A stretch of DNA of 37,441 bases, taken from the IMG/VR virus record IMGVR_UViG_3300027743_000058, positions 1 through 37,441 of that record; one strand, given 5' to 3'. The notes beneath the pieces were generated by a model. That model ran no database searches and was not told the origin of the DNA. It was given only the letters and a program-made list of their open reading frames with translations. The position numbers and the translations under genes were made by a program. How positions within the stretch are numbered: position 1 is the stretch's first letter; each line of letters starts with the position of its first letter. Below, in pieces: positions 1-37,441 of the stretch. Origin of the DNA: a virus.

Positions 1-18
1 ACCAACAGGACCACTGAC

Positions 19-1137
19 ATGCACACCATGCAGATTCAGGACACCGATTTCTTCGCCTTCGTGAAGATGATCTTCAAGGCCAGACGCACCCCCTACATCA
101 AAGGCCCGCCCGGCTCCGGCAAGTCCGCCATGACCGAGGCGCTGGCCCGCGAACTCAACGAATTCTACAAGGATGAGGGCGGCTACGGCTACTTCGAGAT
201 CGACATGTCGAAGGCCAACATTGCCGACTGGCAGGGCTTCCTGATGCCCGAGGATGAGACGATCATCGACGCCGACGGGCAAGAGGTGAAGATCAAGGCC
301 GGCAAGTACACCTATCCGTACTGGGCCTATGACAAGTTCACCGGACGCCCGATGCACACGTTCAAACGTGGCGTCATCGTGTTCGAGGAATGGGCACAGG
401 GCGAGCCGGAAGTGAAGCGCGCCGGGGCGTCGATGATCTACGGCAGGCGCATGGGGCTGTACCACTTCCCCGACTTCGACTGCATCCTGCTTGGCAACCG
501 CGACATTGATCGCGCCGGGGCGACCAAGGAATACGACCATATCATCAACCGGCTCACCATCGCCGAGATGAAGCCGACGCTGAAGAACTTCCTGATCGTC
601 GCGTCGGACTTCGGCATGACGCCGATCACCATGGCGTTCGCCGCCCGCAACACCGACAAGGTGTTCGCAGCCGTCGCGCCCAAGGAACAGGGCGCGTACA
701 TGACGCAGCGCTCGCTGCATGCGCTCGACGACATCGTCAAGGCAGGCATGAGCGAAGGCCGTGATCTGGATGACCCGATCATGCTGATCGCCGCCGCTGG
801 CACTGTCGGCATGGAGGGCGCGACCGACTACATGGCGTTCGCCAAGGCGCGTCATGAAATCCCGACAGTGTCGGAGGTTGTGCGCAACCCGTCAGGATGC
901 CGCATCCCGCACAAGCTCGACCTGATGACCTTCCTTGTCTACGACCTCGCGTCGAAAACCGACAGGGCCAACATCGCGGCTGTCGCCGAGTACATCGCGC
1001 GGCTGCAGTCGGACATGGCGTCGACCTACTTCGACGCGCTCACCCGGCGCGACAAGTCGATGATCAACACCCGTGAGTTCATCGCCTACTCGAAGGCCAA
1101 CCTGAGCCTCACGGCTGCGGTCGCCATGCGCCAGTAG
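19..1137 (+). CDS. MoxR-type AAA+ ATPase
   Basis: A 372-residue AAA+ ATPase of the MoxR/CbbQ-like type. Residues 29-36 read GPPGSGKS, a Walker A motif. Walker B is VIVFEEW, with the acidic pair at about residues 123-124. A sensor-1-like LLGNRD follows, and INRLTIAEM sits where MoxR proteins place the arginine-bearing segment. MoxR ATPases usually work with a von Willebrand factor A (VWA) protein to remodel or load metals into a target, and the next gene encodes exactly such a partner. The ATG at 19 has AGGA eight bases upstream. The substrate in this phage is unknown. The ATPase call is firm; the role is inferred from pairing. Confidence 0.88.
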   Translation: MHTMQIQDTDFFAFVKMIFKARRTPYIKGPPGSGKSAMTEALARELNEFYKDEGGYGYFEIDMSKANIADWQGFLMPEDETIIDADGQEVKIKAGKYTYPYWAYDKFTGRPMHTFKRGVIVFEEWAQGEPEVKRAGASMIYGRRMGLYHFPDFDCILLGNRDIDRAGATKEYDHIINRLTIAEMKPTLKNFLIVASDFGMTPITMAFAARNTDKVFAAVAPKEQGAYMTQRSLHALDDIVKAGMSEGRDLDDPIMLIAAAGTVGMEGATDYMAFAKARHEIPTVSEVVRNPSGCRIPHKLDLMTFLVYDLASKTDRANIAAVAEYIARLQSDMASTYFDALTRRDKSMINTREFIAYSKANLSLTAAVAMRQ

Positions 1138-1150
1138 TTCACGGCTCGGG

Positions 1151-1205
1151 GACATCCGGATGTCGCTCGGGCAAGTCACCGGCAGGGTGGAGGGGCGCAA
1201 CCCCT
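1151..1205. other. Intergenic palindrome and hairpin between the MoxR and VWA genes
   Basis: The 121-bp gap holds a perfect 14-bp palindrome, GACATCCGGATGTC (1151-1164), and a small hairpin, AGGGG-CGCAA-CCCCT (1191-1205). No gene is seen here. The palindrome could be a regulator site; the hairpin could tune translation of the VWA gene. Neither role is shown. Confidence 0.45.
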
Positions 1206-1258
1206 ATGAAGCTCTGTCGGTGGCGGCGCTTAAATTTCAAGAAAGAGGAATCGCTATC

Positions 1259-2551
1259 ATGAACTCGATCATCATGCCGACGAGCGCGCCGCTCGCGTCG
1301 TCGCTGCGCCTCATCAAGCCATCCAGACAGCAGGAGAAGTTCATCCACGACGGGTTGGGCTTCCTGCAGATGACGGCAACCTTCTGGTCGTCGCTGCTCT
1401 ATGGCAGGCTGCCGATACGCTACACCTACGACGTGCCACGGCTGGCGACCGACGCATCCCATGTCTACGTCAACCCGGACGCCCTGCAGGAGGCCAAGTG
1501 GAGCATCGAGAACCGGGCATTCGGTCTGGCGCACGAGGTGTTCCACTACATCCGCAACGACCTGATCATCCGCAAGATGATGCGCGACGCCAACGAGGTG
1601 CCGTGCCCGTCGGGCGCGCTGCCATACGACGACATGCTGTCGAACATGGCGATGGATTACGTCATCAACGCCGCGCTGATCGACGGCAAGGTGGGCGACT
1701 TCCCGCAAGAGGGACTGTTCAACCCATCGCTGAGCGCCAAGGGCATGGAGTCGTGGACCGAGGTCTACGAGAAGCTGTGGCAACAGAAACAGGGCGGCAG
1801 GGGTACAGGTCAGGGGCAAGGGTTCGACCTGCATCTTGAGCCGTCACAGGAGGCCGTCGAGGCGGAGGAAAGGGCTGGTGCGGTCGTCCGTGCCCAAGCC
1901 ATCCAGTCCGCCAAGATGGTCGCCGAGGCGGCGGGCATGGGGGATTTGCCCGCCGCCGTCAAACAACTGATTGGCGAGATCATGACGCCCCAGGTCAAGT
2001 GGCAGGACCATCTGAAGTCCGCCATGCACCGGGCGGCAGGTGAGCCGTCACATGACTGGTCGAAGCTGAATAAGCGGCTGATCAGTCGCCCCGCCCCATG
2101 GGGCAAGATCGCCTTCGCCCGCAAGAGCCACTATGGCTGCGGTCAGGTGGTCGTCATGTACGACACGTCGGGATCATGCATCAACGAAGAGACGCAGACC
2201 AAGTTCTTCACCGAGATGAGCGGCATCGTCGCCGACCTCAACCCGGCTGAACTGGTCGTCATCTGGTGCGATGCCGAGGTGCAGCGCATCGACCGCCTTG
2301 AGGAACCGACCGACCTTGAGACGCTGCGCATGGAGATCAACGAACTGGGCGGCGCGCCGGGAGGTGGCGGCACGGACTTCCGTCCCGCCTTCCAGTGGGT
2401 CAGGGACGAACATCTCGAACCCGACATGGTGGTCTTTTTGACCGATACCTACGGGATATTCCCGCAAGAGGTGCCGGATTACCCGGTCATCTGGTGCTCG
2501 CTGATCGCCAATCCGCGGGTGCCGTGGGGCGAGGTGGTCGAGATCGACTAG
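1259..2551 (+). CDS. DUF2201-type metallopeptidase-like/VWA-like protein
   Basis: A 430-residue protein with two parts. The N-terminal half carries HEVFH (H92, E93, H96), the HExxH zinc motif of the putative metallopeptidase domain in DUF2201 proteins. The C-terminal half is VWA-like, with a MIDAS motif DTSGS starting at D302, a downstream GGGTDF threonine segment and LTDTYG. Proteins of this architecture are classically encoded next to MoxR ATPases, as here. The ATG at 1259 was chosen because AAGAGGAA lies just upstream; an in-frame start at 1160 would add 33 unconvincing residues. It probably forms an ATPase-VWA complex with the preceding gene product, whose target is unknown. Confidence 0.87.
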   Translation: MNSIIMPTSAPLASSLRLIKPSRQQEKFIHDGLGFLQMTATFWSSLLYGRLPIRYTYDVPRLATDASHVYVNPDALQEAKWSIENRAFGLAHEVFHYIRNDLIIRKMMRDANEVPCPSGALPYDDMLSNMAMDYVINAALIDGKVGDFPQEGLFNPSLSAKGMESWTEVYEKLWQQKQGGRGTGQGQGFDLHLEPSQEAVEAEERAGAVVRAQAIQSAKMVAEAAGMGDLPAAVKQLIGEIMTPQVKWQDHLKSAMHRAAGEPSHDWSKLNKRLISRPAPWGKIAFARKSHYGCGQVVVMYDTSGSCINEETQTKFFTEMSGIVADLNPAELVVIWCDAEVQRIDRLEEPTDLETLRMEINELGGAPGGGGTDFRPAFQWVRDEHLEPDMVVFLTDTYGIFPQEVPDYPVIWCSLIANPRVPWGEVVEID

Positions 2552-2705
2552 GGGTAAAGCGCTTAGCACTTTACCCAAAAGTTTGGAGCGGGGGCTGTAG
2601 ACCCCATCAGTGTAAAGAGAACCCCGCTCTTGGCCGGTGCCCCCGGTGCGACTTGAATCATCCCGCCGGGGGCAGAGGCCTAACCAACAGAAAGGACCAA
2701 ACGAA
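2552..2705. other. Highly structured non-coding gap
   Basis: This 154-bp stretch has three consecutive perfect inverted repeats. They are GGGTAAAG/CTTTACCC (2552-2559/2569-2576), GAGCGGGG/CCCCGCTC (2586-2593/2622-2629) and GCCCCCGG/CCGGGGGC (2639-2646/2666-2673). The loop of the second contains a competing hairpin, GGGG-CTGTAGA-CCCC (2591-2605). The first hairpin begins right after the VWA stop codon and may end that transcript, though there is no U-run. No open reading frame of gene-like character was seen. It may be a terminator plus processed leader, or a small structured RNA. Confidence 0.5.
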
Positions 2706-3062
2706 ATGTACGAAAGTCATTCCGAAAGGCTGCGCATGGAGGCGGCGCTCTGTCTCTGGGAAGCCATGCTGGATACCCGTCTGGACGACGATGCCTACCA
2801 TCGCTCGCCGCAATGGCAGGTCGACATGTCCACCGAGTGGGCCAACCACGGCACGGTCGAGATGCGGCAGCGCGCTATCATGCTGGCGCCGCTGGTGCTC
2901 GATGTCTGGGATTTGCTCACCGAAGAGGAGCAGGAACAGTGCGTGCCCTACGACTGGGATTTCGTGCCGACCGTGCTCGCCGAGCATTGGGAGCATCCCG
3001 ATGCCGGGTGCCTCACCATCGCGGCCAACATCCGCAAGCTGCTGAAGGACAAACCGGCATGA
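2706..3062 (+). CDS. Hypothetical phage protein, 118 aa
   Basis: Not recognised. The product is acidic and tryptophan-rich (CLWEAML, QWQVDMSTEW, VWDLL, DWDFV, EHWEHP), with no clear domain, membrane segment or signal peptide. The ATG at 2706 has AAAGGA about nine bases upstream, which favours it over the in-frame codon at 2637. It opens a run of small genes joined by ATGA overlaps, so it probably heads an operon of early accessory functions such as host takeover or anti-defence factors. That role is inference from position and size only. Confidence 0.72.
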   Translation: MYESHSERLRMEAALCLWEAMLDTRLDDDAYHRSPQWQVDMSTEWANHGTVEMRQRAIMLAPLVLDVWDLLTEEEQEQCVPYDWDFVPTVLAEHWEHPDAGCLTIAANIRKLLKDKPA

Positions 3063-3319
3063 AACCGTGGCACGTCGGCGGCTTCGCCAATATCCGTCAA
3101 TCACGAGATGAGAAAGCAAAAGCAATGAACTGGGAAACATGGATGGCCGAGGCGCACAAGGCCGGTGAGCATTACTGGGCATACCGGGAGTTCGTCATGG
3201 ACAACCCGGATGGTGCACGCGCGGCCTTCGAGGCGGGCATGGACCCGTATGAATACATCAAGAGCGAAGGCCAGCGGCTCGACCTGCACGAGTTCGGGCC
3301 TGCATGGGGAGGTTGGTAA
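3059..3319 (+). CDS. Hypothetical small protein, 86 aa
   Basis: Not recognised. The ATG at 3059 overlaps the previous stop as ATGA and has AAGGA nine bases upstream. An internal ATG at 3125 would give a 64-residue product beginning MNWETWMAEA and is a real alternative, because the first 22 residues look less protein-like. The body is a short acidic, aromatic protein (AHKAGEHYWAYREF, DPYEYIKSEG) ending in AWGGW. It lies in the coupled small-gene chain. Confidence 0.65.
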   Translation: MKPWHVGGFANIRQSRDEKAKAMNWETWMAEAHKAGEHYWAYREFVMDNPDGARAAFEAGMDPYEYIKSEGQRLDLHEFGPAWGGW

Positions 3320-3493
3320 ATGACCCACCGTGAGATCAGTCGCGCAGCCGACAGCCTAGACGCTGTGCTGCGCGACATCTTCCGGCTCAAGGAAGAAGAG
3401 ACTGATCGTCTGATCGAGGCGATCAAGGACCTTGCCGAGCAGGTCGCTGACAACGAGATCGACCGGCTGTTCAACAGAGGAGATTACCGATGA
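3320..3493 (+). CDS. Hypothetical small helical protein, 57 aa
   Basis: A short gene beginning one base after the previous stop (TAA ATG) and ending in an ATGA overlap with the next gene. The product begins MTHREISRAADSLD and is almost entirely charged and helical (FRLKEEETDRLIEAIKDLAE). That is compatible with a small coiled coil or an oligomerising regulator. No family was recognised. The tight spacing on both sides and clean codon use support it as a real gene. Confidence 0.68.
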   Translation: MTHREISRAADSLDAVLRDIFRLKEEETDRLIEAIKDLAEQVADNEIDRLFNRGDYR

Positions 3494-3720
3494 GCAAACA
3501 AGTCGAAGCAGCATGGCAACTCGTAAGCGAGCTTGCCAGCATCAGTACGCCAGAAGAGCAGTTCGAGCGGCTGAAGAACGAGGATGGCGTCGTCGATAAC
3601 GACGGCATGATCTACGAGGACGCCGACGAGATGATCTCGGACATGAGCGACGACCAGTTGGTGGAAGCCTTTGCAGCCTTCATGGAGTTCGTTAGCCGGG
3701 CCAAGGAGATCGTGAAATGA
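3490..3720 (+). CDS. Hypothetical acidic protein, 76 aa
   Basis: Not recognised. The product is very acidic (NEDGVVDNDGMIYEDADE) with a helical C-terminus. GAGGAG lies eight bases before the ATG at 3490, which overlaps the preceding stop as ATGA. Small acidic phage proteins of this kind sometimes act as inhibitors of host DNA-binding enzymes, but nothing in this sequence proves that. Part of the coupled small-gene chain. Confidence 0.72.
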   Translation: MSKQVEAAWQLVSELASISTPEEQFERLKNEDGVVDNDGMIYEDADEMISDMSDDQLVEAFAAFMEFVSRAKEIVK

Positions 3721-3923
3721 AGGAGTTCGCATTCGACATCGTGCTCAACGCTGTGGTGCGGGTTCATGCCAACACCGAATCGGAAGCACGTAAGAAGCTG
3801 GAACGGCTCGATGCCGTGGACCTGAACAGACGTTTCGAGGACCTGCAGATCACCGAGGCCAGCCTTCGCGAGGATGGTGAGTATGGCGTCGTGCTGTTCG
3901 AGATCGATGGAGAACCAGTGTGA
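3717..3923 (+). CDS. Hypothetical protein, 68 aa
   Basis: Not recognised. The product begins MKEFAFDIVLNAVVRVHAN and looks like a small alpha/beta protein: an N-terminal strand, then ESEARKKLERLD helix, then strand. That is reminiscent of small phage proteins built on one beta-alpha-beta unit. AAGGAG stands about nine bases upstream, and the start overlaps the previous stop as ATGA. Confidence 0.7.
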   Translation: MKEFAFDIVLNAVVRVHANTESEARKKLERLDAVDLNRRFEDLQITEASLREDGEYGVVLFEIDGEPV

Positions 3924-4102
3924 ACATCATGGTCATCAAGTTCGAGTTCGGCTGGCGTCTGGTGCGCAACCACAAGCGCATCGAGGCGTGGAAGCAGGAC
4001 AAGCTGCTGCACATTTTCCCGACATGGATGGAGGCCATCGCCTTCATGGACAGTATCGAAGACGAGCCGGTGAAGGCCGAGCAACACCAGACAATGCAAT
4101 AG
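3920..4102 (+). CDS. Hypothetical protein, 60 aa (GTG start)
   Basis: Not recognised. The GTG at 3920 overlaps the previous stop (GTGA) and has GGAG seven bases upstream; an ATG three codons later is the alternative. The product has a basic N-terminal half (FGWRLVRNHKRIEAWKQDK) and a short acidic C-terminal half. No membrane segment is visible. Confidence 0.65.
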   Translation: MNIMVIKFEFGWRLVRNHKRIEAWKQDKLLHIFPTWMEAIAFMDSIEDEPVKAEQHQTMQ

Positions 4103-4112
4103 GACCAAGCAA

Positions 4113-4244
4113 ATGGGCATCACCAGACGTGAAGCAAAACGCATCGTGAAGACGATCATCAAGAACTACGAGGCTGGCGACGACGACGAGACACTGGCGT
4201 GGTGGCTGCAACGGGAGATCGAAGAACTGGGACGAAAGAAATGA
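4113..4244 (+). CDS. Hypothetical small protein, 43 aa
   Basis: A short gene beginning MGITRREAKRIVKTII and ending in GRKK. AGGA lies nine bases upstream of the ATG at 4113, and the stop overlaps the next start (ATGA). The product is helical, with basic ends around an acidic middle (EAGDDDE). No family was recognised. Context and coupling are the main support. Confidence 0.62.
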   Translation: MGITRREAKRIVKTIIKNYEAGDDDETLAWWLQREIEELGRKK

Positions 4245-4420
4245 CCAACAGATTCTACAAGGTGCTGACCGAGAAGGGTCTGCGATTCATCGTGCTCAAT
4301 GCCGACAATCCGGAACACGTTCAGGCAGCGAAGATCGAACTCAGGCGGCGCAACCTAGCCATCGGCTCGCGCTACCAGATCACCCCCCGCACCATCGATG
4401 GCTACGAGAAGGACCGCTGA
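4241..4420 (+). CDS. Hypothetical small basic protein, 59 aa
   Basis: Begins MTNRFYKVLTEKGLRFIVLN and is basic overall (KIELRRRNLAIGSRYQI). The ATG at 4241 overlaps the stop of the 43-residue gene. No recognised family. The charge would allow nucleic acid contact, but no motif shows it. Confidence 0.66.
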   Translation: MTNRFYKVLTEKGLRFIVLNADNPEHVQAAKIELRRRNLAIGSRYQITPRTIDGYEKDR

Positions 4421-4421
4421 G

Positions 4422-4652
4422 ATGAAAACTTACAGAGTTAATGACCTGCTCGACATGCTGTACAAATCGGCCGTCGAAGATTGTGTCGATGCGCCGGGTG
4501 TCATGACGACCGGCTGGGCGCAGCTCGGCAACGTGCGCTGCGCCTATTATCCGAATTCCAAACGCCACCAGTGGTTCATACGAAGCGGATCAGCGACGCT
4601 GGGCGGAGTCACAGCGCTGCTGGACGTACTGCTGTATGAGCTAAACTCATGA
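4422..4652 (+). CDS. Hypothetical protein, 76 aa
   Basis: Not recognised. The ATG at 4422 has AAGGA eight bases upstream and directly follows the previous stop. The product begins MKTYRVNDLLDMLYKSAVED. It has a central aromatic/basic stretch (YYPNSKRHQWFIRSG) and a hydrophobic C-terminal helix (TALLDVLLYELNS). It ends in an ATGA overlap with the next gene. Confidence 0.66.
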   Translation: MKTYRVNDLLDMLYKSAVEDCVDAPGVMTTGWAQLGNVRCAYYPNSKRHQWFIRSGSATLGGVTALLDVLLYELNS

Positions 4653-5272
4653 TGCTCGGAGAGATGCTTGTGCAGGGCAAGCCGCCCGCCAAGATGATCA
4701 AGGCATTGTCGGTCATCGCATCGACGATGCACCAGAAGTTCGACGAGCAGGGGTTCGGGTCACGCACGGCGTGCATCCTGTGCTCGCTGGCGGTGCGCGA
4801 TTTCTTCCGCCGCATCGGCTACACCGACGCCCAGATGACGCCGGTCTACCTGATGATGGAAGCTCGCGATTCCGAGGGCCAGGTCATTCACAGCCTTGGC
4901 GTCGGCGACCACGCCAATGCCGGGCAGGCGAAGCCGGATGGCGATGGCTGGGACGGCCATGTCTGCGTCCGCGTTCCCAAGCTGAGCTACTTGGTGGACA
5001 CCACGCTCTACCAGACAATCCGTCCGCCATGGGCGGCCTTGCCGGGGATGATCGCCCTGCCATACGAGCGCGACCCGGAGAACAAGCTGTTCGGGCTGAC
5101 GCCGATGGCGAAGCTCGGCAACAGCGACGATTACGGCAACACCTTCCGCATGGCGTGGCTGGAGCAGATGCACAACGAGGGCTGGCGCAAGGCGCCCGAC
5201 CGCGCCATCGAGCGGCGGCGTAACGTCGTCAACGCGATGGTGAAACGATTCGGACCATGGAGGGACAGATGA
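4649..5272 (+). CDS. Hypothetical 207-aa protein, possible papain/transglutaminase-like fold
   Basis: The order of residues resembles a transglutaminase/papain-like triad. A cysteine-containing helix (SRTACILCSLAVRDFF, about residues 38-53) is followed by GHVCVRV with a histidine preceding a strand, and then YLVDTTLYQ with an aspartate. This resembles the C, then H, then D/N pattern of that superfamily, where H-V-x-V and L-V-D-x-T segments are typical. It is a by-eye pattern, not a proven homology. If correct, the protein could be a cysteine protease or amidase-like host-takeover factor. It is the largest gene of the small-gene chain and is coupled on both sides. Confidence 0.6.
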   Translation: MMLGEMLVQGKPPAKMIKALSVIASTMHQKFDEQGFGSRTACILCSLAVRDFFRRIGYTDAQMTPVYLMMEARDSEGQVIHSLGVGDHANAGQAKPDGDGWDGHVCVRVPKLSYLVDTTLYQTIRPPWAALPGMIALPYERDPENKLFGLTPMAKLGNSDDYGNTFRMAWLEQMHNEGWRKAPDRAIERRRNVVNAMVKRFGPWRDR

Positions 5273-5601
5273 GATCGAAACCGGTCGTCTACTTAGCCGG
5301 CAAGACGCATGGCGAATTTCAGGCCGCCTACTACACCGTGCGGCTGAAGCAACTCGGCCGCATGGAGAACGAGGGCATCCACTACACCGTCGAGGTGTTC
5401 CACAAATTCATGCGCGTCGAGCTGAAACTGTTCGACCGCTGGGAGGATGCGCTTGCCCATTACGATCACTGGGTCAAGGAGAAGCTACCGGTGCAGATCG
5501 CGCTGGAAGCGCTCGGGCATGCCGGGCCGCTATCATCGGCCATCGTTGACGGCCAGCATCGGGTCCATGCGCAAGTAATGCAATTGACCCCCCTTGCGTA
5601 A
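5269..5601 (+). CDS. Hypothetical protein, 110 aa
   Basis: Not recognised. The ATG at 5269 overlaps the previous stop (ATGA) and has GGAGGG just upstream; an in-frame ATG at 5257 is less likely. The product starts MRSKPVVYLAGKTHGEFQAA and has histidine-rich helices (FHKFMRVELKLFDRWEDALAHYDHW). The stop codon lies inside a candidate regulatory motif (5598-5610), and a related motif copy lies within the last codons. This gene therefore ends the small-gene operon at the next control region. Confidence 0.66.
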   Translation: MRSKPVVYLAGKTHGEFQAAYYTVRLKQLGRMENEGIHYTVEVFHKFMRVELKLFDRWEDALAHYDHWVKEKLPVQIALEALGHAGPLSSAIVDGQHRVHAQVMQLTPLA

Positions 5602-5610
5602 CACAATTGA
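5575..5610 (+). promoter_or_regulatory. Tandem GTAAC-type motifs before the ParB-like genes
   Basis: Two related elements lie 23 bp apart: GTAATGCAATTGA (5575-5587) and GTAACACAATTGA (5598-5610). The second also occurs upstream of three other transcription units in this arm. TTGCGT (5594-5599) followed after 17 bp by TATGTA (5617-5622) would also make an acceptable sigma-70-like promoter. The elements may be a phage promoter, an operator pair, or both. Confidence 0.55.
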
Positions 5611-5686
5611 ATTGGCTATGTAGGGGATGCACCGCCCGAACGCCGGTCATTGGGACCGACTGGGCAAAGCGAGAAAGGACTACCCG

Positions 5687-6691
5687 ATGGCTGATAAAGC
5701 CAATGCTGGTACTGCGGCCTGGCAACCGCGTTTCGCCCTCGATCTTTCCACCGCGCGTGGCAAGGCATTCGAGGAAATCACCACCGACTTCGAGAACTGG
5801 AGGAAGGAGCATCCGCTCCCGCCTCTCGATCTCACTGATGGCTGGCACACGATAACCCCGGAGAAGGCTGAGCAGCTGCTCAAGCACAATCCTGTCGGGG
5901 CCAATCGCAAGGCCAACCTGGGGACGGTGCTTTACTACGCAGCGCAGATGAAGCGCGGCGACTGGCCGAAGACGGGCCAGCCGCTGATCTTCAAGGAGAA
6001 CGGCGACCTTGCCGACGGTCAGCACCGTCTGTGGGCGTCGTATCTCGCCGGGGTGACGTTCATCACGTTCGTCGTCACCAACGTGCCCGATCATCCGCGT
6101 CTGTTCGCCTACATCGACAACGGCAAAGCGCGTAGCGCCGCCAATGCGTTGCAGACGGCAGGGATGAACGGCGTGTCGCCGTTGATCGTCAAGGCTCTCG
6201 ACTATGCCTATGCATATGAGCATGGCCTGTTCACGGTCAACTCGGTCCAGAAACGCGAGCGCATGTCGCCCGTGCAGTATCTGGACAGTCTCGAAGCGCA
6301 TCCGCATGCCCGCATGGCAGCCAAGCTCGCCGTGTCGGACTTCGCGGAAGCGTCAGAACTGGCGAATCGCGAAGTCGTTGCCTTCGCAACGATGGAGATC
6401 ATCACCAGCTTTGGTGAGGATATTGCCGAACAGTTCATGAATCAGCTGGGCGGCATCGAGGAAACCGAGGACGGCGGTCCCATCGACGCACTGCGCAAGC
6501 TCCTGCAGAAGGACGCCACCAAGCTGAAGGACCAGATGAAGACCCATCAGAAGCTGGGCAACCTCATCAAGGCCTTCAACCTGTGGATCGTCAACGAACA
6601 GCCCAAGAAGAACTGGTCGCTGCGCGTCGACGAGAACTTCCCGCGCTTTGCCGAGCCGGCGGAGCCGGAACTGTCGGAAGCTGCCGAGTAA
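5687..6691 (+). CDS. ParB/sulfiredoxin-fold phage protein (first of two)
   Basis: A 334-residue protein. Its central part has the signature of ParB/sulfiredoxin-like proteins: GQPLIFKENGDLADGQHRLWASYLAGV, in which DGQHRLWA corresponds to the conserved nucleotide-binding and catalytic loop of that fold. It continues with FVVTNV and FAYIDNGKARSAANAL. A long helical C-terminus follows. Members found in phages and mobile elements are often annotated as ParB-like or left hypothetical, and no helix-turn-helix is obvious here. The ATG at 5687 has AGAAAGGA seven bases upstream. The gene is first in a unit controlled by the tandem motifs at 5575-5610. A DNA-modification, partition or nuclease role is possible but unproven. 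Confidence 0.72.
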   Translation: MADKANAGTAAWQPRFALDLSTARGKAFEEITTDFENWRKEHPLPPLDLTDGWHTITPEKAEQLLKHNPVGANRKANLGTVLYYAAQMKRGDWPKTGQPLIFKENGDLADGQHRLWASYLAGVTFITFVVTNVPDHPRLFAYIDNGKARSAANALQTAGMNGVSPLIVKALDYAYAYEHGLFTVNSVQKRERMSPVQYLDSLEAHPHARMAAKLAVSDFAEASELANREVVAFATMEIITSFGEDIAEQFMNQLGGIEETEDGGPIDALRKLLQKDATKLKDQMKTHQKLGNLIKAFNLWIVNEQPKKNWSLRVDENFPRFAEPAEPELSEAAE

Positions 6692-6700
6692 GGTGGTGAG

Positions 6701-6724
6701 GGGAGGGGCGCCAATGCCCCTCCC
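6701..6724 (+). terminator. Strong GC hairpin after the first ParB-like gene
   Basis: A 9-bp perfect stem, GGGAGGGGC (6701-6709) with GCCCCTCCC (6716-6724), has a 6-nt loop and starts ten bases after the stop codon. Only a weak T-rich tail (TGTCTGTTTATC) follows. It is therefore either a partial terminator or an mRNA-stabilising hairpin between two related genes. Confidence 0.5.
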
Positions 6725-6749
6725 TGTCTGTTTATCAGGGGTAATAATC

Positions 6750-7742
6750 ATGGAAAATGTGGTCTCGCTGCGCGCTACGCAGCCTTATGAGTTTCACCCG
6801 TTCGCCGATATCTGGCCGCTTATGGAAGGCGCTGCCTTCGAGGATTTCGCCACCGATATCGCCGCCAACGGGCTGCTGCAGCCGATCCTGCTCTACGACA
6901 ACAAGATACTCGACGGCCGCAACCGCTATAACGGCTGCATCGAGGCTGGCGTCGAGCCGCGCTACGAGCAGTCGGATGCGAAGAATGATGCGGAGGCGCT
7001 GGAACTGGTGTTCTCGCTCAACCAGCACCGTCGTCATCTGTCGTTCGAGCAACGTGCCTTCGCTGCCGCGAGATACGCCACTATAAAGCACGGAGGGGAT
7101 AGATTTTACAGCAAGTTATCCAGGGATAACTTGCTTCCAAATGATGACCCTGCACTTGGTCACGGTGGGCGTTCCATTCGCGAGGCCGCGAAAAAATTCG
7201 ATGTTGCTCCTGTATCCGTATCGCGTGCCCGCAACGTTATTGAGCATGGCGGTCTAGAACTTGAGAAGAAGGTTAAAACCAAGAAGATCGGCCTGCAGGC
7301 CGCTGCCAACGAGGTGCGTCCGAAACGCAGGGCGAAGACGGCTGTAAGCCAGAAACGTGGTTTGCCGACAGCGGCACGGGTGCCGGTCATCGACACCTCC
7401 AAGCGACGGCTGCTAACGCCGCAGGAAGTCGACCCGGAGTTCACCGGCACGTCGAACGAATTCACCACCAAGTACGGCCATGTGCAGATCGAGACGGCCG
7501 AGGAACGGGCAACCAACCGGTTTCTGGAGTGGACAGCGCATGTCCGCAAATGGGCGAAGGACTACAAGGAATTCCCGCTGTCGGAGATCGATCTCAACTG
7601 GCTGCGTTCACCACGCCCGAAGGACATCGAGCGCTTCCTTGAGGCCTACAACACGCTGAAACTGGTATTCGACAACATCCAGGCGATTCGCGACAAGGCG
7701 AAATCGCTGAAGAAACCCCTGAAGGAGAACGGCAATGAATGA
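6750..7742 (+). CDS. ParB-like protein with N-terminal ParB nuclease-like domain and HTH
   Basis: A 330-residue protein. Residues about 40-75 read GLLQPILLYDNKILDGRNRYNGC, the typical ParB N-terminal domain with its D-G-R-N-R loop. RRHLSFEQRAFAAARY and then SIREAAKKFDVAPVSVSRARNVI form the helical HTH part that follows in ParB/Spo0J-like proteins. The C-terminal half is basic, then acidic and helical. The ATG at 6750 is preceded by AGGGG. In phages such proteins may serve plasmid-like partition, transcriptional control or DNA nicking. No ParA ATPase is nearby, so a non-partition role is more likely. The next gene overlaps by eight bases. Confidence 0.82.
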   Translation: MENVVSLRATQPYEFHPFADIWPLMEGAAFEDFATDIAANGLLQPILLYDNKILDGRNRYNGCIEAGVEPRYEQSDAKNDAEALELVFSLNQHRRHLSFEQRAFAAARYATIKHGGDRFYSKLSRDNLLPNDDPALGHGGRSIREAAKKFDVAPVSVSRARNVIEHGGLELEKKVKTKKIGLQAAANEVRPKRRAKTAVSQKRGLPTAARVPVIDTSKRRLLTPQEVDPEFTGTSNEFTTKYGHVQIETAEERATNRFLEWTAHVRKWAKDYKEFPLSEIDLNWLRSPRPKDIERFLEAYNTLKLVFDNIQAIRDKAKSLKKPLKENGNE

Positions 7743-7971
7743 CATGAGCAAGATGGACAAGGAGCTGGATGCCGAGCTGGAAAGGAACCTGAAGGGCCAG
7801 GGTGGCAACACTCTCGGCAGCAAGCCGATCTCGTCGACCAGCACGCCGGCAATGGCCAAGGCGACCACCATCGTCCAGCTTAACGATACCATCGAGGACC
7901 TGCAGAGGAACATCGAGGAGATGCAGGCGATGATCCGTGTCGTCGAGGAAATCAAGAAGCGGCTGGTCTGA
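7735..7971 (+). CDS. Small coiled-coil protein, 78 aa
   Basis: Overlaps the ParB-like gene by eight bases, with AAGGAG eight bases before the ATG. The product has charged helices at both ends (MDKELDAELERNLKG and IVQLNDTIEDLQRNIEEM) separated by a Ser/Thr/Gly linker, suggesting a coiled-coil oligomer or adaptor. No family was recognised. Coupling to the ParB-like gene suggests a shared function. Confidence 0.7.
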   Translation: MNDMSKMDKELDAELERNLKGQGGNTLGSKPISSTSTPAMAKATTIVQLNDTIEDLQRNIEEMQAMIRVVEEIKKRLV

Positions 7972-7974
7972 TTT

Positions 7975-8013
7975 GTGAAGGCGCGGCCGTAGGATTATGG
8001 TGGCGCCGTTCAC
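7975..8013 (+). other. Imperfect hairpin before the 161-aa gene
   Basis: GTGAAGGCGC (7975-7984) pairs with GCGCC-G-TTCAC (8003-8013), a ten-base-pair stem with one bulged base, ending a few bases before the GGAGGAAT ribosome site at 8021. It could modulate translation of the downstream gene or act as a weak terminator. Confidence 0.35.
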
Positions 8014-8032
8014 GTTCACCGGAGGAATCACC

Positions 8033-8518
8033 ATGGCAGAAGCTGCACCTGCTCCCGAAGCAAAGGAATGGGAGCCGCCGGAAGGCGATCAGGAATTCGA
8101 TTTCACGGACATCCAGTCGGCACCGGCATGGATCGACAAGGGCTGGGCCTCTTGGAACAACGGCCCCGCACTGGCGCTCCCGGCTGGCGATATCCCGTTC
8201 GGCAACGGTCCCTACACGACCAAGATCGCCAGGGTCGGCGACAAGGTGATCTTCAAGGCGGCTACGCCGTCCAAGCCCGCCCACTTCGAGGTCGTCGCGG
8301 GTGAGCCGGTTGGCGAACAGGCGACCAAGAAGCCCGTGGCAGCCACCAACGCCAGCCTTGAGGACATGCTGAAGACCGGCTTCATGACGCCGGATGATCT
8401 CGGTCCGGATGCCAAGGGGCAGGTCGTCGCGCGTTCACCGGGACTGAAGAAGCTGGTCGAGGAAGGCAAGGGTGCGCCCGAGCCGGTGGCTGTGACCGAC
8501 GTGGTGAAAACGAGCTGA
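8033..8518 (+). CDS. Hypothetical acidic protein, 161 aa
   Basis: Not recognised. GGAGGAAT lies just upstream of the ATG at 8033, which fixes the start over an in-frame codon at 7997. The N-terminus is rich in Ala, Pro and Glu (APAPEAKEWEPPEGDQEFDF). A middle segment, YTTKIARVGDKVIFKAATPS, could form a small beta barrel. The C-terminus is a low-complexity helical tail. The gene closes the ParB unit and is followed by a long non-coding region. Confidence 0.68.
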   Translation: MAEAAPAPEAKEWEPPEGDQEFDFTDIQSAPAWIDKGWASWNNGPALALPAGDIPFGNGPYTTKIARVGDKVIFKAATPSKPAHFEVVAGEPVGEQATKKPVAATNASLEDMLKTGFMTPDDLGPDAKGQVVARSPGLKKLVEEGKGAPEPVAVTDVVKTS

Positions 8519-8884
8519 TTTCACTATCATTTGCGTTACGCGGGTTTTTGGGATTTTCAAAATTTTCGGGAATCCGCGTTTCGCGGCCTAAAAATCGGAT
8601 TGGGCAAAAAATGACCCCCGGTCAAATGGGAGTGGGGGGCTTGGGGGGATTTTTGACCGGGGGCGATGGAGTGACGGGTAGTCAGTGTCAGTCCCGTCAT
8701 GGGGACATCTTATACCCGGTCTGTGTGGCGGAAAAAAGTGGGGCGGTGGCAAGCGAAGGCGTAATGCCTTGTGTCACCGAGGGAACCACAGCTTCACCTG
8801 CTTTGATCACCGCCCCTATCGATGGACAATCTGCCATCGACGTGCGTAACATAATTGAGTTCACTCAAAAAACAAGAGACCACT
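8519..8884. other. Structured 366-bp non-coding region, candidate replication origin
   Basis: No gene is seen here. The region contains a perfect 12-bp inverted repeat, CCCCCGGTCAAA (8615-8626) with TTTGACCGGGGG (8652-8663). Its 25-nt loop is packed with G-runs (8628-8630, 8634-8639, 8643-8648) that could form a G-quadruplex. Two more hairpins follow: TGACGGG/CCCGTCA (8672-8678/8693-8699) and TCGATGG/CCATCGA (8819-8825/8834-8840), the latter six bases before a GTAAC motif. An AT-rich part lies near 8545-8575. Its place directly before the DNA polymerase and its density of structure suit an origin or a complex control region. No test is possible from sequence alone. Confidence 0.5.
8846..8858 (+). 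promoter_or_regulatory. GTAAC-type motif before the DNA polymerase
   Basis: GTAACATAATTGA differs by one base from the copy at 5598. It ends 26 bases before the chosen GTG start of the polymerase. A hairpin at 8819-8840 lies immediately upstream. Confidence 0.5.
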
Positions 8885-10738
8885 GTGAAACCTCTATTTC
8901 TGGACTTCGAAACGTTTTGGGCTGACGACTACTCCCTCCGGCAGATCACCCCCATCGAGTACATTAATTCGCCGCGCTTCGAGGCGCTCGGCTGCGCCTT
9001 CATTGATGGCAGCGGCAGCAAGGTATGGGTCGACGGCCCCGATCTTGAGGCGTTCTTCGAGGACGTCGACTGGGCCAACACGTTTGCCGTCTCGCACAAT
9101 GCGCTGTTCGACATGCTCATCCTGTCGAGTCGCTATGACCGGGTGCCGGCGATGTATGGCTGCACCCTGTCGATGGCGCGCAACTGGCTCAGTCATTCGC
9201 TGAAGTCGGTGTCGCTGGCGAGCGTCTCAAAATATTACGGGCTGCCTGACAAGATGGACACGGTGCAGAAGACCAAGGGCGTCAACTTCCTGCAGATGCG
9301 ACAGACACGGGCGCTGTACGACGAGGTCAGGCAGTACGCCATCGACGACGCCCAGAAATGCCGACAGATTTTCATGAACATCATGCAGGACGGCTTCCCG
9401 CACGGTGAGCTGGAGACCATCGACATGGTGATCCGCATGGCGACGCAGCCAAAGTTCGAGCTGGATTCATTCGTGCTCGCCGAGCATCTCGGCAATGTCA
9501 GGGCGAAGAAGCAGGCGCTGCTCGATGCCGCTGGCATCGACCAGGACAACGTGTCGGCGCTGATGAGCGACGGCGTGCTCGCCTCCATGCTGCTCAGGCT
9601 GGGCGTCCAGGTGCCGCTGAAGACCTCCAAGCGCACCGGCAGGCAGGCCTATGCCTTCGCCAAGACCGACAAGGAATTCGTCAGGCTGCTCGATCATGAC
9701 GAGCCGATGGTGCAGGCCATCGTGGCAGCCCGGCTGGGGATTAAATCTACGCTGGAAGAGAGCCGCACCGAGCGGCTGCTCGCCATCGGACGGGTGACCG
9801 ACAAGATGCCGGCGCCGCTCAGATATTCCGGCGCCCATACGCACCGCTTCTCCGGCGACTGGAACATCAACCTGCAGAATCTGCCGCGCGGGGGCGAACT
9901 CCGCCGGGCGTTTCGCGCCCCGGCGGGGGAGCTGGTGGTGGCTGTTGATGCGAGCCAGATCGAGGCTCGCATCAATGCCACCATCAGTGGGCAGACCGAT
10001 CTGGTCGACGAGTTCAGGGCAGGCAAGGATGTCTACTGCTCGTTCGCCAAGATCATCTACGGCTACGAGATCGACAAGCGGGTGCACGACGTCGAGCGCA
10101 AGGTCGGCAAGGTCAGCATCCTGTCGCTCGGCTACGGCTCCAGCGCCGAAGTGTTCCAGAACATGTGCCGGGTGCAGGGTGGGGTGACCATCACCGACAG
10201 CGAGGCAGCAGCCATCGTGCAGCTGTACCGCGCCCGCTACAGGCTCATCGTCAACAACTGGAACCATGCCCACAAGACCGTGCTGCCTTTGATCGGCAGC
10301 CTGTCACCGGATGCGATGAGCGAGTTCACATGGGGGCCGGTGAAGCTCGGCGTGAAGTCGCTGATCCTGCCCAACGGAAACAGGCTCCGTTACCGTGAGC
10401 TGCATCACGAGAACTTCGAAGGGACGTGGCGCTGGGTGTTCAAGCGCGGCGAGCAGACGCAGAAAGTCTACGGCGCCAAGCTGGTCGAGAACGTCACCCA
10501 GGCGCTCGCCCACCTGCATGTCATGGAGGTTGCCAAGCGGGTCGCCAAGGCGACCGACAACAGGTTGCGGCCGCAGCTGCAGGTGCATGACGAGCTGGTC
10601 TACGTGGTGCCGGAGAGCATCGCCGAGGCATGCCGCGAGCTTGTCGTCATGGAGATGTCGAAGGCCCCGGCGTGGTTGCCGACCGCGCCGCTGGCAGCCG
10701 AGGGCCATGTTGGAAAGACCTACTTCGATGCTAAGTGA
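8885..10738 (+). CDS. Family A DNA polymerase with 3'-5' exonuclease domain
   Basis: A 617-residue replicative polymerase. The exonuclease domain shows LFLDFETFW (D7, E9; Exo I), SHNALFDML near residue 71 (Exo II) and YAIDDAQ (Exo III). The polymerase domain shows motif A as VAVDASQIEARI with the catalytic aspartate at D355. Motif B is the RKVGKVSILSLGYGSS segment, and motif C is QVHDELV (H568, D569, E570). SGAHTHRFSGDWNINLQNLP is also typical of family A. There is no 5' nuclease domain, as in T7-type phage enzymes. The GTG at 8885 gives a start right at the exonuclease domain; the in-frame TTG at 8855 lies inside the upstream motif and is unlikely. Confidence 0.95.
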   Translation: MKPLFLDFETFWADDYSLRQITPIEYINSPRFEALGCAFIDGSGSKVWVDGPDLEAFFEDVDWANTFAVSHNALFDMLILSSRYDRVPAMYGCTLSMARNWLSHSLKSVSLASVSKYYGLPDKMDTVQKTKGVNFLQMRQTRALYDEVRQYAIDDAQKCRQIFMNIMQDGFPHGELETIDMVIRMATQPKFELDSFVLAEHLGNVRAKKQALLDAAGIDQDNVSALMSDGVLASMLLRLGVQVPLKTSKRTGRQAYAFAKTDKEFVRLLDHDEPMVQAIVAARLGIKSTLEESRTERLLAIGRVTDKMPAPLRYSGAHTHRFSGDWNINLQNLPRGGELRRAFRAPAGELVVAVDASQIEARINATISGQTDLVDEFRAGKDVYCSFAKIIYGYEIDKRVHDVERKVGKVSILSLGYGSSAEVFQNMCRVQGGVTITDSEAAAIVQLYRARYRLIVNNWNHAHKTVLPLIGSLSPDAMSEFTWGPVKLGVKSLILPNGNRLRYRELHHENFEGTWRWVFKRGEQTQKVYGAKLVENVTQALAHLHVMEVAKRVAKATDNRLRPQLQVHDELVYVVPESIAEACRELVVMEMSKAPAWLPTAPLAAEGHVGKTYFDAK

Positions 10739-10784
10739 ACCGGCCCCGGAGTGGTCAATGCGCAGCCGAGGCGGCAACGGGCGC

Positions 10785-10799
10785 GCGGGTTGTACCCGC
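10785..10799. other. Small hairpin in the gap after the polymerase
   Basis: The 155-bp gap 10739-10893 holds no convincing gene. GCGGGT-TGT-ACCCGC forms a tight 6-bp hairpin with a three-base loop. The rest is unremarkable apart from a GAGGAG ribosome site before the next gene. Confidence 0.35.
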
Positions 10800-10893
10800 A
10801 ACAAGGTCAGGTTCGGTATCCGGGGCAGCCTCCCAAGGCTCATTTCGACCGTGAAACCAGGCAAGCCGCCACTTCAACCCGAGGAGAATCACG

Positions 10894-11091
10894 ATGCCCT
10901 ATGAAGTCCAGAGCAAGCTGCGCGAACAGAAAGCGATGGGTGGCATGCCTAGCAACTGGCGCATCGAATTCGTCAAGATGCACGACAACCATGTGCATTT
11001 CATCAACGTGGATTTCACCGGCGACCAGCATGACCGGGAGAGCGTCCAGGCTATCGCCGACAGGATACTGGAAGCGCTGAACAATGAGTGA
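10894..11091 (+). CDS. Hypothetical small protein, 65 aa
   Basis: Not recognised. The ATG follows GAGGAG at good spacing. The product begins MPYEVQSKLREQKAMGGMP. It has one strand-rich stretch (RIEFVKMHDNHVHFINVDF) and a C-terminal helix, compatible with a compact alpha/beta fold. It overlaps the next gene as ATGAGTGA. Confidence 0.7.
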   Translation: MPYEVQSKLREQKAMGGMPSNWRIEFVKMHDNHVHFINVDFTGDQHDRESVQAIADRILEALNNE

Positions 11092-11491
11092 GGAGAGACC
11101 CATATCGGCTGGTAAATGCTGCCGTTGCGGCTGCCGCATCTGGCTGACGCCAACGCACTATTACGCGGCGATGGAGGGCCGCTCGAAGATCAGCTTTCAC
11201 TGCAGCTACGGACATGCGCAGCACTTCGCCGACGAGGACGACGAGATCACCAAGATCAGACGCGAGCGTGACCGGCTGAAACAGCAGATGGCCGAGCGGG
11301 ACGACCGCATCCAGAGGCTGATCAAGCTGGCTAACGATGCCGAAGCGACGACCCGCAAGGTGAAGGCCGAGAAGGCGAAGCTGACCAAGCGTGCGTCAGC
11401 AGGCTTGTGTCCGTGCTGCAACAGATCGTTCGCCAACATGGCGGCGCACATGAAGACCAAGCATCCAGAGTTCAATGCGGAGGCAGCGTGA
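11084..11491 (+). CDS. Zinc-finger protein with coiled coil, 135 aa
   Basis: Two metal-binding ends flank a coiled coil. The N-terminus has KCCRCGCRIWL with further Cys/His downstream (SFHCSYGHAQHF). The C-terminus has LCPCCNRSFANMAAHMKTKH, a C2H2 zinc finger. Between them lies a heptad-like charged helix (KIRRERDRLKQQMAERDDRI). This looks like a DNA-binding or recombination-related phage protein, and C2H2 fingers of this kind are widespread in phage early regions. The function is not known. The gene is coupled to both neighbours. Confidence 0.75.
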   Translation: MSEERPISAGKCCRCGCRIWLTPTHYYAAMEGRSKISFHCSYGHAQHFADEDDEITKIRRERDRLKQQMAERDDRIQRLIKLANDAEATTRKVKAEKAKLTKRASAGLCPCCNRSFANMAAHMKTKHPEFNAEAA

Positions 11492-11775
11492 AATACATCC
11501 TAGGTTCAAGGAAAGTCTATGATCGAATGGAAGAAATGCTCATGAGCGATGAGATTGCACGGCTGCGTGAGGCACTGGAGAGTATCGTGCAGTGGAGCGA
11601 GGCTTACCCGCTCGACATCTTCCACGAGCCGACCAAGGATGAGTGGAAAAAGGCGCATGAACTACTGACGGCTAACGGCATGACGATGGATGCCTTCGCG
11701 TCCAGCTGCATGCGGCATGTCATCAAGGGCGTTGAGAAGATCGCTCGTGACGCTCTCAAGGAGGGCGAAGCATGA
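11488..11775 (+). CDS. Hypothetical helical protein, 95 aa (GTG start)
   Basis: Not recognised. The GTG at 11488 overlaps the previous stop and has GGAGG four bases upstream. In-frame ATGs at 11527 and 11542 are alternatives; the latter gives MSDEIARLREALESI. The product is mostly helical, with aromatic residues and a central DIFHEPTKDEW. It ends in an ATGA overlap. Confidence 0.64.
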   Translation: MKYILGSRKVYDRMEEMLMSDEIARLREALESIVQWSEAYPLDIFHEPTKDEWKKAHELLTANGMTMDAFASSCMRHVIKGVEKIARDALKEGEA

Positions 11776-12218
11776 CCGACATCATGGAGCGGATAAACAA
11801 CGCTGTGTATGTCGTCAGCGTCGTCGAGAAAAATAAGACTTTGATTGCGGCCAAGCACGAGATCGAGCGGCTGCGGGCCATCATCAACCAATACGGCATG
11901 GACACCCGCAATGTGCCAATAGCGGAGCATATGCGGTTCGTCGCTGAGCAGCTTGAGATCGAGCGGCTGACGTTGCAGGACGTTCCCGTAACGCAAATGC
12001 GGGAAGCCGCACGGGCATGGCGTGATCACAGCAGGGGCTATCGAAGCCTGCATGACCGCATTGATGAGTTCATCAATGAGATCGAGCGGCTGCGGGCCGA
12101 AGAGCCGAACAACGAGCGACCGCGCAGTCAGGTGCACGTCCATGCTCTGCCGGATGGAACTTACACGGCGGCCGCAGCGGGGCCGCCGCATCCAGTAAAG
12201 GATCATGGATATGAGTAA
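11772..12218 (+). CDS. Hypothetical coiled-coil protein, 148 aa
   Basis: Not recognised. AAGGAGG sits seven bases before the ATG. The module EIERLRA occurs twice (near residues 30 and 108), with a related EIERLTL between them, so the protein is a repetitive helical rod. The C-terminal quarter (VHVHALPDGTYTAAAAGPPH) looks like a strand followed by a flexible tail. It overlaps the following nuclease gene by eight bases. Confidence 0.68.
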   Translation: MTDIMERINNAVYVVSVVEKNKTLIAAKHEIERLRAIINQYGMDTRNVPIAEHMRFVAEQLEIERLTLQDVPVTQMREAARAWRDHSRGYRSLHDRIDEFINEIERLRAEEPNNERPRSQVHVHALPDGTYTAAAAGPPHPVKDHGYE

Positions 12219-12894
12219 GCCGTTCTCGTGGTCGTGGTCACGCCTCAAGAACTGGCGCACCTGCCCGAAGCGCCACTGGCATGTCGACATCGAGAAGGAC
12301 TTCGTCGAGGAGGAAGGTGACGCGTTGAAGTGGGGGCACGAGGTGCACGCAGCGATGGCCAACCGCATCGGCAAGGGCACGCCGCTGCCGGAAGCCATGG
12401 CGCATTACGAGGACTGGCCGACGCGCTTCGCCAAGCTCAAAAGCAAGGCCAGGGTGCTGGTCGAGAACAAGCTGGCGATGGGCAAGGACTTCCAGAAGAC
12501 CAGCTTCTTCGACAGTGCGACGTGGTTCCGCGGCGTCGTCGACGCACTGGCGCTGGTGCCGCAGTCCAGCTTCGCCATCGCCATCGACTGGAAGACCGGC
12601 GCCAACGTCAACCCCGAGTACGAACAGCTCGGGCTGAATGCGCAGCTGATCTTTGCCAACCATCCGGAGATCGACCGCGTCGCCACGATCTATGTCTGGC
12701 TCGGCCATGACACCCAGACGGTGCACAGCTACCAGCGCGACGAGATGCTGTCGCTGTGGAACGGGTTGATGCCGGAGGTGAAGAAGCTGGAGGAGGCGCA
12801 CCGCACGGTGACCTATCCGCCGAAACCATCGGGCCTGTGCAAGCGGCACTGCCCGGTGACCAGTTGTCCATACCATGGGAGGGGGTCTCGATGA
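12211..12894 (+). CDS. PD-(D/E)XK exonuclease, Cas4/RecB-like, with probable iron-sulfur cysteines
   Basis: A 227-residue nuclease. HEVHAAM provides the early histidine/acidic motif of RecB/Cas4-type enzymes. RGVVDALAL (D111) and AIDWKTG (D126, K128) form the D...DxK catalytic core, and EQLGLNAQL supplies the conserved Gln. A lone N-terminal cysteine (RTCPKRHW) and a C-terminal C-x3-C-x4-C cluster (LCKRHCPVTSCPYH) match the four-cysteine arrangement that holds a 4Fe-4S cluster in Cas4 and AddB. It probably resects or processes DNA ends in phage recombination or replication. The ATG at 12211 has AAAGGA eight bases upstream; the ATG at 12205 is too close to it. Confidence 0.88.
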   Translation: MSKPFSWSWSRLKNWRTCPKRHWHVDIEKDFVEEEGDALKWGHEVHAAMANRIGKGTPLPEAMAHYEDWPTRFAKLKSKARVLVENKLAMGKDFQKTSFFDSATWFRGVVDALALVPQSSFAIAIDWKTGANVNPEYEQLGLNAQLIFANHPEIDRVATIYVWLGHDTQTVHSYQRDEMLSLWNGLMPEVKKLEEAHRTVTYPPKPSGLCKRHCPVTSCPYHGRGSR

Positions 12895-13208
12895 GTGCCG
12901 AGCACGAGCGCGACAAGGGCCTTCAGCAGGTCTGGCGTGAGGCGTGGCAGCGGGCGGCGCTGGAACGGGTCGTGCGCCTGCCTCCTGGCTGGGAAGGCAC
13001 CGGAGAGGACATACGGCTGCATGTGCTGGGCACGGGACTGGTGCTGCCGCACGACCCGCATGCCTGGGGCGCGCTGATCAACAACTGCCAGATCAAAGGC
13101 GTGCTGGAGAAGACCGGCGAGCGCCGCAAGATGAAAACCAAAACCAGCCACGCCCGATCAACCGACGTGTTGCGAAGAGTGTGGCCAACAACACCGCATG
13201 GAGATTGA
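12891..13208 (+). CDS. Hypothetical protein, 105 aa, directly before the Tas-like gene
   Basis: Not firmly recognised. The product has the segment PPGWEGTGEDIRLHVLG followed by PHAWGALINNCQIKGVLEKTG and a basic end (RRKMKTKTSHARSTDVLRRVW). This resembles a small class of phage proteins with a winged-helix-like body and a basic tail. The ATG overlaps the nuclease stop (ATGA) and follows GGAGGGGG. Its stop directly abuts the start of the Tas-like gene, so the two are very likely co-translated, and it could be an accessory factor of that system. Confidence 0.66.
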   Translation: MSAEHERDKGLQQVWREAWQRAALERVVRLPPGWEGTGEDIRLHVLGTGLVLPHDPHAWGALINNCQIKGVLEKTGERRKMKTKTSHARSTDVLRRVWPTTPHGD

Positions 13209-14003
13209 ATGAGCTTCGAACTGAATCCCATTACCATCCTGACGCGCGACCTGAAGAAAGCGTCAGCCACCCTGACCGACACCGAGGCCAGGTTCCTTGT
13301 CGATGCCTACTACTCGATGCAGGAGAACCGCATCCGCTCCGACAATCAGGTGCGTTCCATGGTGGCCGAGCCGCACGATGTGATCGGCTGGCTGGCCGAG
13401 CAGTCGGAATCCCTGGAGCATCAGATCAAGGGGGCGCTCGATGTTTATTCGAAAAACCATCCTGTGGGAGGATGGCTGCATAGCGTCAAGGGCGTCGGTC
13501 CTGTCATTGCCGCCGGGCTACTGGCGCATATCGATATCCACAAGGCTCCCACCGTCGGACACATCTGGCGCTATGCCGGGATGGACCCGACGAGCAAGTG
13601 GAACAAGGGCGAGAAGCGGCCGTGGAACGCCAGCCTGAAGGTGGTGTGCTGGAAGCTGGGCGAGAGCTTCGTCAAGGTCAGCGGCTACGAGGACGCCTAC
13701 TACGGGCACATCTACAAGCAGCGCAAGGACAAGGAGACCGCCGCCAACGAGCGGGGTGCCTTTGCGCAGCAGGCGGTAGACTCCCTGAACGCCAAGAAGA
13801 TTAGCAAGGACACCGATGCCTACAAGGCCTACTCGACGGGGAAACTTCCCCCGGCCCATCTACACGCTCGGGCGAAGAGATACGCCGTTAAACAGTTTCT
13901 GGCCGATCTGCATGGGGAAATGTACCGCACGATTCTGGGCGAGGAGCCGCCGCTGCCGTATCCCATTGCGATCCTCGGCCATGCGCATCTCAGGAAGCCA
14001 TAG
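13209..14003 (+). CDS. Tas-like Nop/IS110-related RNA-binding protein beside the guide array
   Basis: A 264-residue protein. An N-terminal helical/coiled-coil half (about residues 1-88) leads into a helix-hairpin-helix, LHSVKGVGPVIAAGLLAHI (90-108), and then YAGMDPTSKWNKGEKRPWN and SLKVVCWKLGESFVKV. The second part looks like the Transposase_20 domain of IS110 enzymes. Tas proteins of TIGR-Tas systems carry a Nop domain that is structurally close to both box C/D Nop proteins and IS110. No DEDD/RuvC or HNH motif is visible, and the IS110 catalytic serine region (usually SG) reads NKG, so it is probably a nuclease-less RNA-guided DNA binder. GGAG lies six bases upstream. The repeat array starts five bases after the stop codon. 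A plain transposase call would miss this. Confidence 0.82.
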   Translation: MSFELNPITILTRDLKKASATLTDTEARFLVDAYYSMQENRIRSDNQVRSMVAEPHDVIGWLAEQSESLEHQIKGALDVYSKNHPVGGWLHSVKGVGPVIAAGLLAHIDIHKAPTVGHIWRYAGMDPTSKWNKGEKRPWNASLKVVCWKLGESFVKVSGYEDAYYGHIYKQRKDKETAANERGAFAQQAVDSLNAKKISKDTDAYKAYSTGKLPPAHLHARAKRYAVKQFLADLHGEMYRTILGEEPPLPYPIAILGHAHLRKP

Positions 14004-14008
14004 GTTTT

Positions 14009-14653
14009 GAGAGAACCAACGAACGAGAGCGAGCCGTGAGATACGAGAGCACCAGTAGACATGAGCGAACCAACGGCATCGAGAGCACCACATCAAAGGA
14101 GTGAGCCAAGGTTCTTAAGAGCACCAAGAACTGGAAGCGAGCCATGTGGAACGAGAGCACCATCGGACATAAGCGAGCCACTCGGTCAGAGAGAACCAAC
14201 GAACGAGAGCGAGCCAAAAGACAAGAGAGAACCCTATAGGGGAAGCGAGCCAGCTACACGGAGAGAACCATAGTTGAGAAGCGTCAGCCATGTGGGACGA
14301 GAGCACCCTGGATAATGAGCGAGCCACGTAGCCGGAGAGCACCAACAGCCACTGAGCGAGTCATGCAGGGCAAGAGCACCATATCAGGTGAACGTTAGCC
14401 ATCTCTTACGAGAGCACCAAATGCCAGGAGCGAGCCATCAAGTACGAGAGCACCGAAGAGGCGAAGCGAGCCATCGCAGACGAGAGGACCATGTGTAAGA
14501 AGCGAGTCATCCAGCATGAGAGGACCATCAGCACAGAGCGAGCCATCGACCCAGAGAGAACCATCGACAAAGAGCGAGCCAACCAGCGCGAGAGCACCAA
14601 CGATAATGAGCGAGCCATATAGCAGAAGAGAACCATGATATATGAGCGAAATT
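14009..14653 (+). repeat. TIGR-type array: alternating 10-nt handles with 8-nt variable spacers
   Basis: Thirty-six handles alternate strictly between type A (consensus GAGAGCACCA) and type B (consensus RAGCGAGCCA), and the last B is truncated (14644). Type A starts at 14009, 14045, 14081 and so on; type B at 14027, 14063, 14099 and so on. Each is followed by 8 variable bases, giving an 18-nt half-period and a 36-nt unit. Spacers after A include acgaacga, gtagacat, catcaaag, agaactgg, tcggacat, tatagggg, tagttgag; after B tgagatac, acggcatc, aggttctt, tgtggaac, ctcggtca, aaagacaa. There are 35 spacers, one of 9 nt (14345-14353). Three spacing slips occur: 12-nt handles at 14279 and 14390, and the 9-nt spacer. 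In TIGR-Tas systems arrays of this form are processed into 36-nt dual-spacer tigRNAs. Probably co-transcribed with the upstream Tas-like gene, though the direction is not proven. Confidence 0.88.
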
Positions 14654-14666
14654 AGTTCTTGCAATC

Positions 14667-14683
14667 GTAACGCAATGTGTTAC
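14667..14683 (+). promoter_or_regulatory. GTAAC-type motif with dyad at the end of the array
   Basis: GTAACGCAATG resembles the motif at 5598 and 8846 and here forms a dyad, GTAAC-N7-GTTAC. TTGCAA (14659-14664) and TACATA (14681-14686) with a 16-bp gap could be a sigma-70-like promoter overlapping it. It would drive the VRR-NUC/helicase unit separately from the array. Confidence 0.45.
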
Positions 14684-14685
14684 AT

Positions 14686-15042
14686 ATGACGACGCCCGAA
14701 GCTAAAGCGAAAGCGAAGGTTCGGGCGATCCTGTCTAAGTACCCAAGCATGTACACGTACTGGCCGGTACCGTCAGGATTCGGAAGGACGACCATCGACG
14801 TCATCGGTTGCTACCGGGGACGTTTCTTCGGTGTCGAGGTGAAGGGCGAAGGCAAGAAGCCGACCCTGCGCCAGACACAGGAGCTGACCTCCATGGCGAA
14901 GGCCATGGGGAAAACCTTTGTCGTCATCGGACCCAGCGATCCGGTGCTCGACGATCTGAAACAATGGCTGGACGAACTCACCGAGACCATACCGAATGAT
15001 CCTGATCTCCCACCAGACACGGTCCGTCGTCGTCGAATATAG
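14686..15042 (+). CDS. VRR-NUC-type PD-(D/E)XK nuclease
   Basis: A 118-residue stand-alone VRR-NUC domain. The core reads TIDVIGCYRGRFFGVEVKG, with D38, E51 and K53 as the D...ExK metal-binding residues, and RQTQEL supplies the following glutamine. Phage VRR-NUC proteins are thought to act on branched or recombining DNA. The ATG at 14686 is chosen because an upstream in-frame GTG (14677) lies within the motif. The gene overlaps the helicase gene by 47 bases. Its place right after the guide array, next to a nuclease-less Tas-like protein, makes it a possible but unproven effector. Confidence 0.88.
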   Translation: MTTPEAKAKAKVRAILSKYPSMYTYWPVPSGFGRTTIDVIGCYRGRFFGVEVKGEGKKPTLRQTQELTSMAKAMGKTFVVIGPSDPVLDDLKQWLDELTETIPNDPDLPPDTVRRRRI

Positions 15043-16570
15043 ACCCGACATCGGCGCACTGTTTCCGCACGGGAAGAGGTTTCAGTTCAACGGCAGCGAC
15101 CTGATCGCGGTGCCTCACGGCATCGACGAGACGAAGATGCTGCGCAATCTGGACCTCCCCGTGCCGGCACCCATCGTCGAGCACTACGGATTCCCGTCGG
15201 CCGACGGGCTGCGGCCGTTCGCCAAGCAGCTGCTGACTGCCTCGGCGATGACCATGAACCCGTTCTTCTACGTGCTGAACGGCATGGGCACCGGCAAGAC
15301 CAAGGCCTGCCTGTGGTCGTTCGACTACCTGAGGCGGGAAGGCAAGGCGCACCGCATGCTGGTGGTGGCGCCGCTGTCAACGCTCGACTTCACATGGGCC
15401 AAGGAAATTTTCCGCACGCTGCCGCACCTGAAGGTGGCGGTGCTGTCGGGCACTGCCGCCAAACGCAGGAAGCTGCTGGCTTCGGATGCCGACATCTACA
15501 TCATCAACCACGACGGCGTGAAGGTGCTGAGCCAGGAGCTGTTCCAGCGTCTCGACATCGACGTCATCTGCTTCGACGAGGCTGCCGCCTACAGGAATGC
15601 CAGGGCCGAGCGCTCGAAGATCGCCCGGCAGCTGGCCAGGAACCGCAGCTTCGTGTGGGGGATGACCGGCTCACCCACCCCATCGGCGCCGACCGATGCG
15701 TTCGGGCTGGCGTGGCTGATCACGCCGAAGACTGCGCCGCGGTCGTTCGTGCAGTTCCGCCAGGACACCATGCTGCAGGTGTCGCAATTCCGCTGGGTGC
15801 CGCGCCGCGACGCCGCCGACACGGTGGCTCAGATACTGCAGCCGTCCGTCCGCTATACGCTGGATGAGATCGTCGAGCTGCCGCCGGTAGTCGAGCGCGA
15901 GATCGAGGTGCCGATAGGAGATCGGCAACGCGCCGTCTACGACGCGCTGCGCGACCACGCCTCCGCCCTGCTGCGTGAGGGGACCATCACAGCTGCGAAT
16001 GGGGGAGTCGTCTTCACCAAGATGCTGCAGGCCAGCATCGGATGGGTGTACGGCGACGAAGATAGGAAGATTTTCGCGCTCGACAATCACGAGCGCATCG
16101 ACGCGCTGCTCGACATCATCGAGTCCGCCGAGCGCAAGGTGATTGTCTTCTCGCCCTTCAAGTCAGCGACGGCCGGGATCAGCGAGGCGCTGAAGAAACA
16201 CAAGATCGAATTCGCCGAAGTCACCGGCGACACCACGTCCAAAGAGCGGGCGGAAATCTTCCGCTTCTTCCAGGACACTGACAAATACAAGGTGCTCAAT
16301 GCCCACCCCGAATGCATGGCGCACGGGCTGACGCTGACCGCCGCCGACACCATCGTGTGGTTCGGGCCGGTGACCAAACTGGAAATATTCGAGCAGGCCA
16401 ACGCGCGCATCACCCGCGTCGGCCAGACGCACAAGCAGCAGGTGATCAAACTGGTGGGCACCCCGGCCGAGCGCATGGTGTACCGCAGGCTGGGGGACAA
16501 GCATGAACTACAGGAGTCCATCCTCGACATGCTCGCCGAGCTGGCAGGCAATGGAGAGAACGGTGGCTAA
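14996..16570 (+). CDS. SNF2-like superfamily 2 DNA helicase
   Basis: A 524-residue SF2 helicase/translocase. Motif I is NGMGTGKTKA (G96 onward). Motif Ia is LVVAPLSTL, motif II is CFDEAAAY (D194, E195) and motif III is WGMTGSPTP. Motif V is AHGLTLTAADTIVWF and motif VI is EQANARITRVGQ; QANARITRVGQ with the following THKQQVI is typical of SNF2-type phage helicases. It probably remodels replication or recombination intermediates. The ATG lies inside the end of the VRR-NUC gene, and the 3' end overlaps the methyltransferase gene by eight bases. Confidence 0.93.
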   Translation: MILISHQTRSVVVEYRPDIGALFPHGKRFQFNGSDLIAVPHGIDETKMLRNLDLPVPAPIVEHYGFPSADGLRPFAKQLLTASAMTMNPFFYVLNGMGTGKTKACLWSFDYLRREGKAHRMLVVAPLSTLDFTWAKEIFRTLPHLKVAVLSGTAAKRRKLLASDADIYIINHDGVKVLSQELFQRLDIDVICFDEAAAYRNARAERSKIARQLARNRSFVWGMTGSPTPSAPTDAFGLAWLITPKTAPRSFVQFRQDTMLQVSQFRWVPRRDAADTVAQILQPSVRYTLDEIVELPPVVEREIEVPIGDRQRAVYDALRDHASALLREGTITAANGGVVFTKMLQASIGWVYGDEDRKIFALDNHERIDALLDIIESAERKVIVFSPFKSATAGISEALKKHKIEFAEVTGDTTSKERAEIFRFFQDTDKYKVLNAHPECMAHGLTLTAADTIVWFGPVTKLEIFEQANARITRVGQTHKQQVIKLVGTPAERMVYRRLGDKHELQESILDMLAELAGNGENGG

Positions 16571-17072
16571 GAGATCGAACTTCACCCGTCGCAAGGCCGA
16601 CGCGTATCAGACCTTCGATCCGGCAGCGCTGCGCGCCCTGCTGCCGTTCATCCGGCGGCGGATCAGGACCTTTGCCGAGCCGTGCATCGGCGAGGGACAT
16701 CTGGCGAAGCAGCTGGTCCAGGCAGGGTTCGTCTGTGTGCTGGGGTCGGACATCGAGGACGGCATCGACGCGCTGACGCTGCCCAACTTCAACAATCCGG
16801 ACGCGATCATCACCAACCCGCCCTGGACCCGCGCCCTGCTGCACCCGATGATCCTGCATTTCCAGAGGCATCATCCGACATGGCTGCTGTTCGATGCCGA
16901 CTGGGCCTTCAACAAGGCGGCCAGTCCCTACCTCGACCAGTGCTCGGACATCGTCGCCGTCGGCCGCATCCGCTGGATCGAGGGCACCACACAGACCGGC
17001 AAGGACAACGTTGCCTGGTACCGATTCGACACCCGCCATTCCGGCGGACCCAAATTCCACGGGAGAAAATGA
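16563..17072 (+). CDS. DNA adenine N6-methyltransferase-like protein
   Basis: A 169-residue class I methyltransferase. Motif I is FAEPCIGEGHLAKQL, and the catalytic motif IV is ITNPPW (N85-P-P-W), the NPPW form of N6-adenine enzymes. The GTG at 16563 is preferred because it follows GGAGAG and yields VAKRSNFTRRKADAYQT, the usual N-terminus of phage members. The ATG at 16551 is the alternative. At this length it lacks a large target-recognition domain. It may protect phage DNA from restriction or mark replicated DNA. It overlaps the helicase stop. Confidence 0.85.
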   Translation: MAKRSNFTRRKADAYQTFDPAALRALLPFIRRRIRTFAEPCIGEGHLAKQLVQAGFVCVLGSDIEDGIDALTLPNFNNPDAIITNPPWTRALLHPMILHFQRHHPTWLLFDADWAFNKAASPYLDQCSDIVAVGRIRWIEGTTQTGKDNVAWYRFDTRHSGGPKFHGRK

Positions 17073-17474
17073 ATGAACGTGCAGATCGATATCAAACCAT
17101 CGCAGCTGGTGACCGAGTTCATCAAGCTGCGCGACGCCAAGAAACAGTTCGAGGAGATGGCGGTCGAGAAGTGCAAGCAGCTGTACGGCGACCGCATGGC
17201 CGAGATCGAGGTGCAGCTGCTCGACATGCTGAACCAGCTCGGCGTGGATTCCATCGCCGGCAAGGGCGGCACCGCCTACCGCAAGGTGTCGACCTCGGTG
17301 ACCATTGCCGACGCCCGTGAATTCCGCCGCCATGTCATCGGCACCGAGAGCTGGGACCTCGCCGACTGGCGGGCCAACAAGACGATCATCAACGAGATGG
17401 TGGAGCAGGGGCAGGAAGTTCCGCCCGGCGTCAACCGCACGACCTTTGCAACCGTGGGAATCAGGAGAAAATAA
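17073..17474 (+). CDS. Conserved-type phage protein of unknown function, 133 aa
   Basis: A helical N-terminus (VTEFIKLRDAKKQFEEMAVEKCKQLY) is followed by GVDSIAGKGGTAYRKVSTSVTIAD and a C-terminal part ending in TFATVGIRRK. This layout is familiar from phage replication modules, where such proteins are usually listed as hypothetical. No enzymatic motif is visible. GGGAGA lies six bases upstream of the ATG at 17073. It probably works with the next gene product. Confidence 0.72.
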   Translation: MNVQIDIKPSQLVTEFIKLRDAKKQFEEMAVEKCKQLYGDRMAEIEVQLLDMLNQLGVDSIAGKGGTAYRKVSTSVTIADAREFRRHVIGTESWDLADWRANKTIINEMVEQGQEVPPGVNRTTFATVGIRRK

Positions 17475-17475
17475 A

Positions 17476-18759
17476 ATGGCCAACGAAATCATACCCATCA
17501 GCCAGCAGATCAACAGCGTCACCGCCTCGATGCGCAAGCGCATGGCGGAGAAGGCAGCGGCTGCCAACAGGGCATTCACTGCCGGCAACCTCGGGCCGTC
17601 CTATCCGCTGCTCTCGATCATGGGCAAGGAGTTCACCTTCCGGCTGCCGGATGGCAGGAAAAGCCCGCACGTCACCGCCGACGGGCACAAGCTGAACTAC
17701 ATCGACGTCATTCTTGTCGAGGCCTCGGCACAGCTGTCGAAGGCCTATTACGAGAAGGGCTTCGACCCGTCGGAATTCACCCGTCCCGACTGCTGGTCGC
17801 AGGATTCGGTGAAGCCCGACCCATCGGCGCCCAACCTGCAGAACGACATCTGCGCCACCTGCAAGCAGAACGAGTTCGGCTCCAGGGTGACGCCGGCCGG
17901 CAAGAAGGCCAAGGCCTGCGCCGATCACCGCCGCATGGTGGTGCTGCTGCCGCATCAGGTCGGCGCGCAGACAGCCCAGCCGATGGCGATGCGCATCCCG
18001 CAGTCGTCGCTGAAGAACCTCAAGGCGCATGCCGAGCTGCTCGACAATTACGGCGTCGACATGAAGGCCTGCATCACCCGCATGCAGTTCACCGACGCGG
18101 CGTTCCCGCAGCTGACGTTCAGCTATGTGAGCCTGCTCAACGAGGACCAGTGGGACTGGATCAGCGCACTGGCGGCGACCTCCAAGGTGCAGGGCATGCT
18201 GCACACGCCGGACTTCGAGAACGCGGTGCAGACCCCGATGCAGGAGACCAGAGGCGCGGTCAGGGGACTGACGCCGCTGGAGCCAGCGCCGCCGCCGGTC
18301 GGCTTCGACAAGCTGATGGGTAACGTCGTCGAGGATGACGAGGACGAGATCGAGGAGATCGTCCCGGCGCAGGAGCAGAAGCCGAACATCATCGAGCTTC
18401 CGGACGGCAAGCTGTTCGACACCACGACCGGCGAGTACATCGACCGCGCGGAGCCGGAGGCCGAGCCGGAGCCGGCGGTCGACCCGGACGTCATCGCCCT
18501 GCCCGACGGCAAGTTCTTCAACACACGGACTCGTGAATATGTCGACGGCCCGCAGCTGGAGGCGAAGATCGTCGAGGCTCCGGCGGTGAAGGCCAAGCCG
18601 AAGCCGAAGTCAAAGCCGAAGATCGTCGAGGAAGTGCTGGAAGGCAAAGCGGAAACTGAAACCAAGCCGCAGAAGAACGGCAATGGCGGCAGCGTAATGC
18701 CGGCGTCGGATGCCATGGAAGCGATGCTCCGGGACATCCTGCCGCCCGGAAATAAGTAA
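17476..18759 (+). CDS. Phage zinc-binding protein, probable ssDNA-binding/replication factor
   Basis: A 427-residue protein. The N-terminal 250 residues resemble a phage family with GPSYPLLSIMGKEFTFRLPDG, then PDCWSQDSVKPD. A zinc-ribbon-like site follows (ICATCKQNEFG and KACADHRR; C-x2-C...C-x2-H). This family accompanies phage polymerases and is suspected to bind single-stranded DNA. The C-terminal third is a low-complexity acidic and Lys/Pro-rich tail holding two copies of a short module (IIELPDGKLFDTTTGEYID and VIALPDGKFFNTRTREYVD). An acidic tail of this kind often recruits partner proteins. AGGAGA precedes the ATG at 17476. The stop codon lies within the next GTAAC motif. Confidence 0.75.
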   Translation: MANEIIPISQQINSVTASMRKRMAEKAAAANRAFTAGNLGPSYPLLSIMGKEFTFRLPDGRKSPHVTADGHKLNYIDVILVEASAQLSKAYYEKGFDPSEFTRPDCWSQDSVKPDPSAPNLQNDICATCKQNEFGSRVTPAGKKAKACADHRRMVVLLPHQVGAQTAQPMAMRIPQSSLKNLKAHAELLDNYGVDMKACITRMQFTDAAFPQLTFSYVSLLNEDQWDWISALAATSKVQGMLHTPDFENAVQTPMQETRGAVRGLTPLEPAPPPVGFDKLMGNVVEDDEDEIEEIVPAQEQKPNIIELPDGKLFDTTTGEYIDRAEPEAEPEPAVDPDVIALPDGKFFNTRTREYVDGPQLEAKIVEAPAVKAKPKPKSKPKIVEEVLEGKAETETKPQKNGNGGSVMPASDAMEAMLRDILPPGNK

Positions 18760-18770
18760 CACAATTCGAT
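18756..18770 (+). promoter_or_regulatory. GTAAC-type motif before the primase-helicase
   Basis: GTAACACAATTCGAT shares its first eleven bases with the copy at 5598 and overlaps the previous stop codon in the same way. It is followed by a terminator-like hairpin and, nearer the gene, by TATAAT (18818-18823). Confidence 0.5.
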
Positions 18771-18775
18771 TTGCA

Positions 18776-18809
18776 AAAGGCGCCGGGCCTGCCTATGCTC
18801 GGCGCCTTT
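18776..18809 (+). terminator. Probable intrinsic terminator
   Basis: A 10-bp perfect stem, AAAGGCGCCG (18776-18785) with CGGCGCCTTT (18800-18809), has a 14-nt loop, an A-run before it and a short TTT tail. It lies 17 bases after the stop of the zinc-binding protein and probably ends or attenuates the helicase-methyltransferase transcript. Confidence 0.7.
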
Positions 18810-18841
18810 CATAAAACTATAATGTGTCACCGGGGATCACC

Positions 18842-21745
18842 ATGTTCACAACGCAGGAACAGCAGGAAATTCAAATATTTCTTGCGCTTCTATTTCCGTG
18901 GGGTGACGGTCACAAAGACCTTTGGAAATCAGTCACATGGACGTTCGTGAACCAGGAGGGTGAGCTGGGCTTCGCGAGCTATGCCGCGCAGTCGATGCCA
19001 GACCTTATCCGGCTTATCGAAACCCGCACCCGGCGACCGTCCTCCAACGTCTATGTGGCGCTCGGCACCCAACGGGTGGCGATGCAGGAGAAGAAAACCG
19101 CGGATGGTTTTCCCAAGGCCAGCCGCACCTATAGGAACATTGTCTCCTTCAACAGCCTGTTCATGGATATCGACGTCGGCAAGCCGGGCGCCTATGCGAC
19201 CACGGCCGAGGCGCTCGATGCGGTGAAGGATTTCTGCGAAGTCACTGGCATGGTGCTGCCGACCTTCGAGGTGCTGTCAGGCACCGGCGGCCTGCATGTC
19301 TACTGGTGCTTCGACCGCCCGGTGCCATTCGAGGACTGGAAGCCGCTGGCGGTGGCGTTGCAGTCGGCGGCGCTGACCTACAAATTGAAGTTCGACCCGC
19401 AGGTGACGGTAGATGCAGCACGAATCCTGCGCGTCCCCAACACCTTCAACCACAAGAAGACGCCGGCGCTCAAAGTCCAGCTGAACTGGGCTGGCCGCAC
19501 TAGCTTCAAGCGCTATGCCCCCGACGAGATCGCCCAGGCACTGTCGACATGGGTCATTGCGAAGCCGTCACGGCAAGGAACGAATCAGCGACGGAACACG
19601 AACTTTACGGCCGGTGTCGAGAACGCGCCGCCGGTGTCCATCGACGATGTCGCTGTCAATTGCCCGGCGATCAGCGACATTCTGGCGCGCGGCGGCAACG
19701 GTGATGCCGAGCCGCTGTGGAATTTATCGCTCTATGCCGCCAGCTTCACCAGCAATCCTCACGACGCGGCGCACCGGCTCGGCGATCAGGACCCGCGTTA
19801 CGATCATGACGCTACCGAGAAAAAACTGATCGAGAAGATCAATGCCCGCGCGAACAATGCAGACGCAGGCTGGCCCACCTGCCAGTCGTTCAACGTGCTG
19901 CACCCGGCCTGCGTCAGCTGTCCGTTCCTCACCCAGGGCAAGACGCCGTTCCATCACGCACGACGCTCGCAGCCACAGCCGCTGCAGTTCCAGCCGGCGG
20001 GCAACGACCCGCTGATGCCGCCCGGCTACTGGCGCGACAGCAACGGCCATGTGCTGACGACGCTGTATGACAAGCAGGGCAATGCGCAGATCGGCCAGGT
20101 AATTAACTATAGGGTTGTCGACGCCGGCATCGACATCAACGACCAGTGCCTGCTGCGCTTCGAAGCAGTGATCGGCGGCGCCGACTGCTGGTGCGAAGTC
20201 GATGTCGGTACCAGCATGCAGCCGATACAGACGGGCGCTGTCCTGGCGAAGAACGGTATCTTTATCAATCCGAACAACCACAAAGCAGCAAGGGATTTCC
20301 TCGTGTCCTGGGTCCAGCATCTGCAGACCATCAAACGCTACGCCAACCAGAGCGCCTACGGCTGGACCGAGGACGGCAAGTCGTTCGCTTTCGACGACCG
20401 CGTCTACCACGACGACGGCACCGTCGATCTCGTTTACCGCGGCCGGCGCCACAACAGGAGCTTCATGGCAACCGGCGACATCAAGCCATGGCAGGACGCC
20501 ATGCAGCTGATCTACGGCAATGCACCGCTGGAAGCGACAGTGGCGACAGCCTTCGCCGCACCGCTGGTCGAGCTGGTCGGCACCGCCTCACTGGTGGTGT
20601 CGCTGTATTCCAGCCTGTCGGGCATCGGCAAGTCGACAGCGATGACACTGGCGCAGGCGGTGTGGGGTCATCCGCGCACCGGCATGAGCACGCTCAGCGA
20701 CACCACCAACGCGATGATGAAGAAGATCGGCGACCTGAAGAACCTGCCGGTCTACTGGGATGAGCTGCGCACCAAGGACCAGCTGGAGAAGGTGATCGAG
20801 ATCGTCTTCCAGGTCACCCAGGGCAAGGGCAAGGCGCGGATGAACAAGGACACGTCGCTGGCCGATGTGGCGTCGTTCACCACGCTGTTCGTCGTCGCCT
20901 CCAACCACGGCATCGGCGACACGGTTTACCATCAGACGGAATCCACAGAGGCAGGCGGCCTCAGACTGTTCGAACTGCAGGCGCTGAAGCTGACGCCGAC
21001 AATGCCCGATCACGACGCACGCCAATTGCTGATCCCGCTGCAGACCAACTACGGTGTCGCCGGGGCGCTGTTCGCCGAGAAGCTGGCGCAGGAAAAACCG
21101 ATGGCGGTGCAGGCGCTGAAGCGGGTGGCGCAGGATTTGCACCAGCGGCACACCTTCGACTCGAAGGAACGTTTCTGGGCGATGACGATGTCGACGCTGC
21201 TGGTCGGCGCGGCGCTCGCCAACCACTGGGGGATCGCCAAATTCGATCTTACCGGACTGAAGACCTATCTCGATGTGGCGCTCGCCGAGCAGCGCGGCGA
21301 GATGCAGGTGCAGGAATACGCCACCATGGTGGCGACGCAGGACGTCGCCGGGCTGATGCATGAAATCCTGCTCGAAGCCCGCAACAAAGGACTGATCATC
21401 ACCGAGACGATTCCCTACGCCACCATGGGCAAGCCGCTGCCGGCGACACTGGTCGACACCGACATGTCGAGGGTCGACAGTCCGTGGATATGGATGGGCA
21501 AGAATGACGGCCGGGTGCGGGCGCGGGCGCGGATGTTCAACGACTGGCTACGCAAGCGGCGGCTCAATCCGCGGCAGATCATCGACTCGCTGAGAGGCCA
21601 GTACCACATCACCCAGTCCAAGCAGACCATCGGCACCGGGGTCGTCGGTCTGGACGCACTGGCGCGGTTCGGACGCCACGAATGTTACGACTTCACGCCG
21701 ATCACTTCTCCCGCTCCCAGCCCCGATTCCGATGAACAGAGCTGA
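18842..21745 (+). CDS. AEP-type primase fused to a DUF927-like helicase/ATPase
   Basis: A 967-residue replication protein. The N-terminal domain has FMDIDVGK (D109, D111), SGTGGLHVYW with H152, and ILRVPNTFNHK, the catalytic pattern of archaeo-eukaryotic primase/PrimPol domains. A cysteine-rich link (PACVSCPF) suggests a zinc site. The C-terminal half has SGIGKST (about residues 592-599, Walker A) and LPVYWDEL (Walker B) in a DUF927-like ATPase context. Together these make a primase-helicase, fitting the family A polymerase upstream. The ATG at 18842 follows GGGGA; a GTG at 18824 is less likely. The 3' end overlaps the convergent HNH-like gene by 44 bases. Confidence 0.9.
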   Translation: MFTTQEQQEIQIFLALLFPWGDGHKDLWKSVTWTFVNQEGELGFASYAAQSMPDLIRLIETRTRRPSSNVYVALGTQRVAMQEKKTADGFPKASRTYRNIVSFNSLFMDIDVGKPGAYATTAEALDAVKDFCEVTGMVLPTFEVLSGTGGLHVYWCFDRPVPFEDWKPLAVALQSAALTYKLKFDPQVTVDAARILRVPNTFNHKKTPALKVQLNWAGRTSFKRYAPDEIAQALSTWVIAKPSRQGTNQRRNTNFTAGVENAPPVSIDDVAVNCPAISDILARGGNGDAEPLWNLSLYAASFTSNPHDAAHRLGDQDPRYDHDATEKKLIEKINARANNADAGWPTCQSFNVLHPACVSCPFLTQGKTPFHHARRSQPQPLQFQPAGNDPLMPPGYWRDSNGHVLTTLYDKQGNAQIGQVINYRVVDAGIDINDQCLLRFEAVIGGADCWCEVDVGTSMQPIQTGAVLAKNGIFINPNNHKAARDFLVSWVQHLQTIKRYANQSAYGWTEDGKSFAFDDRVYHDDGTVDLVYRGRRHNRSFMATGDIKPWQDAMQLIYGNAPLEATVATAFAAPLVELVGTASLVVSLYSSLSGIGKSTAMTLAQAVWGHPRTGMSTLSDTTNAMMKKIGDLKNLPVYWDELRTKDQLEKVIEIVFQVTQGKGKARMNKDTSLADVASFTTLFVVASNHGIGDTVYHQTESTEAGGLRLFELQALKLTPTMPDHDARQLLIPLQTNYGVAGALFAEKLAQEKPMAVQALKRVAQDLHQRHTFDSKERFWAMTMSTLLVGAALANHWGIAKFDLTGLKTYLDVALAEQRGEMQVQEYATMVATQDVAGLMHEILLEARNKGLIITETIPYATMGKPLPATLVDTDMSRVDSPWIWMGKNDGRVRARARMFNDWLRKRRLNPRQIIDSLRGQYHITQSKQTIGTGVVGLDALARFGRHECYDFTPITSPAPSPDSDEQS

Positions 21746-21944
21746 GCGAAAGATTTGACTTGCCGTTGCCGCCACCGTTTCTAAGTGGGTTTTTGTGGTG
21801 GACGTCCTTTCCGGCAATGGCCGCTTTGCCGTGCGACTTCGCCATCTGGGAGCGGGCAGCGTTGCGTTTTGCCCGCTTCTTAATCTCCTCGGGTTTCCCG
21901 TGAAACCGTGCATACTCGGCCGCGTAGTCACGCCCCTTAGTCAT
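21702..21944 (-). CDS. Small HNH-like protein, 80 aa
   Basis: Begins MTKGRDYAAEYARFHGKPEE and ends with DVHHKNPLRNGG, then NLSLSSVHRNRGW. The D-x-H-H segment, the N-L-x-x-x-S segment and the final H/N fit a compact HNH endonuclease core found as a small stand-alone gene in many phages. The N-terminal half is basic. The start at 21944 has GGAGAAG upstream and overlaps the previous gene by eight bases. It is last in the - strand transcript and runs tail-to-tail into the primase-helicase gene. Confidence 0.72.
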   Translation of the reverse strand: MTKGRDYAAEYARFHGKPEEIKKRAKRNAARSQMAKSHGKAAIAGKDVHHKNPLRNGGGNGKSNLSLSSVHRNRGWEREK

Positions 21945-22146
21945 CCTTCTTCTCCACTTCACGGCCCTCCTTGACGACCAGCTCGATCAGGTTGACCACC
22001 GTCTCGGCGACCTGTGTCCACGCGCGGACACTGTCAGGGGTGATGTATTCACCCGGCTCGTACTGGGCGCCACGGGTGATCGAGGCGCGTGCCGCCTTGT
22101 CCAGCCGGATGCCCAGCGCGGTGATGATTTCTTCCCTGTCTTTCAT
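21937..22146 (-). CDS. Hypothetical protein, 69 aa
   Basis: Not recognised. The start at 22146 has AGGAGG five bases upstream and overlaps the previous stop (ATGA). The product begins MKDREEIITALGIRLDKAAR and has a helix with alternating charge (SVRAWTQVAETVVNLIELVV), suggesting a small helical bundle. Confidence 0.68.
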   Translation of the reverse strand: MKDREEIITALGIRLDKAARASITRGAQYEPGEYITPDSVRAWTQVAETVVNLIELVVKEGREVEKKDD

Positions 22147-22406
22147 AGGTCCTCCTTGCGCCACAGATAGAGCGGCGAATTTTCTCCAGCCCAGCAGCCT
22201 AACGTATTGAACTGGAAGAACTCCATCGCTTCGTCGTGGTCCATGCCGTCCCGCTTGATCAGGATTTCGACACATTTCCAGGCGTCGTAGACGACCAGCA
22301 TCGGCTGCCCGCAGCGCTCGGCGACGCCGACGATGGCGTCCTCATAGCCGTCGGCCAGCAGCGCCTCGGGGTTATGCTTGGCGATCCAGTCACGGGTTTC
22401 GTCCAT
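22143..22406 (-). CDS. Conserved-type phage protein, 87 aa
   Basis: The product contains YEDAIVGVAERCGQPMLVVYD, then HDEAMEFFQFNTLGCWAGE. This pattern recurs in small phage proteins that are usually left hypothetical. The function is unknown. The start at 22406 overlaps the preceding stop; a GTG three bases earlier (22409) is possible. Confidence 0.75.
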   Translation of the reverse strand: MDETRDWIAKHNPEALLADGYEDAIVGVAERCGQPMLVVYDAWKCVEILIKRDGMDHDEAMEFFQFNTLGCWAGENSPLYLWRKEDL

Positions 22407-22618
22407 CACTGCACCCTTATCTGCGGGAAGCCAGTGCCACCGCCGATCAGACCAAGCAGAAGGACGATTGCCGCCAGTGCAATCAGTACGATCAGCACGA
22501 CGCGGATGATCCTGGCGGGCGGGTCCGGGATCAGGTTGGTGATGACGTACTCACCAATCGCATAGATGATGCCGAGCACTAGCAGATAGATGATCAGATT
22601 GACGAGCGCGTTGATCAT
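22406..22618 (-). CDS. Small membrane protein with two transmembrane segments, holin candidate
   Basis: A 70-residue protein. Two hydrophobic helices, LVNLIIYLLVLGIIYAIGEY and IRVVLIVLIALAAIVLLLGL, are separated by a short polar turn with LIPDPPAR. The layout fits a small class II-type holin, and it also resembles Thivi_2564-type small membrane proteins. It follows the endolysin in the same transcript, so a role in lysis timing is plausible. AAAGGGA precedes the start at 22618. Confidence 0.7.
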   Translation of the reverse strand: MINALVNLIIYLLVLGIIYAIGEYVITNLIPDPPARIIRVVLIVLIALAAIVLLLGLIGGGTGFPQIRVQ

Positions 22619-22737
22619 GGCTTGGTCCCTTTCTTGCCGCATTGCGTCTGGGTGCCAGGGCAATCATCGTGACCTGGATGCGCCAGAGCAGGCAGGGTGA
22701 ACATCATAATAGCTGCGAGCATGAGAATCGTTTTCAT
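22615..22737 (-). CDS. Tiny exported peptide, 40 aa
   Basis: Begins MKTILMLAAIMMFTLPALA, a clean signal peptide with a likely cut after ALA, leaving HPGHDDCPGTQTQC and a basic tail. Two cysteines in the mature part could form one disulfide. GGAGG lies just before the ATG at 22737, and the stop overlaps the next start (ATGA). Its function is unknown; it probably belongs to the lysis or envelope-modifying group. Confidence 0.68.
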   Translation of the reverse strand: MKTILMLAAIMMFTLPALAHPGHDDCPGTQTQCGKKGTKP

Positions 22738-22746
22738 CTGTCCTCC

Positions 22747-23283
22747 TTACTTCTTGCCTTTCGAGCCACCTTTTCCGTGCCCTTGACCGGGGTTGTTGCC
22801 GGTGCCTGGGCGACCGGGTGAGTCTGGCCGGCTGTTACCTGCGCCAGGATTTCCCGGTGTACCTGGTGTTCCTGGAGTACCTGGTTCGCCTGGGCTTCCA
22901 GGACTTCCAGGCGCTCCTGGTGCGCCCGGAGCACCCGGTTGACCTGGGTTCCCAGCAGGACCAGCAGGGCCAGGAGAGCCGCCAGACCCAGCAGAACCGC
23001 CACCTCCATCACTCCCTCCGCTGTTACTGCCACCTGTTCCTGAGCCGGAACTGGAACCTGTCCCTGTCGAAGTGGCGCTTTGGGCTGACGCGGCTGCGCC
23101 TGGAAACTGGCGGCAATACTGGATCAGGTTCTGGCCGCGCTCCCTGAGCAGCCTGCACTGCTCCTGCGAGAACTCAAGACCCGGCACGTACTGGTTGGCG
23201 CAACTGACCAGCGTCATGATCAGCAGCATGAACAGCATTCCGAGAATGAATGCGCCGCCTACCTCTGGCGTCTTGAAGTTCAT
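22747..23283 (-). CDS. Collagen-like membrane-anchored or lipoprotein, 178 aa
   Basis: An N-terminal hydrophobic stretch ([17 protein letters not shown]) ends in a cysteine that suits a lipobox (LVSC). A short segment with [13 protein letters not shown] and a second cysteine follows, then a Ser/Gly linker. A collagen-like region of Gly-X-Y triplets ([16 protein letters not shown] and further) and a basic end ([11 protein letters not shown]) complete the protein. Collagen-like repeats usually form trimeric rods. In a lysis cassette it might be a spanin-like or envelope-spanning element. The start overlaps the previous stop as ATGA. Confidence 0.78.
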
Positions 23284-23444
23284 CTTTTTCTACTCTTCGG
23301 TGGAGGCGGAGGCGGACAGTCCAGCCCACTCACGTCGATCTTCAGCTGGCGCATCACCTTGCATTGATCCGCCGTAAAGCGGACCGGCGCAGCCGGGGTT
23401 GCTGCCAGTGCGAAGATCAGGGTTGCGACGAGCATCTTTTTCAA
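23280..23444 (-). CDS. Small exported proline-rich protein, 54 aa
   Basis: The product has a signal-like N-terminus. From the TTG at 23444 it reads MKKMLVATLIFALAATPAA, a canonical positively charged n-region; the ATG at 23435 gives a version three residues shorter. The mature part is FTADQCKVMRQLKIDVSGLDC followed by a run of six prolines and a basic tail. The F-x-x-x-QC...C module matches the one in the next gene. Short, exported and proline-rich, it recalls an Rz1-type outer spanin subunit, but no lipobox cysteine is seen. Confidence 0.66.
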   Translation of the reverse strand: MKKMLVATLIFALAATPAAPVRFTADQCKVMRQLKIDVSGLDCPPPPPPKSRKR

Positions 23445-23447
23445 CGG

Positions 23448-23936
23448 TCATGGTCGCACTTCTTGCGCCGCTTCCTTCACAGCCTCGATGCCCAGGGTGT
23501 CGGCAATCAGCTTCAGCGTCTCGCAGAACGACTGCATCTCGTCGTCGTTGGGACGGTGGTCGAGGACGACAGCGATGACGTAGCGGTCGCGGCCGATGAA
23601 GGCGAAGCCGGTCGACAGCGACCATTGCGTCGCGCCGCCCCGGTACTTGGCCTCACGGATGGCGCAGGCGACATTCTGGTGGGACAGTTCCCGATAGTTG
23701 GACAGGAAGCGGTCGAGGATTTCCTGATCGTTGAGCGCCCGCCAGACCAGGTAGCCGGGAATCGCGATCACCACCAGCATCCCGATAACGGCGACGTTGG
23801 CAAACGTTAACCCCTTGATCGCGCTGATCCAGCTGAGCAGCCTGCCTTCGGTTACCTGCACCGACTGCTGCTGGACAGGCGGCGGCGCCGCAGGAGGCGG
23901 CGGTTGTCCAACCTGTGGAGGGCCGGGGTCACTCAT
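23448..23936 (-). CDS. Membrane protein with one transmembrane segment, 162 aa
   Basis: A proline- and glutamine-rich N-terminal tail (PPPPAAPPPVQQQ) precedes one hydrophobic helix (FANVAVIGMLVVIAIPGYLVW). A soluble C-terminal domain with two cysteines and a strand pair (TGFAFIGRDRYVIAVVL) follows. The start at 23936 overlaps the stop of the tiny membrane peptide (ATGA); an in-frame ATG at 23951 would add five residues. It is probably an inner-membrane component of the lysis cassette, function unknown. Confidence 0.7.
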   Translation of the reverse strand: MSDPGPPQVGQPPPPAAPPPVQQQSVQVTEGRLLSWISAIKGLTFANVAVIGMLVVIAIPGYLVWRALNDQEILDRFLSNYRELSHQNVACAIREAKYRGGATQWSLSTGFAFIGRDRYVIAVVLDHRPNDDEMQSFCETLKLIADTLGIEAVKEAAQEVRP

Positions 23937-24025
23937 ATCATCCACAGCCATGCGATGATCGCGCCGTAGATCAGTATGACAATGATCAGACCGGCGACGA
24001 TGCCTTTCCAGAACTCCGGACTCAC
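23933..24025 (-). CDS. Tiny single-pass membrane peptide, 30 aa (GTG start)
   Basis: The GTG at 24025 overlaps the endolysin stop (GTGA) and the product's stop overlaps the next start (ATGA). It is essentially one hydrophobic helix, IVAGLIIVILIYGAIIAWLW. The size and the place right behind the endolysin suit a minimal holin or antiholin-like peptide. The overlap on both sides is the best evidence that it is real. Confidence 0.55.
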   Translation of the reverse strand: MSPEFWKGIVAGLIIVILIYGAIIAWLWMI

Positions 24026-24792
24026 GTTTCTTCTTCGATCTTCACCGTGATCTTGGCTCCCACCGGCTTGGTCACGATGACCCGGTAAACAACCGTCTCT
24101 GTCTCGGTAACGGGCGGCACCGGCGGCGGCACCACGTCCTCCGTCCACGCTTCCCCAATGGCATCGAGAAACTTGTTGTGGTAGCCGGCGATCAGCTTGC
24201 CGATGCTGACGCCATTCGACCAGCTCGGCACCTTGGACTTGTCGCCATTCACAATCTCACGCGCCCCATACGGGTCGTTGGTAGTGTTGTTGAAATAGCG
24301 TTCCAGCGTCTGCCGCTTGCCGTCGGAAGATTTACGGTACCAGCCCTCGAACATGCCCTGGAACAGACAGTCTGCGCTGATCTTGGGGTCGAGCATCAGC
24401 TCTGGATTGAGGTAGAGTTCGTCGCCTCTGCCGGTCTCTGCGCCAGCCTTCTTATAGTTGTCGCCCCACGTCGTCTGGATATCCCCCCTGCCATAATAAA
24501 CCTGCCCCGTAACAGGATCGACCTCAGCGTAGGCGTAGCCGTTCTTCTTGACGTAAGCCCTTGCTTCCTCGTCGCTCTTGCAGAAGCCTTCTCTGACCGG
24601 CGACATCATCGCCCCGGTCTCGTGATACGACGTCGCCAGGCAGTAGGCGGCAGTGCGGGGATCGCGGCTGTACATCTTGTCCCGCCACTGATCCATCTTG
24701 AAGTTCATGCCGTCGACCTGCACCTGGCTCATCGAGCCACCGAACAGGCTGGAGCGCACCGAGTCGAAGAACACCTTGCGGTCGAATGGCAT
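24022..24792 (-). CDS. Endolysin, GH19 chitinase-like muramidase
   Basis: A 256-residue lysin. YCLATSYHETGAMMSPVREG carries the catalytic glutamate of the glycoside hydrolase 19/lysozyme-like fold, and YYGRGDIQTTWGDNY is its conserved second motif. A linker (VVPPPVPPVTETET) and a short C-terminal strand-rich tail follow; these might anchor it to the cell wall. The start at 24792 has GGAGGA seven bases upstream. No signal peptide is seen, so it needs a holin, for which candidates follow in the same transcript. It cleaves peptidoglycan at the end of infection. Confidence 0.9.
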   Translation of the reverse strand: MPFDRKVFFDSVRSSLFGGSMSQVQVDGMNFKMDQWRDKMYSRDPRTAAYCLATSYHETGAMMSPVREGFCKSDEEARAYVKKNGYAYAEVDPVTGQVYYGRGDIQTTWGDNYKKAGAETGRGDELYLNPELMLDPKISADCLFQGMFEGWYRKSSDGKRQTLERYFNNTTNDPYGAREIVNGDKSKVPSWSNGVSIGKLIAGYHNKFLDAIGEAWTEDVVPPPVPPVTETETVVYRVIVTKPVGAKITVKIEEET

Positions 24793-24794
24793 TT

Positions 24795-24977
24795 TCAATC
24801 CTCCGTCTGCAGCCTCTCCCGCCACGGGATGCCTGCCTCGTCCAGCATCTGCTCCAGCTGCCGGATGATCTTGCGCAGATTGCTGTCATTCTTGCGCAGC
24901 TTGGCGCGCAGCTCGTTAGCCTCCTTGGTCTTCTCCGCCAGCTTCAGGCTCAGCGATTTGTCGCCGCTGTACTTCAT
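24795..24977 (-). CDS. Small coiled-coil protein, 60 aa
   Basis: Begins MKYSGDKSLSLKLAEKTKEA and continues as one charged helix (LRKIIRQLEQMLDEAGIPW). No family is recognised. The start overlaps the previous stop (ATGA) and the stop lies two bases before the endolysin start. It may be a partner of the small membrane protein encoded just before it. Confidence 0.65.
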   Translation of the reverse strand: MKYSGDKSLSLKLAEKTKEANELRAKLRKNDSNLRKIIRQLEQMLDEAGIPWRERLQTED

Positions 24978-25126
24978 AGGAACACGAACACGGCGACGAC
25001 GAGCAGCAGGATGGCTGCGACGACTACCCACATGGCGCGCTGCGCCGACACCGGGCGGGGCAGCGGCACGTCGTTAGCCGGCTTCGGCGGCGGCTTTCGG
25101 GGTGGCAGTTCGTTATGCGTCGGCAT
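24974..25126 (-). CDS. Small single-pass membrane protein, 50 aa
   Basis: The product has a proline-rich, basic N-terminal half (NELPPRKPPPKPANDVPLPR) and a C-terminal membrane helix (MWVVVAAILLLVVAVFVFL) that ends the protein: a tail-anchored layout. AGGATG lies upstream, and the start overlaps the previous stop (TAATG). It could be a holin-type or lysis-regulating peptide. Confidence 0.66.
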   Translation of the reverse strand: MPTHNELPPRKPPPKPANDVPLPRPVSAQRAMWVVVAAILLLVVAVFVFL

Positions 25127-25524
25127 TACAGCGACATCCTCTCCCTCAACAGGTACGCCTCCAGTGGCCACATCTGCCGGATGCAGTCCTCCTTGGCGAA
25201 CTTTCTTCCCAGTTCCGGATCGAAATTCTCCGCATCAGCAGGAGCCGACTTGCCGACCAGTGCATAGCCATTGTCGGTGAGCAGGATACATATCGTCATG
25301 TGCGGGAGGAGTGCCGGGTGGATGTATTCCTCGTCGACGATCTTCTCCAGTAGCGAGTCGAGCGTGACGCGGTTCTCGGTCTTCTGCACCGCCTTGGAAA
25401 GGTTGTCAGTAACTCTCAAGCTGTCAGGTCCAGTGCCCATCTTAGGTTCTCCACTGATGTTGGTATGCTTGGTCTTGATGTTGGCGCCACCGTCGGCGCG
25501 CTTATTTGCAGTAGTCTCTCCCAT
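25126..25524 (-). CDS. Gp49-family phage protein, 132 aa
   Basis: The C-terminal 90 residues contain VTLDSLLEKIVDEEYIHP, then TICILLTDNGYALVGKSA and ENFDPELGRKFAKEDCIRQMWPLEAYLLR. This matches the phage Gp49-like family (G-x-S-A-x-x-x-x-E-N-F-D and x-x-W-P-L). These proteins are common in phage structural or regulatory gene blocks and remain functionally unknown. The first 40 residues are less conserved. The start at 25524 overlaps the preceding gene by 23 bases. Confidence 0.8.
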   Translation of the reverse strand: MGETTANKRADGGANIKTKHTNISGEPKMGTGPDSLRVTDNLSKAVQKTENRVTLDSLLEKIVDEEYIHPALLPHMTICILLTDNGYALVGKSAPADAENFDPELGRKFAKEDCIRQMWPLEAYLLRERMSL

Positions 25525-25741
25525 TGCCGACCATGCCTCCCTTCCTGAACTTGGCCCGCCTGGTTTGCTTGCCAGGAAAAGCATGGTCTTCCAGCTGTTC
25601 CTTGGGAAACTCCTTGTCGTAATGACGCTGCTCGCGCTCCATCCCTTTTTCGATATTCCTCAGGGCCAGTTCATCGCTGGGGCGCACACTCGGATTGACC
25701 TCTCCTCCTGCCAGTTCCCTGGCTGTGATCCGCCTGACCAT
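25502..25741 (-). CDS. Hypothetical basic protein, 79 aa
   Basis: Not recognised. Begins MVRRITARELAGGEVNPSVR and has a charged helical middle (EKGMEREQRHYDKEFPKEQL) and a basic end (RRAKFRKGGMVGNGRDYCK). The start at 25741 overlaps the preceding stop (TGATG), with AAAGG upstream. Confidence 0.66.
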   Translation of the reverse strand: MVRRITARELAGGEVNPSVRPSDELALRNIEKGMEREQRHYDKEFPKEQLEDHAFPGKQTRRAKFRKGGMVGNGRDYCK

Positions 25742-25881
25742 CACTTCTTGCCTTTCTTTTTCTGGTCGGCGCGGACGAATTCTTTTGCCACTGCCACCGA
25801 CGGACCCTTGCCCGACTTGGGCTTCATGCCGTGGGCGACGGCGCGCATGAATTTTTCCTGCTTCTTTGTCTTCGAGGGCAT
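25741..25881 (-). CDS. Small lysine-rich phage protein, 46 aa
   Basis: A short gene with GGAGTGG before its ATG at 25881. The product (MPSKTKKQEKFMRAVAHG, then SVAVAKEFVRADQ and a KKKGKK end) resembles a family of tiny basic phage proteins with a Q-x-x-F-M-x-A-x-A-x-x-P/M and a V-A-K-x-F-V-x-A-D segment. The function is unknown. Overlaps on both sides support it. Confidence 0.7.
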   Translation of the reverse strand: MPSKTKKQEKFMRAVAHGMKPKSGKGPSVAVAKEFVRADQKKKGKK

Positions 25882-26126
25882 TACTGGTTCCACTCCTGAA
25901 ATTCTGCGAGGTCGAGCGGCGACGAGCCAAAGCCGAATTCCTCATTGCCGAACTCGTACCAGGTAGCGTCCTCGGGATCGTCGACTTCTTCGTTATCGTC
26001 GTCGAACAGCCTGATCTTCAGCTTCACACCGTTGTCGAAGACGACGTACTTCTTGTCGATGTGGACACAGGAGATGGAAATCCCGGCGTCCTTCATGGCG
26101 AACAATTGACATCTGGTGGCGCTCAT
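25881..26126 (-). CDS. Hypothetical acidic protein, 81 aa
   Basis: Not recognised. The start at 26126 overlaps the stop of the giant gene (ATGA). The product has two strands (ISISCVHIDKKYVVFDNGVKL) followed by a strongly acidic, aromatic tail (DDDNEEVDDPEDATWYEF). It may be a small chaperone or scaffold-like partner of a virion protein. Confidence 0.66.
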   Translation of the reverse strand: MSATRCQLFAMKDAGISISCVHIDKKYVVFDNGVKLKIRLFDDDNEEVDDPEDATWYEFGNEEFGFGSSPLDLAEFQEWNQ

Positions 26127-29100
26127 CAGTCTTCGTACTGCTCCTCTCGCTTGCGGCGCTTCTCCTCCGCTTTCTTCGAGCGGACCGAGCGCATCAGGTC
26201 CTGCATCTGGATTTTGTCGTCGGGGTTCTTGTGCGCGCGATTCCAGTCGCGGATTTCCTCGCGGAAAATACGCGCCCGCTCCGCCCCCTTGGCGTTGCGC
26301 CACTGGCTCATCAGGTTCTTGCGGGCGCCGCTCTCGCGCCGCTCCGCCTTGCGCTGGCTGGCGCCGCCGCCCTCGAACGGCCGCGATTCCTCGGCCGGCC
26401 GGAAGCCCAGTCCCTTGACCGCGGATTCATACAGCGAGAACGGCTTGTGGTACTGCTCGCCGGTGGTCTTCGACACCGTGCCTTCGGTCTTCAGTTTGAT
26501 GGCGTCCTGGATATTGTCGATGAGTTTCGGCCACGGGATCATGCCGGCATAGTCGCCATCCTTGAATGCCTTGGCGGCGTCCGCTCCCATGCCGCCGGCG
26601 GCGCCGAACATCGCCTTCGCCAGCCAGGCATAGATGCCTTCCTCGTCGAGCGACTTCGGCTGCCCGAACAGGAACAGGTTGTCGTTGCCGAAGGTGCCGG
26701 AGGTGTCGATCTCGATCAGCCGCGTGTAGCCGCGCAGGTTGGCCTCGGCCAGCGCCTCGCCGAGGCTCTTGCTGCCGGTCGTCCACGAGATCATCTCGGC
26801 CAGCCATTTCTGCAGCGCCTGCTCCTTGTCCTCCCAGTCGTCGTCGGAGAGACCGGCGGCGGCCGCCGCATTGACCAGCATCCTGAGCGGCTCGACCAGC
26901 GGCACCCCCAGCGCGCCGGCCAGCACCGTGGTGGAGAACGCCAGCCCGGCCACCGCCTTGGCGGCCTGCGCCCGCTCCTGCGGCTTGGCGAACGCCCAGG
27001 CGACGTTGCGCCAGAACAGCTGCCCGTACATCAGCCCGTATTTGCGGAACTGCGTCGCCGGCTGCAGCAGCGGATTCTGGAAAAACGTCGGGTTGTTGGC
27101 GGCGCCGTAGCCGCCCTGGGTTTCCTCGACGGTCAGCGCCGCGTAGCTCTTGGCCTGCGCATGGCTCATGCCGTCCTGCCGGGCCAGCCGGTAAGCGGCG
27201 ACCGCGGTGGTGTAGCGGTTGACCCCCTCGATGGCCTCCGGCAGCGCCTTGGCGATGTTGACCAGGCGCCCGACGCCTTTCTCGAAGACGTTCTTGTCCA
27301 GCTCGGAGATGCCCGGCGCCTCGATGCCCGAGGAGGCGCCCCAGCCGAGTGAGCGCACCTCGTCGAAGACATCCTGCAGCTCGGCGGCATCCGGCTCGCC
27401 GGCCACCTGCTGCCGCCACCAGGCATCGTTGTCGGCCGCCTGCTGCTGGCCGAACACCTGCAGGCCGCTCTTCAACGACTGCTTCAGCCCGGCGACAACC
27501 GCCTTGCGGCGGCCGAGCCGGAACGCCTTGCGCATCTCGCGCTGGGTGGAGACGATGCCGTGCCGCGACGACAGCACCGGGCCGGTCGTCATGTACGGCT
27601 GCATCGAGTTCATGATCGAGTAGTGCGGCGAGAACAGGTGCCTGAGGAAGGTGATGTCCTTGATCGTGTTGACCACCTTCATGGTGTTGGTCTGGTTGGA
27701 ATCGCCCTGCCAGCCGGTGACCCGGTGCGCCACCTCGTCGTACATCGCCTGCCGCACCGTGGTCAGCCCGGTGCCCGGCGGCTCGATGTGCTGCCGGGCG
27801 CTGATGTATTTCTGCACCTCGGTGTCGGCCGCCGACAGTTCACTGCCGAGCCGCATGTTGGCGATGTTGTGGGCGAAGTCGCGATTGTAGTCGCGCGTTG
27901 ATTTGACCAGGTCGAGGTCCTCGCCGAGCACCCCGGTGCGTTTCAGGCCGCGGGCCAGGGCGCCGGGCGAGGTGAGCTGGCGGATATAGGCGTCGTAGAC
28001 GGCATTGCCGACCGCCTGCTGGCCGACCGTCGTCTGGCCGATGGTGGTCTGCTCCAGATTCCTGATCAGCCGCGTCACTTCCGGCGGCGCCATCTCGCGG
28101 ACCGCCTGGTGCAGATGCTTCTGCGAGATGCCGACGTCGCTGACATGGTGGCCCTGCGCCGCCAGCTCCCTGGCCCGCGCCACCAGCTGCGACTGGTTAT
28201 CGCTCATCTCGACGCGCTTGTTCTGCACGGTGGCGACATAGACCTTGCGCGGGATCACCAGCTGCGTCGGGTTCTTTGGGTGGGCGAACGGATGCGAGGT
28301 GGTCTTCTGCCCGGTATACGGGTTGACGTACAGGGTGCTAACCTTCACCTGCGTCGGATGCGCGTCGGCGAAGGCGTTGAGGTCGGCCTCGTTCCTGAAC
28401 AGTAGCCGGTTCTCGGCGTCGAGCGTCGCGCCGGCCGGCAGGTTCTTCGGGTTGGCCAGGGTGCCGAACGGTCGTTCCGTCGCCGAAATGAAATATTTGC
28501 CGCGCCGCATGAACGGCACGTAGACGCCCTTCGGCTCGCGCACCATGGGTACATTTGCGACGGTTGCCGCGGTCTTGCCCAAAGCGCTGTGGAAATCCTT
28601 GTCGGCCTGCGTCTGGTGCGCCGCGTCGCGCCGCGCATGCCCCGACATGATCCACTGGATGGCGTCGTCGATGGTCTTGCCGGCCGGCAGCGTGGCGCCG
28701 AACTTCTTCATCGCATTGTCGAGCGAATGCCGGACAATGTCCTCGGTCTCCAGTTTCGCGGTGGCGCGGTAATGGTCGATGGTCTGCTGGCCGACGGTCT
28801 TGCCGCTTGACTTCAGCGCGTTCCAGTCCTTCTCCAGCTGGGCGTGCATCGCCCGCACCTGCTGGTGGCGGCTGCCGGTCTTGTAGATGTGGCCATTGTT
28901 GGGGTGGTTGAGCGGCACCGTCGGGTCGACCGCGTAGCGCGACGCCTCGTGCAGGATGCGGCTCAGTTCGTTGTAGGTCTTCTTGTCGGTGCGCTGCAGC
29001 TCGGCCTGCGCCAGCTCCAGCTTCTCCGACTCGATGCCGTGGCCGGGATTTTTCCGGAGGTCGGAGCGCAGCTGGTCGCGCTTGACATGCACCTTCAGCA

Positions 29101-32100
29101 GCCGCGCCAGCGGGTTATCCGGGCCGCCGAAATACTCGGCCGAGCGGCGCATCAGTTCGCCCGACGAGGTCAGCATGTCGCGCCAGCGGCGGCGGCTTGG
29201 GGTGACGGCATTGGCGTAGCGGCTCTTGGAGCCGTCGACGATGCCGCGGAAGTCGAACAGCAGCGCCTCGGCGTCGGCGACCGGGTGCCGCGGCACCGCA
29301 TTCTTGGCCCGTGCACTGTTGCCGATGGCTTCCCGCGACAGCTGCAGCTGGCCGCGCTCCGTGTAGGCGAGCGACGGATACAGCCTGGCGATCTGCTCCA
29401 TGTAGGAGTGGCCGCGGCGCCCCCACAGCATGCCGACGGCGTTGGAGACCATGCCGACGACGCCGTCCCACCAGCTCGGCTTCCTGTCGGCGGCCAGCCC
29501 CGACACTTGTTTGCGGATGTCGGCCGGCATCTCCAGCGTCGACAACAGTTCCTGGAAGCGGGCGTTGGACATCGCCTCGGCGAGGAACTCGTTGACGTTG
29601 GTGAAGGCGTAGTCGAATTCCGCCCGCTCGGCCGGTGACAATTGCGCGAACAGCGACAGCCGCATGTCCTCGATGATGCGGGCGGTGCCGCGGATGTCGA
29701 GGTTGAGCGCCAGGCTGGTGGCGGCATGCGTCAGTTCGTGCAACGCGGTGTGGGCGTAGGCCTCCTGGTGCAGCACCAGCTCCTCGTCGAGGAACACCTG
29801 CGGTCTGAGGCCGGCCTTCCGCTGCGCCGGCGAGTAGTTGTAGTACAGCCCCGCCGCCGGCCCCGGCCTGCCGTGCAGCTTGCGCATGTCGGCAGAGCTG
29901 ACGAAGTGGACGTCGATGTCGCCGACCATCGAGGTCAGATGCCGGACCAGCGCGTTGCGGATGGTGGAGACGAAGCCGCGCGGTTCGTCCAGCTGCAGCA
30001 TGCGGTTGATTTCGCGCAGCACGTCGGAGCCTTTGCGGGTCTCGCCGCGCACGCTGATCTTCTCGCCGGTGCGCGGGTTGGTCACCTCGAAACGCCGGAA
30101 GTCCCGGTAGGCCGCCTCATCCCTGGCGGCCCGCGCCGCCGCCCTGGCGCGCACCTCGCCGCGGCCGGAGCGGATCAGCGCCTCGGCGTCGCCCCACGCC
30201 GACATCTGGTCCGGCGTGAACTCCTGCCGGTGCACGCGTGATTCAAGCCGGGTGTCCTCGCGGACCCGCGACGCCTCGGTCGACACCTCGGCGCCGATGT
30301 CCTCGCGGTACTCCGACCCCTCGATCTTCTGGTTGGTGACCAGGTCGTAGAATTCCTTGTCGGCGCCGGTCTGCTGGAACAGCTGCGCCATCGAGAAGTG
30401 GTACGGGTAGAGGCTATCGTCGTCCTTCTGCATGTCCTCCAGGGTCGGCGTGCGCTCCTTCACCTTGCGGGTGAAGATGGCGAGGTTCTCCTCCATTGAC
30501 TGGTGGGTGCGATCCACATGGTCGGCGAGCTGCACCTTGGCGTCGCGCAGCGCCTGCTTGAATGCCTTCAGGTGGGCCAGCAGCGCCCGGTCCTGGTCGC
30601 GGCTGGAGCCGGTCGACGGCGGCAGCGGATGCGCCGCGATGATGGTCTGCACCTGGTCGCGGGCCTTTTCGGCACGCTCGCTGAGGCCACCCTTGGCGGC
30701 CTTCTCGGCCTCCGCCGCCTCCACCTTCTGCGCCCGCAGCTCCTGGATTTGCCGCTTCTGCGCCTTGTACTCGGCGCGCTGGCGCTCGACCTCGGCCTTC
30801 TCGGCTTCCGGCGGGTTCTTCTTCAGCCGCACCTGCTTGTGGTGGACCTGGCCATAGGCGAGCAGCAGCGGCTCGCGCGCCTCCGGCGGCTTCTTCAGCT
30901 CCTTCTCGTATTCCTTGAGCACCGACTCCTCGCTCTGGACGCGAATTTCCGCCGGCGCCAGGCCCTTCTTCTTGCCCACCCTGGCCTTCTGCTGGCCGGT
31001 GCCTTCGAGCTTCTTCTTCGCCGCCGCGGCTTCCTTCTCCTCCTTGGTCACCGCCCGGCGGCCGGCCTTGGTCGCCTTCTCCTCGGCCTCGACGCGGGCC
31101 GCCTCGGCCGCCTCGGCGTGCGGCTCCAGGCGGCGCTTTGTCTCGGCGACAATTTCGTCCAGGCTGGCGCGCATCGTCTCGCCCAGCGACAGCTCCGGGG
31201 ATTCTTTCCGTTTCCTGGCGATCACCTCGGCGGCGACGTCATCCAGGGTGGCGCGGAAATTGCCCAGCTCGGAGATCGTCGAGCGCTGCAGCTCCGGCCG
31301 TCCCTCGACCGCGTCGGCGGCGTCGCGGCTGAGCTGGGTGCGGACCGCCTTCGGCGGCCCCTCAGGCGGGGCAGGCGCGGCCGCTGGCGCGCGTTCGGCC
31401 TCCGGCCGGGCACTCGGAGCCTCTTTGCGGATCAGCTCTGCAGGGGCCTCTGCGGGCTTTTTAGGGATAATCACCTCGACACGCTTCTTGCGCGCCTTGG
31501 CCTTCAGCGCCTCGCCCTTGGCGCCTGGCCTGGGCGGCAGCGCCACCGGCTCGACCGCCACCGGTTCGCCGACCCGCACCGGCGCAGGCGCTTCCTGCGC
31601 CGGCGGGGCCGCAGCCGGCTCACCGACCAGCGGGACCGGGGCAGGCGCCGCCGGCGTCGTGAACGCAGCAACCTGTTCAGCAGCAGCCGGCTCTTGTGGA
31701 ACGAGAGCCGGCTGCGCCGGGGCAGCCGGGGCTTGCACAGGGGTGATTGGGGTCGCCGCGACTGGCCCTGCAGGCTCAGCGGCCTGTGCTGCCTCGGCCG
31801 GCATAGGGGCACCCGCCGCAGCAGCAGGTGGCATCGTAGCAGGGGCAGCCGCCGCCTGGCTCTCCGCCGTTTGAGCTAGGGCGATGCCGGTGCCTAAGGT
31901 TTCCGGCTGTTGCTGCGCCGGCACCGGTTGTAAGGCGGCGGCGATTTCATCCCCCGGCGGGGCGATGCGGGTGGTCGCCGCCAGCGCCGCACGGCGGTCT
32001 TCCTCCTCCAATTCGGCGCGGAACATCTCCTTCATGCGGGCTTGCTGCGCTACCTCCGCCCCGGCGATCTCGGTTTCCGGGGTCTCTTCGTGGAAGGTTT

Positions 32101-33610
32101 CGCGAAGATTGAACTCCTCAGGCTCCTCAAGTGCGGCCAGTGTGGCGCCGGCCGGCGCCGCCGGGCGTGGTGCAGGCTGCTCCACAGGAGCGCCGGAAAG
32201 CCCGGCGGCGATGTCGGAAGGCACCGCGCCTGGCAGCACCGTCTCGACTCCGCCGCCTCTTGCAGGGGCGGCGGCAGCGGCAGGCTGGGGAGGTTTGTCG
32301 AGGGTGCGCGGGTCCTCCGGCGGCACCGGCTCGGTCGACACCTGCGGCTGCTCGGGCTGCTTCTCCGTCCCGGCAGGCTGGGCAGGGGTATCGGCGCCCA
32401 GACTGCCGGGTGTCGGCTCGCCGGCGGCGGGAGTCGTCTCCGCCGGTGTGCCCTCTGGTTCGGTCGTCGATGATACTTCCGGAACGTCGTCGACTTTCGG
32501 CGGCTGCTCCTCGCCTTCGTTGGAGACCCGCTCCTTGCCGCGGGTGCCGCCGCCGAAGATCAGGCCGCCGACCATGCCCTGCAGCGAGGCCTCCAGCACG
32601 TTCATCGCCGCCTGGCCAAGGCCGGTGCTGCCGCCACCGGCAGCCTGGCCGGCCTCGGTGACGATCTGCTGCAGCCCTTCGGTGCCGCCCTCCTCGAACG
32701 ACCCCTTGATCGCCGCCTTGATGAAGCTGTCGCGAATGGCGTCCTTGGCCTTCTGCAGGCCGAGCGCCTTGCCGCCGAACTTTGCGGCCGGGAACGCATC
32801 GAGACCACCGGACAGCAGGCCGCCGATGACCGCCAGCTTCTGGAACTGGTCGACCGTCAATGTTCCATCTTGTAGGGCCTTGCGCACCCCCTCGTTGGAG
32901 CGCAGGTCGTTGTACATGCCGGAAAGACCCAGCGCCATCGACGGCAGCATGGCGCCGCCATAGGCGCCTATCGCGGTGCCGATGCCGGGCGCAATGGCGC
33001 TGCCGCCGAGCGCACCCAGGGCGCCGCCGATCACCCCCGGCATCGTCGAGGTGACCGCGCTGCCGGCCGATTCCTGGAACCATGTGGCGAATTCGCCGAG
33101 GCTGCCAACGCCGGCAATCGTCGGCTCGCGCCGCTCCCAGCCGGTCGGCGCCTCGACCGGCTCCTGCGACAGAATGGTCTTCAGCTTGTCCTCGTCGCTC
33201 ATGCCGCCCAGCGACAGGTCGAGCACGGTGAGGAATTCCTTGCCGCCTTTCAGGGTCTCGATGCCCTCGGCGGCGCCGCGCGCCGTCGCGTAGTCCTTCG
33301 GATCGACCCAGCTGTCAGCGGTCTTCTCCGGCTCCGCTTCGGCGAACGGATCGTAGTCGATGTCGACCAGCTTCGGTTTCGGCCTGGGCTTCTCGGCGCC
33401 GGCATATTCCACCGTCGGCAGCGCGGGGGCTGGCGGGATGACGTAGTCCGCCTTAGGTTTCTGTTCAGCCGCAGGCTCTGGTTCTGGCTTCGATACCGCC
33501 GGCTGTGGCTCCTTTTCCGGCTCGGCGGGTTCCACGATGGCAGGTGCCGGGGTCTGCGGTTCGGCTTCCTCCGCAAACGGATCGTAGTCGATGTCGATCA
33601 GCGTCGGCAT
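26126..33610 (-). CDS. Giant virion-associated protein, 2494 aa, with metallopeptidase motif
   Basis: The longest gene here. The order is as follows. A Pro/Glu-rich N-terminus holds two copies of DIDYDPFAE (about residues 6-14 and 83-91). A glycine-rich hydrophobic stretch (GVIGGALGALGGSAIAPGIG) may contact membrane. A Pro/Ala/Glu-rich low-complexity region spans roughly 370-760, and long charged coiled coils follow. HELTH at residues 1291-1295 is a zinc HExxH motif, and a large C-terminal region resembles the polyvalent/PLxRFG-type proteins of podoviruses. Such proteins are internal virion or ejection proteins that enter the host cell with the DNA. The HELTH site suggests a peptidase acting on capsid, envelope or host targets. 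The function is inferred. Confidence 0.75.
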   Translation of the reverse strand: MPTLIDIDYDPFAEEAEPQTPAPAIVEPAEPEKEPQPAVSKPEPEPAAEQKPKADYVIPPAPALPTVEYAGAEKPRPKPKLVDIDYDPFAEAEPEKTADSWVDPKDYATARGAAEGIETLKGGKEFLTVLDLSLGGMSDEDKLKTILSQEPVEAPTGWERREPTIAGVGSLGEFATWFQESAGSAVTSTMPGVIGGALGALGGSAIAPGIGTAIGAYGGAMLPSMALGLSGMYNDLRSNEGVRKALQDGTLTVDQFQKLAVIGGLLSGGLDAFPAAKFGGKALGLQKAKDAIRDSFIKAAIKGSFEEGGTEGLQQIVTEAGQAAGGGSTGLGQAAMNVLEASLQGMVGGLIFGGGTRGKERVSNEGEEQPPKVDDVPEVSSTTEPEGTPAETTPAAGEPTPGSLGADTPAQPAGTEKQPEQPQVSTEPVPPEDPRTLDKPPQPAAAAAPARGGGVETVLPGAVPSDIAAGLSGAPVEQPAPRPAAPAGATLAALEEPEEFNLRETFHEETPETEIAGAEVAQQARMKEMFRAELEEEDRRAALAATTRIAPPGDEIAAALQPVPAQQQPETLGTGIALAQTAESQAAAAPATMPPAAAAGAPMPAEAAQAAEPAGPVAATPITPVQAPAAPAQPALVPQEPAAAEQVAAFTTPAAPAPVPLVGEPAAAPPAQEAPAPVRVGEPVAVEPVALPPRPGAKGEALKAKARKKRVEVIIPKKPAEAPAELIRKEAPSARPEAERAPAAAPAPPEGPPKAVRTQLSRDAADAVEGRPELQRSTISELGNFRATLDDVAAEVIARKRKESPELSLGETMRASLDEIVAETKRRLEPHAEAAEAARVEAEEKATKAGRRAVTKEEKEAAAAKKKLEGTGQQKARVGKKKGLAPAEIRVQSEESVLKEYEKELKKPPEAREPLLLAYGQVHHKQVRLKKNPPEAEKAEVERQRAEYKAQKRQIQELRAQKVEAAEAEKAAKGGLSERAEKARDQVQTIIAAHPLPPSTGSSRDQDRALLAHLKAFKQALRDAKVQLADHVDRTHQSMEENLAIFTRKVKERTPTLEDMQKDDDSLYPYHFSMAQLFQQTGADKEFYDLVTNQKIEGSEYREDIGAEVSTEASRVREDTRLESRVHRQEFTPDQMSAWGDAEALIRSGRGEVRARAAARAARDEAAYRDFRRFEVTNPRTGEKISVRGETRKGSDVLREINRMLQLDEPRGFVSTIRNALVRHLTSMVGDIDVHFVSSADMRKLHGRPGPAAGLYYNYSPAQRKAGLRPQVFLDEELVLHQEAYAHTALHELTHAATSLALNLDIRGTARIIEDMRLSLFAQLSPAERAEFDYAFTNVNEFLAEAMSNARFQELLSTLEMPADIRKQVSGLAADRKPSWWDGVVGMVSNAVGMLWGRRGHSYMEQIARLYPSLAYTERGQLQLSREAIGNSARAKNAVPRHPVADAEALLFDFRGIVDGSKSRYANAVTPSRRRWRDMLTSSGELMRRSAEYFGGPDNPLARLLKVHVKRDQLRSDLRKNPGHGIESEKLELAQAELQRTDKKTYNELSRILHEASRYAVDPTVPLNHPNNGHIYKTGSRHQQVRAMHAQLEKDWNALKSSGKTVGQQTIDHYRATAKLETEDIVRHSLDNAMKKFGATLPAGKTIDDAIQWIMSGHARRDAAHQTQADKDFHSALGKTAATVANVPMVREPKGVYVPFMRRGKYFISATERPFGTLANPKNLPAGATLDAENRLLFRNEADLNAFADAHPTQVKVSTLYVNPYTGQKTTSHPFAHPKNPTQLVIPRKVYVATVQNKRVEMSDNQSQLVARARELAAQGHHVSDVGISQKHLHQAVREMAPPEVTRLIRNLEQTTIGQTTVGQQAVGNAVYDAYIRQLTSPGALARGLKRTGVLGEDLDLVKSTRDYNRDFAHNIANMRLGSELSAADTEVQKYISARQHIEPPGTGLTTVRQAMYDEVAHRVTGWQGDSNQTNTMKVVNTIKDITFLRHLFSPHYSIMNSMQPYMTTGPVLSSRHGIVSTQREMRKAFRLGRRKAVVAGLKQSLKSGLQVFGQQQAADNDAWWRQQVAGEPDAAELQDVFDEVRSLGWGASSGIEAPGISELDKNVFEKGVGRLVNIAKALPEAIEGVNRYTTAVAAYRLARQDGMSHAQAKSYAALTVEETQGGYGAANNPTFFQNPLLQPATQFRKYGLMYGQLFWRNVAWAFAKPQERAQAAKAVAGLAFSTTVLAGALGVPLVEPLRMLVNAAAAAGLSDDDWEDKEQALQKWLAEMISWTTGSKSLGEALAEANLRGYTRLIEIDTSGTFGNDNLFLFGQPKSLDEEGIYAWLAKAMFGAAGGMGADAAKAFKDGDYAGMIPWPKLIDNIQDAIKLKTEGTVSKTTGEQYHKPFSLYESAVKGLGFRPAEESRPFEGGGASQRKAERRESGARKNLMSQWRNAKGAERARIFREEIRDWNRAHKNPDDKIQMQDLMRSVRSKKAEEKRRKREEQYED

Positions 33611-33613
33611 CGC

Positions 33614-36600
33614 TCACTGCACCACCAGCTGGTAACCGCCATCCGGCTTGCGCAGGAACCACGCCTCCTTGCCTTCCTTGGTCTTGCCCTTGACGGCGCC
33701 CTCGACCGGCGGCGGCTCCGTGTATTCCAGGCTGCCACGGTCGTAACCGAGATCGGCGAAATCCTTGATGCGGGATTTCTCCGGCAGTGCGTCCCACAGC
33801 CGTGACTGCGTCTCGGCGATGCGCTTCTTGCCCTCGTCGGTGTCGGCGTCCTCGGCATTGACGGCATTGGCGGCATCGCTGACCAGCGGATCGACAGCCG
33901 TCCAGTTGATCTCCTTGTTGGTTTCAGCCAGCTTCTCGGCGCGGCGGATGGCGGCGTCGCGCAGCGCCCGACGTTCGTTCTCCTTGTTGGTGCGCTCCTC
34001 CTTCGCCAGCTCGGCTTCGGCTTTCAGTCGCTCCTCTTCCTTCTTGGTCTTGGCTTCCTTCTCTTCCTTGATCCGGGTGCGCTCCGCCTCGCGCTCCTCC
34101 TTCGCCAGCTCCTCCTTGCTCTCGATGCCGTGACGGCGCGTCCACTCGCTCTCCTCGGCCTTGATGCGCTCCTTCTGGCGGGTGCCCTCCGGATCGGCGA
34201 GCGCCATGATCTGCTGCCAGTACATCGACTTCGACTGCACGCCCTGGATGATTTCCGGCAGCTGGTCGGACGTGACCGGGATGTTCTCCTCCTCGCCGTC
34301 CTCGTTGGTGCGGGTGACCACCAGCTGCTGCGTCTCCTTGTCGATGGAGACATCCAGATCGCCACCGTCGGGGATCATGTCGTAGGCCTGCTTGAGGACG
34401 TCGGCGGTCTTCTGCAGGTGCTCGGGGTCGCCAGTCTTCTGGTACTTGTCGTAGGCCGCGGCCGCCACCGAGCCGAGCCGCTGCACCCGCTGGCCGCCAT
34501 ACTGCATCAGCCCGGCGGCCGCCGCCTCGGCGTCATCCTTGCGGCCGCGCTCCAGGTACCACTGGACGATCTTCGCCATGCGGACCATCTGCCGGTCGCC
34601 TTCCGGCATTTCGCGGCCGGGATCGACCTTGTCGTCGATAGCCTCAAGTTCTTCCGGAGTCGTCGCACCCTCGCCGGTAGCGAACCGGCGGCTGCCGGCC
34701 TGGCTCGCCTGCTGGCCCTCCGGAGTCGGCACTGCACCCTGCTCCTGCAGGCCGAAATGCCGGGTCAGGAACCGGGTGCCGCCGTCGAGCGCCTTGGCGA
34801 CGTCGCCGAGCAGTCTGGGCGACGGCTTGTACTTGCCGCGGTTGGTCTCCTCTTCCTCGCCGCGTGGCGGAATTGAAGCAGTCGTCTCCTGGTCAACAGG
34901 TGGAGGAGCCGCTGCCGCAGGCCGTCGCGCCATGGCCCCTCCCGCCGACGTGGTGTAGCCAGCGGCTTCAGCCCGTGGCGACCGCGTCAACGTTTCTTCT
35001 TCATCGGGGATCGCCCCGCCGGCCTGGAATCCCAGCCACTTCTGCATCTCGATGTCTTGCGCCTGGGCGGCGTTGATGTCCGTCACAGGCTGCATGGTGC
35101 GGGTGTCGTAGGTGACGCCGGTCGCCGGGTCGCGCAGGATTTGCGGCACCGGCGCCGGCTCGTAGCCCGAGACGTCGGTGCCGGCGGGAGTGCTGGGTCC
35201 AGGCGCCCGCGGTCCCTGCTGCTGGCGCGGCGCCTGCGGCAGGTTGGGATTGCGCGACGGCGGCGTGAACGGACGCCCCTGCGGATTCGCTTGCGCAGGG
35301 GCGCCGCCCGTGCCGGACCGTGGATTGGGATTGGTCGGCGGCACGAACCTCGGTATCCGCCGCCCGGTCCTTGGATCGATCTGCGGCGGCGCAGGCTGTG
35401 CCGGCTGGGCCGCCGCTGGCTTGGTCGGATCGGGAATGGCGCCCGGCCTGCCCTGCAGGTCCAGCGGTACCCCGGTCAGCGGATCGAACGGCACGTTGAC
35501 CTTAGGCTGCAGGTCCGGCGGTACCCCGGTCAGCGGATCGAACGGCACCCGGATGCCTTCCTCGCCGGGCCGGTACCGGGTTTCGCGATCCTCCAGGAAC
35601 TCCGGCTCTTTCCTGCCAACCTTCGGATTGGGCGGATGCCTGACGCGGGTCTCGGTTGAACCGGTCTTGGTGGTATCGACTCTGCCGCCTCCGCCGCCTC
35701 CGCCGCCTCCGCCGCCTCCGCCGCCACCTTTCTTCGGCTTGGATTTCTTCCAGTAACCTTCTTCGTAAGCCGTCGATGACGGCCGCCCTTCCAGCGCCGA
35801 CAGCCGCCTGGCGGCCCGGTCGCGGGCGTCCTGGTCGCTGCGGCCAGGGCGGCTTTCCTGCTTGAGCAGCTCCTGGAACCGCTTGTCGCGATCCTTCAGC
35901 ATGCCGCCCTTGGCGAGATACTGCGTCTCCGGGATGGCGCCGCCTTCCTCGAAGCCGACCATGCCGCCCTGATAATGCGAACCGCCACGGCTCTGCGCAC
36001 GCATGCCGCTGCCAAAGATGGCAAACGGATTGCCGCCGCTGCTACGGTTTCCCATCGTGACTGGCGTCGACTGGTACGACTTCCACTGCTCGTCGGTTAT
36101 CCCGACCTGCCGTGGATTGGCGCCCATCGACAGACCCAGCCACTGTGCTCCAGTGGGTTTGTAATAGGTCGACGCTGCCGGTTTTTGTTGCGCTGCAGCC
36201 GCGGCGGCTGCCGCTGCCTTGGCGGCACGATCCGCGGCGAGTTTGTCGTTGGCCTGCTTGAAGGCAAGCTGCGACGGCGACAGGCCGTCGGTCATCTGCA
36301 TCGGCTTCACGGCGCTGACGCCGGACGCCTGCTGGCCGACACGGCGTGGCGTGAAGCCGGGCGTCGACGTCGGTCCCGGCTGTATCTGCTGGGTATAGGC
36401 GCGGAAGCGGTTGTATTTGTCGGGCGTGCCGGACGGGTTTACTGGCGCGCCACCCTCCTGGAAATACTGCGGCTCCGGAATCACCCCGCCACGCTGCGCG
36501 AACATCGGCCGGGGCGGCGACTCCGGTTCTTGCGGCGCCAGCCATTCCTCCTCCGGCGGCACCAGGGCGGCGACCTGTGGCCCAGTCAGGAATTGATTCT

Positions 36601-37441
36601 CCGGGAGCGCCACGCCGGCCTCCGGACTGTAACGGACATCCGCGGTCTCCTGTGGCTCCTCCGACACCACTTTGGTGTCGGCGGTCGTCTTCTCCTGCGG
36701 CTTCGCCACCGGTTCTGCTGCCGCCGGTTCAGCCGCGGCGGTCTGCGTCTTCGGCGCGTTGCTCAAATAATTGGTGAAGGTGTTGACGAATTTGTTGGCC
36801 GTTGTGCCCTGCTCGATGCCGCCCGGCAGGGACGTCCACTGGCCGCGCAGCGCGCTGCCAACGCCGGCCAGCACCTTCGGATCGCCGGAACGCAGTGCCG
36901 CCATCAACTTGTCCTGGCCGCCATAGGTTTCGGCCGCCAGGTACCAGGCCGCCTTGTCTTGGTTCTCCGGCGAGAAGTCCTTTAGCCCGTACTTTTTCGC
37001 GATATTGTCCCAGGTCGAGCCGATGAACTGGTACTTGCCGGCTGCCGAGGAGGTCCGCCCGGCATTCGGCCCAGTCTGGATACGAATGCCCTTGCGCGGG
37101 TGATCGCCATAATTGTCGAATTTGCCGCCGCCATAGATGACGTTGTAACGGCCGCCGGATTCCGGTCCGGCAATCGTGTTGAGCAAGGCGCGCACTTCCG
37201 GCGGCGCGTCTCGCCATGCCAGCTCGTCACCGCGAAAACCCTTGCCGCTCGATGCGCCTCCGCCTCCGCCAGCGGAGGAAGTTTCAGGGATCGCCCCGCC
37301 GCCACCCTCAATCGGATTCCCCATGGCATCGAGTTCAGCTTCAGTCGGCAGGCGTTTCTGCTCGTACTCGACGTCCTGGAGCTTCTGCCGGCCTTTGCTC
37401 TCCCTGATGTCCTGACCGGTCTTGAACCCGGCGACGAAATC
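33614..37441 (-). CDS. Internal virion protein with muramidase domain, 5' end outside the window
   Basis: At least 1275 residues are visible. The reading frame stays open through the window edge (DFVAGFKTGQDIRESKGRQK...), so the ATG at 37324 is probably internal and the true start lies beyond 37441. Near the visible N-terminus is a phage muramidase/lysozyme-like domain: IAGPESGGRYN with the likely catalytic glutamate, GPNAGRTSSAAGKYQFIGSTW, and NQDKAAWYLA. Several G-G-x-I-P-[ED] repeats follow, then a run of 15 glycines, two copies of VPFDPLTGVP, a proline-rich middle and a long Lys/Glu coiled coil. It is probably an ejection protein that locally opens peptidoglycan during DNA entry, paired with the giant protein downstream. 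Confidence 0.85.
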   Translation of the reverse strand, partial: DFVAGFKTGQDIRESKGRQKLQDVEYEQKRLPTEAELDAMGNPIEGGGGAIPETSSAGGGGGASSGKGFRGDELAWRDAPPEVRALLNTIAGPESGGRYNVIYGGGKFDNYGDHPRKGIRIQTGPNAGRTSSAAGKYQFIGSTWDNIAKKYGLKDFSPENQDKAAWYLAAETYGGQDKLMAALRSGDPKVLAGVGSALRGQWTSLPGGIEQGTTANKFVNTFTNYLSNAPKTQTAAAEPAAAEPVAKPQEKTTADTKVVSEEPQETADVRYSPEAGVALPENQFLTGPQVAALVPPEEEWLAPQEPESPPRPMFAQRGGVIPEPQYFQEGGAPVNPSGTPDKYNRFRAYTQQIQPGPTSTPGFTPRRVGQQASGVSAVKPMQMTDGLSPSQLAFKQANDKLAADRAAKAAAAAAAAAQQKPAASTYYKPTGAQWLGLSMGANPRQVGITDEQWKSYQSTPVTMGNRSSGGNPFAIFGSGMRAQSRGGSHYQGGMVGFEEGGAIPETQYLAKGGMLKDRDKRFQELLKQESRPGRSDQDARDRAARRLSALEGRPSSTAYEEGYWKKSKPKKGGGGGGGGGGGGGGGRVDTTKTGSTETRVRHPPNPKVGRKEPEFLEDRETRYRPGEEGIRVPFDPLTGVPPDLQPKVNVPFDPLTGVPLDLQGRPGAIPDPTKPAAAQPAQPAPPQIDPRTGRRIPRFVPPTNPNPRSGTGGAPAQANPQGRPFTPPSRNPNLPQAPRQQQGPRAPGPSTPAGTDVSGYEPAPVPQILRDPATGVTYDTRTMQPVTDINAAQAQDIEMQKWLGFQAGGAIPDEEETLTRSPRAEAAGYTTSAGGAMARRPAAAAPPPVDQETTASIPPRGEEEETNRGKYKPSPRLLGDVAKALDGGTRFLTRHFGLQEQGAVPTPEGQQASQAGSRRFATGEGATTPEELEAIDDKVDPGREMPEGDRQMVRMAKIVQWYLERGRKDDAEAAAAGLMQYGGQRVQRLGSVAAAAYDKYQKTGDPEHLQKTADVLKQAYDMIPDGGDLDVSIDKETQQLVVTRTNEDGEEENIPVTSDQLPEIIQGVQSKSMYWQQIMALADPEGTRQKERIKAEESEWTRRHGIESKEELAKEEREAERTRIKEEKEAKTKKEEERLKAEAELAKEERTNKENERRALRDAAIRRAEKLAETNKEINWTAVDPLVSDAANAVNAEDADTDEGKKRIAETQSRLWDALPEKSRIKDFADLGYDRGSLEYTEPPPVEGAVKGKTKEGKEAWFLRKPDGGYQLVVQ
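35683..35727. repeat. Short tandem repeat encoding poly-glycine
   Basis: About five copies of a nine-base unit (CCGCCGCCT on the + strand) lie in frame within the muramidase-domain virion protein and encode a run of 15 glycines. It forms a flexible linker and is a likely site of length variation. Confidence 0.75.

What the first reader, a model, noticed from the sequence alone, without database searches (positions are those of the whole stretch)
13209..14653. TIGR-Tas-like RNA-guided system inside a phage replication module
A Nop/IS110-like gene (13209-14003) is followed five bases later by an array of 36 ten-base handles. Two handle types alternate strictly (GAGAGCACCA-like and RAGCGAGCCA-like), and each is followed by 8 variable bases. 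The half-period is 18 and the full period 36. TIGR-Tas systems combine a Nop-domain Tas protein, related to box C/D snoRNPs and IS110, with arrays processed into 36-nt RNAs that carry two short spacers and guide DNA binding. The match in period, dual handles and neighbouring protein is too specific to be chance. No HNH or RuvC motif is seen, so this appears to be the nuclease-less form. It would ordinarily be annotated as a transposase plus empty DNA.
Basis: partly seen in the sequence, partly recalled or inferred. Interest (0 to 1): 0.97.

Follow-up and report, generated by a model that had tools for sequence, protein, structure and literature searches.

The report
Phage RNA-guided DNA-binding system (TIGR-TasA)
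A phage carries a small cassette made of one RNA-binding protein gene and an array of 18 short paired guides. It is a genuine new example of the recently described TIGR-Tas RNA-guided systems, and its relatives give first leads on what such guides may recognise in nature.

Summary
Window 13209-14003 encodes a 264-residue nuclease-less Tas protein (TasA). It matches solved TasR and TasH by sequence (E 1.4e-15 and 4e-12) and fold (top ten PDB hits all TasR/TasH). It runs directly into an 18-unit dual-repeat array, ending at about 14650: edge RAGCGAGCCA, 8-nt spacer A, loop GAGAGCACCA, 8-nt spacer B, with truncated edges at both ends. The edge equals that of the characterised Salicola phage array. 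All 32 viral relatives first fetched carry such an array by tas, and edge and loop ends vary together across loci. Sister phages (75-90% identical flanking DNA) lack only this cassette; in one pair the empty site is exact. Among phages whose tas genes are 93-96% identical by synonymous change, arrays share few units. So this is an accessory cassette with fast-changing guides. No guide matches its own phage. One cultured relative (Acidobacteriaceae KBS 96) gives a lead: one guide matches, 16/16 in the correct geometry, the start of an excisionase/AlpA-like gene in a second integrated element, and another matches 14/16 nearby. Verdict: new member of a known kind; silencing of competing mobile elements is a testable but unproven role.

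The parts
13209..14003 (+). tasA: 264-aa nuclease-less Tas (Nop / IS110-type RNA-binding) protein
   Evidence: PDB sequence hits TasR 9mty 1.4e-15 and TasH 21kl 4e-12; AF2 model pLDDT 84.6, Foldseek top ten all TasR/TasH; Pfam Transposase_20 1.9e-5 at residues 90-129 only
13996..14000 (+). 5'-truncated first edge repeat AGCCA, inside the 3' end of tasA; the stop codon lies in spacer A of unit 1
   Evidence: sequence; same layout in related loci
13996..14649 (+). TIGR dual-repeat array: 18 units of edge RAGCGAGCCA - spacer A - loop GAGAGCACCA - spacer B, period 36
14644..14649 (+). 3'-truncated last edge repeat GAGCGA
12885..14664 (+). accessory segment: absent from sister phages L200/L201, whose flanking DNA is colinear on both sides
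   Evidence: blastn breakpoints 12884-12894 and 14665-14686
12891..13208 (+). small ORF (105 aa) upstream of tasA inside the variable segment; role unknown
   Evidence: no Pfam match
12205..12894 (+). PDDEXK exonuclease, left flank of the cassette
   Evidence: PF12705 3.3e-10
14677..15042 (+). endonuclease of phrog_93 (syntenic with an annotated VRR-NUC in a Rhizobium phage), right flank
14996..16570 (+). SNF2-type helicase, right flank
   Evidence: PF00176 1.6e-19

Best explanation
This is a TIGR-TasA system. The array is transcribed with tasA and cut by host RNases into 36-nt tigRNAs, each with spacers A and B held between an edge and a loop repeat. A TasA dimer binds one tigRNA and, by pairing spacer A to one DNA strand and spacer B to the other, binds and bends a 16-bp target without cutting it. 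Shown here: protein family and fold, array anatomy, link between gene and array, accessory status, fast guide turnover, absence of self targets. Inferred from PMC12045711: processing, dimer, DNA binding. Inferred with less certainty (about 0.4): the cassette lets its phage block transcription or replication of competing mobile elements (other prophages, satellites, sister phages), not its own genes.
For: Protein. Array; no intrinsic fold, as expected of dual-repeat and not stem-loop arrays. Arrays beside tas in 32 of 32 viral relatives, 753 units, in four of five further viral loci and in 12 bacterial-genome relatives. Ends of edge and loop repeats vary together (both GT... in G013-G020/G025; both ...CCG in G021/G029-G031). 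Edge equals the Salicola SpTIGR edge, whose RNAs are 36 nt. Accessory cassette. Guide turnover with tas under purifying selection. Competing-element lead in KBS 96.
Against: No RNA or binding data. No terminator was found after the array, although published arrays usually have one. No window guide has a convincing target in the window or in sister-phage DNA. The competing-element role rests mainly on one genome: 0.04 perfect hits were expected there by chance, and a chance perfect hit also turned up in an unrelated genome. Tests in Halomonas and Propionivibrio gave nothing convincing, though they covered only some of their guides.
Confidence: 0.9

Rival explanations
1. A decayed IS110-family transposase next to a minisatellite, with no guide function.
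For: Pfam names the protein Transposase_20 and PHROG calls it transposase.
Against: TasR/TasH score far better than IS110 (1.4e-15 and 4e-12 by single sequence; 5.5e-5 for IS621 by profile). No catalytic DEDD or Ser domain. The frame is intact and under purifying selection in relatives: nearly all changes are at third codon positions. The array accompanies the gene in all of the first 32 loci.
Confidence: 0.03
2. The repeat is a coding sequence, since 36 nt is 12 codons.
For: Short open frames cross parts of the array, such as 14061-14273 + and 14395-14664 -.
Against: Every frame has 3-10 stops and 9-10-nt spacers break the phase. Variation lies in 8-nt blocks at all positions, while handles are kept.
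Confidence: 0.01
3. A TIGR-TasA that regulates the phage's own genes or assists its own integration.
For: Gene regulation and help to integrases were suggested as possible for TasA in PMC12045711.
Against: None of 753 units has a perfect target in its own contig, and near matches equal those of wrong-geometry controls. Sister phages live without the cassette.
Confidence: 0.1
4. A TIGR-TasA aimed at host chromosomal genes, to reprogramme the host.
For: Nuclease-free binding would suit repression; the window's host is unknown, so this was not excluded.
Against: In KBS 96 the only perfect match of all six guides in 6.7 Mb falls in another integrated element, not in a housekeeping gene.
Confidence: 0.2

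Closest known systems
TIGR-TasH of Salicola phage CGphi29 (SpTIGR; PMC12045711, PDB 21kl)
   Same: Phage-borne; same edge repeat RAGCGAGCCA, 10-nt repeats, 8-nt spacers, 36-nt period; homologous Nop region
   Different: The window protein has no HNH nuclease; loop repeat differs (GAGAGCACCA against AAGACAACCA); SpTIGR has a hairpin with a T run after its array, the window has none found
TIGR-TasA (e.g. Flavonifractor plautii locus, PMC12045711)
   Same: Solo Nop-type protein beside a dual-repeat array
   Different: That array has 9-nt spacers (18 nt in total); sequence not compared directly here
TIGR-TasR (PDB 9mty)
   Same: Best sequence and fold match; CCA-type box C, paired spacers
   Different: TasR carries a RuvC nuclease; its repeats start UG and its spacers are 9 nt
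IS110 bridge-RNA transposases (IS621, ISCro4)
   Same: Related RNA-binding domain
   Different: No catalytic domain here, an array instead of one bridge RNA, no sign of transposition

Membership tests
TIGR-Tas | Protein with Tas-type Nop domain | tested here: met
   TasR 1.4e-15, TasH 4e-12; Foldseek top ten all Tas
TIGR-Tas | Array of two alternating 8-12-nt repeats with short spacers beside the gene | tested here: met
   18 units, 10-nt repeats, 8-nt spacers; arrays in 32 of 32 relatives
TIGR-Tas | 5'-truncated first edge and 3'-truncated last edge | tested here: met
   AGCCA at 13996-14000 and GAGCGA at 14644-14649; seen generally in the related arrays
TIGR-Tas | Box C and box D ends shared by edge and loop and varying together | tested here: met
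   Shared ends within each locus in most arrays; GT/GT and CCG/CCG classes covary; G001 is an exception at box C
TIGR-Tas | Rho-independent terminator after the array (typical, not universal) | tested here: not met
   None found on the + strand; the array lies inside an apparent operon. The source paper calls this typical, so it is not treated as excluding membership
TIGR-Tas | Processing into 36-nt tigRNAs bound by Tas | not testable with these tools
   Needs small-RNA sequencing
TIGR-Tas | Tandem-spacer binding of both DNA strands | not testable with these tools
   Needs binding assay
TIGR-TasA subtype | No HNH or RuvC domain | tested here: met
   264 aa; the best match to TasR starts at TasR residue 122; no nuclease family matched
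IS110 transposase | DEDD catalytic domain | tested here: not met
   Only the RNA-binding part matches
TIGR stem-loop array type | Palindromic stem-loops in place of edge repeats | tested here: not met
   Fold z-score -0.30 over the first 300 nt

The most novel reading that the evidence does not exclude
TIGR-TasA cassettes are exchangeable anti-competitor weapons of phages: nuclease-free guides silence control genes or repeated operators of other mobile elements in the same host. Supporting leads. (1) In Acidobacteriaceae KBS 96 two of six tigRNAs of a TasA prophage match one other integrated element (int at tRNA-Glu, XRE, excisionase/AlpA-like, rep, terS, capsid, protease) at 16/16 and 14/16 with zero gap and correct geometry. 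(2) One guide of phage G019 matches the core of a palindrome (CTAACANTGTTAG) dispersed 21 times in the early region of a sister phage.
Probability: 0.35. Interest if true: 0.9.

Novelty: new member of a known kind. Interest (0 to 1): 0.62.

Why it matters
The locus would normally be filed as a transposase plus empty DNA. The discoverers of TIGR systems stated that natural targets, guide origin and the role of nuclease-less TasA are unknown (PMC12045711). The locus and its relatives make those questions testable: presence/absence pairs of otherwise similar phages, close phages with shuffled guides, and one cultured lysogen with a concrete predicted target. If TasA silences satellites or rival prophages, phages have a natural RNA-guided counterpart of CRISPR interference.

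Tried and rejected
Self targets: none among 753 units in the correct geometry, counts equal to three wrong geometries. Targets in tas-less sister phages: no excess for the window. For the freshwater group the only multi-hit guide was CAGCCTAA/TAACACTG; across all DNA held there was no overall excess, and a wrong-geometry control also gave one unit with many hits. Palindromic targets as a general rule: no. Second operator match (G017 against the G038 palindrome): dropped, mainly one 8-nt half. Scanning IMG/VR for three shared freshwater targets: 41, 9 and 8 hits, judged close to the chance rate, and no contig clearly carried several targets. Host-genome test in Halomonas NO4 (4 of 7 guides, gap 0 only): one 15/16 match in a gene resembling a metabolic enzyme, taken as chance; Propionivibrio twin guides: none. 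Rfam: nothing in the region. Coding-repeat and stem-loop readings: rejected. Spacer similarity inside the window array: not above chance.

Full report
OBSERVATION. The array is real. Handle scanning gives 18 edge-type and 18 loop-type ten-mers in strict alternation from 13991 to 14635, then a truncated edge at 14644-14649. Identity at lag 36 is 0.56 against a maximum of 0.32 in 200 dinucleotide shuffles. Of the 35 spacers between handles, 32 are 8 nt. The first edge is cut at its 5' end and lies in the last codons of the gene; the stop codon sits in the first spacer. The longest stop-free stretch in any frame is 87 codons and all six frames have stops.

PROTEIN. The 264-residue product matches Pfam Transposase_20 over residues 90-129 only and phrog_4285, labelled transposase. 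Against the PDB its best hits are TasR 9mty (1.4e-15, from TasR residue 122 on) and TasH 21kl (4e-12). With a profile of 25 relatives, TasR reaches 2.7e-21, TasH 6.4e-13 and IS621 only 5.5e-5. The AlphaFold2 model (pLDDT 84.6, pTM 0.81) has TasR and TasH as its ten best structural matches, ahead of IS621 and ISCro4. The nuclease parts of TasR and TasH are missing, so it is TasA in the terms of PMC12045711.

RELATIVES. A scan of IMG/VR gave 32 loci at 48-68% identity. All 32 carry a 36-nt dual-repeat array by the gene, 753 units in all with the window; several contigs carry two or more arrays. Edge repeats are mostly GAGCGAGCCA-like and loops vary. Ends of edge and loop change together: both start GT in G013-G017, G019, G020 and G025, and both end CCG in G021, G029, G030 and G031. 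This is the box C/D covariation expected for a symmetric Tas dimer. First edges lack their 5' part and last edges their 3' part in the related arrays as well. The Salicola phage array, shown experimentally to give 36-nt RNAs, has the same edge RAGCGAGCCA. Twelve relatives in bacterial genome assemblies also have arrays, including Acidobacteriaceae KBS 96 and Halomonas NO4.

CASSETTE. The window phage has a replication module shared with Rhizobium phage RHph_TM3_14A (ATPase, metallopeptidase, polymerase A, RecB-like exonuclease, VRR-NUC, SNF2 helicase). That phage has small genes between exonuclease and VRR-NUC and no tas. Closer sisters L200 and L201 align at 74-84% on both sides but not between window 12885-12895 and 14664-14685. 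In the freshwater group, L121 (with tas) and L123 (without; helicase 97% identical) align up to 8718 and again from 10001 in L121, while in L123 the two blocks meet at position 10001. The inserted 1.28 kb is tas plus array and nothing else. Fifteen of 16 further contigs searched whole, among them the 60-70 kb sisters, have no tas match; the one match is a divergent copy. So gene and array travel together and are dispensable.

GUIDE TURNOVER. Among G013, G014, G016, G017 and G019, tas genes are 93-96% identical with nearly all changes at third codon positions. Yet pairs of arrays of 8-13 units share only 0-4 identical units; others differ by 1-3 bases, and order is changed. The protein is conserved while the guides diversify. 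This is what an arms race would leave; the mechanism of change is unknown.

TARGETS. With the geometry inferred from TasR (spacer A next to the reverse complement of spacer B, gap 0-2; my derivation from the cut sites described), no unit has a perfect target in its own contig, and one- and two-mismatch counts equal those of wrong geometries. The window's 18 guides have no notable target in five sister contigs or the Rhizobium phage stretch. Two leads remain.

LEAD 1: In KBS 96, all six guides were searched in the 6.7-Mb genome. Guide 2 has one perfect zero-gap match. It lies in codons 9-14 of an HTH_17 gene (phrog_66, excisionase and transcriptional regulator). That gene is in another integrated element with integrase beside tRNA-Glu, XRE regulator, rep-like gene, small terminase, capsid and prohead protease. 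Guide 5 matches 14 contiguous bases of 16 in the rep-like gene 0.9 kb away; guides 3 and 6 reach 13/16 in the same 20 kb. Four other stretches of this genome, about 80 kb, gave only two three-mismatch hits. Expected perfect hits in the genome over six guides and three gaps: 0.042. The element could be a short prophage or a capsid-forming satellite. In a marine satellite family AlpA is necessary and sufficient for activation (PMC10803314), which would make such a gene a sensible target. This is suggestive and not proof: one chance hit also occurred in an unrelated genome.

LEAD 2: Phages of this group carry their own dispersed palindromes (for example CCTGATACGTATCAGG in G015, TGTGACCTAGGTCACA in G023/G024, CTAACANTGTTAG in G020, G037 and G042), resembling in layout the repressor stoperators of mycobacteriophages (PMC6550527). 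The last guide of G019 (CAGCCTAA/TAACACTG) covers 13 bases of the CTAACANTGTTAG element with its flank; its score is 22 bits against a maximum of 14 in shuffled pairings. The element occurs 21 times in the early region of sister G037. G020, itself a tas carrier, has six copies.

CONCLUSION. Membership in TIGR-TasA is as secure as sequence can make it. The biochemical mode of action is borrowed from the characterised members. The role against competing mobile elements fits the accessory status, the guide turnover, the lack of self targets and the two leads, but rests on few matches.

Noticed in passing
G015, G020, G023, G024, G035, G037, G038, G042, G047 and Rhizobium phage RHph_TM3_14A (L120): Many phages of this set have their own dispersed palindrome in 6-33 copies, in several cases inside early genes, like stoperators but symmetric. 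Possible repressor or replication sites with phage-specific identity.
   Followed up: partly
G007, G021, G026, G029, G030, G031: Several contigs carry two to six separate TIGR arrays around one tas gene; G007 has one array on the opposite strand.
   Followed up: no
L181, L185, L186, L190: Helicase relatives with a 36-nt array (edge AACGAGTCA-like); L181, L185 and L186 also show a divergent TasA (26-28% identity). In L181 and L185 it lies at another place in the phage, suggesting independent gain.
   Followed up: partly
L266 (Mycobacterium phage Euphoria gp70) and 75 similar records: Mycobacteriophage 'transposase' genes are distant TasA relatives (28% identity), with no 36-nt dual array within 3 kb in the one checked; they may use another array type or none.
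   Followed up: partly
window 6750-7742: ParB-like gene (phrog_4715) about 5.5 kb upstream of tasA. ParB-like genes are operonic with some TasA loci (PMC12045711), but here they are not adjacent.
   Followed up: no
window 19-1137 and 1160-2551: ATPase plus VWA/metallopeptidase (DUF2201) pair at the start of the module, conserved with the Rhizobium phage and freshwater relatives.
   Followed up: no
window 14019-14026 and 14199-14206: Spacer ACGAACGA occurs in both unit 1 and unit 6, paired with different A spacers: possible sign of unit recombination or duplication.
   Followed up: no
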